Positions 1 to 64,000 of a stretch of DNA of 64,000 nt are shown here, one piece after another. Every line of letters starts with the position of its first letter. Within the stretch, counting starts at the first letter, position 1. The stretch comes from Candidatus Kuenenia stuttgartensis (GTDB lineage: Bacteria; Gemmatimonadota; Gemmatimonadetes; Gemmatimonadales; Gemmatimonadaceae). The stretch lies in assembly GCA_943330235.2 (NCBI GenBank), contig CALQGY020000004.1, positions 1-64,000 of the forward strand, read 5' to 3'. A program made the position numbers and the translations under genes. Under the pieces are notes generated by a model, which was not told the origin of the DNA, did no database searches, and saw nothing but the letters and a program-made list of their open reading frames with translations.

Positions 1-198
1 GAAAACGAGGACGAGGGCACCACTGGACAATGTCGGGGCTACGGGAGGGAAGTCAACCAAACCATCACGCCCACGGTCTGGCGCATCTCACGGACATCAC
101 GCGACCTTCCGCAGCGTTGGGCCCGCGTGCCAGTATGCGCACACGACATGGGGCGTCCGGACGGGGCGCCTTCCTACTGATTTGACGGAGGAGTGGAC

Positions 199-1518
199 GT
201 GCTTCGTGGACCTGTTGCTGGGCGTCATCGCTGGATTCGACCGGTCGCGGCGGTCGCGGTACTGGGGCTGGGCACTGTGGTGTCGGCGCATCGGCGGGTT
301 ACCACCCCGCTCGCAACCGGCTGCGCGGCCGACAATGCCGGCCTCACGCTCCCCACCGGTTTTTGCGCCGGCGTCTTTCTCGACAGCGCTGGGGGCCCCC
401 GTCACCTCGTCGTAGCCGCCAACGGCGACGTGCTCGTCATGCGGCAGAACCGCGCCCGCGGCGATTCCACCGGCGGCGGTGTGCTGGTGCTCCGCGATGC
501 CAACAAGGACGGCAAAGCCGAGGTGGTGGGCAGCTTTGGGCCCGTGGGGGGCACCGGGATCGCCATGCTCGGGACGGCGCTCTACATCGACGCCAAGACG
601 GCGATTCTGCGCTACACGCTGCCGGTCGGGGCGGTCGCGCCCGACGGCGTGCCGGACACCATCGTCAAGGGCATTCCCGGCGGCGGTCACGTCGCACGCA
701 ACATCGCGCTCGATGGCCAGGGCGCGCTCTTCATGAACGTCGGCTCCAACAGCAACAGCTGCCAGGAGGCTGAACGCAAGAACAACAGCAAAGGCATCGA
801 TCCCTGCGCCGAGCTGGCCACGCGCGCCGGCATCTGGAAGTTCTCGGCCACACAGACGGGGCAGACGTTCTCGACGTCGGCGCGCTTCGCGACCGGCATT
901 CGCAACGCGATGGGACTCGCGTGGCACCCCACCGAGCGTCAGCTCTACGCCACGCAGCACGGCCGCGACCAGCTCTTCCAGAACTGGGCGCCCATGTATG
1001 ACGAGGCCGCATCGGCCGATCAGCCCGCCGAGGAATTTCTCAAGGTCAACGCCGGTGACGACTTCGGCTGGCCCTACTGCTACTTCGACACGAACCTGAA
1101 ATATCTCGTGCTAGCGCCCGAGTACGGTGGCAACGCCAAGGACGCCGGTCGCTGCAGCGCCAAGAAAGCCCCAACGGTGTACTTCCCGGGCCACTGGGCG
1201 CCGAATGCGCTGCTGTTCTACACGGGCACCGCGTTCCCTGCGCGCTACCGCAGCGGGGCATTCATCGCCTTTCACGGCTCGTGGAACCGCGCACCCAAGG
1301 AGCAGGCGGGGTACAAGATCGTTTTTGTGTCCTCTACGAAGGGCACCTTCGGCGGCAGCTACGAGACCTTCGCCGACAACTTCGCCGGCGGTCAGCTGGA
1401 TCCGTCCAAGGCGGCCCACCGTCCAACCGGCCTGGCCACGGCCGCGGACGGCGCGCTGCTCGTGACGGACGACAAGGGCGGGCGCATTTACCGCATTGTG
1501 TACGCCGGGACCAAGTAG
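199..1518 (+). CDS. PQQ-dependent sugar (sorbosone) dehydrogenase-like protein
   Basis: The 439-residue protein resembles the soluble glucose/sorbosone dehydrogenase beta-propeller family, which oxidises sugars with PQQ in the periplasm. Recognisable stretches are LYATQHGRDQL, DDFGWPYCYFD and FHGSWNR. The N-terminus (about residues 10-33, with AVAVLGLGTVVSA) looks like an uncleaved anchor or signal peptide. I chose the GTG at 199 because a GGAGGAG ribosome site at 187-193 stands at the right distance; a GTG two codons upstream (193) is also in frame but overlaps that site. The gene stands alone, ends in a strong hairpin terminator and faces the next, minus-strand gene. Family membership is fairly secure; the actual substrate and PQQ binding are inferred only. 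Confidence 0.82.
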   Translation: MLRGPVAGRHRWIRPVAAVAVLGLGTVVSAHRRVTTPLATGCAADNAGLTLPTGFCAGVFLDSAGGPRHLVVAANGDVLVMRQNRARGDSTGGGVLVLRDANKDGKAEVVGSFGPVGGTGIAMLGTALYIDAKTAILRYTLPVGAVAPDGVPDTIVKGIPGGGHVARNIALDGQGALFMNVGSNSNSCQEAERKNNSKGIDPCAELATRAGIWKFSATQTGQTFSTSARFATGIRNAMGLAWHPTERQLYATQHGRDQLFQNWAPMYDEAASADQPAEEFLKVNAGDDFGWPYCYFDTNLKYLVLAPEYGGNAKDAGRCSAKKAPTVYFPGHWAPNALLFYTGTAFPARYRSGAFIAFHGSWNRAPKEQAGYKIVFVSSTKGTFGGSYETFADNFAGGQLDPSKAAHRPTGLATAADGALLVTDDKGGRIYRIVYAGTK

Positions 1519-1556
1519 GCCAACATCGCGCGTCGCCATGGGCGCATGCCAATAGC

Positions 1557-1591
1557 AAACGGGGGCGCGAGTGCATCGCGCCCCCGTTTTT
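1557..1591. terminator. Bidirectional intrinsic terminator between convergent genes
   Basis: A 10-bp GC-rich stem (GGGGGCGCGA paired with TCGCGCCCCC, loop GTGCA) is followed by GTTTTT and preceded by AAAC, so it can end transcription from both sides. It sits between the 3' ends of the sugar dehydrogenase gene and the minus-strand LolA-like gene. Confidence 0.85.
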
Positions 1592-1606
1592 GCATCGACC
1601 TAATCG

Positions 1607-2365
1607 TTAGGGCTTGATCAGCGGCTTGACCTGTTCCGGAATGGCAAACGCCGACTCGGGAGCGCCGTTGATCACGACCTCTTTCACCGTCATCGTCATC
1701 GTCTGCGGCCCCATCGTCTGCTGCACCTTCGTGGGCATCATGATGCCGCCGAACTTCTTGTACTCCGAGACGCTCTGCGTGACGAACATCGAGCCCATCT
1801 GCGAATCCTGCGTGCTCGAACCGGCAAGCAGCAGCCCCGACGCCGCCGAGAAGTACGAGAGGGACTCTTTCATGGTGCCCTTGCGCACCATCTTCACCGT
1901 GAACGCCTTGTCGCCGTTGATCACCGTGTCGCCCACGGTTTCCATCGACGCGTACTTGTCGGCCGAATACAGCATGTTGCCGTAGAAGTCGGCGTTCTCC
2001 GCCATAGCCGCCAGCTCCTTGTCCGCCAAGAGGCGCGGTCCTTGCATGGGATTCACATCCCACGCCACCGTGCCATTAAAGCCGTTCTGCATCTCGCCCA
2101 TGCCGGGGATGCTGGTCTTGCTGGCCATCTTGTTCGGGGCGGCGCTGAAAATTTCCATCGCCATGGACAGGCCGATGGACGGGACCTCCATGGTCGCCGT
2201 CTGCTTCATCGACGTGATCTTCATGATCTCGGCCTTGCCACCAATGGCCGCCACGTACTTCGCGATGATCTCCGCGGCCGCCGGCCTCGCCTGCGCGCTG
2301 AGCGGCAACACGGACACCAGCGACGCGACTACGGCCACCGTGGCACTGCGAGCGAATGACTTCAT
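1607..2365 (-). CDS. Exported LolA-like / DUF4292-type lipid-binding protein
   Basis: 252 residues. An N-terminal signal peptide (MKSFARSATVAVVASLVSVL, cleavage likely after LSAQA) is followed by PAAAEIIAKYVAAIGGKAEI, the usual opening of periplasmic outer-membrane lipoprotein carrier-like domains ('sortase of lipoproteins' LolA/LolB fold or the YP_ peptidase-associated relatives). The rest is beta-rich and rich in Met and Lys, without catalytic motifs. It probably binds lipid or lipoprotein in the periplasm; a specific role cannot be given. Start is the only in-frame ATG that keeps the signal peptide. The gene is monocistronic and converges on the upstream dehydrogenase. Confidence 0.65.
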   Translation of the reverse strand: MKSFARSATVAVVASLVSVLPLSAQARPAAAEIIAKYVAAIGGKAEIMKITSMKQTATMEVPSIGLSMAMEIFSAAPNKMASKTSIPGMGEMQNGFNGTVAWDVNPMQGPRLLADKELAAMAENADFYGNMLYSADKYASMETVGDTVINGDKAFTVKMVRKGTMKESLSYFSAASGLLLAGSSTQDSQMGSMFVTQSVSEYKKFGGIMMPTKVQQTMGPQTMTMTVKEVVINGAPESAFAIPEQVKPLIKP

Positions 2366-2468
2366 GGGCTAGACGTCCTCAATGAGATGAAAAGAGGTGC
2401 TGCGAGATGACCACACCAACCGATCGTCGCCGGATGGCCACCGATCGGGAATAGTACCCGCGAGAATG

Positions 2469-3938
2469 CTACGGGGTCGTTCGTTTCGCCGGGAGCTTCG
2501 CCGCCTGCACGGCCCACGCCAGCGCGGCCTCGCGCGCCGGATCCTTCCCCGCCAGCAGCGCTTGCCGCGTCAGGGGCGTCAGCGCATCCGGCCGGACCCC
2601 GTCACCCTCCAACGGCTTCCCCGTGGGCGACAAGAAATCGGCGATGGCATGATACAGAATGTCCCCGTTTGGCAGCCGCTCCGGCACCGACGGGAGGGCT
2701 TGCCCCGAGGTCTGCGCACCGAACACCCGTGCGCGCCCCAGCGCCTGCAGCCCGCCGGCAAAGATTTCGGTCGTGCTGATGGACAGCTCGTCCACCAGCA
2801 GCGCCAACGGTCCCGCAAACGGCGTCACGGCCCGCGACCGCGTGTCCACACGCCGCGGATTGGCCACGAACTTGAGCGACGCGCCGCGCTGCTGCATCGT
2901 GCCAATGGTCAGCGCGCTGTCGAGAAAATGTCCCGCGATCCCCATCGACATGCCGCCCACGCCGCCGAAATTGCCGCGCACGTCAAGAATGATGGCGTCG
3001 GTATCGCGGAGTGAATCCATTGCCGCATCAAACTGCGGCGACAACACCGGCATCCAGATGTTGAAGCGGATAATGCCGATGGTCTTGCCGCCCTGCGTCA
3101 CGCGCTCATGCGTCAGCGTGGACAGGAGCGGCGGTAGATTGCCGAACTTGGCCATGGTGCCCGTCTCCGCCTGACGCACCATGGTCACCGCCCGCGCCCG
3201 CCCGGACTCGTCGCGGAACGTGGCCACGACCGGCTGCCCGACCTCGCCGGCCAGCAGTTGAGAGGCCACCGTATACGCCACCAGGGCCGCACGACGCGGC
3301 TCCATATCCCGCGCACCGCGGGCAATACGCGGCGCAAGGGCGCACCCATGCACGGACTCGAGAATCCATCCCGTCCGCACCCCGGCACGCGCCGCCGCAC
3401 CGTTCGGCATCACCGCGGACACCGTCGTCGCGCCATCCACCAGCCGGAACTCGGCGCCAATCGTGCCGCTTTCGCCCACCGAGGCCTTGCTCCCCGATGC
3501 GCCGCCGCCATCGCCATCGCTGATTTCGCGCGGAATGATCGAGAAATGTGACTGCTTGAGCCGTCCCACCATCTCCGACAACACGCCGCGCAACTCGCCG
3601 GTGGTCGTCGCCGCGGCCGCCCGCGGGCGCAATGTGTCGCGCAGCGCCGTCCAGTTCACGCCGTTATACGTCGTGTCCCAGTGCGTGCGGGCGATAATGC
3701 TCCACGCGCTGTCAAACGTGACCAGCGGATTCGCAATGGGCGTGCCGGCCAGTGAGGTCGCCGTGGCGGCCGCCGTGGCGGCCGCCGGGGCGGCGCAGGC
3801 GCCATCGGCCGCCGCCGACGCGGGCGAGACCGCGGGCGCCACGCGCGCGCTCCGGTGACAACCCACCACACTGAGCGGCAGCAGCGCGGCGGCGAGGAGG
3901 GCGACCGCCCGCGACGGAACGGGGCTGGGAAGGGACAT
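2469..3938 (-). CDS. S41-family C-terminal processing protease-like lipoprotein
   Basis: 489 residues from the ATG at 3938. This start gives a clean lipoprotein signal (ALLPLSVVGC, lipidated Cys27); an open frame continues upstream to 4205 but that part is Arg-rich and lacks family character. The order is tether, S41 N-terminal helical domain (YNGVNWTALRDTLRP), PDZ-like segment (TIGAEFRLVDGA... GWILESVHG) and protease core. The nucleophile is expected in SISTTEIFAGGLQ, where the first Ser of STTE replaces the usual SASE serine; EGDGVRPD near the end is typical. Such enzymes degrade or trim periplasmic proteins. The lipid anchor and the substitution in the active-site motif distinguish it from standard CtpA/Prc. 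Confidence 0.82.
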   Translation of the reverse strand: MSLPSPVPSRAVALLAAALLPLSVVGCHRSARVAPAVSPASAAADGACAAPAAATAAATATSLAGTPIANPLVTFDSAWSIIARTHWDTTYNGVNWTALRDTLRPRAAAATTTGELRGVLSEMVGRLKQSHFSIIPREISDGDGGGASGSKASVGESGTIGAEFRLVDGATTVSAVMPNGAAARAGVRTGWILESVHGCALAPRIARGARDMEPRRAALVAYTVASQLLAGEVGQPVVATFRDESGRARAVTMVRQAETGTMAKFGNLPPLLSTLTHERVTQGGKTIGIIRFNIWMPVLSPQFDAAMDSLRDTDAIILDVRGNFGGVGGMSMGIAGHFLDSALTIGTMQQRGASLKFVANPRRVDTRSRAVTPFAGPLALLVDELSISTTEIFAGGLQALGRARVFGAQTSGQALPSVPERLPNGDILYHAIADFLSPTGKPLEGDGVRPDALTPLTRQALLAGKDPAREAALAWAVQAAKLPAKRTTP

Positions 3939-4162
3939 GCAGAGGGCGCCAGAAAGGGAAGGGGACCGCACGACAACGCGTACGCGGCGAACGGTAATCG
4001 GTTTCGGAGTGGATTCTGACCGGTTTGGACGCCCGTAACCGTTTACGGCAACGTGCCAAGCACGCCGAAAGGAATTACCATCCACGCAGTACATGCCGGC
4101 TGCGCTTGTCGACTCGCTCACCGCGGTCCGCGCCGGACGCTTCTGCCACGATCCCAACTGCC

Positions 4163-5341
4163 ATGACCACGCGTCTTCATACGCTGCACGCTGCCGGACA
4201 GTCACTCTGGCTCGACTACATCGATCGCGTCATGCTGGGGAATGGTGACCTCGCGCGCCGCATCCGCGAGGATGCGCTGACGGGGATGACCTCCAATCCG
4301 ACCATCTTCGAGAAGGCCCTCGCGGAAGGCGCGTCTTACGATGCGCAACTCCGCGCGCTGCCCGCCGCGTGCTCTGACCGCGAGGCCTTCGAAGCGGTCG
4401 CCACGGCCGATGTCCGCGACGCCTGCGATGCCTTCCGCGGGGTCTACGACGCCACCGAAGGCGTGGACGGCTATGTCTCGCTCGAAGTCTCGCCCGATCT
4501 GGCGCGCGACGCGGCCGGCACAATCGCCGAGGCGCGGCACCTCTGGCGCGTCGTCGATCGCCCCAATCTCATGATCAAGGTCCCGGGCACCATCGAAGGC
4601 GCCGAGGCCATCCGTCAGCTCATCGCCGACGGCATCAACGTGAATGTCACGCTGCTCTTCGCGGTGGATGCCCATGCCCGCGTCATCGAGGCGTATCTCG
4701 CCGGCCTCGAGCAGCGTGCCGCGGCCGGGTTGCCGATCAATCGCATCAGTTCGGTCGCCAGCTTCTTCATCAGCCGCGTGGACTCGGCCATCGACAAGCA
4801 GCTGGACACCATGGCCATCGCGGACGAGGCGCACGCCGACACGCTGCGCGCCCTCCAGGGCAAGGCCGCCATCGCGAACGCGAAGCTCGCCTATCGCCTC
4901 TTCACCGCCTCGTTCAGCGGACCGCGCTGGGCGGCGCTGGCGGCCCACGGCGCACGCGTGCAGCGCCCGCTCTGGGCCAGCACCAGCACCAAGAACCCCG
5001 CCTACCGCGACGTCATGTACGTCGAAGAGCTGGTGGGCCCCGACACGGTGAACACCTTGCCGCCGGCCACGCTCGAAGCCTTCCGCGATCACGGCGAGGT
5101 GCGTCAGTCCGTCGCCACCGAGATGGCCGAGGCCGACCGCACCCTCGCGGCCCTCGAGGCGGTGGGGGTGTCGTTGCAGGCCGTGACGGAACGCTTGCTC
5201 ACGGAAGGGCTCGCGTCCTTCGAACAATCGTTCGTGACCCTGCTGGCCGGTCTCACCGCCAAGCGGGCCGCGCTGGCCGCGTCTTCGACCGCTTCCTCGA
5301 CCGATTCTTCATCTGGAGCACCCGCCGTTGCCGCACACTGA
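4163..5341 (+). CDS. tal: Transaldolase
   Basis: 392 residues from ATG 4163; the frame is open upstream to 4025 but MTTRLHTLHAAGQSLWLDYI is the typical start of the longer (about 370-390 aa) transaldolase type. Landmarks are the Schiff-base lysine K139 in NLMIKVPGT, MTSNPTIFEK near residue 42 and the late STKNPAYRD motif. The enzyme moves a dihydroxyacetone unit between sugar phosphates in the non-oxidative pentose phosphate pathway. It opens a run of central-carbon genes; its stop is 7 bases before the ATG of pyruvate kinase, so the two are probably co-transcribed. The last 20 residues are a Ser/Thr/Ala-rich tail not needed for activity. Confidence 0.95.
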   Translation: MTTRLHTLHAAGQSLWLDYIDRVMLGNGDLARRIREDALTGMTSNPTIFEKALAEGASYDAQLRALPAACSDREAFEAVATADVRDACDAFRGVYDATEGVDGYVSLEVSPDLARDAAGTIAEARHLWRVVDRPNLMIKVPGTIEGAEAIRQLIADGINVNVTLLFAVDAHARVIEAYLAGLEQRAAAGLPINRISSVASFFISRVDSAIDKQLDTMAIADEAHADTLRALQGKAAIANAKLAYRLFTASFSGPRWAALAAHGARVQRPLWASTSTKNPAYRDVMYVEELVGPDTVNTLPPATLEAFRDHGEVRQSVATEMAEADRTLAALEAVGVSLQAVTERLLTEGLASFEQSFVTLLAGLTAKRAALAASSTASSTDSSSGAPAVAAH

Positions 5342-5348
5342 AGAATTC

Positions 5349-6833
5349 ATGACCATCCCGCGCACGGGGCCGGAGCGCGCGGCGTCGTCCGCCGTTGCCA
5401 CCGAGCGCGATGGCGCGTTTACCCGCGCGCACGTGCCGCGCACGAAAATCGTCGGCACGCTCGGACCGTCCAGCAATACCGCCGAAAGCATTCGCGCCCT
5501 CATCGAGGCCGGTCTCGACGTGGCGCGTATCAACTTCTCGCATGGCACGCACGAGCAGCACGCGCGCACCATCGCCATCGTACGCGAAGTCGCGGACGCG
5601 CTCGGACGCCCCGTCGCCATCATGGGCGACCTGCAGGGACCGCGCATTCGCATCGGCGATCTCGAGAGCCCGCGTGATCTGCAGCCGGGCGCCAGCGTGG
5701 TTCTGGTGCCCGAGCATGTCGCCCAGCACGACGAAATCCCCGTCACCTACGATGAGCTGGCCCACGACGTCTCGGCCGGCAATCGCATCCTGATCAATGA
5801 CGGCCTGATCGAGCTCATCGTGACCGCGGTCGAGGGTGTGCGCGTCACCGCGACGGTGGTGCACGGCGGCATGCTGACCAGTCACAAGGGCATGAACCTG
5901 CCCGGCATCGCCGTCTCGGCGCCGTCCATCACCGATAAAGACAAGGCCGATATCGTCTTCGCCGTCGCGAGTGATCTTGATGCGCTGGCGCTCTCGTTCG
6001 TTCGACGTGCCGACGATATCGATTCGCTGCGTGCGCTCATTCCGAAGTCCATCCTCGTGGTGGCCAAGATTGAGAAGGACGTCGCGCTGCAGAACATTGA
6101 GGAAATCCTCAGCGCCGCTGATGCGGTGATGGTCGCTCGCGGCGATCTCGGCGTCGAGTTGCCGTTCGAAGAAGTGCCGATCGCGCAGAAGAACATCATC
6201 GCGCTCGCCAATCGCATGGGCCGCCCGGTCATCACGGCCACGCAGATGCTCGAGTCCATGATCGAAAATCCGCGCCCCACCCGCGCCGAAGCCAGCGACG
6301 TTGCCAATGCGATTCTCGACGGCACCGACTGCGTGATGCTCTCCGCCGAAACGGCGGCCGGCGCGTATCCGCGGCTCGCGGTGGAAGCCATGCGGCGCAT
6401 CATCCGCGAAATCGAAACGCATCCGCATCCGCGCGCCAGCAACCGCACGGAGCGTCGCATCCTGAGCGGCGTCAACACCGAGGAGGCCATCGCGGCCGCC
6501 ACGGTCGCCGCCGTGCGCATGCTCGAGTCACCGCTCGTGGTGGTGTTTACCAAGAGCGGCTTTACGGCCCGTATTGTGGCCTCGCATCGGCCCAGTGTGC
6601 CCATTCTCGCGCTCACCGATGAACCGCGTGTCTGCCGGCAGCTGTCGCTGGTCTGGGGCGTGGTGCCGCGGCTGGTGCCCACAGCGCGCGGTTACGACCA
6701 CATGGTGGCCATGGCCCTCCGCGAGGCGCTCGATCTGGGTCTCGTCACGAAGGGGGACCGCGTGCTCGTCACGGCGGGTGTCCCGTTCGATGTTCCGGGT
6801 ACGACCAACCTGCTCAAGGTCGAGACGGTGTGA
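5349..6833 (+). CDS. pyk: Pyruvate kinase
   Basis: 494 residues from ATG 5349; a TTG at 5328 would overlap tal. The protein converts phosphoenolpyruvate and ADP to pyruvate and ATP in the cytoplasm. Motifs present are TKIVGTLGPSSNT, INFSHGTHEQH, the K+/Mg2+ region VARGDLGVELPFEEVP and ITATQMLESMIENPRPTRAE. About 30 residues of Ala/Arg-rich sequence precede the conserved core, a modest N-terminal extension. The C-terminal allosteric domain is present (length typical of bacterial type). Located directly after tal and before a PhnP-like hydrolase and pgi. Confidence 0.97.
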   Translation: MTIPRTGPERAASSAVATERDGAFTRAHVPRTKIVGTLGPSSNTAESIRALIEAGLDVARINFSHGTHEQHARTIAIVREVADALGRPVAIMGDLQGPRIRIGDLESPRDLQPGASVVLVPEHVAQHDEIPVTYDELAHDVSAGNRILINDGLIELIVTAVEGVRVTATVVHGGMLTSHKGMNLPGIAVSAPSITDKDKADIVFAVASDLDALALSFVRRADDIDSLRALIPKSILVVAKIEKDVALQNIEEILSAADAVMVARGDLGVELPFEEVPIAQKNIIALANRMGRPVITATQMLESMIENPRPTRAEASDVANAILDGTDCVMLSAETAAGAYPRLAVEAMRRIIREIETHPHPRASNRTERRILSGVNTEEAIAAATVAAVRMLESPLVVVFTKSGFTARIVASHRPSVPILALTDEPRVCRQLSLVWGVVPRLVPTARGYDHMVAMALREALDLGLVTKGDRVLVTAGVPFDVPGTTNLLKVETV

Positions 6834-6854
6834 CGCGGCACGGGAGCTGACGTC

Positions 6855-7649
6855 GTGCGTCTGACGTTTCTCGGAACCGGCACGAGTTTCGGCGTGCCGC
6901 AGATCGGCTGCCGCTGCGCGGTCTGCCGGTCGCCCGACGCACGCGACAAGCGCTCCCGGTGTGGAGCCGTCATCGACACTGATGACGGCACGCGGCTGCT
7001 TATCGACACGCCCCCCGAGTTGCGTGTGCAACTCGTGGCGGCCGATATCACGCACATCGATGCGGTGCTCTTCACGCACGAACACGCTGATCACCTGCAC
7101 GGCATCGATGATCTGCGCGCCTTCAGCATGCGGCGCGACTCGCCGCTGCCGCTCTACGGCTCGGCGCAGACGCTGACGGTCCTGCGCGAGCGCTTTGCGT
7201 ACGTCGTGGATCACACCATGCGTCCGCTGCCCGGCACCACCAAGCCCGAAGGGCAGTTGGTCGAGGTGCAGGCCGGTGTGCCGTTTTCCGTCCACGCGAC
7301 GCCCATCGTCCCCATCGCGGTGCCGCATGGCCGCACACCGGTGCTCGGCTTCCGCGTCGGCGACATCGGCTACATCACCGACGCCAAGTCGCTGCCGCCC
7401 GAGGCGCGCGCCGCGCTCGCGGGCGTGCGCGTGCTGGTGCTGAACGCGCTGCTGCGTCAGCCGCACCCGACGCACCTCTCCATTACCGAAGCCGTCACCG
7501 TGGCTCAGGAGATTGGCGCGGAACGCACGTACCTCACGCATCTCACGCACGAAAACTTCCACGCCGAGCTCGCGGCGGAACTGCCGCCCGGCATCAGTCC
7601 CGCGTACGACGGCCTTGTCGTGACCCTCGATTCGGAGCGCCCTGCATGA
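6855..7649 (+). CDS. MBL-fold hydrolase, PhnP-like
   Basis: 264 residues starting at GTG 6855. The beginning LTFLGTGTSFGVPQIGCRCAVC with its paired cysteines, and the metal motif FTHEHADHLHGIDDLRAF, match the PhnP / RNase Z-like metallo-beta-lactamase group (phosphoribosyl 1,2-cyclic phosphate phosphodiesterase and relatives). Later histidines occur in THLSITEA and TYLTHLTHENFH. The N-terminal Cys-X2-Cys type pair is the zinc-site feature of PhnP. No other phn genes are nearby, so a role in phosphonate breakdown is not supported; a general phosphodiesterase is more likely. Its stop overlaps the pgi start (ATGA), so it is in the same operon. Confidence 0.85.
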   Translation: MRLTFLGTGTSFGVPQIGCRCAVCRSPDARDKRSRCGAVIDTDDGTRLLIDTPPELRVQLVAADITHIDAVLFTHEHADHLHGIDDLRAFSMRRDSPLPLYGSAQTLTVLRERFAYVVDHTMRPLPGTTKPEGQLVEVQAGVPFSVHATPIVPIAVPHGRTPVLGFRVGDIGYITDAKSLPPEARAALAGVRVLVLNALLRQPHPTHLSITEAVTVAQEIGAERTYLTHLTHENFHAELAAELPPGISPAYDGLVVTLDSERPA

Positions 7650-9034
7650 CCCTGTCCATCGACTTCACCAACATGATGGCCGGCGCGCTGCCGGACGGCC
7701 TTGGCATCACCGAGACCGAATGGCGCGGGTCGCGCAGCGCCTTCGCCGCCGCCCATGCGGCCGTCGATGCGCAGCGCGCCAACTTGGGCTTCCTCACGCT
7801 CCCGGCCGACGAGGCGGCGCTCGACGCCACGCTCGCCGTCGTCGCCCGCACGCGCGGACGTTTCGACGATGTGCTGTTGCTCGGCATTGGTGGCTCGGCG
7901 CTCGGTCCCATCGCGCTCCGCACGGCGCTCCGGCCGCTCGCGTGGAATACGCTCGATCTCGCGGCGCGCGACGGGCATCCGCGCCTCCATGTGCTGGACA
8001 ACGTCGACCCGGCCACGATCCTCACCATCCTGTCGCGCCTGGCGCTCGATCGGACCCTCGTACTGGTCGTCTCCAAGTCCGGCGGCACCGTCGAGACCAT
8101 GGCGCAGTACCTCATCGTGCGCGATGCGCTTGCCCGCGCCGTCGGCGAGGACGCGGCGCGTGAGCATCTCGTGTTCGTCACCGACCCCGAGGTGGGCGCG
8201 CTCCGCCGCATCGCACGCGCCGAAGGCATCCCCACACTCGATATCCCGCAGAATGTCGGCGGCCGCTTCTCGGTGCTCTCGCCGGTCGGTATGCTGCCGG
8301 CGGCCCTGATGGGCATCGACGTCAAGGCGCTCATGGCCGGTGCTGCCGATATGACCGCCCGTGCCGCCAGCGACGATCCCGCCCACAATCCGGCTGGCGC
8401 CTTTGCCGTGCTCCAGTGGCTGGCCGACACGCGCCATGGCCGCCACGTCCAGGTGCTCATGCCGTACGCCGATCCGCTGCGCGACATCGCGCTCTGGTTT
8501 GTGCAGCTCTGGGCCGAATCACTGGGCAAGACCCGCAAGGACGGCACCTTCACCGGCCCCACGCCGTTGGCCGCGCTCGGCGCCACCGACCAGCATTCGC
8601 AGGTCCAGCTGTTCATGGAGGGCCCGCGCGATAAGACGGTCACGTTTATCACCGTGCGCGGTCGCGAGGCAGAGGGGCGCATTCCGTCGCGCCACGCCGA
8701 CATCCCCGAACTCGCCTATATCGGCGGGCACACGCTCGGGGCACTGCTCGACGTGGAACGACGCGCCACCGCCGGCGCCCTCGCCGCGCGCGGGCGCTTC
8801 AACGCCAACATCGAGCTGGACGCGGTGGACGCATGGCACGTCGGGGCGCTGCTGCAGATGTTTGCCCTTGCGACCGCCTATGCGGGCGCGCTGTACGGCA
8901 TCAACGCGTTCGATCAGCCCGGCGTCGAAATGGGCAAGAACTTCGCGTATGCCATGCTCGGCAAGCCTGGCAGTGAGGCCGCGCGAGCCGCGTGGGACGC
9001 CCTGCCGCACCCCGACGCGCGGCACCGCGTCTAG
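7646..9034 (+). CDS. pgi: Glucose-6-phosphate isomerase
   Basis: 462 residues. Interconverts glucose-6-phosphate and fructose-6-phosphate. Diagnostic pieces are LLGIGGSALGPIALRTAL, SKSGGTVETMAQYL (sugar isomerase phosphate-binding loop), the QHSQVQLFMEGP segment and INAFDQPGVEMGKNFAYAML near the C-terminus. The short form (about 450 aa rather than 550) is common in Firmicutes and several other phyla. The ATG overlaps the previous gene's stop by four bases, giving translational coupling. Confidence 0.96.
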   Translation: MTLSIDFTNMMAGALPDGLGITETEWRGSRSAFAAAHAAVDAQRANLGFLTLPADEAALDATLAVVARTRGRFDDVLLLGIGGSALGPIALRTALRPLAWNTLDLAARDGHPRLHVLDNVDPATILTILSRLALDRTLVLVVSKSGGTVETMAQYLIVRDALARAVGEDAAREHLVFVTDPEVGALRRIARAEGIPTLDIPQNVGGRFSVLSPVGMLPAALMGIDVKALMAGAADMTARAASDDPAHNPAGAFAVLQWLADTRHGRHVQVLMPYADPLRDIALWFVQLWAESLGKTRKDGTFTGPTPLAALGATDQHSQVQLFMEGPRDKTVTFITVRGREAEGRIPSRHADIPELAYIGGHTLGALLDVERRATAGALAARGRFNANIELDAVDAWHVGALLQMFALATAYAGALYGINAFDQPGVEMGKNFAYAMLGKPGSEAARAAWDALPHPDARHRV

Positions 9035-9178
9035 CTCCGCCCCGCGTGTCCTCCAAACGCCTGACGGATTTTCGGGGGATGCCCCTGCCGCAATCGACGC
9101 GCGGAGGGAAACTTTCAGCAGGCCGGGCTTCCGGCATTCACACCGGCTTTCTAGCCGCTCTCCATCTCATCATCGCCG

Positions 9179-10600
9179 ATGACTTCTGAATCGACTTCGA
9201 CTCCGTCCTTCCTTCTCGGTGGTGCCGTCACCCTCGAAGACGGCCGCGTTCACCTGCACGACGCCACCGCCCTGACGTCGGCGCACATGGATGCGCTGGT
9301 CTGGCAGGCGGTCTTCGCCGAAGAGTCGGAGCGCAATTTCTCGCGCTGGGTGCTGTGGGAGCTCGGGCAGATTGCCGGTGTGCGTCCCGCGTCCATTCAC
9401 GAGCTCTATATCGCGCGCGGGCAAGGGAAGTGCGGCGGGTTCACCGTGCCGGCCATCAACGTCCGCGGCATGTCGTACGACACGGCGCGTGCCATCTTCC
9501 GCACGGCCAAGGCGCAGGATGCCGGCGCGTTCATCCTCGAAATCGCCCGCTCGGAAATTGCCTATACCGATCAGCGTCCCGCCGAATACGTCTCGGTGAT
9601 GTTGGCCGCCGCGCTGCGCGAGGGGTTCCGCGGACCGCTGTTCATTCAGGGTGATCACTTCCAGGTCAACCACAAGAAGTTCGCCGTCGATCCGGTCACC
9701 GAAGTCAGTGCGGTCAAGGCCATCGTGAAGGAGGCCGTCGCCGCCGGCTTCTACAACATCGACGTCGATACGTCCACGCTGGTCGATCTGTCCAAGGCCA
9801 CGCTCGACGAACAGCAGCGCCTCAATTACGAAGTGTGCGTCGAGATCACGCGCGCCGTGCGCGCCGAAGAGCCCGCCGGCGTCACCATCTCCATCGGCGG
9901 CGAAATCGGTGAAGTCGGCACGGAAAACAGCACGCCGGCGGAACTCGAAGCCTTCATGGAGGGGTACAACCGCACACTGGCCGCGCAGGCGCCCGGTATG
10001 GCCGGTTTGTCCAAGATCTCCGTGCAGTCCGGCACGTCACACGGTGGCATCGTGCTCGCTGACGGGTCCATTGCCGACGTGAAGCTCGACCTCGAAACAC
10101 TCGCCTCACTCTCGAAGATTTCGCGCGACAAGTACAGCATGTCGGGCGCCGTGCAACACGGGGCCTCCACGCTGCCCGATGGCGCCTTCAACAACTTCCC
10201 GCGCACAGAAACGGCCGAAATCCATCTCGCGACGAACTTCCAGAACATGATGTACGATCACCTGCCGGCTGAACTGCGGCAGGAGATCTATGCCTGGCTC
10301 GATGAGAACGCCAAGGAGGAGCGCAAGCCCACCGACAGCCCGGAGCAGTTCTACTACAAGACGCGCAAGAAGGCGATCGGACCGTTCAAGAAGCAGCTCT
10401 GGTCGCTGCCCGCCGACGTCCGGACGGCGCTCGGCGCCGCGTACGACGAGAAGTTCGGATTCCTGTTCCGGCAGCTCGCCATCGGCGGCACGCGCGAAAC
10501 CGTCGCGAAGTTCGTGCAGGCACCGGCGCAGCATCGCACCGCGCCGGATGGAGCCACCAAGTTTGTTGCCGCGCCGGATGATGCCGATTTGAGTGACTGA
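9179..10600 (+). CDS. Class II fructose-bisphosphate aldolase family protein
   Basis: 473 residues from ATG 9179. The core has FTVPAINVRGMSYDTARAI, the zinc/phosphate region LFIQGDHFQVNHKKFAVD, SIGGEIGEVGTENSTPAE and SVQSGTSHGGIVLADGS, all consistent with a class II (Zn2+) aldolase-fold enzyme. The protein is longer than FbaA (about 350 aa) and belongs to a divergent branch; its N-terminal 80 residues and C-terminal 100 residues (YYKTRKKAIGPFKKQLW) are unlike E. coli FbaA. Position after pgi and pyk supports aldol cleavage of fructose-1,6-bisphosphate, but a related ketose-bisphosphate substrate cannot be excluded. A 144-base gap separates it from pgi. Confidence 0.85.
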   Translation: MTSESTSTPSFLLGGAVTLEDGRVHLHDATALTSAHMDALVWQAVFAEESERNFSRWVLWELGQIAGVRPASIHELYIARGQGKCGGFTVPAINVRGMSYDTARAIFRTAKAQDAGAFILEIARSEIAYTDQRPAEYVSVMLAAALREGFRGPLFIQGDHFQVNHKKFAVDPVTEVSAVKAIVKEAVAAGFYNIDVDTSTLVDLSKATLDEQQRLNYEVCVEITRAVRAEEPAGVTISIGGEIGEVGTENSTPAELEAFMEGYNRTLAAQAPGMAGLSKISVQSGTSHGGIVLADGSIADVKLDLETLASLSKISRDKYSMSGAVQHGASTLPDGAFNNFPRTETAEIHLATNFQNMMYDHLPAELRQEIYAWLDENAKEERKPTDSPEQFYYKTRKKAIGPFKKQLWSLPADVRTALGAAYDEKFGFLFRQLAIGGTRETVAKFVQAPAQHRTAPDGATKFVAAPDDADLSD

Positions 10601-10646
10601 TTCCGGAGTCATTGGTAGGTCGCAGTTTTCCCAAGGAGGTCCGCCC

Positions 10647-11117
10647 ATGTCCCGACGTGACGAGTACGACGACGAACGGGTAGTGATCGTGGAGCAGAGC
10701 ACGGGCAGCGGCATAGGGATGCTGCTGCTCGGGCTCGCAGTGGGAGCCGGCGCCGCGCTGCTGTTCGCGCCGGCTAGTGGCCGCGAAACGCGTGAGCGCC
10801 TGCAGCGCGAAGCGCGCCGCGCAGGGCGGCGGGTGAAGGAAGCCACCGAAGACCTCGGCGAGGGGCTGGCCGACCGGGTGGAGCGCACGCGGGCGCGATT
10901 TGATGATCGGGTCGATCGCACCCGTGAGGCGGTGCGTGCACGCACCGACGCCGTCGCCGATGCCATGACCGATGCCGTTGACGTCGGTCGCGACGCGGCC
11001 AAGCAGGCACGCGCGGATCTCGAACGCACGGTCGCCGATACCAAGCGCGCCTATGCCGAGCGACGGCGCGCGGCCGCGGCGGAGGGGCACGCTGACAGCG
11101 CTCCGGTCGTCGACTGA
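10647..11117 (+). CDS. YtxH-like membrane-anchored protein
   Basis: 156 residues. The ATG at 10647 is fixed by a perfect anti-16S match AAGGAGGT at 10633-10640; an upstream in-frame GTG would ignore it. A single membrane segment (about residues 22-42, GIGMLLLGLAVGAGAALLFA) is followed by PASGRETRERL, the YtxH signature, and then a long charged amphipathic helix with repeating RTR/VADA heptads predicted as coiled coil. Such proteins are envelope-stress related in other bacteria, function not defined. The gene end overlaps the following YihY gene. Confidence 0.82.
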   Translation: MSRRDEYDDERVVIVEQSTGSGIGMLLLGLAVGAGAALLFAPASGRETRERLQREARRAGRRVKEATEDLGEGLADRVERTRARFDDRVDRTREAVRARTDAVADAMTDAVDVGRDAAKQARADLERTVADTKRAYAERRRAAAAEGHADSAPVVD

Positions 11118-12054
11118 GGCGTGGTGGGACATTCTTCGGCGCATCTGGAAACAGAGCGCCGAAGACAATGTCCTCTTTCTCGCGGGCGGCGTGGCCTTCA
11201 ATGTGCTGCTCGCCCTCGTGCCGTTTACCCTGCTGCTCATCTCGGGCGTCGCGCTCATTCTCGGCCGCCAGCCGGAGGATGCGGCGCGCACGGTGAATGC
11301 GCTGCTGCAGGTATTCCTCCCCAATGACGCGCCAAGCGCCAGCAACTTCATTCACGATATCGTCACCGACGTCGAGCGCACCCGCGGCGCCGTCGGCGTG
11401 TACTCCGCGATCGGCTTTGCGTGGTTCTCCACCCGCCTGTTCGGATCCTTGCGCAGTGTCCTCGCGCTGATCTTCGACGGCACCGATCGCGGCATCGTGG
11501 TGGGCAAACTGTTCGACCTTGGCGCCACGCTGGTCGCCACCCTCGCGGTAGTCCTCTATATCGTCGTCTCCACCTATCTCGATCTCGCCACCACGCAGGG
11601 GCTGCAACTGCTCGTGCGCGCGGGATTGCGCGAGTCGGCCATGGACGGCATCACGTACCTCATCGGACGCGTGCTGGCTGTCACCATCGTGTTTGGACTG
11701 TTCTACGCGCTCTATCGCGGATTGCCCCGCCACCGCCCCTCGGTGCGCACCGCGCTCACCGCGGCCACGGCGGCCGCGCTGCTCTTCGAAGCCGCGCGAC
11801 ATGTGTTCGCGGTGCTCGTGCGCCACTTTGATCCAAGCTCGTTGTATACCGGCACCATTGCCGCTATCGTGGCGGTGGTATTCTGGACGTACTACGGCGC
11901 GCTGCTATTCCTCATTGGCGGCGAGTTGGCGCAGGCGTACGAGCTCCGTCGGTTGGAGCTGCTCGCCTTGGACGACGCATCGCTCGCGTCATCCGGGCGA
12001 CCGGCGGCCAGTCGAACCCCGGCGCGTGCGGCGGCCACCCGTAAGCTCTCGTAG
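11053..12054 (+). CDS. YihY/BrkB-family inner membrane protein
   Basis: About 333 residues from ATG 11053, the last ATG before the conserved region; it overlaps the ytxH-like gene by 65 bases, so a CTG about 39 bases downstream may be the real start. The conserved core begins AWWDILRRIWKQSAEDNVLFLAGGVAF and contains about six hydrophobic segments, including VLLALVPFTLLLISGVALIL, and FWTYYGALLFLIGGELAQAYE in the last one. This is the family once called ribonuclease BN (a misassignment) and is thought to be a transporter of unknown substrate. Co-transcribed with the YtxH-like gene. Confidence 0.85.
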   Translation: MPSDGARPRRRGTLTALRSSTEAWWDILRRIWKQSAEDNVLFLAGGVAFNVLLALVPFTLLLISGVALILGRQPEDAARTVNALLQVFLPNDAPSASNFIHDIVTDVERTRGAVGVYSAIGFAWFSTRLFGSLRSVLALIFDGTDRGIVVGKLFDLGATLVATLAVVLYIVVSTYLDLATTQGLQLLVRAGLRESAMDGITYLIGRVLAVTIVFGLFYALYRGLPRHRPSVRTALTAATAAALLFEAARHVFAVLVRHFDPSSLYTGTIAAIVAVVFWTYYGALLFLIGGELAQAYELRRLELLALDDASLASSGRPAASRTPARAAATRKLS

Positions 12055-12084
12055 GCATTCTCCCCATCAACTCTGTCTCTGCTC

Positions 12085-13134
12085 ATGTCCGTGATGTCTG
12101 ACGCCCCTATCGACCTGCGCAGCGACACCGTGACGCGCCCCACGCTTGCCATGCGTCGCGCCATGGCCGATGCGGAAGTCGGTGACGATGTCCTCGACGG
12201 CGATCCCACCGCCCGCCGACTCGAGGCGATGGTCGCGGAACGGCTCGGTACCGAGGCGGCGCTCTTCTTCCCCACGGGGACGATGGCCAATCAGGCGGCG
12301 ATTGGGCTGCATACGCGGCCCGGCACTGAGGTGCTGCTCGACGCCGACTCGCACATCGTGCAGTGGGAGATGGCCGGCACCGCCGCCCTCGCCGGCGTGC
12401 AGGTGCGCACGGTGCGCCCGTCCGGACGCGTGATGAGTGCGGCCGACCTCGCACCATACACACGCGTCACGTCCATCCAAGCCGCCGAGATTTCCCTCGT
12501 GTGCGCGGAGAACACGCACAATGGCGCGGGCGGCGTGGTCACCTCGCTGGACGATCTGCGCGCGCTGCAGGCCGTCGCGCGCGCGGCCAATCTTCCGCTG
12601 CACCTCGATGGCGCACGCCTGTGGAACGCTGCCGCCGCCACCGGCACGTCGCTGGCCGAATTTGCCGGCTGCGCGAATACGGTGATGGTGTCCTTCTCCA
12701 AGGGCCTCGGCGCGCCCGTGGGCGCGGCGCTCGCCGGATCCACCGCCGATATCGCGCGCGCCATGCGGATCCGCAAACGGTTAGGCGGCGGCATGCGGCA
12801 GAGCGGCATCCTCGCCGCGGCGGCGATCTACGCGCTCGAGCATCATCTCGATCGGCTCCCCGACGATCACGCCGCCGCCAAGCGGCTTGCGCAGGCCGTG
12901 GACGGCATCGGCGGCGCCACGGTCGTGCCGCCCGACACGAACATCGTCATGATCGATCTTCCGACCGCCAGCGCCGAGGCCGTCAGCGCCCGCGCCCGCG
13001 CCATGGGCCTGCGCGTCTCGGCCTGGACCCCCACGCGCGTCCGCGCCGTGTTGCATCTCGACGCGCCACCCGCACTGGTCGTCCTCGCCGGCGCCATCCT
13101 CGCCCGCGCCCTCGAGGAAACCCTCCTCTCCTAA
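12085..13134 (+). CDS. ltaE: Low-specificity L-threonine aldolase
   Basis: 349 residues. A fold-type I PLP enzyme that splits L-threonine or allo-threonine to glycine and acetaldehyde. The start IDLRSDTVTRPTLAMRRAMA and GDDVLDGDPTARRLEA are typical; PLP lysine lies in VSFSKGLGAPVGAALAGS, and the co-factor aspartate in LHLDGARLWNAA. A second ATG four codons in is also possible. Thirty bases separate it from the YihY gene. Confidence 0.93.
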   Translation: MSVMSDAPIDLRSDTVTRPTLAMRRAMADAEVGDDVLDGDPTARRLEAMVAERLGTEAALFFPTGTMANQAAIGLHTRPGTEVLLDADSHIVQWEMAGTAALAGVQVRTVRPSGRVMSAADLAPYTRVTSIQAAEISLVCAENTHNGAGGVVTSLDDLRALQAVARAANLPLHLDGARLWNAAAATGTSLAEFAGCANTVMVSFSKGLGAPVGAALAGSTADIARAMRIRKRLGGGMRQSGILAAAAIYALEHHLDRLPDDHAAAKRLAQAVDGIGGATVVPPDTNIVMIDLPTASAEAVSARARAMGLRVSAWTPTRVRAVLHLDAPPALVVLAGAILARALEETLLS

Positions 13135-13144
13135 CCCACCCATC

Positions 13145-13172
13145 GTTTCACCGATCACGTTACACCGGTCAC
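13145..13172 (+). repeat. Copy of interspersed GTTTCACCGATCACG repeat
   Basis: GTTTCACCGATCACGTTACA occurs just after the threonine aldolase stop. Nearly the same 15-20 bases are found at 18152-18175 and, as an inverted pair, at 26152-26192, always in the non-coding space just behind a gene. It behaves like a short dispersed intergenic repeat. Confidence 0.6.
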
Positions 13173-13228
13173 TGTTGACGTAGTCGCCGTTCCACGCCGG
13201 AGCAGTTCCCCCACCCGCCGTCCCCAAT

Positions 13229-13234
13229 TAGACT
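13229..13234 (+). promoter_or_regulatory. Probable -10 element of the SRP RNA gene
   Basis: TAGACT lies six bases before the predicted 5' end of the SRP RNA. No good -35 hexamer is seen at 17 bases, so this is a weak assignment based on position. Confidence 0.4.
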
Positions 13235-13240
13235 ACTCGT

Positions 13241-13340
13241 TGCTCCGGGTCCCGGAGGGCGACAGCCCACCAACCCCGTCAGGACCCCGAAGGTAGCAGC
13301 GGCACGTGGAATCTGGCGTCGCTTCGTCAGGCCCGGAGCA
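13241..13340 (+). ncRNA. ffs: Small (4.5S-type) signal recognition particle RNA
   Basis: The apical domain GUCAGGACCCCGAAGGUAGC followed by AGC matches the universally conserved SRP domain IV (E. coli GUCAGGUCCGGAAGGAAGCAGC), with a CGAA tetraloop in place of GGAA. The ends pair: TGCTCCGGG at 13241 with CCCGGAGCA ending at 13340, giving a hairpin RNA of about 100 nt without an Alu domain. It forms the RNA core of the Ffh particle that targets membrane proteins. Ends are set from the terminal stem and may be off by a few bases. Confidence 0.9.
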
Positions 13341-13342
13341 CT

Positions 13343-13392
13343 CCGCGCGGTGAGGATTCGCTTCTCTCGAGAAGCTGAACCTCCCGCGCGGT
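13343..13392. terminator. Two-step hairpin between ffs and the GGDEF/EAL gene
   Basis: CCGCGCGG is repeated in inverted form about 35 bases on, enclosing GAGG/CCTC and an inner GCTTCTC-TCGA-GAAGC stem. It follows ffs by two bases and lies about 20 bases behind the stop of the convergent minus-strand gene, so it probably terminates both. There is no clear T-run, so the mechanism is uncertain. Confidence 0.55.
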
Positions 13393-13410
13393 TGTCGTTT
13401 CGGGCAGCGA

Positions 13411-16137
13411 CTAGAACGAAATCAGCGGAGACCCACGGCTTGGCGTCGGCAGCATGCCGGGCCGACGGTGCAGGGGCTCCCCCGACGCGACCAGCCGCGC
13501 GAATACGGGGCCCGTGACCGCTTGAGACATCAGGAAGCCCTGTCCCAGCATGCACCCCATCGCCTGCAGCTCGCTCAGCTGCCGCTCGCCCTCGATCCCT
13601 TCGGCGATCGTCGCCAGTCCCAGCGTTTCCCCCAGCGAGATAATCGCCCGCGTCAACGAATCGTCGCTCGTCGGGCCGCCCAGCTGATTGATAAAGCTGC
13701 GGTCAATCTTGATGACGTCGATGGGGAAGCGCTGCAGATACGACAGCGATGAATAGCCGGTGCCGAAGTCGTCCAGCGCGAGTGTCACCCCGAGCGCCTT
13801 GAGCGCGCGCATCGCGTCAATGGCGGCATCGGCGTTGTGCATCATCACCGTTTCGGTGATCTCGATGGTGAGTTGTGAGGCATGCAGCCCCGACGCCGCA
13901 AGCGCCGCGCGCACGTCATCCACCACCGTGGGCTCCTGCAGGTGGCGCCCCGACAGATTCACCGCCACGTGCAGCGTGGCGGCCGTGGGGTCCGGCGAGC
14001 GCCACGTCGTCGCGTCGCGGCAGGCCGTGTGCAACACGCGCCGACTGATCTCGCTGATCAGCCCCGCGTCTTCCGCGATCGGGATGAACGTACTCGGATT
14101 GATCAGACCGCGCAGCGGATGGTGCCAGCGGAGCAGCGCCTCTGCACCGAGAATGTCGCCGGTCTGGAGATCGACCAACGGCTGGTAGTGCACCTGCAGT
14201 TCGTTGCGATCCACGGCGCGCCGCAGATCCGCTTCCAGCTCGAGGCGCTCTGCCACCTTCTCGCGCATCGACGCTTCGAAGCGCACCACGCGCCCGCGCC
14301 CCTCGCCCTTGGCCACGTACATCGCCACGTCGGCGTCGCGCACCAGTTCGTCCAGCGAGGTGCCCGCCGGCGCGTCCGTCAGCCCGATGCTGGCCCCCAC
14401 GACGACATCGCGTCCTTCGATGATAAATGGGCGGGTCAGCTGCTGTTGCAGCCGCTCCGCCGTCGTGTCGCACGAGATGGCATCGGAGTCTTCCAGGAGG
14501 ACCGCAAACTCGTCGCCGCCCAGACGGGCAATCGTGTCCGCCGTTCGCACCTCACCTTCAATGCGACGTGCCACCTGGCGCAGGAGCTCATCGCCGGCGG
14601 CGTGCCCCAGCGTGTCATTCACTGCTTTGAAATGATCGAGGTCGATGAACAGCAGTCCAATGTCCACCGGGCCGCGTTCGCGGCGCGCCAGCGCATGGCT
14701 GACACGATCGGCAAAGAGCACGCGGTTGGCGAGACCGGTCATCGGGTCGTGAAACGCCTGCCACTCGATTTTGCCTTCGAGTTCGCGACGTTCGGTGATG
14801 TCACGGGCGTTGAGCACCAACCCGTGAATGCTTGCGGTCTGCAGGCGATTCGTGCCCACCACTTCCATCCAGCGCCAGTCGCCTTCGGCGTCGGCGATGC
14901 GAGCGATGATGGTTTCCTGACTGTCTGTGCGCCGAGTGAGCCGACCGAGCAGCAGGCGGAATGCATCGGCGTCATCAGGGTGCAGCACATCGAACAGCGG
15001 CGCCGCCAACAGCCGCTCCGGCGACGTCCCCAGCACGCGTTGCACCGACGGACTCACGTAGCGCGAGATGCCGTCGACATCCACCACCAGAATCACGTCC
15101 GACGCATGATTGACGAGCGCGGCCAGGCGGCTCTCCGCCACACGGCTCGTCGCAAAGCTCTCCAGCGTCAGATTCTCTCTGGTCAACATCGACTGTCGGA
15201 CCATCGCCACGAACAGCAGCAGCATGATGCCGAACGCAATGCCGCCAACGGCCGGCAGCTCACCGGTTTGTACGAGCGCGATGCGCAGCCCGATCAGGCT
15301 CAGCACACACGCATAGGGCAGCCAGCCGCGCGCGGCGGCCGGCGGCGCGTCCTCCGTCACCGTCTGCGGGGCGTCGCGTTGCGACACCGCCGCCAGCGAC
15401 ATGGTCGCGTACCACGCCATCCAGCAGATGTCGATCAGCAGCGGGATCGAGCGCGAGGCGATGCCGAGGTCCTGCCGGTGCAGCACGTCCGCCATGGTCT
15501 TGAGCGCCAGGCCCAGAATGATCATCCGGAAGACGTGCGTGAGGCGGCGGTTCGACTGTCGTGTCAGCAGCACCAGCAGGAACGTCAGCAGCGTCGCACT
15601 CGCGATCACGTGGCTGTTACTGATCGTTTCCACGAACCCGAACGCGCCGTCCGCGTTCGGCGGTGCGAACGACATCATGACCGTGCCCGCCGTGATCGCC
15701 ACGAAGGCCGCATCCAGCGCGGCGCGGACGCGGGCGGAGCGGGTTGTCCCGAGCCCCGGGAACGTCACCAGCGACCAGAGCGCCAGCGGCGCGAAGGCGA
15801 CATAGAAGACGTCCGAGACTCCAATCACCGGGAAATCGCCGGTGATCAGGCGGGTGGCGGCCCACGTCACGTCGCCCATCCACCAGCATCCAACCGCGAA
15901 GGCCATGATCCGCCACGCCCGCGCCGTCTGCGAGTCCACCCCCTGGGCGCGGGAGGCGCCAAGGATCGCGTACAGCGTCGGGAGCCCCATCACCAGATAC
16001 ACGAGGCTGCGCATCACCGGACGCTGCGCCTCCGATGGCCACTCGCCCGTGCTCAGGATCGCGACGACGGCCGCCGCCGCGAACTGGATCGCGATGAAGG
16101 GCTGCGTGAAGAAGGTTTCGCGGTTGCGCACGTTCAT
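13411..16137 (-). CDS. Membrane PAS-GGDEF-EAL cyclic-di-GMP enzyme
   Basis: About 908 residues from ATG 16137 (a TTG six codons upstream is also in frame). The first ~330 residues are a multi-helix membrane sensor. A PAS domain follows (AALVNHASDVILVVDVDG), then GGDEF with DLDHFKAVNDTLGH and an intact RLGGDEFAVLL, and EAL with ILGAEALLRWHHP and the metal motif DDFGTGYSSL. An inhibitory-site RTAD lies five residues before GGDEF. All key residues for both c-di-GMP synthesis and hydrolysis are present, so it may be bifunctional. It stands alone on the minus strand and diverges from dnaX. Confidence 0.93.
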   Translation of the reverse strand: MNVRNRETFFTQPFIAIQFAAAAVVAILSTGEWPSEAQRPVMRSLVYLVMGLPTLYAILGASRAQGVDSQTARAWRIMAFAVGCWWMGDVTWAATRLITGDFPVIGVSDVFYVAFAPLALWSLVTFPGLGTTRSARVRAALDAAFVAITAGTVMMSFAPPNADGAFGFVETISNSHVIASATLLTFLLVLLTRQSNRRLTHVFRMIILGLALKTMADVLHRQDLGIASRSIPLLIDICWMAWYATMSLAAVSQRDAPQTVTEDAPPAAARGWLPYACVLSLIGLRIALVQTGELPAVGGIAFGIMLLLFVAMVRQSMLTRENLTLESFATSRVAESRLAALVNHASDVILVVDVDGISRYVSPSVQRVLGTSPERLLAAPLFDVLHPDDADAFRLLLGRLTRRTDSQETIIARIADAEGDWRWMEVVGTNRLQTASIHGLVLNARDITERRELEGKIEWQAFHDPMTGLANRVLFADRVSHALARRERGPVDIGLLFIDLDHFKAVNDTLGHAAGDELLRQVARRIEGEVRTADTIARLGGDEFAVLLEDSDAISCDTTAERLQQQLTRPFIIEGRDVVVGASIGLTDAPAGTSLDELVRDADVAMYVAKGEGRGRVVRFEASMREKVAERLELEADLRRAVDRNELQVHYQPLVDLQTGDILGAEALLRWHHPLRGLINPSTFIPIAEDAGLISEISRRVLHTACRDATTWRSPDPTAATLHVAVNLSGRHLQEPTVVDDVRAALAASGLHASQLTIEITETVMMHNADAAIDAMRALKALGVTLALDDFGTGYSSLSYLQRFPIDVIKIDRSFINQLGGPTSDDSLTRAIISLGETLGLATIAEGIEGERQLSELQAMGCMLGQGFLMSQAVTGPVFARLVASGEPLHRRPGMLPTPSRGSPLISF

Positions 16138-16340
16138 GCGCGGCAAAGGCAGCAAGTGGCGGCCAAGGGCGAACTCTCCACGGGAGAAAAAGGGACACGA
16201 CTCATCAGCGAGAGTTTCGTCCCCTACCCCACGGAACTTGAGGGTGTCACCGAGGGGGGAGGTACCGTCACGGAGGCGGCGCGGGGGGCCCGCCGGCGCG
16301 CCGCGCCGGACGACGGAGAAGACGCTACATTGTGGCTATC

Positions 16341-18131
16341 ATGTCGCTCGCTCTCGCCCGCAAATACCGTCCGCGTAACTTCGCGACCGTCGCCGTGCAG
16401 TCGCACGTCGCCAATACCCTCAAGGGGGCCATCGCGCGCGGTCGGGTCGCGCACGGCTATCTGCTCTGTGGTCCGCGCGGCACCGGCAAGACGACGCTGG
16501 CGCGCGTCCTTGCCATGGCGCTCAACTGCGAGCGGCGCGGCGAGCCCGAGCTGCAGGGCGAGCCCTGCGGCTTTTGCTCCAGCTGCGATCGCATCTGGAG
16601 CGGCAGCACCTCGCTCGACGTCGTCGAGATCGACGCCGCCTCCAATCGCGGTGTCGACGATGCGCGTGAGCTGCGCGAGCGCGCCATGTACGCCCCGTCG
16701 GGCGATGACCGGTACAAGGTCTACATCGTGGACGAAGCGCATATGCTGACGCGCGAAGCCTGGAACACGCTGCTCAAGGTGCTCGAGGAACCGCCGCCAC
16801 GCGTGGTCTTCGTCTTCGCCACGACCGAGCCGCAGAAAATCGCGCAGATGGCCGCGCCGGTGCTGTCGCGTCTTCAACGGTTCGATCTCAAACGCATCGG
16901 CCCAGTCGAGATCCGCGAGCGGCTCGCCATCGTGCTGGCCGACGAACACGTCGAGTTCGAGGAGGAGGCGCTGGGGATGATCGCGCGCGCCGCCGATGGT
17001 GGCCTGCGGGATGCCCTCTCGCTCACCGATCAAGTGCTCTCGCTCGGCGAGAGCGGCGCGGTCACCACCGAGCGCGTGCGCGCCGCCCTCGGGCTCATCC
17101 CCGACGACGAATTCCTCGCGCTGCTCGATCTCGTCACCGAGCGGCGCGCCGCGGAGCTCTTTCCGGCGGTCCAACGGTTGGCCGATGCCGGTGTGGACTT
17201 CACGCTGATCCTCAACGGCCTGGGCGATCTGCTGCGGGCGCAGCTCGCCATCGCACTGGGCGGCACGCCCACCGAGCTCCCAGAGCGGCTGCGGGCCGCG
17301 TTGGCCGAGCGCGCCGGACGCGTCTCTGCCGGCGATCTGCTGCGCATGCTGCACGCGCTGCTGGAGATGGAACCGATCTTCCGGCGCAGCGGCCAGCCCC
17401 AGCTCATGCTCGAGACCCTGCTGGTGCGCTTCGCCCTCCTCGATCGCACCGTCGAACTCGAGGAAGTCCTGCGGGGATTCGGCGAGGGCACCCGCGACGA
17501 TCCGCCACCGCGCCGCGTGACCGCGGAATCGCGCGTGGCCTCCGCGCACGCGCTCCCGCCCGCGCCACCCGCCGTGGTGGCGCCGGCCATCGAGCGCGCG
17601 CCCGCGCCGCCCATTCCCCGACCGGCCACCCAACAGGTGGCGCAGGCCGCGGCCGCCGCGCAAATGGCCCCGCCCCCCGCGCCCGCCCCCCGCGCCGAGC
17701 GCACGGCGCGGATCGCGCCGCCGCCGTCACTCGACACGGTGCTCGAGCAGTGGACGGATGTGGGCGAAATGATCCGACGCAACGGTCGCGGCATGGTGGC
17801 CCAAGCGGTGCAGTGGCTGCGGCCGCTCGAGGTCACCCCGCACGGCGGCCTCATCCTCGGCTACGCCCCCAGCAACGACACGTGGGCCCGCGCCGCCGAA
17901 TCCGCGCGGGCGGATATTTTGGCCGCCATCCAAGGCTGCTTTGAAGGCGTCACGGGCTTCAGTCTGCGGGCGCATGCCGAGTCCGCCGTGGCGGCGCCCG
18001 ATGCCGACGGCATTCCCACGCGGCGCATCACCGCGCACGACGTCCAGAAAGAGCGACTGGATGCGCTCACCGCCCGCGATCCGCTGCTCGAGGCCGCGGT
18101 CTTGGCCCTCGATCTCGAGCTTCGCGACTAG
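16341..18131 (+). CDS. dnaX: DNA polymerase III subunit gamma/tau
   Basis: 596 residues from ATG 16341, giving the canonical MSLALARKYRP start; a GTG at 16332 is an alternative. Clamp-loader AAA+ ATPase: Walker A GPRGTGKT, zinc-binding cysteines around CGFCSSC, DEAH-box VYIVDEAHML, sensor TTEPQKI and the SRC-like LSRLQRFD. From about residue 390 a Pro/Ala-rich linker leads to a C-terminal tau-like domain (DTVLEQWTDVGEMIRRNG). It loads the sliding clamp for the replicative polymerase. No obvious frameshift site for a short gamma form was recognised. Followed by ybaB and recR, a widely conserved trio. Confidence 0.95.
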   Translation: MSLALARKYRPRNFATVAVQSHVANTLKGAIARGRVAHGYLLCGPRGTGKTTLARVLAMALNCERRGEPELQGEPCGFCSSCDRIWSGSTSLDVVEIDAASNRGVDDARELRERAMYAPSGDDRYKVYIVDEAHMLTREAWNTLLKVLEEPPPRVVFVFATTEPQKIAQMAAPVLSRLQRFDLKRIGPVEIRERLAIVLADEHVEFEEEALGMIARAADGGLRDALSLTDQVLSLGESGAVTTERVRAALGLIPDDEFLALLDLVTERRAAELFPAVQRLADAGVDFTLILNGLGDLLRAQLAIALGGTPTELPERLRAALAERAGRVSAGDLLRMLHALLEMEPIFRRSGQPQLMLETLLVRFALLDRTVELEEVLRGFGEGTRDDPPPRRVTAESRVASAHALPPAPPAVVAPAIERAPAPPIPRPATQQVAQAAAAAQMAPPPAPAPRAERTARIAPPPSLDTVLEQWTDVGEMIRRNGRGMVAQAVQWLRPLEVTPHGGLILGYAPSNDTWARAAESARADILAAIQGCFEGVTGFSLRAHAESAVAAPDADGIPTRRITAHDVQKERLDALTARDPLLEAAVLALDLELRD

Positions 18132-18151
18132 CCAGACGTCGCCCACGTTCG

Positions 18152-18175
18152 CGTTTCACCGATCACGCTTCACCC
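18152..18175 (+). repeat. Copy of interspersed GTTTCACCGATCACG repeat
   Basis: CGTTTCACCGATCACGCTTC lies in the 53-base gap between dnaX and the ybaB-like gene, and shares at least 15 bases with the copies at 13145 and 26177. It is close to the ybaB ribosome site, so it may be transcribed through. Confidence 0.6.
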
Positions 18176-18184
18176 ATAACGCCC

Positions 18185-18502
18185 ATGGCTGACCTCTTCA
18201 AAATGCTCGACACCTTTCGCCAGATGCAGGGCAAGCTGCAGACGGCGCAGGACGATCTTTCGCGCCGCTCCTTCACCGGCTCGGCCGGCGGCGGCATGGT
18301 GACCGTCGAGTGCGACGGCAAGATGATGCTCAAGCGCGTCAAGCTCGAACGCACCGTCGTCAATCCCGACGACATTGAGATGCTTGAGGATCTGATCGCG
18401 ATCGCCTCTGCCGAGGCCCAGAAGAAGGCCGCCGATGCCATGCAGGAAGAAATGGGCAAGCTCACCGGCGGCATGGACCTCCCGTTCAAGCTGCCCTTTT
18501 GA
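18185..18502 (+). CDS. YbaB/EbfC nucleoid-associated protein
   Basis: 105 residues, the usual size. It starts MADLFKMLDTFRQMQGKLQ, continues with the beta strand GGGMVTVECDGKMMLKRVKL and ends AMQEEMGKLTGGMDLPFKL. These small dimers bind DNA without strong sequence specificity and are almost always encoded between dnaX and recR, as here. Confidence 0.93.
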   Translation: MADLFKMLDTFRQMQGKLQTAQDDLSRRSFTGSAGGGMVTVECDGKMMLKRVKLERTVVNPDDIEMLEDLIAIASAEAQKKAADAMQEEMGKLTGGMDLPFKLPF

Positions 18503-18538
18503 TCGGGCACGTCCACCACATCGCGACCGCAGAGACCC

Positions 18539-19129
18539 GTGTCCGTCATTGACGATCTGACCGGCGAATTCGCCCGACTGCCCGGCATCGGACGCAAGAC
18601 GGCGCAGCGTCTGGTGTTCCACCTGCTGCGCCAGCCGCATGAGCAGAGCCGACGGCTCGCCGATGCGCTGGTCCTGCTCGTCGAGCGCGTGCGTTCCTGC
18701 GATCGCTGCGGCAACCTCACCGAAATGCCACTCTGCGTCATTTGTGCGGACCCGCGACGCGATGGGCACCTCCTCTGCGTCATCGAGGAGGCGTCCGATA
18801 TCGCGTCCATCGAGCGATCGGGGGAGTTTCGTGGCCTCTATCACGTACTGGGCGGGCGGCTCTCACCCCTCGATGGCGTCGGGCCGGGCGACCTCGCCAT
18901 CCAGTCGCTCATGGCTCGTCTCGAGCCCGAGGGGGTAACCGAGGTGATTCTGGCCACCAATCCGTCGCTCGAAGGGGAGGCGACGGCGCTGTATCTGCAG
19001 CGGCAGCTCGTGTCTCGGCCCATCCGCGTCACGCGCATCGCGCGCGGGCTACCGGTGGGCGGCGACCTCGAATATGCCGATGGTGTGACGATCGCGCAGG
19101 CCCTGCAGGCGCGGCGGGAAATGCTGTGA
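18539..19129 (+). CDS. recR: Recombination mediator protein RecR
   Basis: 196 residues from GTG 18539. Order: helix-hairpin-helix (FARLPGIGRKTAQRLVFHLL), C4 zinc finger (CDRCGNLTEMPLCVIC), then Toprim domain (LLCVIEEASDIASIERSG, with EVILATNPSLEGEATALYL). RecR acts with RecO/RecF in loading RecA on gapped DNA. The GTG start gives the normal short N-terminus. Follows ybaB by 36 bases. Confidence 0.95.
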   Translation: MSVIDDLTGEFARLPGIGRKTAQRLVFHLLRQPHEQSRRLADALVLLVERVRSCDRCGNLTEMPLCVICADPRRDGHLLCVIEEASDIASIERSGEFRGLYHVLGGRLSPLDGVGPGDLAIQSLMARLEPEGVTEVILATNPSLEGEATALYLQRQLVSRPIRVTRIARGLPVGGDLEYADGVTIAQALQARREML

Positions 19130-19383
19130 GCGGGCGGTGTGCGGCGTGGTCGCACGCCGTGTTGGAGGCGCTTCGGTTACCTTCGAGTACCGCCGTGCGT
19201 TCATAGTGCACGAGTCAGCTGCGCAATCCCGTGGCTGGAACCGTTGACGGGGCTGTTTCGTGGAGCCTGTGGGGCTTCTGCGCCCGTCCCAACGGTCGTT
19301 ACGTTCGATCAGACCTCCCGTGTGCCAGCCGCGTGACACTGCGTGCTGGATCGCGGGTGCCTCAGCCCTTCGCCCCTACGTTC

Positions 19384-19872
19384 ATGCCTGTCGGCGCCGC
19401 CACCTGGTCGTTTACCGAGGACGATTTCGGGGCCATCACGATTACGCTGCAGCGCTTTCTCTACGACGCGAAAGCGCGCTGCGCCCTGCTGGTCGATCGC
19501 AGTGGTCAGCTCGTCGCCACGGTCGGGGAACCCCCCAACTTTGACGCGACCGCGTTCGCGACGCTCACGGCCGCAGACTTCAGCGCCAACGATCAATTGG
19601 CGCGACTCATCGGGGAGAGCGACTTCAACGTCCTCTTCCACCAAGGTGAGCGCGAGTCCATGTACCTCGCCGACATCGCCCGTCGCGTCATCCTGGTCGT
19701 GCTGTTCGACAACCGCACCACGCTGGGGCTCGTCCGCCTGCGCATGAAGGCGGCGGTCGACGAGTTGACGAAGACCTTCGAAGGCGTCTTCGCGCGCAGC
19801 AGCGCATCGCATGCGCCGCCGCCGGGATTCCTTGCCGGGGCCGAAGACGAGATCGACCGGCTGTTCCAGTAA
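19384..19872 (+). CDS. Roadblock/LC7 domain protein, MglB-like
   Basis: 162 residues from ATG 19384; the frame is open upstream to 19231, but that stretch is not like the family. The fold starts DFGAITITLQRFLYDAKARCALLVDRSGQLV, the roadblock pattern. The partner MglA-type GTPase follows 12 bases later, so it is most likely its GTPase-activating or localising partner, setting cell polarity or gliding/twitching direction. The C-terminal extension is Ala/Pro-rich and acidic. Preceded by a 254-base gap after recR in which I see no gene. Confidence 0.8.
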   Translation: MPVGAATWSFTEDDFGAITITLQRFLYDAKARCALLVDRSGQLVATVGEPPNFDATAFATLTAADFSANDQLARLIGESDFNVLFHQGERESMYLADIARRVILVVLFDNRTTLGLVRLRMKAAVDELTKTFEGVFARSSASHAPPPGFLAGAEDEIDRLFQ

Positions 19873-19884
19873 GAGGCGCATCCA

Positions 19885-20562
19885 ATGTCGATGATCAACT
19901 ATGCGTCCCGCGAGATCAACTGCAAGATCGTGTACTACGGTCCGGGACTCGGCGGCAAAACCACCAACCTCGAATACGTCTACGGCAAGGTCTCGCCGAA
20001 CACGCGCGGCAAGCTGATTTCCCTCGCCACGGAAACCGAGCGCACGCTGTTCTTCGATTTCCTCCCCGTGGACCTCGGCACCATTCGCGGATTCCGCACG
20101 CGATTCCATCTCTACACCGTGCCTGGGCAGGTGTACTACAACGCCAGCCGCAAGCTCATTCTCAAGGGCGTGGACGGGGTCGTGTTCGTGGCCGATTCGC
20201 AGGCCGATCGTGCCGAAGCGAACATCGAATCCATGCAGAATCTGTACGACAACATGGCCGCCTACGGCTATGATCTCACGCGGATGCCCTTCGTCGTGCA
20301 GTACAACAAGCGCGATCTCCCCAACGCCGCGCCGTTGGAGGAACTGCAGGCCATGCTCAATCCCGGGTGGGAAGTCACCGACCCCGCGCGCATGCGTCCA
20401 CTGGCGGATCCGTTTCGCCCCGGCGAGTTTTTGGTGTCGCAGTTGCCCACCGGCGAGTGGGTGGAGCGCTCCCCGTATTTTGAAGCGGTGGGTGTCACGG
20501 GAGACGGGGTCTTCGATACGTTGAAGGCAGTGTCGAAGCTGGTCCTGAAAACGCTCGCCTGA
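19885..20562 (+). CDS. mglA: MglA-like small GTPase
   Basis: 225 residues. The G1 loop is [39 protein letters not shown] is the G3 region with VPGQ in place of the usual DTPGQ, as in bacterial MglA; the G4 motif is QYNKRDLPN. It binds GTP and sets the leading cell pole in Myxococcus and Thermus. The C-terminal [17 protein letters not shown] corresponds to the last helix. Likely one transcript with the roadblock gene upstream. Confidence 0.9.
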
Positions 20563-20620
20563 AGCCTGCCCCATTCGCGCCGTACCCGAAGCTGGGACTC
20601 ACCGCCGGAGCCGTATCCCC

Positions 20621-21295
20621 GTGAACCTGCCCAACGCCATCACCGTCGGACGTATTGCCCTGACGCCGCTGATTGCCTGGCTGCCGTTCACCACGTCGTG
20701 GACCGCGCGCTTGATCGCGTTCGCGCTGTTTCTGATCGCGGCCATCACCGACTACTGGGACGGGCATCTCGCGCGCCAGCACAACCTGGTGACCGATCTG
20801 GGGCGGTTGCTCGATCCGCTGGCCGATAAGCTCCTGTTGCTGGCCACGCTTGTGCCCATGTACTGGCTGCAGCGGCACTACACCTTCATCGCGTCGGACA
20901 GCGGCGACGCCACCGCCTCGCCCTTCCTGTTCGTCACGCCGTTCGGCCGCATCGCTCTGCCGCTCTGGATCGTGCTCGTGGTGCTGGGGCGCGAAGCCTT
21001 CATGACGGTCTTCCGGCAGGTCGCCGCCCACCGCGGCCTCGTGATTGCCGCCATCGGACCCGCCAAGTGGAAGACCGCCTTCCAGAGTGTGTGGCTGGGC
21101 GCCGCCTACTTCTGGTTCTTCGCCGCCACCCTCGCCTCCCGCGAGGGGTGGCAGAATGACGCCACGTGGCGCGGCTTTGCGGTCTTCAACGGGCTGGTCG
21201 GCGTGATCAGCATGACCGGCGCGGTCGGTCTCACCGTCTGGAGCCTCTGGCTCTATCTGCGGCGCTACGGTCGGCAGGTCGTCGCGGCGGGGTAA
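20621..21295 (+). CDS. pgsA: CDP-diacylglycerol-glycerol-3-phosphate phosphatidyltransferase
   Basis: 224 residues from GTG 20621. The CDP-alcohol phosphotransferase signature D-X2-DG-X2-AR-X8-G-X3-D-X3-D is complete in DYWDGHLARQHNLVTDLGRL plus LDPLADK. Four to five membrane helices. It makes phosphatidylglycerol phosphate, the precursor of PG and cardiolipin. A longer loop (QRHYTFIASDSGDATASPFL) than in E. coli PgsA separates the two halves. The PgsA identity over other CDP-alcohol transferases is likely but not certain. Confidence 0.87.
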   Translation: MNLPNAITVGRIALTPLIAWLPFTTSWTARLIAFALFLIAAITDYWDGHLARQHNLVTDLGRLLDPLADKLLLLATLVPMYWLQRHYTFIASDSGDATASPFLFVTPFGRIALPLWIVLVVLGREAFMTVFRQVAAHRGLVIAAIGPAKWKTAFQSVWLGAAYFWFFAATLASREGWQNDATWRGFAVFNGLVGVISMTGAVGLTVWSLWLYLRRYGRQVVAAG

Positions 21296-21316
21296 GGCCG
21301 CCGAGCCGAGATCGAC

Positions 21317-21366
21317 TGTGGCAGAATGTCCCACAATGTGTGGCAATGTGTGGAGGTCATCCCACA
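21317..21366 (+). promoter_or_regulatory. Paired TGTGG/CCACA inverted repeats, candidate activator sites
   Basis: TGTGG-N9-CCACA at 21317-21335 and TGTGG-N8-CCACA at 21349-21366, with a further TGTGTGG between them. The pair lies about 75-120 bases upstream of the sigma-54 promoter, where enhancer-binding proteins normally bind. Position and symmetry are visible; the binding protein is not known (PrsR-type regulators control PEP-CTERM genes elsewhere). Confidence 0.5.
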
Positions 21367-21438
21367 GTTCGGCCCGTCGTGGCCTTCAATACACCGTCAA
21401 ACGGAGCGCTTTGACGGGCATCGACGCCGGAACTGGGG

Positions 21439-21454
21439 TGGCACGGTGGTTGCG
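21439..21454 (+). promoter_or_regulatory. Sigma-54 promoter (-24/-12)
   Basis: TGGCACGGTGGTTGCG fits the RpoN consensus TGGCACG-N4-TTGCW except for the last base; the -24 GG and -12 GC are ten bases apart, as required. The PEP-CTERM gene starts about 100 bases downstream (21553), with no other gene in between. Confidence 0.75.
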
Positions 21455-21552
21455 CTAGCGGTTGATGTCTGGAGCCGGGGAGATGCCGGCAGATGGACAC
21501 CGGCATCGAGATCCCTCGCCGCATCGCCACCAATCCCACGGAGTCGTACGAC

Positions 21553-22218
21553 ATGATGAAGAAGAGCCTGTTGATCGGAGCTATGCTCACGCTGGGCGCG
21601 ACGCAGTTGGAAGCGCAGTGCTTTGGGTTCGGGCTGGTTCCGAACATCCCCGCGAACTCGTGGGGCAACACCGTCCCTACCGATCGCGCCGTCTTTAACA
21701 ACTGCGTGGATGGGCTGGTGTTGGGTATGGCGGCGCGCCCGCGTGGCACCGGCAACCCGGCCATCACCGACAACGGGATCAGCACCTACTACGTGCAGGC
21801 GGGTCCGGACGTCTCGACCAACCCGCCGGCCGGTACCGGTTACGCGACGTGGAATTTCGCGTTCTATGTGGGCGGCGACAACAAGGCTCAGTACAGCTAC
21901 AAGCTGTTCGTCGACTTCGATCCGACGGCTGGCAGCCCGAGCCTCGGCTTTGGTCTGCCGCTGATCTACACCCCCAATTCGTGGAATCTGGGGATGCCGA
22001 TTTTCGGGCCGGTGACCTTCAATCCCAACGTCGAAGGCGATTACGCGTTCCGCCTTGCGGCCTACACCGACGACACGTACGCAACCGAAGTCGCCTCCAC
22101 CAGCATGAACGTCGTCTCCACCGTCCCCGAGCCCTCCACCTACGTCCTCATGGCCTCCGGCCTGCTCGGACTCGGTCTGGCGTCGCGTCGTCGTCGTGCG
22201 GCCCGCGCCATCGCGTAA
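21553..22218 (+). CDS. PEP-CTERM sorting-signal protein
   Basis: 221 residues from the first ATG of ATGATGAAGAAG at 21553; in-frame sequence upstream lies over the promoter. A signal peptide (MMKKSLLIGAMLTLGATQ, cleaved near LEAQC) precedes a beta-rich surface domain with several aromatic residues (NNCVDGLVLGMAARPRG... YATWNFAFYVGG). The C-terminus is a textbook PEP-CTERM tail: VPEPSTYVLMASGLLGLGL, then ASRRRRAARA. Exosortase should cut it and pass the protein to the surface or polysaccharide matrix. No exosortase gene lies in this window. Confidence 0.88.
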   Translation: MMKKSLLIGAMLTLGATQLEAQCFGFGLVPNIPANSWGNTVPTDRAVFNNCVDGLVLGMAARPRGTGNPAITDNGISTYYVQAGPDVSTNPPAGTGYATWNFAFYVGGDNKAQYSYKLFVDFDPTAGSPSLGFGLPLIYTPNSWNLGMPIFGPVTFNPNVEGDYAFRLAAYTDDTYATEVASTSMNVVSTVPEPSTYVLMASGLLGLGLASRRRRAARAIA

Positions 22219-22252
22219 TTGCGCGGCACGGTGTGACGCACACGTAGTCTCC

Positions 22253-22286
22253 AGCGCCCTCGGGTCCTCACGGATCCGGGGGCGCT
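22253..22286 (+). terminator. Hairpin after the PEP-CTERM gene
   Basis: AGCGCCC and GGGCGCT enclose TCGG...TCCGG, a GC-rich stem 35 bases behind the stop. A loose T-rich stretch (TTGTCGTTCC) follows. Probable intrinsic terminator separating the gene from cinA. Confidence 0.6.
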
Positions 22287-22356
22287 TGTCGTTCCACACG
22301 GTCTATCGCGGAATCCCCGACCTGCGCCCCAAAGCCAGTCGTTATCATTCCCCACC

Positions 22357-23637
22357 ATGAACATCGAAATCGTCACCATCGGCGACGAGCTGCTGCTCGG
22401 CTTTACCATCGACACCAACGCCGCCCACCTCGCCCGTGAGCTCGCGGCGCTCGGCATTCGCATTGTCCGGCGCGCCACGGTCGGCGACGAGCCGGACGGC
22501 ATCACGACGGCCATTCGCGAAGCCCTCGAACGCACCGGCGCCGTTATCACCACCGGCGGCCTCGGCCCCACGGCGGACGACCGCACCAAGCCCGCCATCG
22601 CGGAGATCTTCGGCAAGGCCATGGTGCTCGACCCCGACATTTTGGCCGCGCTGGAACAGCGCTGGCTCAAGCGCTTCGGCGTCAGCATGCCCGAGAGCAA
22701 CAAGCAGCAGGCCATGGTCCCCGAAGGGGCCACCATCCTCACCAATCGGCACGGCTCCGCGCCCGGGATCTGGCTGGAGGACGCGCAGCATCGGTGGGTG
22801 GCGATGCTCCCCGGCGTGCCCCGCGAAATGCGCGGCATGCTGGCCGATACGCTTATGCCGCGCATCCGCGACCGGGTCCCGGCCGGCGGCGTCGTGGTCC
22901 GCTCGCGCACACTGCGCACCTGCAGCATCTCCGAGTCGGCCATCGCGGATCGCCTCGGCGAGCTCGGACGCGGCGTGGATGGCCTCTCGCTCGCCTTTCT
23001 ACCCGGCGTCGATGGCGTTGATCTGCGACTGACCTCCAACGCGTATGCCGCCGCCGAGACCGAGCGACGCCTCAACGCGGCCGCCGAGCAGCTGACCGAG
23101 AAGATCGGACGCTATGTATACGGCGAGGGCCAGGATGATCTGGCCGAATTGGTGATGCTCGAGTGTGCCACACGCAGTGCCACGGTGTCCGTCGCGGAGA
23201 GCTGCACCGGCGGCATGCTCGGCGTGCGCCTTACGGCGATGCCGGGCGCCAGTCGCGTCTTTCAGGGCGGTGTGTTGGCCTATGCCAACGACGTCAAAAC
23301 CCGCGAGCTGGGCGTCGAGACGGCATCGCTGGTGGAGCACGGCGCCGTGTCGGAGACGGTCGCGCGCGCGATGGCCAGCGGTGTGCGCCGGAAGTTCGCG
23401 ACCACCATCGGTGTTGGCATTACGGGCATCGCCGGCCCGGATGGCGGCACACCCGAGAAGCCCGTGGGTACGGTGTGGATCGCGATCGATCTGGACGGCG
23501 CCGTGCATGCGGTGCGAGCCGTCATTCCGGGTGACCGCGCGGAGATTCGTCAGCGGGCGGCACAGCTCGCCCTCGATCGTGTGCGTCGGGCGTTCCAGGG
23601 CGACGCGGCATCCGAAGGGTGGACCGTGAAGGCCTGA
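22357..23637 (+). CDS. cinA: CinA-family nicotinamide-nucleotide amidase
   Basis: 426 residues. N-terminal MoaB-like domain (EIVTIGDELLLGFTIDTNAA; TTGGLGPTADDRTKPAIAE) followed by the C-terminal deamidase domain (SVAESCTGGMLGVRLT, GVGITGIAGPDGGTPEKP). Full-length CinA hydrolyses NMN to nicotinic acid mononucleotide, recycling NAD; in some bacteria it is linked to competence. Monocistronic in appearance, with its own promoter space after the preceding terminator. Confidence 0.93.
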   Translation: MNIEIVTIGDELLLGFTIDTNAAHLARELAALGIRIVRRATVGDEPDGITTAIREALERTGAVITTGGLGPTADDRTKPAIAEIFGKAMVLDPDILAALEQRWLKRFGVSMPESNKQQAMVPEGATILTNRHGSAPGIWLEDAQHRWVAMLPGVPREMRGMLADTLMPRIRDRVPAGGVVVRSRTLRTCSISESAIADRLGELGRGVDGLSLAFLPGVDGVDLRLTSNAYAAAETERRLNAAAEQLTEKIGRYVYGEGQDDLAELVMLECATRSATVSVAESCTGGMLGVRLTAMPGASRVFQGGVLAYANDVKTRELGVETASLVEHGAVSETVARAMASGVRRKFATTIGVGITGIAGPDGGTPEKPVGTVWIAIDLDGAVHAVRAVIPGDRAEIRQRAAQLALDRVRRAFQGDAASEGWTVKA

Positions 23638-23758
23638 CGATTGCACGCGCTGTTCAACTAGACTTCGTAAACTTTCTCATTCTCGACGCGTACGGTGCAC
23701 CATCGCCCATCCGGGCGGAGGCCGGGCCCGCACGCTGGCATTGCGACATCAAACGACC

Positions 23759-24325
23759 ATGACCGACTCTACGGATTCACTCTCGGGCGAGCCGCTCGAC
23801 GCGCGGAGCGACGCGCAGACCGACGACGCTACGGCCATCGACCACGGCGATCCAGTGGACGCCGCGCAGCGCGAGATTCAGGAACTCAAGGACCGTCACC
23901 TGCGTCTGGCCGCCGAGTACGACAATTTCCGCCGCCGCGCCGCGAAAGAGCGGCAGGAAGCGGGATGGCGCGCACAGGGGGAGCTCGTGCGCGGGACGCT
24001 CGACGCCATCGACGATATCACGCGCTTCGCGCATGTCGATCCGGCGACGGTCGACGCCAAGACCGTCGTGGAAGGCGTGCAGCTTGTCGAACGGAAGCTC
24101 TTCAAATCGCTGGCCGGTCATGGCTTCGAAACCATTGATCCGACGGGCAACGTCTTCGATCCGAACCAGCATGAAGCGGTCAGCACGATGCCGGCGCTGA
24201 CGGCCGAGGAAGATGGCCTCGTGGCGGTGACGTTTCAGGTGGGCTACATCATCAACGGCCACGTGCTGCGCCCTGCGCGCGTTGTGGTGAAGCAGTGGTC
24301 CGGCTCCGCGCCGCTCGTTTCCTGA
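23759..24325 (+). CDS. grpE: Nucleotide exchange factor GrpE
   Basis: 188 residues from ATG 23759. An acidic start is followed by the long dimer helix (IQELKDRHLRLAAEYDNFRR) and the beta-wing ending VGYIINGHVLRPARVVV, all GrpE hallmarks. GrpE exchanges ADP on DnaK. dnaJ follows 24 bases on; dnaK is not here. No CIRCE (TTAGCACTC-N9-GAGTGCTAA) precedes it, so HrcA control is not indicated. Confidence 0.95.
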   Translation: MTDSTDSLSGEPLDARSDAQTDDATAIDHGDPVDAAQREIQELKDRHLRLAAEYDNFRRRAAKERQEAGWRAQGELVRGTLDAIDDITRFAHVDPATVDAKTVVEGVQLVERKLFKSLAGHGFETIDPTGNVFDPNQHEAVSTMPALTAEEDGLVAVTFQVGYIINGHVLRPARVVVKQWSGSAPLVS

Positions 24326-24349
24326 CGCACACGGTATTCGCGAGCTCTC

Positions 24350-25480
24350 ATGGCCAATAGCAAAGACTTCTACACGGTCCTCGGTGTCGCATCCTCCGCA
24401 TCGGCGGACGACATCAAGAAGCAGTATCGCCGTATGGCCAAGCAGTACCATCCGGACGCCAATCAGAACGATCCCAAGGCGGCCGATCGCTTCAAAGAAA
24501 TCTCCGAGGCCTACAACGTCCTGGGCGATGTCGAGAAGCGAAAGCAGTATGACGAGATGCGCCGCCTCGGCGCGTTCGGCGGCATGGGCTCGCGCGCGTC
24601 GGCCTCGCGCCCCGGTGGGTTCGGTGGCCCGGGCCCCGGGCAGCCCGGTCCGGGGTCGTTTAACGAATTCGATGTCGGCGGCATTGGCGGTCTGGGTGAT
24701 CTGTTCTCGTCCATGTTCGGCGGCGGCGGTGGCGCGCGTGCGCGCGGCCGCGCGCCCGAGCGCGGCCAAACGGTCGAGAAGACGCTCGACGTGCCGTTCC
24801 GGACGGCGGCCACCGGCGGCAAGGTCCCGCTCGAGTTGGAAGTCACCGAGGAGTGCGCCACCTGTCGCGGCGGAGGCTCCGCGCCTGGCGCGCAGGTCAA
24901 GTCGTGCGCCGAGTGCAGTGGACGTGGTGTGATTTCGTTCGGGCAGGGCAGCTTCGCGGTCAATCGCCCGTGTCCTGTGTGCATGGGGCGCGGCCAGATC
25001 CCCAGTGAGCGGTGCCCCGTCTGCACGGGGACGGGCGAGCAGCGCGCGCGTCGCACCGTGTTAATCGCCGTGCCCGCTGGCGCGGAAAGCGGGTCCAAGG
25101 TGCGTCTGCGCGGGCAGGGTGGCAAAGGCGCGTCGGGCGGCCAGCCGGGCGACCTCGTAATTACGTTCGAAGTGAGCCCCGATCGGTTCTATCGTCGCGA
25201 TGGGCTCGATCTGATTGCCACGGTGCCCATCAACATTGCGCAGGCCACGCTTGGGTCGCGCGTCAGCGTGAAAACGCTCGACGGCAAAAAAGTCGCGCTG
25301 CGCATTCCTGCCGGCACCTCCGCGGGGAAGCGCTTTCGCGTGACGGGTCATGGCATCGACAAGGAGAATCGCAAAGGCGATCTGCTGGTCGAGATCACGA
25401 TCACCGTCCCTGAAACGCTGTCCGAGGCGCAGGAGAAAGCCATGCGGGAATTCGCCGAAGCCAGCGGCATGAAGTTCTGA
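24350..25480 (+). CDS. dnaJ: Chaperone DnaJ
   Basis: 376 residues. J domain with the catalytic HPD (KQYHPDANQNDP), Gly/Phe/Pro region (about residues 75-135), then four zinc-finger modules CATCRGGG, CAECSGRG, CPVCMGRG and CPVCTGTG, and the two peptide-binding beta domains. It delivers unfolded proteins to DnaK and stimulates its ATPase. The Gly/Phe linker also carries a Gly-rich SMFGGGGGARARGRAPERGQ stretch. The stop overlaps the next ORF (TGATG). Confidence 0.95.
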   Translation: MANSKDFYTVLGVASSASADDIKKQYRRMAKQYHPDANQNDPKAADRFKEISEAYNVLGDVEKRKQYDEMRRLGAFGGMGSRASASRPGGFGGPGPGQPGPGSFNEFDVGGIGGLGDLFSSMFGGGGGARARGRAPERGQTVEKTLDVPFRTAATGGKVPLELEVTEECATCRGGGSAPGAQVKSCAECSGRGVISFGQGSFAVNRPCPVCMGRGQIPSERCPVCTGTGEQRARRTVLIAVPAGAESGSKVRLRGQGGKGASGGQPGDLVITFEVSPDRFYRRDGLDLIATVPINIAQATLGSRVSVKTLDGKKVALRIPAGTSAGKRFRVTGHGIDKENRKGDLLVEITITVPETLSEAQEKAMREFAEASGMKF

Positions 25481-26109
25481 TGCCGACTCGCCGATGGACC
25501 TGCCTGACGCCAAAGCTGGTGCGTGCGCGTGCGCGTACGCGTGCGCGTACGCGTGCGCGTGTGTTTTCGCGCATGCTCGCCTGTGTGCTGGGGGGCGTGC
25601 TCATGGCGCCCACCGCGCAAGCACAGCGCGCCACACCCATGGCGTTGGTTCGCGGGCTCGGTGGTCGTGATGCAGCCGCCGGCGCCGACAGCACGGGTGC
25701 GGCCGGCTGGCATCTTGAGCAGTGTCTGGCCGGCATCACCTACGGTGCACCGCTCAAGTGGGCGGTGTCGTACGGCGGTGGTTATCTCCGCGAGTCCATT
25801 ACGGGCCCCGATCTCTGTGCGCTCGCCGTCGCGAAACTGGGCATCGGCGGTGCGCAGGGCAGTCTCGGGCTGGGCAGCAGCTTCTCCCCATGGGGCAGCG
25901 GTGTCATGGTCACGGCCAACGTCCTGCGCACCTTCGGCGCTCCGCTCAAAGCCACTCCGCGTCGCACGTATGTTGGCGCCTCCGTCCACCTGTGGCCCAT
26001 CCTCGCGCTCGGTGGGGAAGTGGGCTACTACACACGTCTCGGCGACGCCCCCGGCGCGTCGAGCTCAGCGAAACATCTGCTCACGTGGTCGGCGGGATTC
26101 GGGTTTTAG
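25480..26109 (+). CDS. Exported protein of unknown function
   Basis: Up to 209 residues if started at the ATG overlapping the dnaJ stop. That start gives an odd N-terminus, with the Arg-Ala/Arg-Thr run encoded by a tandem repeat. A start at ATG 25573 (MLACVLGGVLMAPTAQAQRA) yields a normal signal peptide with cleavage after AQA and a mature part of about 155 residues. The mature protein is Gly-rich with alternating hydrophobic strands (GSGVMVTANVLRTFG, YVGASVHLWPILALGGEVGY), suggesting a small beta-barrel or lipocalin-like outer-membrane protein. No family recognised. Confidence 0.6.
   Translation: MPTRRWTCLTPKLVRARARTRARTRARVFSRMLACVLGGVLMAPTAQAQRATPMALVRGLGGRDAAAGADSTGAAGWHLEQCLAGITYGAPLKWAVSYGGGYLRESITGPDLCALAVAKLGIGGAQGSLGLGSSFSPWGSGVMVTANVLRTFGAPLKATPRRTYVGASVHLWPILALGGEVGYYTRLGDAPGASSSAKHLLTWSAGFGF
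25519..25563 (+). repeat. Tandem repeat GTGCGCGTACGC in the N-terminus of the exported protein
   Basis: About four units of GTGCGCGTACGC (alternating purine-pyrimidine) encode ARTRARTRAR. Such Z-DNA-prone tracts slip easily. The repeat lies before the better signal-peptide start at 25573. Confidence 0.8.
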
Positions 26110-26151
26110 CCCGCAACAGCCAGTAAGGAGCCACGAAGTGAACACCGAAAC

Positions 26152-26192
26152 GTGAAACGTGATCGGTTAAACGTTCACCGATCACATTTCAC
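26152..26192. repeat. Inverted pair of the GTTTCACCGATCACG repeat
   Basis: GTGAAACGTGATCGGT at 26152-26167 pairs with ACCGATCACATTTCAC at 26177-26192 (one mismatch). It sits between the convergent exported-protein and mnmA genes and could fold as a 16-bp stem. Its right arm matches the copies at 13145 and 18152. Confidence 0.75.
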
Positions 26193-26216
26193 GTTTCACC
26201 GTTCACGCCGTGGCAG

Positions 26217-27377
26217 TCACCCCAGCACGGGTAACCCGGCGCGTTTCCCCGCGCCCTCGCGCATCCCGCGCTCAATCACGCCACCGCCCAGCACCACTTC
26301 GCCGTCGTACACCACCAGCGATTGGCCCGGCGAAATCGCGCGCACCGCCTCCTCCAGCGCGAACTCCACCACATCATCGTCCAGTCGCACCACCGTGGCG
26401 TCGGCGGCCGTCGCGCGATTGCGCACTTGCACCTGCACGCGATCGCCAATCGCCGGTGGCGTCGCCAGCCAGTTCAGTTCGTGCGCTTCTACGCCGCGCC
26501 CCAGCAACGCCTCGCGCGGACCGATCACGACCGCGCGCTCCGCCGGAATGATTTCCACGACGAACATCGGTTCCGCAAATCCACCGGGCAGGCCTTTGCG
26601 TTGCCCGATGGTGTAGCGCGCGAAGCCCTCGTGTGTGCCAATCACATCGCCCGTGTGCAGCCGGATCGGCCCCGGCGACAACGACGGCGCATCCGCCCCT
26701 AATTGTTCGCGCAGCACGCGCACATGATCGCCGTCGGGCACGAAGCAGATGTCCTGACTCTCCAGCTTCTCGGCCGTGCGCAGACCAAACCGTCGCGCGA
26801 TGGCGCGCGTCTCCGCCTTCGTCTGTCCACCAATCGGCAATACAAGGCGATCGAGTACCGGTCGTTCAATGCCCCAGAGGAAATAACTCTGGTCTTTGGC
26901 TGGATCGAGCCCGCGGCGCATCACGCGCACGCCGTCGCGCATCCCCATGCGCGCGTAGTGCCCAGTGGCCAGCCAGTGTGCGTCAATGGCGTCGGCCTTG
27001 AGCAGCAGATCGCGAAATTTCGTGAACGTGTTGCAGCGCACGCACGGAATGGGTGTGCGGCCGCGTGCATACTCGCGCACAAAATCGTCCAGCACGTCCT
27101 GACCGAACCGGTCCACCAGATTGGTCACGTAGTGCGGAATGCCCAGCGTCTCGCAGACGCGACGGGCGTCGCTGGTGGAGTCGAGCGAGCAGCACGGACG
27201 GTCCACCACGTCGCTGCCGTCGTTGTGCAACTTCATCGTGACGCCTACCACATCGCATCCGGCCTCAACCAACAGCGCGGCCGCCACCGAGGAATCCACG
27301 CCGCCCGACATTGCGACCAACACGCGGTCGCCCCGCTGCGGGCCGATGGCGTCCATCATGTCCATCGCATTATCCAA
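26217..27377 (-). CDS. mnmA: tRNA 2-thiouridine(34) synthase MnmA
   Basis: 386 residues. ATP pyrophosphatase P-loop VAMSGGVDSSVAAALL; catalytic cysteines in PIPCVRCNTFTKF and SQDICFVPDGDH; conserved YFLWGIERPVLDRLVLPIGG and GLPGGFAEPMFVVEI. It thiolates wobble uridine of Glu, Gln and Lys tRNAs. The start overlaps the end of the cysteine desulfurase gene by eight bases, so sulfur donor and acceptor enzymes are co-expressed. Several ATGs (27377, 27365, 27359) are possible. Confidence 0.95.
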   Translation of the reverse strand: MDNAMDMMDAIGPQRGDRVLVAMSGGVDSSVAAALLVEAGCDVVGVTMKLHNDGSDVVDRPCCSLDSTSDARRVCETLGIPHYVTNLVDRFGQDVLDDFVREYARGRTPIPCVRCNTFTKFRDLLLKADAIDAHWLATGHYARMGMRDGVRVMRRGLDPAKDQSYFLWGIERPVLDRLVLPIGGQTKAETRAIARRFGLRTAEKLESQDICFVPDGDHVRVLREQLGADAPSLSPGPIRLHTGDVIGTHEGFARYTIGQRKGLPGGFAEPMFVVEIIPAERAVVIGPREALLGRGVEAHELNWLATPPAIGDRVQVQVRNRATAADATVVRLDDDVVEFALEEAVRAISPGQSLVVYDGEVVLGGGVIERGMREGAGKRAGLPVLG

Positions 27378-28539
27378 ATGCCGGCACGGCTCCGCGCGCC
27401 TTGATGGCCAGCACGCTCATCACCTCGACCACGCGATCGATGCTGCGCGCATCGGTCAATGCCCCAAGCGACAAGCGCAGCGCCGCATTGGCGAGCGTCG
27501 GATCAACGCCCATCGCGCTCAGCACATGCGACGCCGATACGCTGCCGCTTTGACACGCGGAGCCCGCGCTGCATGCAATGCCGCGCATATCGAGCGCCAT
27601 TAACATCGACTCGCTGTCGGTCCCTGGAATAGAGACGTTCGAGATGTGCGTGGCACGCGGCGCGCCTTCGCCGTGAATCACCAAGTCGGGAATGCGCTCG
27701 CGCAGTCGCGACTCTAACGCATCGCGCAACGCGCCAAGGCGCGCGCACTCGGCGTCGTGTTCGGCCACCACCAGTTCCGCCGCCGCCGCAAGCCCCACGG
27801 CAAACGCGACGTTCTCCGTTCCCGGGCGACGACCGCGATCCTGCGAACCGCCGTGGAACAGCGACTCCAGCGGTGTGGCGCGGCGAATGAAGAGGGCGCC
27901 GATACCTTTGGGGGCGCCGAGCTTGTGTCCGGAGATCGTGAGCAAGTCGAAGGGCATCGACTTCGCATCAATGCGGACCTTGCCGAACGCCTGCACGGCG
28001 TCGGTGTGAAAGACCGCACCGGCCGCCTTCGTTTCGGCGGCCAGCGCCGGCACATCCTGCATCACACCGACTTCGTTGTTCACCCACATGATGCTCGCGA
28101 TCGCCACCTGTGCATCGAGCGCGTGCGTGTACGCATCACGATCGACCACACCGCTCGACGTCACCGGGACGATACGCTCTTCGCCCCCTTCGCGCGCAAT
28201 CTGGTGCACCGCCGCGAGCACGGCCTTGTGTTCGATGGGCGTTGTGATCGCCGCGCGGCGCCCCGATGCGCGCAGCGTACGCGCCACGCCCAGAATCGCG
28301 AGGTTGTCGCCCTCGGTGCCGCCGGAGGTGAAGCACACTTCGTCCGCATGCGCACCCAGTGTCTGCGCCACGCGCTCGCGCGCCTCATCCAGCGCGACAC
28401 GCGCTTCACGGCCCCAGCGATGCACGCTGGACGGATTGCCGAAACGCGGGCCGAAGAACGGCATCATCGCGGCCATGACCTCGTCGCGGACGGGCGTCGT
28501 CGCGGCGTGATCCAGGTAGACGGGTTCAGTCATAGACAT
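27370..28539 (-). CDS. Cysteine desulfurase (IscS/NifS family)
   Basis: 389 residues. A fold-type I PLP enzyme: start VYLDHAATTPVRDEVMAAM, PLP lysine in SGHKLGAPKGIGALF, and the mobile sulfur loop with the active Cys in RGIACSAGSACQSG. It moves sulfur from cysteine to acceptors; with mnmA directly downstream the tRNA thiolation route is the evident target, while Fe-S assembly is also possible. The loop form (ACSAGSAC) suits the IscS-type group I. Confidence 0.94.
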   Translation of the reverse strand: MSMTEPVYLDHAATTPVRDEVMAAMMPFFGPRFGNPSSVHRWGREARVALDEARERVAQTLGAHADEVCFTSGGTEGDNLAILGVARTLRASGRRAAITTPIEHKAVLAAVHQIAREGGEERIVPVTSSGVVDRDAYTHALDAQVAIASIMWVNNEVGVMQDVPALAAETKAAGAVFHTDAVQAFGKVRIDAKSMPFDLLTISGHKLGAPKGIGALFIRRATPLESLFHGGSQDRGRRPGTENVAFAVGLAAAAELVVAEHDAECARLGALRDALESRLRERIPDLVIHGEGAPRATHISNVSIPGTDSESMLMALDMRGIACSAGSACQSGSVSASHVLSAMGVDPTLANAALRLSLGALTDARSIDRVVEVMSVLAIKARGAVPAFG

Positions 28540-28617
28540 AAACTAGGCAACTCCGCGACCGAGGGCGACCACCCACGTCGCGCGGTGCCCCGGTCGGTGG
28601 ATGCCGCTCGGCGCCAG

Positions 28618-29280
28618 CTAGTGGCCGAGCCGCCGCAGTAGTGCCCGCACCGGCGCCGCATCCGCGTCATGAATCGCCAGCGGTTGCGCCAGCAGTTCGT
28701 ACCGCCCGGGCGCCACGGCGTCCAACGCGAGATTCTCCAGCACGAACGCCCCGCCGCTGAACAACGCGTGATGCACCGGCAGCGCCTGGCTGGTCCGCCG
28801 GTCGGCACTGGGCGCATCGCTGCCCCAGAGCCGCACGCCGTGATCCAGCAGCCACTGCACGGCCTCCAGGCTCAGCGCGGGCCAATCGTCGGGGAACACG
28901 CCCGACGCGATCGACTGGCCGGTGCGCAGCAGCACCCGAGGCGATGGCGCCTCGCCCAGTAACGACGCCAGCAGCGACGCCGAGAGATCAAGCGCGAGCG
29001 GATGCGACGGCGGCAAGGCAATCACATCGCACACGCCCACGAACACGTCAACCGGCAGCGACTGACTCGCGGCCCAATGCGACTCCACGTGCATGGGCGC
29101 ATCGGCGTGCGTGCCCACGTGCGGACTGCCCGTCAGCACGCCGAGATTGACGCTGTCGCCCTGCTCGCGCCGACAGGTCCACCCGCACGAAAACGGCACG
29201 TCGCCGGGCCACGGCGGCGTACCGGCCGACATCGGAATGGAGATGTCGATCAAGGGCTCGTGGCGCGCGTCGTTGTACAC
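28618..29280 (-). CDS. kynB: Arylformamidase (kynurenine formamidase), cyclase family
   Basis: 220 residues from GTG 29280 (a TTG one codon upstream is equally possible; an open frame further upstream lies inside kynA and is not real). The family metal motif is in TGSPHVGTHADAPMHV. Other conserved parts are PLIDISIPMSAGTPPWPGD and LRTGQSIASGVFPDDW. The enzyme hydrolyses N-formylkynurenine to kynurenine, the step after tryptophan 2,3-dioxygenase, whose gene ends just upstream. Together the two form a short tryptophan-to-kynurenine route. Confidence 0.92.
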   Translation of the reverse strand: MYNDARHEPLIDISIPMSAGTPPWPGDVPFSCGWTCRREQGDSVNLGVLTGSPHVGTHADAPMHVESHWAASQSLPVDVFVGVCDVIALPPSHPLALDLSASLLASLLGEAPSPRVLLRTGQSIASGVFPDDWPALSLEAVQWLLDHGVRLWGSDAPSADRRTSQALPVHHALFSGGAFVLENLALDAVAPGRYELLAQPLAIHDADAAPVRALLRRLGH

Positions 29281-29287
29281 CAACGAC

Positions 29288-30067
29288 TCAGTGCTTGCCG
29301 TAGAACTCGCTGCGGACCGCCCACAGCGCCGGGAAGAAACGCTGCGCCACGGTGCGCGCGAGATACTTCGCGCCCAGCGTGCCACCGGTGCCGAAGGTGC
29401 CCGGACCGATGATGCGCTCCACCAACTGCACATGCAGGAAGCGCCAGCGGGCGAACCGCTGTTCGAACTCCAGCAGCCCTTCAATCAGCAGAAACATCGG
29501 CGTGGGGCCGGGGCCCAGATACAGCGACTCCAGCGTCACGCCCTCGTGCGCCAAGAGCGCCAGCGCGAGGTCCTGCAACACGGGCCGCGCCAGCGCCGCG
29601 GCGACTTCGGCCGGCGGATCGCCATGCTCCGCGATGGCCGCCATGAAGTGCGCATCGCGCAAGCCGGCCGTGGCTTCAATCGCGCGGAACTGCGCACTCT
29701 GTGATCCGCTGGACGCGCCGAGGTACGCGCGGAACTGCGCGAAGCGCTGCGGCGGCAGCGTGTCCAGCGCGGTCAGTTGCTGCGCGATAATCTCGGTCAG
29801 CACGTTGATGCGCTGGATGGCCAGCAGTGCACGCATCGCGTCGAACTGCTCGAGCGCCGTGATCATCGTATCCATCTCGTGGCGCAACACCTTGAACCAC
29901 AATTCACTGGCTTGATGCACCACGATGAACAACAGTTCGTCCGGATGCGCCGGCGTGGACTGGAGCGTCTGCAGCGCTAACAGCTCGTCAAGCCGGAGAT
30001 AGCTGGCGTAATCGATGCCGCGCGTGGCACCGGCGTGCGCGTGATCCGACGGGGAGTGCGTGCTCAT
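29288..30067 (-). CDS. kynA: Tryptophan 2,3-dioxygenase
   Basis: 259 residues. Haem enzyme opening the indole ring of tryptophan. Signature segments are IDYASYLRLDELLALQTLQS, DELLFIVVHQASELWFKVL and, near the C-terminus, FLHVQLVERIIGPGTFGTGG. Length and spacing are normal for bacterial TDO. kynB follows eight bases later. No kynureninase gene is nearby, so the fate of kynurenine is open. Confidence 0.95.
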   Translation of the reverse strand: MSTHSPSDHAHAGATRGIDYASYLRLDELLALQTLQSTPAHPDELLFIVVHQASELWFKVLRHEMDTMITALEQFDAMRALLAIQRINVLTEIIAQQLTALDTLPPQRFAQFRAYLGASSGSQSAQFRAIEATAGLRDAHFMAAIAEHGDPPAEVAAALARPVLQDLALALLAHEGVTLESLYLGPGPTPMFLLIEGLLEFEQRFARWRFLHVQLVERIIGPGTFGTGGTLGAKYLARTVAQRFFPALWAVRSEFYGKH

Positions 30068-30094
30068 GCGGTGTCCGGTAGGTGGTGGCGTCCA

Positions 30095-30817
30095 TCAGAA
30101 AGTGGAGACGTCGAGCGTCGTCACATCATCGACGCGCATAGTCTCTTCGGTAAGAAACGCCTCGCCGTACCGCGCGCGGATGAGTGAGCCATAGCGTGCG
30201 GCGTGGTGCGTCACCATGTCGTACAGCGGCTCCCCGTTCGGATAGACCTCGCCCGCTTGGGTCGCCCCGTCGAACTGCGATCCGTAGCAACGAATCGCCG
30301 CCATCTTGCGCTCGAATTGGTCCGTGATCTCCACCACGAAGGTGGGCTTCACCGGATCTTCGCGGTACGAGATCGCGTGCAGCAGTTTGAACGGCCGCAC
30401 CGCCTCGGCATCGCTTGGCGCATACTTGGCCAGTCCGGCCAGAAAGCAGGCGTCGCGAATCAATTCGGTGGCGCGGCGGTGGTCGGGATGCCGTCCTGTT
30501 GGCGCCGGCGCAATCACCACGCGTGGCCGCAAGCGTCGCAACACGTGCACCAGTCGCGCCCGCGTGTCGTCGTCGTTGCGGATTCCCGCATCGGGGAGCC
30601 CGAGATTCTCGCGCACCGCCAGCCCCATCACGCGCGCGGCGGCTTCGGCTTCCGCAGCCCGCACGGCGGCCGAACCGCGGGTGCCCATTTCGCCCTGCGT
30701 GAGATCGAGCACGCCGACGGCATGCCCCGCGTCCACCGCGCGGATGAGCGTGCCGCCGCAGGTGAGTTCAGCATCGTCGCGATGGGCCGCGATGGCGAGG
30801 AGAGAAAGGCCGGTCAT
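30095..30817 (-). CDS. BshB1-like N-acetylglucosaminyl deacetylase
   Basis: 240 residues from ATG 30817; a longer open frame upstream overlaps repeats and is not convincing. LmbE/PIG-L family: zinc motif AHRDD (usually AHPDD), GVLDLTQGEMGTRGSAAVRA, ENLGLPDAGI and RHPDHRRATELIRDACF. The GEMGTRG and LPD patterns are those of the bacillithiol deacetylase BshB1, which removes acetyl from GlcNAc-malate. Whether this organism makes bacillithiol is unproven. It lies downstream of hemG and upstream of kynA on the same strand. Confidence 0.82.
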   Translation of the reverse strand: MTGLSLLAIAAHRDDAELTCGGTLIRAVDAGHAVGVLDLTQGEMGTRGSAAVRAAEAEAAARVMGLAVRENLGLPDAGIRNDDDTRARLVHVLRRLRPRVVIAPAPTGRHPDHRRATELIRDACFLAGLAKYAPSDAEAVRPFKLLHAISYREDPVKPTFVVEITDQFERKMAAIRCYGSQFDGATQAGEVYPNGEPLYDMVTHHAARYGSLIRARYGEAFLTEETMRVDDVTTLDVSTF

Positions 30818-30872
30818 ACTGCAGGGTAGGGGGCAACTCGCGATGCGACAAGCCCTCGAGTGCCCACCCGGA

Positions 30873-30926
30873 CGAGACGGTCCGGCCGAGACGGCCTGCC
30901 GAGACGGCCTGCTTAGACGGCTTGCG
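30873..30926 (+). repeat. Four degenerate GAGACGGCCTGC tandem units
   Basis: CGAGACGGTCCGGC, CGAGACGGCCTGC, CGAGACGGCCTGCT and TAGACGGCTTGCG follow each other. The last unit overlaps the stop codon of hemG (minus strand). The units look like tandem duplications of the hemG 3' end, where the coding sequence ends. Confidence 0.6.
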
Positions 30927-32442
30927 TCAGGTAGCGTTCCACGCGACCAGCGATCTGTTGGCCGCTGGCCACGCAATCACCGACGGACACGCCGTTCCGG
31001 TAGTTCCCGCCCAGATAGAGCCCGGGATTGGCCGCTTCCGTCGCGTCGGCGGCGGTCTTTACCGTCTGATAGCCCACGGTGTACTGCGGGATGGCGCGCG
31101 GCCAGAAGATGTGGTGCGTGAACACGGGGGCCGCGGACGCCCCCACCAGGTCGCGGAGCTCGTGGCACACACGACGCACGACCTGCTCGGTGGACTCACG
31201 CGCTAGCTCGGGGGTTCGCGAGCCGCCCACGAAGCACGTAATGACCACGTGGTCGGCGGGCGCACGATCGGGAAACAGCGACGTACTGAACAAGGCGCCG
31301 AGAATCGTTTCGCGCTCCACCCCGGGCACGAGCATGCCAAACCCGTCCAACGGATGGGCCACGTCGGCGCGTCGGAAACCGAGCGTCAGCGTGCTCACGG
31401 GCGGGTACTCGACGTTCTCGATGGGCCGCGACAGCTGACGCATGTCGCCGGGCAATTCCATCGCCGACAGCGCGTGCGCCGGCGTGGCCATTACGACGGC
31501 GTCGAAGGCCTGCACGGATGCGGCGCCGTCCTGGCCGGTATCAACCATCCAGCGCGCTCCCTCGCGATGCAGCAGGCGCACCGGGCATCCCAGCCGCACC
31601 GCTCCATCCAGCGAGGCTTCGAGGGCATCGGTCAGCGTCTGCATGCCGTCGATAAAAGAGATCAGCCGCGAGCGCGTTGGAGACGGCGCCGCTGCCTGTG
31701 CCGCGGCCGCGGCCGGTACCGCGGCCTGTGCCGCGGCCTGTGCCGCGGCCTGTGCCGGTGTCGCAGCCGTCTCCTCGAGCGCCGCGGAACGTCCGTCGGC
31801 GCGCGCGGTCGCCGCGGCGCGACGGGCGTCGCGCCGCTGTAGCATCAGCCCTTTGGAGAGTGAGCCGTAGCGCTCCTCCAACGACTGCACGCGGGGGAAC
31901 GCGTGTGCCATCGAGAGGCGCTCAGGATCTCCCGCGAAGATGCCGGAGATGAACGGATCCACGGCGTAGTCGAGCACCTCGGGCCCCATGCGGCGGCGTA
32001 CGAAGGACGCCACCGATTCATCACCTGTGGCCGTCCGGCGCTTCACCAACGGCTCCATCAGCACGCGCAGTTTGGCGCGTAACGAGAACAGCCGCGTCCC
32101 CAGCATCGCGGGCGGCGTGAGGGGGAAGGGCACCAATTTCCGCTGTCGCACGAGATAGCGGCGATTCGCGTCCGGGTTTGCTTCGACGACGTCACCCTGC
32201 AGATCGAGCTGCGCCAAGAGTGCGTCCACCGGCGCCGACGTCACAAACGAGTTGGGGCCGTGCTCCGCGAGGAACCCGTCCGTGTGCGTGGTGCGAATGA
32301 CGCCGCCGGAGTGATCACTCGCCTCGAAGACCGTCACGTCAATACCGCGACGGCGAAGCTCGTGCGCGGCCACGAGGCCGGTGATCCCGGCCCCGACGAC
32401 GGCCACGGTACGTCGTCGGGTACCTCCGTTCGGCTCGGTCAT
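30913..32442 (-). CDS. hemG: Protoporphyrinogen oxidase (HemY type)
   Basis: 509 residues from ATG 32442 (a TTG four codons upstream is also in frame). FAD-binding start VAVVGAGITGLVAAHELRRR, GGVIRTTHTDGFLAEHGPNS and the late AANPGLYLGGNYRNGVSVGDC segment identify the oxygen-dependent protoporphyrinogen IX oxidase family. Product protoporphyrin IX is the branch point between haem and bacteriochlorophyll. A low-complexity Ala/Gln-rich insert of about 50 residues (TPAQAAAQAAAQAAVPAAAA) interrupts the middle domain. It ends the hemA-hemE-hemF series. Confidence 0.9.
   Translation of the reverse strand: MTEPNGGTRRRTVAVVGAGITGLVAAHELRRRGIDVTVFEASDHSGGVIRTTHTDGFLAEHGPNSFVTSAPVDALLAQLDLQGDVVEANPDANRRYLVRQRKLVPFPLTPPAMLGTRLFSLRAKLRVLMEPLVKRRTATGDESVASFVRRRMGPEVLDYAVDPFISGIFAGDPERLSMAHAFPRVQSLEERYGSLSKGLMLQRRDARRAAATARADGRSAALEETAATPAQAAAQAAAQAAVPAAAAAQAAAPSPTRSRLISFIDGMQTLTDALEASLDGAVRLGCPVRLLHREGARWMVDTGQDGAASVQAFDAVVMATPAHALSAMELPGDMRQLSRPIENVEYPPVSTLTLGFRRADVAHPLDGFGMLVPGVERETILGALFSTSLFPDRAPADHVVITCFVGGSRTPELARESTEQVVRRVCHELRDLVGASAAPVFTHHIFWPRAIPQYTVGYQTVKTAADATEAANPGLYLGGNYRNGVSVGDCVASGQQIAGRVERYLTQAV
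31694..31759 (-). repeat. hemG: Tandem repeat within hemG (Ala-rich insert)
   Basis: CCTGTGCCGCGG recurs three to four times, separated by a similar GC-rich stretch. In frame it encodes AAAQAAAQ, so copy changes keep the reading frame (12-base unit). The rest of the family usually lacks this loop. Confidence 0.75.
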
Positions 32443-32473
32443 TCGACGAGGCAACTCGGCGAAACGGGACGCC

Positions 32474-33475
32474 TCACGTGCGGGCTTCGTCAGCCGAGGC
32501 CCAGTCGCGCGGCGCGAGCATGGCGATGAGTCGCGCTTGGAACGAGTCCGGCTGATAGCGCGGGGCGTACTGCCACATCGCCAACGGCGGGAGGCTCATC
32601 AGCACACTTTCAACGCGCGCATGCGTTTGCAGTCCGAAGATGGTCCCGCGATCATGCACCAGATTGAACTCGACGTAGCGGCCACGACGGACCAACTGGA
32701 AATCGCGTTCCGCGGCGCTGAACGGCTCGTCGCGGCGGAGCGCGACAATGGGCTCGTACGCGTGACGGACTGACCGCGCCACGTCCGTCACGAACGCCGT
32801 GATCTGCTCGTGATTGAGGCCGTTCTCCTCCGACGGACGCAGGTGGTCGAAGAAGATGCCGCCAACACCACGGGCCTCATTGTCGCGGTGGACATTGACG
32901 AAGTATTCGTCGCACCACTGCTTGAACTGCGCATGAAACGAATCATGGTGCCGGTCGCACATCGTGCGCAGCGCGCGATGGAACGTGCGCGCATCGTCCT
33001 CGTGCGGGTAAAAGGGCGTCAGGTCGGAGCCGCCGCCGTACCAGCAATCCGTGAGCTGGCCGGACTCGTCGGTCAGCTCGAAATAGCGCACGTTCAGGTG
33101 AATCGTCGGGACCTTCGGGCTACGCGGATGCACGACGAGGCTCACGCCCGTGGCAAAGAATTGGGTCGCGCCGGCCGCCGCGCCGTGGCCCCCGAGACGC
33201 CGCGCGGCGAGTTCGGGCAGCTCGCCCATCACCGCGGACCGATTGATGCCGGCTTTCTCGAACGTCCGGCCGTCCGTCATCACGCGCGCCACACCGCCAC
33301 CGCCGCCTGGCCGCTCCCATCGATCTTCGATGAACGTGCCGCCACCATCAAGCCGACCGAAAAACGAGGTCAGCTCATCGTGCAGGCCGGCAATCCAGCG
33401 AATGGCTTCCGCCCGACGTGACTCGGTCGTGCGGGCCGGGGTAGGACGTCCGATGAAAGACACAGCAGCAGTCAT
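32474..33475 (-). CDS. hemF: Oxygen-dependent coproporphyrinogen III oxidase
   Basis: 333 residues. HemF landmarks are GGGTFIEDRWERPGGGGGVA, HPRSPKVPTIHLNVRYFEL, GGGSDLTPFYPHEDDARTFH and VEFNLVHDRGTIFGLQT. It decarboxylates two propionates using O2, which fits an aerobic lifestyle. The start overlaps hemE's stop (ATGA), so translation is coupled. The oxygen-independent HemN is not in this window. Confidence 0.97.
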   Translation of the reverse strand: MTAAVSFIGRPTPARTTESRRAEAIRWIAGLHDELTSFFGRLDGGGTFIEDRWERPGGGGGVARVMTDGRTFEKAGINRSAVMGELPELAARRLGGHGAAAGATQFFATGVSLVVHPRSPKVPTIHLNVRYFELTDESGQLTDCWYGGGSDLTPFYPHEDDARTFHRALRTMCDRHHDSFHAQFKQWCDEYFVNVHRDNEARGVGGIFFDHLRPSEENGLNHEQITAFVTDVARSVRHAYEPIVALRRDEPFSAAERDFQLVRRGRYVEFNLVHDRGTIFGLQTHARVESVLMSLPPLAMWQYAPRYQPDSFQARLIAMLAPRDWASADEART

Positions 33476-34596
33476 GCAGGCCTCGGAGAAAAGGGCGTGG
33501 CGTCGGTCGAGACGCCTGCAGCGGCGAGATGTTCTTCAGTCCAGCGCCATTCTTTGACGGCATCAACGAACGCGCGAGCGTGCGCGGGCGCGACATCCGG
33601 GAGGATGCCGTGACCGAGGTTGGCCACATGACCGATTGGCCCGAACCCGGCGATCATCTCGTGGGTCCGTCGACGAATCTCCGCGGGCGATGCGTACAAC
33701 GCGCAGGGGTCCAGATTCCCCTGCATGGCCACGTTCAATCCGGCACACAACGCGCGGGCACTGCGCGGCGACGAATGCCAGTCCACGCCAACCGCCTCGG
33801 CCTGCGTCGCTTCAGCGATATCGCGCAGCGCCCATCCCGCGCCCGGCGCGAAGACGATCAGCGGCACGCCCGTGGGGCGAACGCGCGCCGCGATGCGCGC
33901 GAGATACGGCAGCGAGTACGCACGGAACTCCTCCGGGCCAAGCGAGCCGGCCCACGACTCAAAGAGCTGCACCACCTGCGCCCCCGCCGCAATTTGTGCC
34001 AGCAGGAAATCACCGACGGCGGTCGCGAGCTTATCCAGCAGCGCATGGGCCATCGTCGGCTGTTCGAACAACATCCGCTTGGCCAGCGCGAACTGCTTGG
34101 TGCCTTTGCCTTCCACCATATAGGCCGCCAGCGTCCACGGCGCCCCCGCAAACCCGATGAGCGGCACGCGGTCGTTGATCTCACGGCGGGCCAGACGGAT
34201 CGCGTCCAGCATGTAGCCCAGGCTTTCGTTCGGATCCACCGGCTGCAACCGATCGAGATCGGCCATCGCGCGCAACGGACTCGTGAACTGCGGCCCGATC
34301 CCTTCATCAAGCGTCAGGTGCATACCCATCGCCTCGGGCACCACCAAAATGTCGCTGAAGATGATGGCCGCATCGACTCCGACCAGATCGAGCGGCTGCA
34401 GCGTCACTTCGACGGCGAGTTCCGGCGTCCGGCACATCGTGAGGAAATCGGACTTCGCGCGCACCGCGCGATACTCCGGCAAATAGCGGCCGGCTTGCCG
34501 CATCATCCATACGGGCGGGCGCTCGACGGGCTCACGACGGAGGGCCCGGAGCAGCAAATCGTTGTCGGGCTGGCGCCCAGCTGGAGAAGAGGTCAC
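33472..34596 (-). CDS. hemE: Uroporphyrinogen decarboxylase
   Basis: 374 residues. The signatures PPVWMMRQAGRYLPEYRAVR and GFAGAPWTLAAYMVEGKGTK are clear, as is GNLDPCALY near the end. Converts uroporphyrinogen III to coproporphyrinogen III, feeding HemF directly. Overlaps hemA by four bases at its start and hemF at its end. Confidence 0.97.
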   Translation of the reverse strand: MTSSPAGRQPDNDLLLRALRREPVERPPVWMMRQAGRYLPEYRAVRAKSDFLTMCRTPELAVEVTLQPLDLVGVDAAIIFSDILVVPEAMGMHLTLDEGIGPQFTSPLRAMADLDRLQPVDPNESLGYMLDAIRLARREINDRVPLIGFAGAPWTLAAYMVEGKGTKQFALAKRMLFEQPTMAHALLDKLATAVGDFLLAQIAAGAQVVQLFESWAGSLGPEEFRAYSLPYLARIAARVRPTGVPLIVFAPGAGWALRDIAEATQAEAVGVDWHSSPRSARALCAGLNVAMQGNLDPCALYASPAEIRRRTHEMIAGFGPIGHVANLGHGILPDVAPAHARAFVDAVKEWRWTEEHLAAAGVSTDATPFSPRPA

Positions 34597-36038
34597 GAAA
34601 ACTGTTCAGGAGAAATGGCCATCCACTCGACGGCCGGTGTGCGCGTGGAGGTGCCGTCAGCCCGAATTCCCTCGCGGGACGGGGTGTCGCGCACCACAGG
34701 AGTTTCGAGCGCAATGGCCTCGGGCGCGTGCGTGCGGCCGCGTCCGCCCTGACGCACACCGCGCGGCGGACGAGCGGGCGCCGGCACCGACGGCGCAAAC
34801 ATTTCCAGCAGCATCATCGCCTGCGCGTCGAGCGGCTCTCCGCGTTGCACGGCGCGGCGCAGCGCCGACATCGGACCCGCCAGGAGTTTCGCGACGATGC
34901 GAGACGCGGTCCGTTCCGCGACCTGCGAATCACCGGCCGCAAACTCGACCTCACGGCGTGCGACGCCTTCCAGCGCCTCACGCAACGGCCGAATGGCGTC
35001 GCGTGCCGGCATCGTCGCGAGCCAATCCATGAACGACGAGATCTCATCGGCACAGATCATTTCGGCCCGCGGCACGGCGTCCCGGCGCATCGCCTCCGCA
35101 TCGAGCAACGGCTGATGCAGGGTGTCCAGATCCACCAACGTCACGCCGGGCTGCAGGGCGCACCGTGGATCGATGTTGCGGGGGACGCCCAGATCCAACA
35201 GCAGCAGTGCATAGCCACTGGAGGCACACGCTTCCCGCGCCCGCGCGAGCGCGTCGGCGCGAATGACCGCCTCCTCGCTCGCCGTCGCGATCACGACCAC
35301 GTCCGCCATGGCCGTTTCAACGTGCACGGACTCCATCGGGGCCGCACGGCCACCGACAAACGCGGCCAGCTCCGCCGCCCGCTCGAACGTCCGATTCAGC
35401 ACGACGATGTCGCGTGCGCCGAGCTTGTGTAACTGCTTCGCCGCGCGCATTCCCGTCTTGCCAGCGCCGACCACGACGCAGCGCGCATTGGTCAAGTTGC
35501 CGAAGCGCTGCGACGCGGTGATGGCGGCTTCCGCACCCACCGAGTTCCGACCGGACGACAACGACGTTTCCGTTTGCACGCGCTTGCCGGCCCGCAGCGC
35601 CGTTTCGAAGAGACGGTGCAGGACCGCGCCGGCGGCGAGTCCGTGCGAGGCCCGCTTGTACGCGGCGCGCAGCTGGCCGAGAATCTGTCCGTCGCCCAAT
35701 ACCTGCGACTCAAGTCCAGAGGCGATACGGACAATGTGCCGCGCCGCCTCGATGCCGAACCGGCGATGCGACGCTTGCAGCAGCAACTCACCGTCCGCGC
35801 GGGTGCGCATCCACCGACGCGCCAGCGTCTTCATGGCCCCCTCGACCACCTTCATGTCTTCGCTGTCCACCCACGCATACAACTCGGTGCGATTGCAGGT
35901 GGCGATGACGGCGGCTTCCGTCACTACTTCGTTGCGTGCCGTGCGATACAGCTGCGTCAAACGCTCATCGGACAGATGAAAGCGCTCGCGCGTAGCGACG
36001 TCGGCAAGTCGAAAGTCGATCGCGATGGAAATCAGCAT
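34593..36038 (-). CDS. hemA: Glutamyl-tRNA reductase
   Basis: 481 residues. The catalytic thiol is Cys48 in AVIATCNRTELYAW; the NADP domain starts ARCVVVGAGKTGMRAAKQL; the C-terminal dimerisation helix is present. Converts Glu-tRNA to glutamate-1-semialdehyde, the first C5-pathway step in tetrapyrrole synthesis. This indicates the C5 route rather than the ALA synthase route used by alphaproteobacterial phototrophs. The C-terminus has an extra Arg/Pro-rich tail of about 70 residues (VPAPARPPRGVRQGGRGRT). Twenty-five bases behind bchP. Confidence 0.96.
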   Translation of the reverse strand: MLISIAIDFRLADVATRERFHLSDERLTQLYRTARNEVVTEAAVIATCNRTELYAWVDSEDMKVVEGAMKTLARRWMRTRADGELLLQASHRRFGIEAARHIVRIASGLESQVLGDGQILGQLRAAYKRASHGLAAGAVLHRLFETALRAGKRVQTETSLSSGRNSVGAEAAITASQRFGNLTNARCVVVGAGKTGMRAAKQLHKLGARDIVVLNRTFERAAELAAFVGGRAAPMESVHVETAMADVVVIATASEEAVIRADALARAREACASSGYALLLLDLGVPRNIDPRCALQPGVTLVDLDTLHQPLLDAEAMRRDAVPRAEMICADEISSFMDWLATMPARDAIRPLREALEGVARREVEFAAGDSQVAERTASRIVAKLLAGPMSALRRAVQRGEPLDAQAMMLLEMFAPSVPAPARPPRGVRQGGRGRTHAPEAIALETPVVRDTPSREGIRADGTSTRTPAVEWMAISPEQFS

Positions 36039-36063
36039 CGGGCAATGGGCTCGGACTGGGGGC

Positions 36064-37299
36064 TCATGCGGAGGCGAAACCGGTTAAGTGCGCGAGATTC
36101 TTGAAAAAAATCCGCACGTGCGCGAACAGTCTCGCACGCACCAGCTGCTTGTGCATATAACCGTCAAAGGTCAGCTCCTGCACATCGCGATCTCGGCAGA
36201 TCGCTACGAAGCGCTCTCGCCGATCATCGTTACGGTACCAGAAGCTTTGCATGATGTCGAGAACGGCGAACACCGAACCGTGCGCTCGCATGAACCGCTT
36301 GCGGGCCGAAGCCAACGCCTTGGCGTTGCCCGTAGCCAGGGCCTCTTCCACCGCTTCGGCGGCCAAGCGACCACCGGTCATCGCGTAGAAAATCCCCTCG
36401 CCGCTCGCCGGCGCCACCACGCCCGCGGCATCACCGGCGACGATGACGTCGCGGCCATTGTCCCACTGCGGCAACGGCTTCAGCGGAATCGGGGCCCCTT
36501 CACGTCGGATGGTCTCCGCACGATCAAGCCCGGTCGTTGCCCGAAGCTGCGCGACGGCGTCGCGTAATCCGAAGCCCCGCTGCAGGGAGCCCGTGCCGAT
36601 GCTCGTCGTCGCGCCGTGGGGAAAGACCCACGCGTAGAAGTCCGGCGAAAGCGGCGACTGGTAATACACATCGCACCGATGCGCGCCGAACCCGTCACCC
36701 TCGAGCTCGGGCGACTTGATGATCTCGTGGTAGGCGAACACGTGCTTCCCCTCGTCCGCGCGCGGAATGCACTGGCGCGCCACGGGGGACAACGCGCCGT
36801 CGGCCCCAATCAGCATGCGCGTGCGAATCTGCCGCGCTTCCCCCTGACGGGAGCGGCCATCCGTGTACGTGATGGTGCTGATGTTATCGTCGCCACGCTC
36901 GTACTTCGTGAACGTGCCAGTGCGGCGTTCGGCACCCGCCGAGACGGCCCGCACGCGCAGCCATTCGTCGAACACATCCCGGTCCACCATGCCGACGAAG
37001 CCATTGCCGACCGGGATATCGACCGTGCGGGACTTCGGCGAAATGATGCGGGCCGTATCGATGTGCGCGACCAGCAACGACTCGGGAACATCAAAGTCGA
37101 CGAGGAGCTGTGGCGGAACAGCGCCACCGCAGGGCTTCACGCGCCACGCGCGGTCCAGCAGCAGTACGCGTCGGCCACGCAGCGCCAACTCGTGCGCCGC
37201 CGTCGCGCCGGCGGGACCCGCGCCAATGACCACCGCGTCGTAAATCGTCGCGGTCTCGTCATCACTCACGTAATTCACGTGCAGCGGCCGCATGATCAT
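36064..37299 (-). CDS. bchP: Geranylgeranyl-bacteriochlorophyll reductase
   Basis: 411 residues. FAD/NAD-binding start AVVIGAGPAGATAAHELALR, then RRVLLLDRAWRVKPCGGAVP, the BchP/ChlP consensus, and GRDVIVAGDAAGVVAPASGE. Three successive reductions turn the geranylgeranyl tail into phytyl. The initiator is the ATG at 37299 or two codons later at 37293; a GGAGG lies just upstream, inside the 20-codon ORF that ends here. Neighbours are the pucC-like and bchG genes upstream and hemA downstream. Confidence 0.95.
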   Translation of the reverse strand: MIMRPLHVNYVSDDETATIYDAVVIGAGPAGATAAHELALRGRRVLLLDRAWRVKPCGGAVPPQLLVDFDVPESLLVAHIDTARIISPKSRTVDIPVGNGFVGMVDRDVFDEWLRVRAVSAGAERRTGTFTKYERGDDNISTITYTDGRSRQGEARQIRTRMLIGADGALSPVARQCIPRADEGKHVFAYHEIIKSPELEGDGFGAHRCDVYYQSPLSPDFYAWVFPHGATTSIGTGSLQRGFGLRDAVAQLRATTGLDRAETIRREGAPIPLKPLPQWDNGRDVIVAGDAAGVVAPASGEGIFYAMTGGRLAAEAVEEALATGNAKALASARKRFMRAHGSVFAVLDIMQSFWYRNDDRRERFVAICRDRDVQELTFDGYMHKQLVRARLFAHVRIFFKNLAHLTGFASA

Positions 37300-37358
37300 A
37301 CAGCCTCCATCGGCTGAGGCGCGGTCACAAGCGTCTGCGAAAGGACTTGGGTCATCAT
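37296..37358 (-). CDS. Twenty-codon ORF bridging the pucC-like gene and bchP
   Basis: MMTQVLSQTLVTAPQPMEAV is encoded exactly in the 57-base gap. Its ATG overlaps the stop of the pucC-like gene (ATGA) and its stop overlaps the bchP start (ATGA). The ribosome site GGAGG for bchP lies within its last codons. This suits a translational-coupling leader or a small peptide. No homologue is known to me and it may be fortuitous. Confidence 0.45.
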   Translation of the reverse strand: MMTQVLSQTLVTAPQPMEAV

Positions 37359-38677
37359 GACAGCACCGTCACAAGCAACTCGCCACGCTGTTGCAGCACG
37401 GTGTGCGCGCGCTCGCTTGATGCACTGCGCAGCGCCAATCCAGCGGCGAGGGCGAAGAGCACGGCCTCCAATCCGAAGACGGTCAGGTAGCCACGCACCG
37501 GCGACTGCAGCGCAGCCCGCGCCAGATCGACTCCAACCGCTCCGGCCATCGTCCCGACGGCGTACGCCACGGCTTGCGCGGCGCCGAAGACACCAAGGCG
37601 AATCCCCGCGCGCCCATCGGTGCGATCGCCCGTCAGCGCCATCATGGACCCGATCGCGCCAATGGCAAAGACGCCGTTCGCGATCCCTAGCATCGGCACC
37701 ACCATCCGGAAGACGCGGACGTCGCCGATCGCCGGGGTCAGCGTCAGCGCCACATAGCTCACCGCGGAGGCGGCACACCCAATGGCGGCCCAATGCCGCA
37801 GCTGCCCCGTGCGCGTCGCGAGGAGCGCCGTGATCACCATCCCCAGCAGCACGCCACCATGATGGGTGCTCGACATCTTCGTGCTCTCGGCGGGCGTCAT
37901 GCCGAATGCGACACCGCCAAACGGCTCGAGAATCAAGTCTTGTGCGCTGTACGCCAGCATGGCCAGAAACACGAACCCCGCGAACATGCGCGCGGCGGGT
38001 TCCTCCCACACCGTGCGGAGCGCCGCGCCGAAGGACGGAGCCGGCGTGGTCGTCGACGCCGCTCCCGGCATGCGCGTGGCGCGCTCGGCCTTCGGTTCGA
38101 GGCCGAGTGTGGCCAGCACGGAGACCAACAGACCGACGGCGCCGATGCCTGTGGCAATCAGGATCAGACGCGCGAACGAGAAGGGCTCAAGGAGCGCACC
38201 CGAGATCGCGGCGGTGATAATGATCCCGACAATCATCAGGATCCATGTGATGGCCGCGGCGCCGGCGCGCTGTGAAGGACGCGCGCGCTCGCTGATGAGG
38301 GCCAGCAACGGCGTGCCCGACGCGCTGACGCCCGCCCCCAGCGCGATGCTGGCGATGGACGCGAGCACGACCCCGAGCGCGAGATGGTCGCGCATGATCG
38401 GGAGACTGGCCGCGACGGCGACACCGGACACGGCGCAGAGCAGCATGCCGCCAACCATCCACGGCGTGCGTGCACCGCTCCGATCGCTCGCGTGACCGAT
38501 GCGTGGACGCAGCACGAGTTGCACGCCAAAGTGCAGGGCCACGAGCAGTCCCGGAATCGAGGCCGGCAGCCCGAGCTCGACGACGATGACGCGGTTGATC
38601 GTCGTCGTCAGGAGCACGACCACCGCGCCAATCGCGGCTTGCACGCACCCCAGACGCACGAGCTGCCACCAGCTCAT
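37355..38677 (-). CDS. PucC/LhaA-type major facilitator (BCD family)
   Basis: 440 residues from ATG 38677, whose start overlaps the bchG stop (ATGA); extra in-frame sequence upstream lies in bchG. Twelve hydrophobic segments; the family pattern is LVRLGCVQAAIGAVVVLLTT followed by NRVIVVELGLPASIPGLLVA and PRIGHASDRSGARTPWMVGG. The 'bacteriochlorophyll delivery' branch of MFS proteins helps assemble or pigment the antenna. A second relative, lhaA, lies at 52856. Its place after bchG suggests delivery of finished pigment. In many purple bacteria this gene between bchG and bchP is called orf428/bch2. Confidence 0.9.
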   Translation of the reverse strand: MSWWQLVRLGCVQAAIGAVVVLLTTTINRVIVVELGLPASIPGLLVALHFGVQLVLRPRIGHASDRSGARTPWMVGGMLLCAVSGVAVAASLPIMRDHLALGVVLASIASIALGAGVSASGTPLLALISERARPSQRAGAAAITWILMIVGIIITAAISGALLEPFSFARLILIATGIGAVGLLVSVLATLGLEPKAERATRMPGAASTTTPAPSFGAALRTVWEEPAARMFAGFVFLAMLAYSAQDLILEPFGGVAFGMTPAESTKMSSTHHGGVLLGMVITALLATRTGQLRHWAAIGCAASAVSYVALTLTPAIGDVRVFRMVVPMLGIANGVFAIGAIGSMMALTGDRTDGRAGIRLGVFGAAQAVAYAVGTMAGAVGVDLARAALQSPVRGYLTVFGLEAVLFALAAGLALRSASSERAHTVLQQRGELLVTVLS

Positions 38678-39597
38678 CGGAAGGCCTCCAGCATCGGCGT
38701 TGAGCGCACGGCGAATGCCGCGATCATCATGCCGGAGACATAGAACGGCACGCCCAGCGCCGAAAGCCACAGGGCGCGCTCACGCGGCGCTGCCATGAAT
38801 CGGCGCATCATGACGGCTTGGACAATCGTCAGGCTGCCGATGGCCAACGCATGCCACGGGCGATCCCAGGTGACGAGCAATCCAATCACGACGACCTGCG
38901 CCAGCAGCATCACGGCGGAGGCCACGCGGGCCGCGCCGAGTTCGCCCAGCAGCACGGGGAGCGAACGCACCCCCATGCGACGGTCGCCCTCGATGGCCTT
39001 GAAATCATTCAACGTCATGATGCCGTGCGCGCCGACGCTATACACCGCCGCGAGCAGCAGAATCGGGAGCACCGGCACCCGATTGCCCAGCATGATGCCG
39101 GCGCCCGTCACCCACGCCAGGCCTTCATATGTAATGCCGACCGCGAGATTGCCGAGCCAGCCGTTCTGCTTGAACCGCAGTGGCGGCGCGCTATAGCCCC
39201 ATGAGAAGAGCAGGGCGATGGCCACTGCGCTCACGCCGAAGGCGCCAAGCGGTACGGCGGCCAGCAGCGAGAGGGCGGTCCAGAAGATCGCGATGGCGAG
39301 CCCCCACTGGCCGGGGATCCGTCCGGATGGAATCGGGCGGTTGGGTTCGTTAATCGCATCGACATGACGGTCGAACCAGTCGTTGACGGCTTGGCTCGAC
39401 GCGCACACCAGTGGACCCGTAATCAGGATGCCCAGCGCCAGCACGGCATACCGCCCATCGAGGGGCACACCGGCGGAAATCGTTCCGCAGGTGAACGCCC
39501 ACATCGGCGGGAACCAGGTGACCGGCTTGAGGAGGGTCAAGACCGAACGGAGGTCTGGCCGGGCCGGAGAGGGGCGTACAACGGAGCTGACGCGCAT
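38674..39597 (-). CDS. bchG: Bacteriochlorophyll synthase (geranylgeranyl transferase)
   Basis: 307 residues. UbiA-type membrane prenyltransferase: the Asp-rich motif is in CASSQAVNDWFDRHVDAINE followed by PNRPIPSGR, and the second in GIMTLNDFKAIEGDRRMGVR. Eight to nine membrane helices. It esterifies bacteriochlorophyllide a with geranylgeranyl diphosphate. The ATG at 39597 has no good ribosome site and a PpsR-like box begins four bases upstream, so the message may be leaderless or the start lies a little downstream. First gene of the bchG-pucC-like-bchP-hemAEFG unit. Confidence 0.95.
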   Translation of the reverse strand: MRVSSVVRPSPARPDLRSVLTLLKPVTWFPPMWAFTCGTISAGVPLDGRYAVLALGILITGPLVCASSQAVNDWFDRHVDAINEPNRPIPSGRIPGQWGLAIAIFWTALSLLAAVPLGAFGVSAVAIALLFSWGYSAPPLRFKQNGWLGNLAVGITYEGLAWVTGAGIMLGNRVPVLPILLLAAVYSVGAHGIMTLNDFKAIEGDRRMGVRSLPVLLGELGAARVASAVMLLAQVVVIGLLVTWDRPWHALAIGSLTIVQAVMMRRFMAAPRERALWLSALGVPFYVSGMMIAAFAVRSTPMLEAFR

Positions 39598-39600
39598 AGG

Positions 39601-39618
39601 CGTCTAGTTTAGTTTACA
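39601..39618. promoter_or_regulatory. PpsR-like box upstream of bchG
   Basis: CGTCTAGTTTAGTTTACA fits TGT-N12-ACA with a single mismatch in the first base. It is adjacent to the bchG start, where PpsR/CrtJ operators occur in other phototrophs. The TAAAC/TAAAC direct repeat inside (minus strand) adds AT-rich character to an otherwise GC-rich region. Confidence 0.45.
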
Positions 39619-39632
39619 GTTCCAAAATGCAA

Positions 39633-39665
39633 CAGAGCCGATTTCAACAATCGGCTCTGCTTTTT
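39633..39665. terminator. Intrinsic terminator between ppsR and bchG
   Basis: AGAGCCGATT and AATCGGCTCT form a perfect 10-bp stem with a TCAAC loop, followed by CTTTTT on the plus strand and by TTGCATTTT on the minus strand. It lies about 25 bases behind the ppsR stop, so it most likely ends the ppaA-ppsR transcript before the bchG promoter. Confidence 0.8.
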
Positions 39666-39688
39666 ACGGAAATTTCGGGATTTTTGGC

Positions 39689-41134
39689 CTAGCTGAGCGG
39701 TTGATCGTCCCGATCGCCCGTTGGAGAGGCCAACCGGTGTCGCCGCAGCTTGACATACAGGCTCTGCCGGCTGACCCCAAGCACTTCGGCCGCTGAGGTG
39801 CGGTTGTCGTTGGTCAGCTCCAGCGCAGCTTCAATAAAGTGCCGTTCCACCAGATCGATGGTGTCGCGGACCAGGTCGCGCAACGAGACGCGCCCGACCA
39901 GCGAGGTCAGCTCTTCCACCGCCCGGGTCAGGTCGCGCGCGCCCTGGGGGCCCACCGCAAGCCGGCGGCCGATGTCGCGCAGCGTGAAGCCGATGCACGG
40001 CTCCTCGCCATCCGGCACCCAGACGGCCGAGACCTCGACCTCGGTTTGATTGCCGTGCGAGCCTCGAGCGGACGTGCCGATCAGCCGGACCGCGCCGTTC
40101 TTTTTCAGCATCGAGAGGAAGACCGGAAAGTCGGCCCCAGGACGCCCGATGTAATTGGAGATGAGGGTGCCGCGGATCTGCTCGAGGCTGGCGAGTTCGG
40201 CGATATCGACGAAGGCCCGATTGGCCGTGAGGATATGCCCGTCGAGATCGGTCACGGCGAACCCGTCCGGCGACCGTTCCAACAGATCCAGGACTCGCGC
40301 CGGGGAGCTGGCGTCGCCATCGACCGACAGGTTCGCGGCATCGACCGCGGAGAAGCGCACGAGCAGCAACGTCGCCGACTCCTGCCGAAAGCAGGACGCC
40401 GAGACGTGGAACGAGCGCCGGCCGTCTGCCTGCGACACGGTGACGTCACCCGCCCGCCCCGCGCTGCGGGCGGTGCCGAGCAACTCGGTGACGGTGCGCC
40501 CGCCGGCCGCATCGAGGCCAAAGGGGAACGGCCGACCAATGAGCTGTTCCGCCGATTCACCAAAAATCAGCGCGGCGGCGCCATTGGCGTCCAGCACTTT
40601 GAGGCTGGCCCCGTCGACGACCAGAATTCCGTCGCTGGCGAGCTGGAAGAGCAAGCGATAGCGCGTCTCGACGTGTCGCATGCGCCAGTAGTCGCGTTCC
40701 AGCGACTGCTGGGCCTCCACGAGACGCTGCTGCAGGGCGGAGACATGGCGCATGTCACGGCCGACTGCGACAATGCTGCCCCCTCGGCCGACGCGAAGCG
40801 CCGTGTACGAGAACGGGACGTCGATGCCGCTGGTGAGCGCATGGTTGACCTGACGGCGCTTGGAGACGCCGCCACTGGCGGCTTCTCGCAGCATCGTGTC
40901 CACCTTGCTACGCGTCTCGATCGTGACGGTGTCGATCCACGGCCGACCAACCCACTCGTCGGTGGCGCCGAGCTGCGAATCAGCGGTCGGCACCGTCATG
41001 TCACGCACCACGCCGTCGCTATCAAGGACCAGCGCGATGTCGCCCCCTAAGGAGAGGAGGGCGGCCGCCGTGCCGGGTTCGAGATCATCGAAGGTCAAAT
41101 CAGTCGAGTCGAAGAGTTTCACGGAACTGGCCAT
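39689..41134 (-). CDS. ppsR: PpsR/CrtJ-type transcriptional repressor of photosynthesis genes
   Basis: 481 residues from ATG 41134 (AGGAGAT ribosome site nine bases upstream; earlier in-frame ATGs fall inside ppaA). PAS domains occupy most of the protein (ALLSLGGDIALVLDSDGVV; RLLFQLASDGILVVDGASLK; DLLERSPDGFAVTDLDGHIL). The C-terminal Fis-type helix-turn-helix is TSAAEVLGVSRQSLYVKLRR. PpsR represses bch, crt and puc genes in oxygen and high light. No cysteine lies in the HTH region, unlike CrtJ, where Cys420 is redox-active. It overlaps ppaA by 35 bases. Confidence 0.93.
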   Translation of the reverse strand: MASSVKLFDSTDLTFDDLEPGTAAALLSLGGDIALVLDSDGVVRDMTVPTADSQLGATDEWVGRPWIDTVTIETRSKVDTMLREAASGGVSKRRQVNHALTSGIDVPFSYTALRVGRGGSIVAVGRDMRHVSALQQRLVEAQQSLERDYWRMRHVETRYRLLFQLASDGILVVDGASLKVLDANGAAALIFGESAEQLIGRPFPFGLDAAGGRTVTELLGTARSAGRAGDVTVSQADGRRSFHVSASCFRQESATLLLVRFSAVDAANLSVDGDASSPARVLDLLERSPDGFAVTDLDGHILTANRAFVDIAELASLEQIRGTLISNYIGRPGADFPVFLSMLKKNGAVRLIGTSARGSHGNQTEVEVSAVWVPDGEEPCIGFTLRDIGRRLAVGPQGARDLTRAVEELTSLVGRVSLRDLVRDTIDLVERHFIEAALELTNDNRTSAAEVLGVSRQSLYVKLRRHRLASPTGDRDDQPLS

Positions 41135-42047
41135 GATCGTCGATCTCCTCTTGTCGGGCGCTCGCACGCGTCGATTCCGCAGCGGAGAACAAAAGTGCGC
41201 GCGCGACGCGAGGTGCCTCACGTGCATCGGCGGCGGCGGCATCGGCACCCACGCGTTCGACGATCGACGGGTCGTCGATAAAGACCTTGCCGCCGACGAG
41301 AATGCGCACGTGCGGATTGCGCGATCCGGCGCGCAGGCGACCGATCTCCCGCTTCAGGGCGGAGAGGCGATTCTCGCACCCCACCGAGAAGCCGATCACG
41401 TCGTACCACTCCGTACGGGCCATGGCATGGAGATCCTGCTCCGTCCACGGGGCGCCCACCAGTACCCGCCAGCCGTCCCGCAGTAGGAACTCGCCAACCA
41501 TAATAATCCCCAAGGTGTGCTGCTCGCCGGGGACACAGGTCAGCAACACGTTCCCGACGGTCTCGGTTCGGGCCGCGTCGGCCAGAAAGACCTGCGACAA
41601 GTCACGGAGCACACGCTGCATCCGGCCCATCGCCAACGTCACTTCCACGAAATCGCACGCGTCGGCATCCCAGAGCTGGCCAAGCCGGTGCGCCGTCGGT
41701 GCCAGCAAGTCCAGATAGACGGCGTCAACCGGCGTACCGCGCTCGACGAGGTCGCGCACGAACTCGCTGGGCTGCGTGTCGTCCAACCCGCGGACGAGCT
41801 CGAGGAACGCGCTCACGTCCGCATCCGACAGCTCGCGGGCCACGGCGGCACTCACCGAAGGCGGAACGGGGCCGGCCCGATGGGACAGCAGCAGGCGAGG
41901 CACGATCTCATTCTGGATCGTGCGCTCGAGCCGCTCCATCCGGCGTGCGGCGAGAGGGAGTTCCATCTTTTGTTGGGCAGGGCCAGTCCCACTCGGACCG
42001 GGGAGGTGAGAGCCTGCCGTTGCGGACGTGACAGACGTGCCGAACAT
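41100..42047 (-). CDS. ppaA: PpaA/AerR-type cobalamin-binding regulator
   Basis: 315 residues from ATG 42047 (the frame continues to 42107, still within the promoter region, so the true start is uncertain). An N-terminal helical region (RRMERLERTIQNEIVPRLLL) precedes a B12-binding SCHIC-type domain with VPGEQHTLGIIMVGEFLLRD; His177 is the expected cobalt ligand, and ILVGGKVFID is the last strand. PpaA/AerR binds B12 and, in the light, antagonises or partners PpsR. It lies upstream of and overlaps ppsR, as in alphaproteobacteria, and diverges from bchF. Confidence 0.9.
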   Translation of the reverse strand: MFGTSVTSATAGSHLPGPSGTGPAQQKMELPLAARRMERLERTIQNEIVPRLLLSHRAGPVPPSVSAAVARELSDADVSAFLELVRGLDDTQPSEFVRDLVERGTPVDAVYLDLLAPTAHRLGQLWDADACDFVEVTLAMGRMQRVLRDLSQVFLADAARTETVGNVLLTCVPGEQHTLGIIMVGEFLLRDGWRVLVGAPWTEQDLHAMARTEWYDVIGFSVGCENRLSALKREIGRLRAGSRNPHVRILVGGKVFIDDPSIVERVGADAAAADAREAPRVARALLFSAAESTRASARQEEIDDHGQFRETLRLD

Positions 42048-42114
42048 TGCCGATGTGTCTCCTGGACGCAAGAACGAAAGCGAACAAAGGCAGTATGGAC
42101 AGGACATTCTTGAT

Positions 42115-42132
42115 TGTCAATAAACATTGACG
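42115..42132. promoter_or_regulatory. PpsR box 1 in the ppaA/bchF intergenic region
   Basis: TGTCAATAAACATTGACG matches TGTC-N10-GACA except for the final base. It overlaps the second box by two bases. Confidence 0.7.
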
Positions 42133-42148
42133 TCAACTTTTCTTGACA
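42131..42148. promoter_or_regulatory. PpsR box 2 in the ppaA/bchF intergenic region
   Basis: CGTCAACTTTTCTTGACA matches TGTC-N10-GACA except for the first base. Its right half is the TTGACA -35 element of the likely bchF promoter, so binding should block RNA polymerase. Confidence 0.7.
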
Positions 42149-42171
42149 AGTTGCGTCCCCGACCATACCAT
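42143..42171 (+). promoter_or_regulatory. Sigma-70-type promoter of the bchF operon
   Basis: A perfect TTGACA at 42143-42148 is followed after 17 bases by TACCAT (42166-42171), a weak -10. The bchF GTG lies about 45 bases downstream. The -35 is embedded in PpsR box 2. Confidence 0.6.
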
Positions 42172-42217
42172 CGATCTATCTGGGTACCGATCCCCCGGAC
42201 CTGAAAGGTCGATAACC

Positions 42218-44082
<1,865 letters not shown>

Positions 44083-44094
44083 GAGAGATCTCGC

Positions 44095-45819
44095 ATGCAA
44101 CTCACGCTCTGGACCTACGAAGGCCCGCCGCACGTCGGAGCCATGCGCATCGCCACCTCCATGGAGGGCGTGCACTATGTGCTGCACGCCCCACAGGGGG
44201 ACACCTACGCCGATCTGCTCTTCACGATGATCGAACGGCGCGATAAGCGACCGCCGGTCACCTACACCACGTTTCAGGCGCGCGATCTCGGCGGCGATAC
44301 GGCGGAGTTGGTCAAGCAGTCCGTCCGCGATGCGTACGAACGGTTCAAACCCGATGCGATGTTGGTCGGCGAGTCGTGCACAGCTGAACTCATTCAGGAC
44401 CAACCGGGATCATTGGCGCAGGGCATGAATCTGCCCATCCCGGTGGTTCCGCTCGAGCTGCCCGCGTACTCGAAGAAGGAAAACTGGGGCGCCAGCGAGA
44501 CGTTCTACCACTTGGTCCGTGCGCTGCTGTTGCCCGCCGTGCCGACACCCGGCACGACGTATCCGCGCCCCGACCGCACCGGACGTCGACCGCGCGCCAA
44601 TCTGCTCGGCGCCACCGCGCTCGGCTTTCGCAATCGCGATGACGCACGCGAGATCACGCGCTTGCTCGGCGACTGCGGCGTCGATGTCCATGTCGTCGCG
44701 CCGCTCGGTGCCACGGTCGCGGATATTCGGCGCATGCCGGAGGCCGATTTCAATATCGTGATGTATCCCGAAGTGGCGGAGACGACCGCGCGCTGGTTGC
44801 AGAAGTCCTTCGGCATGCCGATGGTGCGCACCGTGCCCATCGGCGTCCTCGCGACGCGCGAATTCCTGCAGGAAGTCGGCGCCGTGGCCGGGGTCGATGT
44901 GTCCCCCGTGCTGGAACGCGAGCGCGCCGGCGAAGCGCAGGCCAGCGCGAGTCGCTCGCTGCTGCCGTGGTATTCGCGCTCGGTCGACTCCACGTATCTC
45001 ACCGGCAAGCGCGTCTTCGTGTTCGGCGACGCTACGCACGTGCTGGCGGCGGCGCGCATGGCGAAGGACGAACTTGGATTCAATGTGGTGGGCATCGGGA
45101 CGTACGCGCGCGAGTACGCGCGGCCCATTCGCGAGGCGGCGGCCGCCATGGGCATTGAGGCGCTGATCAGCGATGACTACCTCGAGGTCGAACGCCGCGT
45201 CGGCGAACTCGCCCCCGAGTTGGTACTCGGCACGCAAATGGAGCGCCATATCGCCAAGCGGCTGGGCGTTCCCTGCGCCGTGATCTCGGCGCCCATTCAC
45301 GTGCAAGACGTGCCGGCGCGGCATTCGCCGCAAATGGGCTTCGAAGGCGCCAACGTGATTTTCGACACGTGGGTGCATCCGCTCATGATGGGGCTGGAAG
45401 AGCACCTGCTGAACATGTTCCGCGACGATTTCGAATTCGCTGACGGCGCGTCGCCTTCCCACTTACATGCCTCCCCCACGGCCAGTGCGCCGGGCGCCGC
45501 CGTGCGTGCCGAGACCGTTGGCGTGGTCGTGATACCGACCCCGGAGGCCGTGGCGGATGATTCACTCCCCGACGCACCCGAGGCGGCCAGCGCGGTAGCG
45601 ATCACCGAAGAAGAGAACGAAGAGGTCGAAGGGGCGGTCGCGACGGTTGCTCCTACGGTGGCGGTGTGGCTTGCCCCCGCGGAAGCGGAGCTCCGGAAGA
45701 TTCCGTTCTTCGTGCGAGGCAAGGCGCGACGGAACACCGAGCGGTATGCGTTGGCGCAGGGCATCGCGCACATCAGCGTAGAAACGCTCTACGACGCGAA
45801 GGCGCACTATGGCCGCTAA
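44095..45819 (+). CDS. bchB: Light-independent protochlorophyllide reductase subunit B
   Basis: 574 residues. Starts [20 protein letters not shown]; Asp36 (QGDTYAD), the unusual fourth ligand of the NB cluster in Rhodobacter, is present. [20 protein letters not shown] and, at the end, the BchB C-terminal domain ([19 protein letters not shown]) confirm identity. Between the catalytic domain and that C-terminal domain is a linker rich in Ala, Glu and Val (about residues 455-520), longer than typical. Ends 11 bases inside bchH. Confidence 0.97.
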
Positions 45820-48800
45820 GGGCGGCGCGGCGGCGGTACCCATTCGCCTCACCATCGTGACGCTGGACGCCCATTTGGCGGATGCGTTCGAGCACGCGCG
45901 TGCGGGGTTGGCGCGTGATCTGCCCGGTCTCACGCTGGCCATGCATGTCGCGGCGGATTTCAGCAGCGATCCGATGGCAGCGGAACGTGCGCGCCGCGAT
46001 ATCGCCGAGTCGAACATCATCGTCTGCACGCAGCTGTTCCAGGAAGAGTACGCGAATGCGGTGCTCCCGGCGGTCCTCGCGCGTCGTCCCGACGCCGACG
46101 CCGTGTTGTGCGCGTTGTGCACGCCGGAGCTCGTGAAGTGCACGCGGTTGGGGAAGTTCGACATGAGCGGTGGCGAGTCGCGCTCGCCGTTCTCGCCGCT
46201 GTCGTTGCTGAAGAAGCTGCGCGGCTCGCGCGGCGACGGAAAATCGAGCGGCGAGCGGCAGATGACCGCGCTGCGCACGTTGCCGTCGTTGCTCAAGTTT
46301 GTCCCGGGTACCGCGCAGGATGTGCGTGCGTACCTGTTGCTGCTCCAGTACTGGCTCGCGGGATCGGCCGAGAACATCGAGCAGATGATTCGCTATGCGA
46401 TTGATCGCTACGCGACTGGACCGCGCAAGGCGCTTCGCGGCGCACTCGCGCCGGCCGCGCCGCAGGTGTATCCGGAGGTCGGCCTGTGGCATCCCGACCT
46501 CCCCGGATATGGCATCACCGATACACTCAGCGCGCTGCCGAGTGCGAAACCGAAGTTGGTCTCGTCTCGTAGCGCGGACGCGGGCACGGTGGGCGTGCTC
46601 GTCGGCCGGTCGTACCTGCTGGCTGGCAACGTAGCGCATTACGCGGCAGTGATTCGGGCCTTGGAGTCTCGGGGTTTGCGCGTAGTCGCTGCGTTCGCGT
46701 CCGCGCTCGATGCGCGTCCGGCGATTGCCAAGTATTTCGCCGATGCATCGGGGCGGTCGACGGTGGACGCGATGATTAACCTGACCGGTTTTTCCCTCGT
46801 CGGTGGTCCGGCCTACAACGATGCCGTGGCCGCTCAAGAGGTGCTGACGAAGTTGGATGTGCCGTACGCGACGTTGCAGACGCTGGAATTTCAAACCATC
46901 GACGAGTGGCGCAGCGATGCACGCGGCCTCAACCCGTTGCAGGCAACGCTCCAGATCGCGATCCCGGAACTCGATGGCGCGGTGGTCCCGACGGTCTTCG
47001 GTGGCAAGGGGAACCCACAGGAGGGCAAGGCGGCGGCGTCGGTGCCCATCACGGAGCGCGTCGAGCGCGCCGCGGAGCGCATCGCGCGCATGGTGCGGCT
47101 GCGCCGGAGTGAGCGCGCGTCGCGCAAGCTCGCGATCATCCTGTTCAACTTCCCGCCCAACGCAGGCAACACCGGCAGCGCGGCCTACCTCGCGGTGTTT
47201 CCGTCGCTGCAGCGGGTCCTCGCGTCGCTGAAGGAACAGGGGTACACGGTTGACCTCCCCGCGGGTGCGGACGACCTGCGCGAACGACTCACGCAGGGTA
47301 ACCGCGAGCGCTTTGGCGCACCGGCCAACGTGCACGCGCGTATTCCCGTGGCCGATCACGTCCGCCGTGAACCGTATCTGCGCGAGATCGAGAAGACGTG
47401 GGGGCCGGCGCCGGGACGACAGCTGAGCGATGGCCAGACGATCCACGTCATGGGACTGCAGCTCGGCAATATTTTCGTGGGCGTGCAACCGTCGTTCGGA
47501 TGGGAGGGCGATCCGATGCGATTGCTCTTTGAAGGCGGCTTTGCGCCCACGCATGCCTTCAGCGCGTTCTATCGCTGGGTGCACGAAGATTTCGCCGCCG
47601 ACGCGATCTTGCACTTCGGCACACACGGCGCGTTGGAGTTCATGCCCGGGAAGCAGTCGGGACTCGATGCCACGTGCTGGCCCGACCGCCTGATTGCGGA
47701 CACACCCAACGTCTACCTCTACGCGTCGAACAACTCGTCTGAAGGCACGCTGGCCAAGCGGCGCGGGAACGCCACGCTCGTGTCCTATCTCACGCCCCCC
47801 ATCAGCAACGCGGGGCTCTACCGCGGTTTGGTGGATCTCAAGGCGTCGCTTGATCGGTGGCGCGCCCTCGATGCCGGCACGGCGGCCGAGTCGAACGCCC
47901 TTCGCGTGCTCGTGCAGCAGCAGGCCGTGGCCGTGGAACTCGCGCAGGCGGAGCCGGAGTGGACGGCGGACGAAGCCGATGCGCGCATTGCGATGCTGCG
48001 CGAACGACTGCTGGAGCTCGAATACAGTCTCATCCCCATGGGATTGCACGTGGTGGGCGAGGCGATGGCGCCCGAAGCCCGCACCGACATCCTCATCGAG
48101 ATCGCGAAGCTCGGGCGTCCGGAACAGGAACTGCCGTCCATCAATGACACGGTGCAGGCGGGGATCAGCGACGTCAGCGCCGACTCGGACGCGGCGCGCG
48201 CCGTGGCCACCGTTGTCCGCGACAGCGTGCAGGCGCTGGTGAAGACGGGTGATGTGGGTGAGGCCGAGCGCGCGGCGCGGACCAGCGCACGTACGCACGG
48301 TGTCCGCATGGCCGACGGTAAGGCGTTCAGCCAGCATCTGACCTCGCTCGCGACGTTCGACGCCGCGCTGCGCGAGGATCACGAAATCCCCGGTATTCTG
48401 CGCGCGCTCGACGGTCGTTACGTCATGCCGGCGCCCGGCGGCGATCTGCTGCGGAACCCCGCGGTCCTGCCCACCGGGCGGAACATCTACGGCTTCGATC
48501 CGTATCGCGTCCCGAGTGCGACGGCCATGCTCGAAGGGCGTGTGCGGGCCGAGCAACTCCTGGCCCGCGCGGTGGCGGATAGCGGCGTCCTACCCGAGAC
48601 GATCGCCGTCGTGCTCTGGGGCACGGACAACATGAAGAGCGAAGGCGCGCCGCTGGCGCAGGTGATGGCGCTGATGGGCGCCGTGCCGCGCTTTGACAGC
48701 GTGGGTCGTCTCACCGGCGCGCGGCTCCTGCCGTTGGAGCAGTTGGGGCGTCCGCGGATCGATGTCGTGATCACGTTGTCGGGCATTTTCCGCGATCTGC

Positions 48801-49662
48801 TGCCGTTGCAGGTGCGTCTGCTGGCTGAGGCCGCGCTCATTTGCGCGCAGGCCGACGAAGATCCGGAGCAGAATTTCATCCGAAAGCATGTGCTCGCGAC
48901 CATGGCGGAGACGGGGTGTGATCTCGCGACGGCGGCGCTCCGCGTGTTCTCCAATGCGGACGGCGCCTACGGCTCGAACGTCAACCTGCTCATCGATACC
49001 GGCAAGTGGCAGTCGGAGGACGAACTGGCCGACATGTTCGTGCAACGGAAAGGATTCGCCTACGGCACGGATGGGAAGCCGTCCTCGCAGCCGGCGCTGA
49101 TGAAGCGGGCGCTGGGTGGTGCATCGCTCTCGTTCCAAGGGCTCGACTCCGTCGACCTTGGGGCCACCGACATCGACCAGTACGTCGAGTCGCTTGGGGG
49201 CATGACGCGCGTGATTGCCCAGCAACGGGGCAGTGCGCCGGCCGTGCTGGTGGGCGACTACAACGGCGCGAAGGGGAAAGTGCGCTCGTTGGCGGAACAG
49301 GTGGAGCTCGAGTCGCGGACCAAGATCCTCAATCCGCGTTGGTACGAGAGCCAGTTGGATTTCGGCTACGAGGGCGTGCGGAACATCGCCGGGCACATGA
49401 CCACGACGTTCGGCTGGTCGGCCACCGGTGGTGCGAACACGGTGCCGCAATGGGTCTACGCGGAAGTGTCGAAGACCTTTGTCCTCGATGATGAGATGCG
49501 CGCGCGGATGGCGCGCCTGAATCCGGACGCGGCGTCCGGGTTGGCGCAGCGACTGCTGGAGGCGACCGATCGCGGGTATTGGGCGCCAGATGAAGCAACA
49601 CTGGACGCGCTGCGCGAGGCAGCCGCGGAACTGGAAGATCGACTGGAAGGAGTGCAGGCCGC

Positions 49663-49666
<4 letters not shown>
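45809..49666 (+). CDS. bchH: Magnesium chelatase subunit H
   Basis: 1285 residues, full length for BchH. Family stretches include [60 protein letters not shown] and [20 protein letters not shown]; the C-terminal [20 protein letters not shown] is also typical. It binds protoporphyrin IX and, with BchI and BchD (not in this window), inserts Mg2+, the committed step from the haem branch. It overlaps the end of bchB. Confidence 0.97.
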
Positions 49667-50611
<945 letters not shown>

Positions 50612-50620
50612 GCGTCAACG

Positions 50621-51394
50621 ATGACTGATACCACAAGCACCTCGGCGGCCACGTCCGGCGCGTCATTCATCGCCGCGGAGGGTGGCGATGGATCCGCGTC
50701 GGCCGCGTCGTATCTCGAGCGACGGGCCTGGATTGGCGAGTACTTCGACCGGACGGCGTCCGCCGCTTGGAAAGTGCTGACCTCGGATGCGCCGGTCTCT
50801 CGCATTCGCGCCACGGTGCGTGCTGGGCGTGACACGATGCGCCACACGTTGCTGGCCTCGCTCCCGTCGTCGCTAAACGGTGCCCGGGTGCTCGATGCCG
50901 GGTGCGGCACCGGCGTGCTGGCCATGGATCTGGCGCGACGTGGGGCGTCGGTGCTCGCCATCGACCTGTCGCCCACCCTCGTCGATCATGCGCGCGAGAA
51001 GGCAGAGGCCGAAGGGCTGTCGATCGATTTTCGTTCGGGGGACATGCTGGACCCCGCGCTCGGAATGTTCGATTATGTCATCGCGATGGATTCTCTCATT
51101 CATTACGAGATGCGGGAGATTCTGGCGGCCCTGTCGCAGTTGGCGCCGCGGGTGAGCACGCAGATGGCCATTACGGTGGCCCCGCGGACGCCCGTGCTGG
51201 CCACGCTGATGGCGGTGGGGCGGTTGTTCCCGCGCAAGGATCGTGCACCGGCCATTGTGCCTGTCTCGGAGTCGGCGTTGCGGCGCGGGTTTGCCACCAC
51301 GCCGGCCTTGGCTCGTTGGCCGCTGACGGGCACGACGCGGGTCGAGCGTGGATTCTATCGCTCGCAGGCCTACGTGTTGCAGCATCAGGGATAG
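50621..51394 (+). CDS. bchM: Magnesium-protoporphyrin O-methyltransferase
   Basis: 257 residues. SAM-binding motif I is VLDAGCGTGVLAMDLARRGA; family-specific parts are ASYLERRAWIGEYFDRTASA and IHYEMREILAALSQLAPRVS. It methylates the ring C propionate of Mg-protoporphyrin IX to give the substrate of AcsF. An N-terminal Ser/Thr/Ala-rich stretch of about 30 residues precedes the core. Follows bchL by nine bases. Confidence 0.96.
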   Translation: MTDTTSTSAATSGASFIAAEGGDGSASAASYLERRAWIGEYFDRTASAAWKVLTSDAPVSRIRATVRAGRDTMRHTLLASLPSSLNGARVLDAGCGTGVLAMDLARRGASVLAIDLSPTLVDHAREKAEAEGLSIDFRSGDMLDPALGMFDYVIAMDSLIHYEMREILAALSQLAPRVSTQMAITVAPRTPVLATLMAVGRLFPRKDRAPAIVPVSESALRRGFATTPALARWPLTGTTRVERGFYRSQAYVLQHQG

Positions 51395-51420
51395 TACACA
51401 CTCGCGCGAGGAGGCTGGGG

Positions 51421-51753
51421 ATGAGTGGTTTGGGTTTGGCAATCGCCGGCGCCGTCGGCATGCTCGCGGTGGTCTGGTTCGTCATGCGGCGTCGGGTCGA
51501 AGTGCCCTGCACGATCGAGCTGGAGTCGACGCATGATCATTTCCATGCGCATGTCCATCTCGATGGCGTGGAAGTCGATCCCGGCGATGCGGTGCTTGTG
51601 CACGGGGCCCCGTCGCGCATTGCGTTTGGGACACAGCAGCAGATCCAGTCGCACGCGACGGTGGAGCGCGCCAGTTGGTTGCGCCGCCAGTTCGTCAAGC
51701 TGACTGGTGGCACGGAACTCTACGAACTGTACGATGTCGGCTTCGAAGGCTGA
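51421..51753 (+). CDS. Conserved-position membrane protein with alternating histidines
   Basis: 110 residues, ATG 51421 behind a strong AGGAGG. One N-terminal membrane helix (residues 4-22) followed by an Arg-rich boundary (RRR) and a beta-rich soluble domain. Histidines at 38, 40, 42, 44 and 46 alternate in THDHFHAHVHLDGVEVDPGD, so they face one side of a strand; LVHGAPSRIAFG follows. The gene lies between bchM and acsF, 11 bases from the latter. I do not recognise a family with certainty. A metal or tetrapyrrole binding or delivery role for the Mg-porphyrin cyclase step is conjecture. Confidence 0.8.
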   Translation: MSGLGLAIAGAVGMLAVVWFVMRRRVEVPCTIELESTHDHFHAHVHLDGVEVDPGDAVLVHGAPSRIAFGTQQQIQSHATVERASWLRRQFVKLTGGTELYELYDVGFEG

Positions 51754-51764
51754 GGAACGCACCC

Positions 51765-52850
51765 ATGTATGAAGCAACCACGGAACTACCGACGCGCGCG
51801 TACGATTCGGTCAACGAAACGACCAAGTCTGCGCAGCGTGATGCCATGCTCGCGCCGCGGTTCTATACCACGGATTTCGCCGCGGTTGACGCGCTCAAGA
51901 TCACGCCGGACAACCGGCAGATGTGGGATGACATCCTCGCCGAATTCCGCCGTGATCCCAACAAGGATCACTTCAAGCGGAATGCGGATTTCGATGCCGA
52001 TTTCTCGACCATGGATCCGAGCCTGCGTGAGCAGTTCATCGACTTCCTGGTCTCATCGGTCACGGCGGAATTCAGCGGCTGCATCTTGTACGCCGAGATC
52101 AAGAAGCGGATTAAAAACCCCGATGTGCGCGAGCTCTTCGGCTTCATGAGCCGCGATGAGGGGCGTCACGCCGGCTTCATCAATCACACGCTGAACGACT
52201 TCGACGTGGCCGTGGATCTGAGCTTTCTCACGAAAGCGAAGAAGTACACGTTCTTCCAGCCGAAGTTCATCTACTACGCCACGTATCTATCAGAGAAGAT
52301 CGGATACGCGCGCTATATCACGATCTATCGCAACTTCGAGCAGAAGCCGGACAAGCGGTTCCATCCCATCTTCAAATGGTTTGAGAACTGGTGTCTCGAT
52401 GAATTCCGCCACGGCGAAGCGTTTGCCGTGTTGATGCGCTCGAACCCCGAATTTCTCGAGGGCCGGAACCGGCTCTGGATCCGGTTCTTCCTGCTCGCGG
52501 TATTCTGCACGATGTACGTGCGCGATCATGCGCGTGCACCGTTCTTTGCCCAGATGGGCATGGATGTTGAAGACTTCGACCGGCGCGTGATCGCGCTCAC
52601 GAACCTCATCAGCCGCCAGGTGTTTCCGCACACCATCAACACCGACGATCCCGAGTTCTGGGCGTTGCTCGACACCATGTGGAAGAACACCGACGCCATG
52701 CGCAAGGCGGAAGAGCAGGGCGGGCTGTTCTCGAAGGTGAAGGTCCTCGCGCTCAAGGCCGCCAATGTCGTGACCTTCGTGCGCCTCTATCTTCGCCCGC
52801 CGCACAAACAGGCGCTGCCGGCGGACGTCCGCATGCAGCCGACCTGGTAA
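51765..52850 (+). CDS. acsF: Mg-protoporphyrin IX monomethyl ester oxidative cyclase
   Basis: 361 residues from ATG 51765. Diiron motifs are E102 region (TAEFSGCILYAE), E132xxH135 (SRDEGRHAGF) and E213xxH216 (CLDEFRHGEAF). Uses O2 to build ring E and make divinyl-protochlorophyllide. The anaerobic BchE is absent from the window, consistent with an aerobic or microaerobic lifestyle. Two amino acids after the start the sequence is of the short proteobacterial type. Confidence 0.97.
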   Translation: MYEATTELPTRAYDSVNETTKSAQRDAMLAPRFYTTDFAAVDALKITPDNRQMWDDILAEFRRDPNKDHFKRNADFDADFSTMDPSLREQFIDFLVSSVTAEFSGCILYAEIKKRIKNPDVRELFGFMSRDEGRHAGFINHTLNDFDVAVDLSFLTKAKKYTFFQPKFIYYATYLSEKIGYARYITIYRNFEQKPDKRFHPIFKWFENWCLDEFRHGEAFAVLMRSNPEFLEGRNRLWIRFFLLAVFCTMYVRDHARAPFFAQMGMDVEDFDRRVIALTNLISRQVFPHTINTDDPEFWALLDTMWKNTDAMRKAEEQGGLFSKVKVLALKAANVVTFVRLYLRPPHKQALPADVRMQPTW

Positions 52851-52855
52851 GGCCG

Positions 52856-54313
52856 ATGTCCCAGCCCCAAGGCACCCCCTCTCGGTCATTACGCGTGTGG
52901 CGGACGCTCGGCACGCGCTTCTTGCCGTTTGCCGACGTCGCGACGGCCGAGCTGCCGTTGAGCCGGTTGCTGCGGTTGTCGATGTTCCAGCTGTCCGTGG
53001 GCATGGTGCAGACGTTGTTCGTCGGCACGTTGAACCGCGTCATGATTCTCGAGCTGCGCGTCCCCGCGTCGCTGGTGGCGATCATGCTGGCGATTCCGCT
53101 GTTGGCCGCGCCGTTTCGCGCCCTCATCGGGTTCAAGTCCGACACATACCGCAGTATCCTCGGATGGAAGCGCGTGCCGTTCCTGTGGGGCGGCACGATG
53201 CTGCAATTCGCAGGACTCAGCATGATGCCGTTCGCCCTGCTGGTGCTCTCGGACGGTCCGCGCGTCGGTCCGGCGTGGTTAGGTCATGCGGGGACCGCAC
53301 TGGCATTCCTGCTGGTCGGAACGGGTGCGCACACCACGCAGACCGCAGGGTTGGCGCTGGCGACCGATATTGTCTCGGAAGACAAGCGTCCGCGTGTGGT
53401 TGCGCTCATGTATCTGATGATGCTGCTCGGGACCCTCATCAGCGCCTTGTGCCTGGAATGGTTGCTGCGCGATTTCAGCTCGCTGCGACTGATCCAGGTG
53501 ATTCAAGGAACGGCGGTGTTCACCATCGTCACGAACGTCGTGTCGCTGTGGAAGCAGGAAGCTCGCGTCCGCGGTGTAGTTGAATATGCGAAGGGCGAAC
53601 GCCGTCCCATGTTCCGCGAGGCGTGGCGGACATTCGCGGGCGGCGGTCGCGCAGTGCGACTCCTGGTGGCGTCGGGGCTGGGCTTCTTCGCCTTCAATCT
53701 GCAGGATGTCTTGCTCGAACCGTATGGTGGCGAGATCCTCGGTCTGTCGGTCTCGCAGACCACGCTGCTGACGGGCATCATGGCGATCGGCGCGGTGGCC
53801 GCCTTCGGTCTTTCGGCCGTCTTGCTGCGACGGCAGCGCGATCCCATTCGCCTCGCCGCACTCGGTGTGCTCATCGGTATCGTCGGCTTCGCGATGATCG
53901 TGTTTGCCAGTCCGCTCGATGCGCCGATGATGTTCCGGCTTGGCACGGCCACGATCGGATTCGGCGAAGGCTTCTTCGGTGTAGGGACGCTCTCGTACGC
54001 CATGCGATTGCGTGATCCGACCCAGCATGGCATCGCGCTGGGCGCGTGGGGCGCCGTGTTTGCCACGGCCGAAGGGCTGTCGTTTGCGCTGTCCGGCGTC
54101 GCGAAAGATTGGTTGTCGCACCTGGTGGCGCGCGGTGCGCTTGGCCCCGTGCTGAGCGTCCCGTCTGTTCCATACTCAGCCGTGTACGTGGTTGAGATTC
54201 TGGTCCTCTTCGCCACGTTGGTGGCCTTGGGACCGCTGGTCGTCCGTCGAGTCGAGCGCGCGTCACTCGAGTCGGCGCCGAGTTCGTTCGGACTTGCAGA
54301 CATTCCTGCCTGA
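52856..54313 (+). CDS. lhaA: Light-harvesting assembly protein LhaA (BCD-family MFS)
   Basis: 485 residues from ATG 52856. Hallmarks are [40 protein letters not shown] and [20 protein letters not shown]. Twelve membrane helices, a paralogue of the gene at 37355. In Rhodobacter LhaA is needed for LH1 assembly. It follows acsF by five bases and precedes the puh genes, the same order as in purple bacteria. Confidence 0.95.
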
Positions 54314-54342
54314 CACTTTCACCCTCGCTGCGGAGCGGCCGT

Positions 54343-54543
54343 ATGATGGAGAAAATTGATGGTGCCCAGATCGCGCTCTATGCCTTCTGGCTCTTCTTCG
54401 CCGGTTTGATCATTTTCTTGCGCCGGGAAGACAAGCGCGAGGGATACCCGTTGGAGTCGCCGCAGGGACCGCGCGAAGGGTGGCCGCCGGTACCAGAAAA
54501 GAAGACCTACATTCATCGCCCGACTGAGGGAGGAACGCACTGA
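54343..54543 (+). CDS. puhA: Reaction-centre H subunit, membrane-helix part
   Basis: 66 residues. A single helix with [20 protein letters not shown] followed by [20 protein letters not shown] corresponds to the first ~60 residues of PuhA (R. sphaeroides [20 protein letters not shown] then REGYPLE). The ORF stops at the point where PuhA links to the cytoplasmic domain, TGA overlapping the next ATG (TGATG). A second ATG one codon in is possible. Encodes the membrane anchor of an H subunit split into two chains; see the neighbouring gene. Confidence 0.9.
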
Positions 54544-55085
54544 TGTCTGAGATCAAAGCGGTTCCCGCCGACCGGTACAACGGATCGCCGCTGATTCCTA
54601 CTGGCAACCCGATGATCGATGGCGTCGGCCCAGCCTCATGGGCGCAGCGGTCGGATACGCCCGACCGCACGTACCACGGTGCGGTCAAAATCGTGCCGAT
54701 GCGACTCGACCCGACGTTCTTCGTTGCCAAGGGCGATCCGGATCCGCGTGGCCTGCCCGTGGTGGCTGCCGACAAGGCGGTCGCTGGTACGGTCGAGGAT
54801 ATCTGGGTTGATCGTGCCGAGCCGCAGGTTCGGTATTACGAAGTGCGCTTGGCCGATGGCTCGCGCACGGTCATGCTGCCTGCCGGCTTTGTGCAGTGGC
54901 CCAATTTCGGTCTCTGGGGCAACGACAAGCTGATCGTCAAGTCAATCACGTCCGCGCAGTTCGCCAACGTCCCGGCCATTGCGGGCACTGAGCAGATCAC
55001 GCTGCTCGAAGAAGATCGCGTGATGGCGTACTACGCGGGTGGTCACCTCTACGCCACCGCGGCGCGGAGCGAACCAATCATATGA
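54543..55085 (+). CDS. puhA: Reaction-centre H subunit, cytoplasmic domain
   Basis: 180 residues without a membrane segment. PLIPTGNPMIDGVGPASWAQ, VKIVPMRLDP and ITLLEEDRVMAYYAGGHLYA align with the PuhA cytoplasmic domain (DGVGPASW and EVTLLEEDKI...GGLMYA in Rhodobacter), starting at about residue 80 of normal PuhA. It is in a different reading phase (+2) from the preceding part, has its own ATG, and overlaps it by one base. Caps L/M on the cytoplasmic side and shapes proton entry to QB. Confidence 0.92.
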   Translation: MSEIKAVPADRYNGSPLIPTGNPMIDGVGPASWAQRSDTPDRTYHGAVKIVPMRLDPTFFVAKGDPDPRGLPVVAADKAVAGTVEDIWVDRAEPQVRYYEVRLADGSRTVMLPAGFVQWPNFGLWGNDKLIVKSITSAQFANVPAIAGTEQITLLEEDRVMAYYAGGHLYATAARSEPII

Positions 55086-55756
55086 GTCAGGCCAACGAGG
55101 TGGGGACGCCTGCCTATATCAGGGGCGTTCCCCATCCGTTACCTGCGGGCGAGCGTCTCCTGTGGGAAGGCGCACCCTCCGCGAGAGCGGTCGCTACCCA
55201 CGTATTCCATTGGCGGCTCATGGCGCTCTACTTCGCCGTGATTCTTGGCTGGTGGGCCGTGTCAACGACCGCGGCGTTCGGCAGTCGCGAGTTCGCCGTC
55301 GGCTTTGCGATCGCGGCGGGATTGTGCAGTATCGTTATGGTGCTCGTCTTCGTGCTCGCGCACTTGGTGTGCTCGACCACGTGGTACGCCATCACCGATA
55401 AACGGGTTGTCATGCGTATCGGCATGGTCTTCACCATGTCCATCAACATCCCGTTTGCGATCCTGTCGTCAGTCGACATCGGTTCGTTTAAAGACGGCAC
55501 TGGTCAACTGCTGCTGACGCTGGTGCCCGGTCAACGCATCGCCTACATCGCGCTCTGGCCGCACTGCCGGGTCTTCTCCATCAATCACCCGCAGCCAGTG
55601 CTGCGTGGTTTGGTCACCCCTGGTCCGGTCGCAGAAATCTTGGCAAGCGCGGTAAATCAGTATGCGACGGTGAACGCGGAGAACGTCACCAGCGCCCCTG
55701 CCGCACGTGAGGCGGGCGTCGATGCCCTGATGCTGACACAGCCGGTTCGCACATGA
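55082..55756 (+). CDS. puhB: Photosynthetic complex assembly protein PuhB
   Basis: 224 residues. Begins GTPAYIRGVPHPLPAGERLLW and EGAPSARAVATHVFHWRLMA, the usual PuhB opening; two to three membrane helices precede a PH-like domain (AITDKRVVMRIGMVFTMSIN). It helps assemble the reaction centre in Rhodobacter. ATGA overlaps with the upstream and downstream genes. Confidence 0.93.
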   Translation: MSQANEVGTPAYIRGVPHPLPAGERLLWEGAPSARAVATHVFHWRLMALYFAVILGWWAVSTTAAFGSREFAVGFAIAAGLCSIVMVLVFVLAHLVCSTTWYAITDKRVVMRIGMVFTMSINIPFAILSSVDIGSFKDGTGQLLLTLVPGQRIAYIALWPHCRVFSINHPQPVLRGLVTPGPVAEILASAVNQYATVNAENVTSAPAAREAGVDALMLTQPVRT

Positions 55757-56232
55757 CCGGCCCCATTCATTTCGAGCCGGAACCGGGAGCACGACCAGGC
55801 GCCGAGCCAACCATGAACGTGCCACGTCCGGCACTGATCATGGCCGGCGTGCTGGTGGTGTTCGTCCTCGGCCTCGCCATCTCGGCGCGCGTATTCGGAA
55901 TCGGCGGCGACCGAGAGAAGGCGACGACCGTGCTCTTTCAGCGGGACTTGCAGTTCACCGATGCGCCTGATGGCGGCATCATTGTGACCGATGCATCGAC
56001 GAAGAAGGAGTCGACGCGTCTCTCGCCGAATACCAACGGGTTCCTCCGTGGTGCGCTGCGCGCGCTGACACGCTCGCGTCAATCGGCGGGCATCGGTCGT
56101 GATATTCCCTTCCGGCTCGTGCGCTACACCGACGGGCGCTTGGTGTTATTGGATCCTGCCACCAAGCAGCACATCACGATCACGAGCTTCGGCCCGACTC
56201 AAGTCGAGTCCTTCGACATCTTGCTGCGCTGA
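55753..56232 (+). CDS. puhC: Photosynthetic complex assembly protein PuhC
   Basis: 159 residues. Cytoplasmic N-terminus, one membrane helix (ALIMAGVLVVFVLGLAISAR) and a periplasmic domain with LQFTDAPDGGIIVTDASTKK and the PuhC signature FLRGALRALTRSRQSAGI. It supports LH1-RC assembly. Last gene of the bchF-puhC operon; its end converges on pufC. Confidence 0.92.
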   Translation: MTGPIHFEPEPGARPGAEPTMNVPRPALIMAGVLVVFVLGLAISARVFGIGGDREKATTVLFQRDLQFTDAPDGGIIVTDASTKKESTRLSPNTNGFLRGALRALTRSRQSAGIGRDIPFRLVRYTDGRLVLLDPATKQHITITSFGPTQVESFDILLR

Positions 56233-56618
56233 ACGCTGGCCCGGTGTGAGTTGCTGCGCGATGGCCCCCGCTGGTCATTCGCGCCCACTGGGCCCCTTCA
56301 GTCACCGACGCGTCCATCCCGTCTGTCGATAATCTCGTCGGGAATACCACGTCCGACGCCGTGCTCCGGCGTCGTCGCATGACGTAGGCTCATCCGACGC
56401 GGCCTGCGCGGGCTCTTTGCCTCCGCTCCTCGTGCGATGACGCGCGACCAATCATTGATGGGCACTCACTCGCGGTGAAGCGCGGGGGCCATGCGAAAAG
56501 CCCCGCGATGCCTGAGCATCACGGGGCGGGGGCCACGCGTCGGGTCAGTGACCCTGTGCGCAGCGATCTTTTCGCGACCAGGCGTTCGGCGCCAACGGCT
56601 CGCCGAACGCCTGATGAG
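56233..56618. other. 386-base intergenic space between convergent puhC and pufC
   Basis: No ORF of coding character. It holds the pufC terminator (56496-56526) and a smaller hairpin CGACGCC-GTGCTCC-GGCGTCG at 56354-56374, which might slow puhC read-through but has no T-run. The remainder shows nothing recognisable. Confidence 0.7.
56496..56526 (-). terminator. Intrinsic terminator of the puf operon
   Basis: On the minus strand CCCCGTGATGC-TCAG-GCATCGCGGGG is followed by CTTTTC, a stem of 11 pairs with one mismatch about 92 bases behind the pufC stop. Orientation fits only puf transcripts. Confidence 0.85.
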
Positions 56619-57680
56619 TTAGGGCAGGCCAGCTCCAGAGGAGGAAGCCGCCGCGCCGCTTACGGCTTTCGCTGCAGCGGGGGCCTTGACGGTCGTGTCG
56701 ACAACGGGCGTCAAGCTCGGAAACGGCTTGCCATCCCATTCCGGACGTCCCCAGAGGGCTGGGTAGTCGCGGACCATCTTGGCGCCGAACAGCGGCCTGT
56801 AGTTGCCGTTGTGGCACGTCACGCACTGCGCCTTCGGTGCGTCACCCATGGATCCGAGCCGCACGGCCGGGAAGACCGTTTGCAGCGGTGCCAGGTAGTT
56901 CGTGTTCAGGTCTCGCACCATCAGGATGCCGTGCATCGCGGTCACGCGTGCTGGCGGGGCCTGTGTCCAACTGGCGAACTGCCGCGTGTTGTGGCAGTAG
57001 GTGCAGTTGACACCGAGGGAGCGCGACTGACTGATCATCAGGGCGTGGGTCCACTCGGTCTGCTTCACGGAGCTCCGATTGGCCTTGGAGGGCGCGACCG
57101 TATGCGAGACGACGCGCGCGCCATCGCGGTCGAGGTAGTGCCGCAGGTAGTCGTTCTGGCTGGAATAGAACCAGAGGCCGTTGGGGAGCGGTTTGCCGAG
57201 GTGGCACGTGTAGCAGGTGACGCCCGTCTGCTTGACATGCGCCGAATACTGGCCGTTGATCTGCCGCGTCATCTGGAGCATGCGGCGTGCGACGACCTTG
57301 GTATACAGCGGCTTGCCGTTGTTCAGTGTATCGGCGGCGAAGTCGGCGACGTTGTGGCAGTAGGCGCAGTTACCGGTTCCGGCCACCCACGTGCTCATCG
57401 CGAGCATGGTGCGGGTGAACTCCGACACCGAGATGTCGTTGAGCACCTGCACGTTTTTCCACGGCAGCGGGCCCGGCGGTGACGCGCCGGCCGGCGGCAG
57501 CGTTGCCGGCAGTTTGACCTGAGCGAACTTCTTCTTCAGGTCCCCACGGTCGTAGTTCTGCTCCATCGCGACGCCGCGATATCCAACCTGCACCGTGTCG
57601 GTGTTGTGATCACCGCAGGCGGTGAGCGCCAGCAGCAACGCTGGCGCACACACACTGGCGGCTCGGGCAAAACGGTTCAC
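56619..57680 (-). CDS. pufC: Reaction-centre tetrahaem cytochrome subunit
   Basis: 353 residues with a lipoprotein signal (LLLALTAC, lipidated Cys22). Four haem motifs: CAYCH (105-109), CYTCH (156-160), CTYCH (226-230) and CVTCH (286-290), each preceded by the methionine/histidine ligand regions typical of PufC. It re-reduces the special pair from the periplasm. The last 30 residues are an Ala/Val/Ser-rich tail. Its start overlaps the pufM stop (ATGA). Confidence 0.97.
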
Positions 57681-58801
57681 GGAATCCTCCGTGCAGAGGC
57701 GGGAACGACGGCGGTCGAATCAGTTTTCTGCTTGGTGGTGTCAACCGGCAGGATGACCGTGCTGGAGTCGATCACCATCGGTGCCGCCACAGGGGCTGCG
57801 TACGACGGGAACGAATCGGGCGCTGTACCCTGGTAGCGTCCACGCAAGAGCTGCTGCTGTTCCGGGGTGAGCGTATTGGCGGCCGGGTAGTTGGACACCA
57901 ACCCGTGCTTCACGCCCCACAGATACCAGTTATCAACGACCGTACCCGTGAGCAGAATGCCAATGCCGCCGGTGAAGGTCGTGAGCACGGCAAACCACCA
58001 CGCCCAGCGGTGAATCGATTCCATCGTCGCATTGAAGCCCATCGTCCAGCGCCAGAAGAGCATGGAGCGTTCGGCCGCGGTGCCACGATCGGTGATCTGT
58101 TCGATTTCGCGTTCACCACCGAGGCGAGCCACGGCCAGAATGGTGGCGGCGTGCATCGCGAACAGCACCGCGCTGCCATACAGGAACACGATGGAGAGCG
58201 CGTGGAACGGGTTGTAGTACAGGTTGCCGTAGCGAATCGAGAACGCCGACGTCCAGTCCAAGTGCGGGAAGATGCCGAAGGGCACCATCTCGCTCCAGCT
58301 GCCCACCAAGAGCGGCTGAATGAAGAACGTCGAGTACAGGAAGATCGCCGAGGCAAAGGCCCAGGGGAGATGCGTGCCCATCTTGAGGGCGCGCGCACGA
58401 CGATACGTGCGCAGCCACCAGAGGGCGATAGACATCGTCAGGAAGAAGCCGGCCATGAGGTACCAGCCACCCTGCGCGAGCGGCGGCAGATGCAGACCGT
58501 ATTGCGGTGGCGGCGGTTCGAGCGCGAGCCACGGTAACTGGCGCGCGAACTCGATGACATTCCAGTTCACCGACGCCCACATGTTCAGGCCGACGATCTC
58601 GAAGGCAATGAATCCGCAGAGGAGCGAGAGGATTCCGAGCGTACCGAGATAGATCGGACCGATCTGTGCGTCGCCGATCTTACCGGCGAGTCCGAAGAAC
58701 CACCCCGATCCCAGACGATTCTCGGCTCCTTCGATGGGAATGCCGGGGTCGGGGGCGGTGCGGATCTGCACGCGTGTAAAGAGGTTCTGATATTCGAGCA
58801 T
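57677..58801 (-). CDS. pufM: Reaction-centre M subunit
   Basis: 374 residues. Five membrane helices; [20 protein letters not shown] and [20 protein letters not shown], with [20 protein letters not shown] holding the non-haem iron glutamate and histidine, are unmistakable. Binds the special-pair and accessory pigments with PufL. After the normal end of M ([12 protein letters not shown]) comes an additional ~55-residue C-terminal tail ([12 protein letters not shown]... [10 protein letters not shown]), Pro/Thr/Val-rich, longer than the ~310-325 residues usual in purple bacteria. Confidence 0.98.
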
Positions 58802-58814
58802 AATGGCCCGCGCC

Positions 58815-59639
58815 TCAGCGCCAGATCGGGAGATTAAGCCACCAGCCCCACCACTCGGGCCAGCCCTTCGTCCAGAAGGGACCGGAGATCACGATGCAGA
58901 TCGCGCTCCAAATGGCCGCCCCGACTGCGAGAAAGAGGCCCAGCCGATGGATGCCGATCGCGCCGATCGAGTAGCCGACCAGGTCGCGGAAGAAAACGTT
59001 TTCGGTTTCGCTGACACCGACCGGCTCTCCCTTCGGGGGATTCGTCACCGAGAGAATGAGCGAGCCGTGCATGGCGAGTGCGAGACAGTTCGTGAAGAAG
59101 AACGTCACGCCAATCATGTGCGCCGGATTGTAGTGAAAGTGGAGGTACTGGTACCCCACGTTCGACACCCAATCGAGGTGCGAGAAAATGCCGTAGGGGA
59201 ATCCATGTCCCCACGCGCCCATCAAGACCGGTCGAATCACCACGAGCGTGGTGTAGGCCAGAACGGCGCCGCCATACGCCCACGGAATGTGCATCCCCAT
59301 GCCGAGCTTCCGGCTGATTTCGGCCTGGCGAAGCGCCCAGCTCCCGAAGGCACCCAACGCACACAGGGTGATGATCTGCCACAGACCGCCCTCACGCATC
59401 GGCGCGAACATCAGGCCGTACTTGAGGTCAGGCGGGGCAATGGAGATTTGCCAGAGGTTCCACGTCGGTCCCATCGCGGCGCCCCAGACGCACAGAATCG
59501 TGCCGAGGGAGGCGAAGAAGATCGTCGTGACACCAAAAAATCCCACGTAGAACGGACCGAACCAGAAATCGAACAGATCTCCGCCGATCAGTGTGCCTCC
59601 GCGGACACGATACTTTTTTTCGAAGCTCAGCATCGCCAT
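58815..59639 (-). CDS. pufL: Reaction-centre L subunit
   Basis: 274 residues from ATG 59639 (a GTG farther upstream would put the pufA/pufL hairpin in the coding sequence). [20 protein letters not shown] begins like all Puf[21 protein letters not shown] holds a bacteriochlorophyll histidine, [20 protein letters not shown] the quinone/iron region. Length is exactly typical. Thirteen bases separate it from pufM. Confidence 0.98.
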
Positions 59640-59683
59640 GGGCGATTTCTCCGGACGAGCAGACGAGAACAGGGCTGGCGTCG

Positions 59684-59728
59684 GCCGGGGATGGCGTCGC
59701 ACCGACACGTGCGATGCGCCATCCCGGC
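59684..59728 (-). promoter_or_regulatory. Strong hairpin between pufA and pufL
   Basis: GCCGGGATGGCG pairs with CGCCATCCCCGGC (one bulged base), extended by TCGCAC/GTGCGA and a six-base loop. It fills the middle of the 105-base gap. In Rhodobacter a hairpin at the same place protects the pufBA segment from 3' decay and raises antenna over reaction-centre mRNA. Confidence 0.85.
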
Positions 59729-59744
59729 GACGACGCGCGACGAA

Positions 59745-59960
59745 TTACCGACCTGGCGGGAGCGGCGACATTTCTGCCGCGGCCGCCGGAGCCGACGCCC
59801 CGACGGGCGCCTGCGCTGCTGACAACGTCCCGTTCTCAATCCACGAGTAACGCTGCGAGCTGAGCAGGATGAAATGAATGACGAACGCGAGCAGCCCCAC
59901 GAAGCCACCAACGGCAATCATGACGCGACGCGGGTCATACATCAGCCAAATACGATGCAT
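59745..59960 (-). CDS. pufA: LH1-type antenna alpha polypeptide (second copy)
   Basis: 71 residues. MHRIWLMYDPRRVMIAVGGF then FVIHFILLSSQRYSWIENG: the bacteriochlorophyll histidine is His29-32 region (AFVIHFILL) with Trp eleven residues later, as in true LH1 alpha. The Ala/Pro-rich C-terminal tail (QAPVGASAPAAAAEMSPL) is long. It lies after the other alpha gene by nine bases and before the hairpin and pufL. Confidence 0.93.
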   Translation of the reverse strand: MHRIWLMYDPRRVMIAVGGFVGLLAFVIHFILLSSQRYSWIENGTLSAAQAPVGASAPAAAAEMSPLPPGR

Positions 59961-59969
59961 GATGACTCC

Positions 59970-60146
59970 TCAGCGGGGGGCGGCGACGGCAGCGGCGGAG
60001 TGCGTCGCGTACTTCGCCTTGAGTGTGCCCGGCCAGTTGAACTGGCTGAAAGCCCACATGTGCATGAACAGCACGGCACCGGCGATGAACGAGCCGATCC
60101 CGCCCATGATCAAATGCGGATCAAGCCCGATCCAAATGCGATACAT
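59970..60146 (-). CDS. pufA: Antenna alpha polypeptide (first copy, divergent)
   Basis: 58 residues, found by reading the strand: MYRIWIGLDPHLIMGGIGSF then IAGAVLFMHMWAFSQFNWPG. The N-terminal IW-X3-DP pattern is that of alpha chains. The histidine (29) is followed by Trp nine residues later (38) rather than eleven, so the spacing differs from the neighbouring alpha. It is preceded by pufB and has no second beta gene. Probable alpha of a different ring or site. Confidence 0.85.
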   Translation of the reverse strand: MYRIWIGLDPHLIMGGIGSFIAGAVLFMHMWAFSQFNWPGTLKAKYATHSAAAVAAPR

Positions 60147-60193
60147 AGAATGCTCCTAGAGCGTGAAGAGGGGGAAGAAGGTTCTGATTGGTA

Positions 60194-60334
60194 TCAGAAC
60201 CAGGGACGCCAGCTCCACGCCAGCAGGTGCGCCATCACCGCACCCAGCACCCACACGCCCGTTCCCGCGATCCAGTACTTGTTGAAGCGGATCGCTTCTG
60301 CCTCGGTCATGCCCTTGTCATCGTACATCGACAT
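60194..60334 (-). CDS. pufB: LH1-type antenna beta polypeptide
   Basis: 46 residues: MSMYDDKGMTEAEAIRFNKY then WIAGTGVWVLGAVMAHLLAW and SWRPWF, with the beta histidine (36) and the WRPW end. GGAGGT stands seven bases upstream of ATG 60334; a second ATG at 60328 is in frame. It starts the puf operon and is the only beta gene here. Confidence 0.95.
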   Translation of the reverse strand: MSMYDDKGMTEAEAIRFNKYWIAGTGVWVLGAVMAHLLAWSWRPWF

Positions 60335-60432
60335 CGAAACCTCCGGAGAACTTTCGGAGCTACCGCGCACATCCCGCGCGGCGGGGATGCCAACCCCATA
60401 TCGGGGTGGCGAAATACGCCTGTGAACCGCGA

Positions 60433-60450
60433 TGTAAACTGAACCTTACA
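60433..60450. promoter_or_regulatory. PpsR box at the puf promoter
   Basis: TGTAAACTGAACCTTACA is an exact TGT-N12-ACA. It lies about 100 bases upstream of pufB and about 100 upstream of bchO, overlapping the expected puf -10 region. Confidence 0.65.
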
Positions 60451-60481
60451 GTGTAAGGCGTCAAGAATTATTTACGGTTTT

Positions 60482-60499
60482 CGTCAAACTTTCTCCACA
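60482..60499. promoter_or_regulatory. Second, weaker PpsR-like box
   Basis: CGTCAAACTTTCTCCACA has one mismatch to TGT-N12-ACA. It is 49 bases from the first box and nearer to bchO. The CGTCAA part could be a -35 on the minus strand instead. Confidence 0.35.
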
Positions 60500-60548
60500 T
60501 TTCCGTCCGTTGTTCCCCGACATACGGGTTTCCCACGCCAAATTCCCT

Positions 60549-61433
60549 GTGCGCATTCCAGATACCGGTAGAATCCCCCCCGATTGGCCGGGTCGGCAGC
60601 ACTCCGCGTTCTATGCGGCCGCCGGCTTTCGATGGCATGTCCAACGCGCGGGGGACGGACCATTGGTGCTGTTCCTGCACGGGACGGGCGGTTCCACGCA
60701 CTCGTGGGCCGCGTGTACTGAGGCACTGACCAGTTCCTGCACCGTCGTATCGATCGATCTGCCCGGACACGGCTTCACGCAGCGCGACGTCGGTGCGCCC
60801 GACGGTCCAGCGCTCTTCTCGCTGCACCGCATGGCGCAGGCGGTGGGAGATCTCCTCGATCGGCTCGGTGCCCGCCCGGTGCTCGTCGTTGGACACTCCG
60901 CCGGCGTCCCGATCCTGCTGCAGATGGTCCTCGATGGGCGGATCGCGCCGTCACGCGTCCTCGGGGTGAATCCGGCGCTGGTGCCGCCGCCGGCGCTCTA
61001 TCTGGCGCTGCTGGCGCCGCTCCTCGGCGCCATTGTTGAACGGGAGGTCATCGCCCAGGGAGGCGCGTGGCTCGCGCAGGCGACGCGCATTGTTGAGGTG
61101 ATGCTCGCGAGCTCTGGCACGCGGCTCTCGCCCGACGCGCTCGCACGCTACCGGTGGCTGTGCACGCAGCCGGAGCACGTCCATGCCGCACTCACGATGA
61201 TGTCGCGGTGGGACCTCCCGGCGCTCCTGCGCGACACGCTCGCCCTGCGGACACCGCTTGAGGTGCTCGCGGGAAGCCGCGATCGATGGGTCCCTGCTGG
61301 CGCCCTGCGGCGCGTCGTCGACCGAATACCGCACGCCACCTGGCGTGAGATCGAGGCGGGGCATCTGATCCCGGACGAGCGACCGGGCGACGTCGTGCAG
61401 GCGGTGCGTCGGGCGTTGGCCGAGACCGCGTAA
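60549..61433 (+). CDS. bchO: Alpha/beta hydrolase BchO
   Basis: 294 residues from GTG 60549; a TTG at 60510 would add 13 residues. Starts PPDWPGRQHSAFYAAAGFRW, the BchO opening; oxyanion region LVLFLHGTGGSTHSW; nucleophile in LVVGHSAGVPILLQMV. Histidine of the triad in EIEAGHLIPDERPGD. Its role is linked to magnesium chelatase (it usually follows bchD), the exact reaction unknown. Here it stands alone between puf and bchZ/Y. Confidence 0.9.
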   Translation: MRIPDTGRIPPDWPGRQHSAFYAAAGFRWHVQRAGDGPLVLFLHGTGGSTHSWAACTEALTSSCTVVSIDLPGHGFTQRDVGAPDGPALFSLHRMAQAVGDLLDRLGARPVLVVGHSAGVPILLQMVLDGRIAPSRVLGVNPALVPPPALYLALLAPLLGAIVEREVIAQGGAWLAQATRIVEVMLASSGTRLSPDALARYRWLCTQPEHVHAALTMMSRWDLPALLRDTLALRTPLEVLAGSRDRWVPAGALRRVVDRIPHATWREIEAGHLIPDERPGDVVQAVRRALAETA

Positions 61434-61467
61434 CGGCTCCCCCGCGACACATCCACGGCGATGGCCC

Positions 61468-61518
61468 CCCAAACACACGAGGCGAAACAGATGATCTGTT
61501 TCGCCTCGTGTGTTTGGG
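61468..61518. terminator. Perfect 51-base palindrome between bchO and bchZ
   Basis: Twenty-five bases (CCCAAACACACGAGGCGAAA plus CAGAT) are followed by one base and then their exact complement. The genes converge here (bchO +, bchZ -), so it is best read as a bidirectional transcription stop; there is no U-run. Perfect symmetry over 25 bp is unusual for a normal terminator. Confidence 0.6.
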
Positions 61519-61544
61519 TTGGACGGGAAGCGTGACGCCGGTCG

Positions 61545-62999
61545 TTAACTCGTCGCGCCAACCAAGCCGCGGCGGCTCGCCAGGACGTGATCGCGCGAGA
61601 CTTCCGATTGGCCCGCGTCGCGGGCGTCTTTCTCCGCCAGGTCGCGTAGGCGCTTGGCCGCGGAAATGCGGATAAGCACCGGATACTGATCGACGATTTC
61701 ATCCAGCGCACTCTTCGCGTCATCGTCCCACGGCAGCTCCTTGTGCAGCCGCGAGGGGGTCGCGTCGATCTTGTCCATGTCCGTGCCCAAGGGCAGGATA
61801 TGAAACAGCATATCGAACAGCGCGTTGCACACTTCCTGAATGAGATACGTCGCACCCGAGTAGCCCATGAACGGCGTGCCCGTGTGCCGTCGGATGATGG
61901 CCCCGGGGAAGCTGGCGGGGATATACAGCGACCGCGCCCCCAGTTCGGCGAGATACATGCGCTCGTTGTAGCTGCCGAACATGATGAGCGGCGGCGTCGC
62001 CTTAAGGGCTTCTCGCACCGCCGCGTTATCGGGCTTCACGCCGGGCCGTCGCGAGAACGCAAAGGAGCAGGGAAGGCCCATCTCCGTCTCGAGGAAATGC
62101 CGCACGCCGCGCGCGTAGGTCTCGTTCGCCACGATCGCAAAGCTGGCCGTGCCGAAGAAGTCTTGCGTGACGCTGCGCCAGAGATCCCACAACGGCTTGA
62201 TGGTCGTGTGCTTTTCTTTCTCGATGAACGGCTCGGGGTCGAGACCGAGCATCTCGCCCAGCGTGCGCAGGAATTTCGTCGTGCTGTGCAGGCCGATGGG
62301 GGCCTGCAGGTACGGACGGTCCAGCGCCTCGCAGAGCATGCGGCCGAACTCGCGATACATGCACACATTCACGTCGGCATCCACGAGGCGCGGGACTTCC
62401 TCGAGATGGCTGCCCAACGGGAACACCATGTTCACTTCGGCGCCGATCCCTTCCACCAAGCGGCGAATTTCCGCTAGATCACTCGGGGAATTGAAGTAGC
62501 CGTAAATCGTGCCCACGATGTTGACACGCGGCTTGGCGCCGGGCGCGCGCTCTTTCGGCTTGGGCGCCACGCCCTTCTTCAATCCGTACTCCGTCCACAG
62601 CCAGTACAGCGCGCGCTCGGCGGCCTGCCACTGATCTTCGTCGATGGTGCGCGGCAGAAAGCGCTGAATGTTGGTCCCTTCCGGCGTCACGCCACCGCCG
62701 ATCATCTCCGCGATGCTGCCGGTGACGACCACCGCCGGCAACTCGGGGTCCAGCGTCTTGTGCGCGCGACGCATCGCGCCTTCGGTGCCGTTGCGACCGA
62801 GTTCGTCTTCACCGAGGCCCGTGACGACAATGGGCAGTTCATGCGGCGGCAGGGCATCGGTGTAATGCAGCACCGAGGTGACGGGCAGGTTCTCGCAGCC
62901 GACCGGTCCATCAATAACGACTTGCAGCCCCTTGATGGCCGTGAACACATACACGGCGCCCCAGTAACCACCTGCGCGATCGTGATCGAGCACCAGCAT
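61545..62999 (-). CDS. bchZ: Chlorophyllide a reductase subunit Z
   Basis: 484 residues. Start [20 protein letters not shown] and [20 protein letters not shown] with cysteine ligand, [40 protein letters not shown] are typical of BchZ. With BchY it forms the catalytic part of the nitrogenase-like enzyme that reduces the C7-C8 bond, making the bacteriochlorin. Start overlaps the bchY stop (TGATG). Confidence 0.97.
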
Positions 63000-64000
63000 C
63001 AGACCATCTCCTCGGACTTCCGCGCCCGCGCCAGTTTGGCGAGGTGGCGCTTATAGTGATCGCGGAATTCCGGGTGATCTTGTGGCACCTCTTCCCAGAC
63101 GCCCGAGGCGAAGCCCGTGCCGACGCCGTCGAAGAAGGCGCTCATGGTATCGAAGCGCGCCTTGTTGCCGAGGGCGGCGTTGACCACGGTCGCGAGCGAG
63201 CCCGCACCGGCCGGGCCCATGAGGGGGCGCGCCGAAATGAGATTGGTGAAATACAGCGACGGCGTGGAGAGCTCTTTGGCTTTCTGCACGACCGGTGTGG
63301 TGCCGATTGCGAGATCGGGTTTGAACTCATGCAGGGCGGCGAGGTCCTGTTCGAGTGAGGCGCGGTACTGCACATGAATGCCGCGCGCGGCCAACCATTC
63401 GCGATCGACTTCGCTGTACGGTGTGCGCGGGCACGCGGTGCCCACGTAGCGCACATCGGCACCGCTTTCCACGAGCAATCGCGCCACGAGCAGCTCCGAC
63501 CCTTCATACCCGGACAACGTGATGCGCCCCTGAATGGGCTTCGCGCCGAGCGCGCCCTTGATGGCGGGCAGGAACTTGTTCTTGGCCGCATCAATTTTCT
63601 CGCGCGCGACGCCGGCCATCTGTCCGATAGACTCGAGCCACGCTTCGGTGCCGTCGTAGCCAACCGGGGCTGAGCCCACGATGGGACGACCGGCCGCCTG
63701 GAATTCGCGGTACGACGCCGTGTAGAACGGATGAATGGCCGCGACGCCGACGCAGTCGAGCGCCGCATACAACTCACGCCATTCGCGCGTGGGCACGACG
63801 GGGCCGGCGGCCAGGCCAAGCGGCTCCAGCATCATGCCGATGCCAACGGGATCAACGGGGAACATCTCACCCACCAACGTGACGGTGGGGCGCTCGCTCT
63901 TGCCGCCGCGCGGCGCCGACACGGGGCCCTGTTCGGCCTCGGTGCGCGCGTACCGGAGCATGGCACCGGCCAGCACATCTTTCGCTTCCGCATGCGTGGG
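62999..64000 (-). CDS. bchY: Chlorophyllide a reductase subunit Y (3' part)
   Basis: Open to the right edge, at least 333 residues; about 160 more are expected upstream (full BchY about 500). [40 protein letters not shown] and [20 protein letters not shown] are characteristic. The GTG at 63976 is internal, not the start. Partner of BchZ; the ATPase bchX is expected beyond the edge. Confidence 0.93.

Follow-up and report, generated by a model that had tools for sequence, protein, structure and literature searches.

The locus studied here raises the question of how a single light-harvesting beta gene could serve two different alpha genes. The initial annotation had proposed that one beta is used twice, pairing with one alpha chain in an inner LH1 ring and with the other in an outer ring. 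In the analysed window, the whole stretch of 64,000 nucleotides, the genes lie on the minus strand and are ordered, in the direction of transcription, as pufB, pufA2, pufA1, pufL, pufM and pufC. The single beta gene, pufB (60194-60334; PF00556), encodes 46 amino acids when counted from the ATG at 60334, an alternative start at the ATG at 60328 being possible. It precedes pufA2 (59970-60146) and pufA1 (59745-59960), and these are followed by the genes for the reaction-centre L and M subunits (pufL, 58815-59639, and pufM, 57677-58801; both PF00124) and the reaction-centre cytochrome (pufC, 56619-57680; PF02276). The translations gave products of 46, 58 and 71 aa at the places originally assigned to them, and the two His-Trp spacings reported there, 9 and 11, were recovered as His29-Trp38 (58-mer) and His29-Trp40 (71-mer). 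A further tryptophan of the 58-mer, Trp31, lies two residues past His29 and had gone unmentioned.

In order to identify the three chains, we searched the PDB and compared them with the published double-ring structures. The 58-mer matched the LHh-alpha of 7o0u with 84 bits (E 2.3e-23) and that of 9h19 with 57 bits, and scored 22-23 bits against the LH1 alphas of the same entries. Conversely, the 71-mer matched the LH1 alphas of 9h19 (134 bits, E 7.8e-39) and 7o0u (131 bits, E 5.9e-38), and reached about 22 bits with their LHh alphas. The top matches of the 46-mer were the common beta chains of 7o0u and 9h19 (E 4e-12). Since each alpha matches the alpha of a different ring in the solved structures, we assigned the 58-mer as PufA2, of the outer ring, and the 71-mer as PufA1, of the inner ring. 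PufA1 was 86% identical to that of G. phototrophica and 89% to that of G. groenlandica, and PufA2 showed 67-70% and 45-54% identity, respectively, varying with the stretch compared. Two genomes assembled as one contig each provided references: wherever residues were compared, the alphas of G039 did not differ from the 7o0u chains, and those of G074 were the alphas of 9h19. Judged by these sequences, the source organism is a congener of G. phototrophica and not G. phototrophica itself. Both alphas showed a synonymous excess, with dN/dS of about 0.05-0.35 in seven pairwise comparisons. The specific PDB matches indicate that the three-gene arrangement is not due to chance. Pfam LHC (PF00556) scored PufA2 at 18.9 bits, under the cut-off of 23, so that such genes are easily missed and standard annotation can overlook pufA2.

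That the beta is common to both rings has already been published for G. phototrophica and G. groenlandica (PMC10214105, PMC12817894). Chain counts in the PDB entries show one beta sequence present 40 times per particle, LHh-alpha 24 times and LH1-alpha 16 times. Across 9h19 and 9h22 the totals are 80 beta, 48 LHh-alpha and 32 LH1-alpha chains, which gives 40:24:16 per entry. Across the four entries 7o0u-7o0x they are 160 beta (149 + 11), 96 LHh-alpha (94 + 2) and 64 LH1-alpha chains. The alphas of the source genome are orthologous to these LH1 and LHh chains and no other antenna genes were detected, in line with the original proposal. We consider it very probable that pufB, pufA2 and pufA1 together supply all antenna chains of a double-ring RC-LH1-LHh (RC-dLH) complex. 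By orthology, PufB and PufA1 would form the inner LH1 ring of 16 heterodimers, PufB and PufA2 would form the outer LHh ring of 24 heterodimers, and excitation would travel from the outer ring through LH1 into the reaction centre. The two-ring assembly, its stoichiometry and its spectrum are thus those expected of the source species from its orthologues.

A different arrangement would be that both alphas mix in one heterogeneous LH1 ring, like the multiple pufA products of Allochromatium. Such mixed rings are known (PMC10214105), A. tepidum has a multigene pufBA, and outside Gemmatimonadota the top matches of PufA2, though weak, were the alpha3 chains of mixed rings (7vrj, 8wdu). However, PufA2 scored only 26-27 bits against alpha3, far below its 84 and 57 bits against LHh-alpha, it formed a distinct clade with a support of 100, and the two solved orthologous complexes sort their alphas into separate rings, all of which makes a mixed ring very unlikely. 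The initial annotation had also named the finding that would overturn a shared beta, namely pucBA-like genes elsewhere that supply the outer ring while one of the two pufA genes is silent. LH2-type pucBA pairs do occur in Gemmatimonadota outside the pufA2 group, at L061:4766-5353 (G135), L060 (G393), L055 (G151), L057 (G093) and L056 (G167), with an alpha that starts with MNxGKIWxVVxP, and in G288 an LH2-type beta match was located beside a second scored frame. In G135 the pair is followed by a PucC-like transporter gene. Against this reading, searches of the source genome with PF00556, a PufA2 profile and Gemmatimonadota PucA yielded no antenna gene beyond pufB, pufA2 and pufA1; with a genome completeness of 91.6%, this is strong though not complete evidence that a puc pair is absent. 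G039 and G074, each a single contig, likewise contained only these three antenna genes. In addition, all genomes found to carry pufA2 had an intact copy, and the gene is under purifying selection, which argues against a silent alpha. An outer ring supplied by pucBA thus appears extremely improbable, the least likely of the readings considered here.

Across the phylum, pufA2 and pucBA were found apart. Our surveys covered 395 genomes of the phylum and 179 genomes of the family. Of the 29 genomes with pufA2 in the phylum survey, none carried a pucBA pair, and no genome was seen with both. The count was 0 of 29 versus 6 of 14 (Fisher p 5e-4), a value that is descriptive and not an independent test, as both traits follow the tree. 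A literature search found no description of pucBA in Gemmatimonadota, which is not proof of its absence. Within the family, 36 out of 179 genomes (genera g1, g2, g21, g24 and g142) carried pufA2, always adjoining pufA1 and in the three-gene order of the source genome, and lineages outside this group had a pufBA without room for a second alpha. When PufL was placed in a tree rooted with outgroups from purple bacteria, all 33 rows with pufA2 fell into one group (SH-aLRT 88), and presence of the gene amounted to one change; this distribution fits a single origin inside Gemmatimonadaceae. In the alpha tree PufA2 was one clade (support 100) with no resolved sister group from about 60 columns. A tree joining the PufA1 and PufA2 of A2-bearing genomes was not rejected (p-AU 0.86), a result compatible with pufA1 duplication as the source of PufA2 but not a proof of it. 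These analyses place the outer ring as a probable single invention inside Gemmatimonadaceae, in a lineage in which no LH2 was found.

One locus departed from the three-gene order. In a Gemmatimonadaceae MAG (L014, JALOPO010000140.1), positions 3106-4172 contained five antenna genes, followed by pufLMC. Two betas, each succeeded by an alpha2-type chain (of 70 aa after the first beta and 59 aa after the second), come before alpha1. If the assembly is right, this genome encodes two alpha2-type chains and two betas. The matches of G419 lie at the coordinates of L014 and represent one genome, not two, and the family search revealed the doubled operon only there. The PufM of the same MAG (L014:5147-6610), of 487 aa, carries a C-terminal OmpA-family domain (PF00691, E 5e-15), so that a reaction-centre subunit is, oddly, fused to a domain of the peptidoglycan-binding type.

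PufA2 also varied at two residues related to colour in the solved complexes. In G. phototrophica, the only hydrogen bond to B800 comes from LHh alpha Ser15, while in G. groenlandica Ser15 is present, the B800 pigment is absent and the red shift was attributed to the rotamer of Trp31 (PMC12817894). Because G. groenlandica is without the B800 pigment, Ser15 is not required for the double ring. Among 34 PufA2 sequences, some of them from the same species, 12 had Ser at position 15, the others having Gly, Ala, Thr, Met, Leu or Phe there, and position 31 was equally divided between Trp (17/34) and Phe (17/34), Phe also appearing in close relatives of the source genome. The PufA2 of the source genome combines Gly15, which it shares with its nearest group, with Ser19, and retains both His29 and Trp31. 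From Gly15 we predict that B800 would be weak or absent in the source species, and species with Phe31 would be expected to show no red shift of the Trp31 type. Such natural variants at positions 15 and 31 make the 2025 structural model of B800 binding and colour testable across species. A broader proposal would treat PufA2 as a once-evolved, freely diversifying outer-ring module: the beta-alpha2 doubling in L014 could lead to a third ring or to two kinds of outer ring, and lineages that have lost Ser15 and/or Trp31, the source genome among them, would no longer bind B800 or reach the red-shifted state. We regard this proposal as speculative and rather unlikely.

Two RNA hairpins were predicted on the minus strand of the antenna operon. 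Directly after pufA1, between this gene and pufL, 24 pairs form a hairpin at 59678-59736, and the stretch has a folding energy of -43.9 kcal/mol (z -4.5). In an alignment of 12 congeners, 97.6% of the cells paired, and covariation analysis showed four pairs changed on both sides, compared with none or one in slid versions. In purple bacteria, a hairpin between pufA and pufL protects the antenna part of the mRNA. By analogy, the covarying hairpin after pufA1 may protect the three-gene antenna mRNA. A perfect 9-bp hairpin at 60180-60201 covers the pufB stop codon, but G. phototrophica, G. groenlandica and most relatives do not conserve it, and among the genomes compared it was particular to the source genome. 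For this reason, we rejected it as a general setter of beta excess.

The H subunit of the reaction centre is split in the source genome, as in the solved RC-dLH complexes. On the plus strand, puhA1 (54343-54543; PF03967 positions 4-64) corresponds to the transmembrane half (RC-Ht) and puhA2 (54543-55085; PF03967 positions 82-133 and a PRC-barrel) to the cytoplasmic half (RC-Hc). It has been reasoned that the origin of pufA2 and that of the split puhA both fall between the gene transfer and the divergence of Gemmatimonas and Pseudogemmatithrix (PMC12817894). A PRCH match was obtained in 41 genomes, some of them from families without pufA2, and in all 41 puhA was split or had a stop within the matched stretch. 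Since the split or interruption also occurs in genomes that lack pufA2, a joint origin is not favoured and, on this evidence, the split of puhA looks older than pufA2.

Compared with known systems, the locus shares with the purple-bacterial single-ring RC-LH1 (pufBA) the pufB-pufA1-pufLMC core and an alpha1 with His29 and Trp at His+11, but the single-ring operon lacks a second alpha gene between pufB and pufA. LH2 (pucBA), present in purple bacteria and some Gemmatimonadota, is likewise a peripheral antenna that feeds LH1, but it uses separate beta and alpha genes, its alpha begins with the motif given above and the pair was not found in the source genome. The closest resemblance is to the RC-dLH complexes. 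As in G. phototrophica (PDB 7O0U-7O0X), the order is pufB-pufA2-pufA1 with one common beta and both alphas orthologous, puhA is split and no other antenna genes were found; the differences are Gly15 in place of the Ser15 that bonds B800, a clearly diverged beta and the hairpin over the pufB stop codon. As in G. groenlandica (PDB 9H19, 9H22), there is a three-gene system with a closely similar PufA1 and Trp31 is kept, but in PufA2 position 19 is Phe there and Ser in the source genome, and position 35 is Ile there and Gln in the source genome. The split puhA also occurs in relatives without pufA2; here it accompanies a pufA2 between pufB and pufA1, a PufA1 with Trp at His+11 and a single beta with no puc genes. 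Sharing of the beta in the source species would follow from the solved orthologues. Altogether, the locus represents the double-ring antenna already described in one more species, and thereby adds to the cases in which, with unusual economy, a single beta chain serves two antenna rings.
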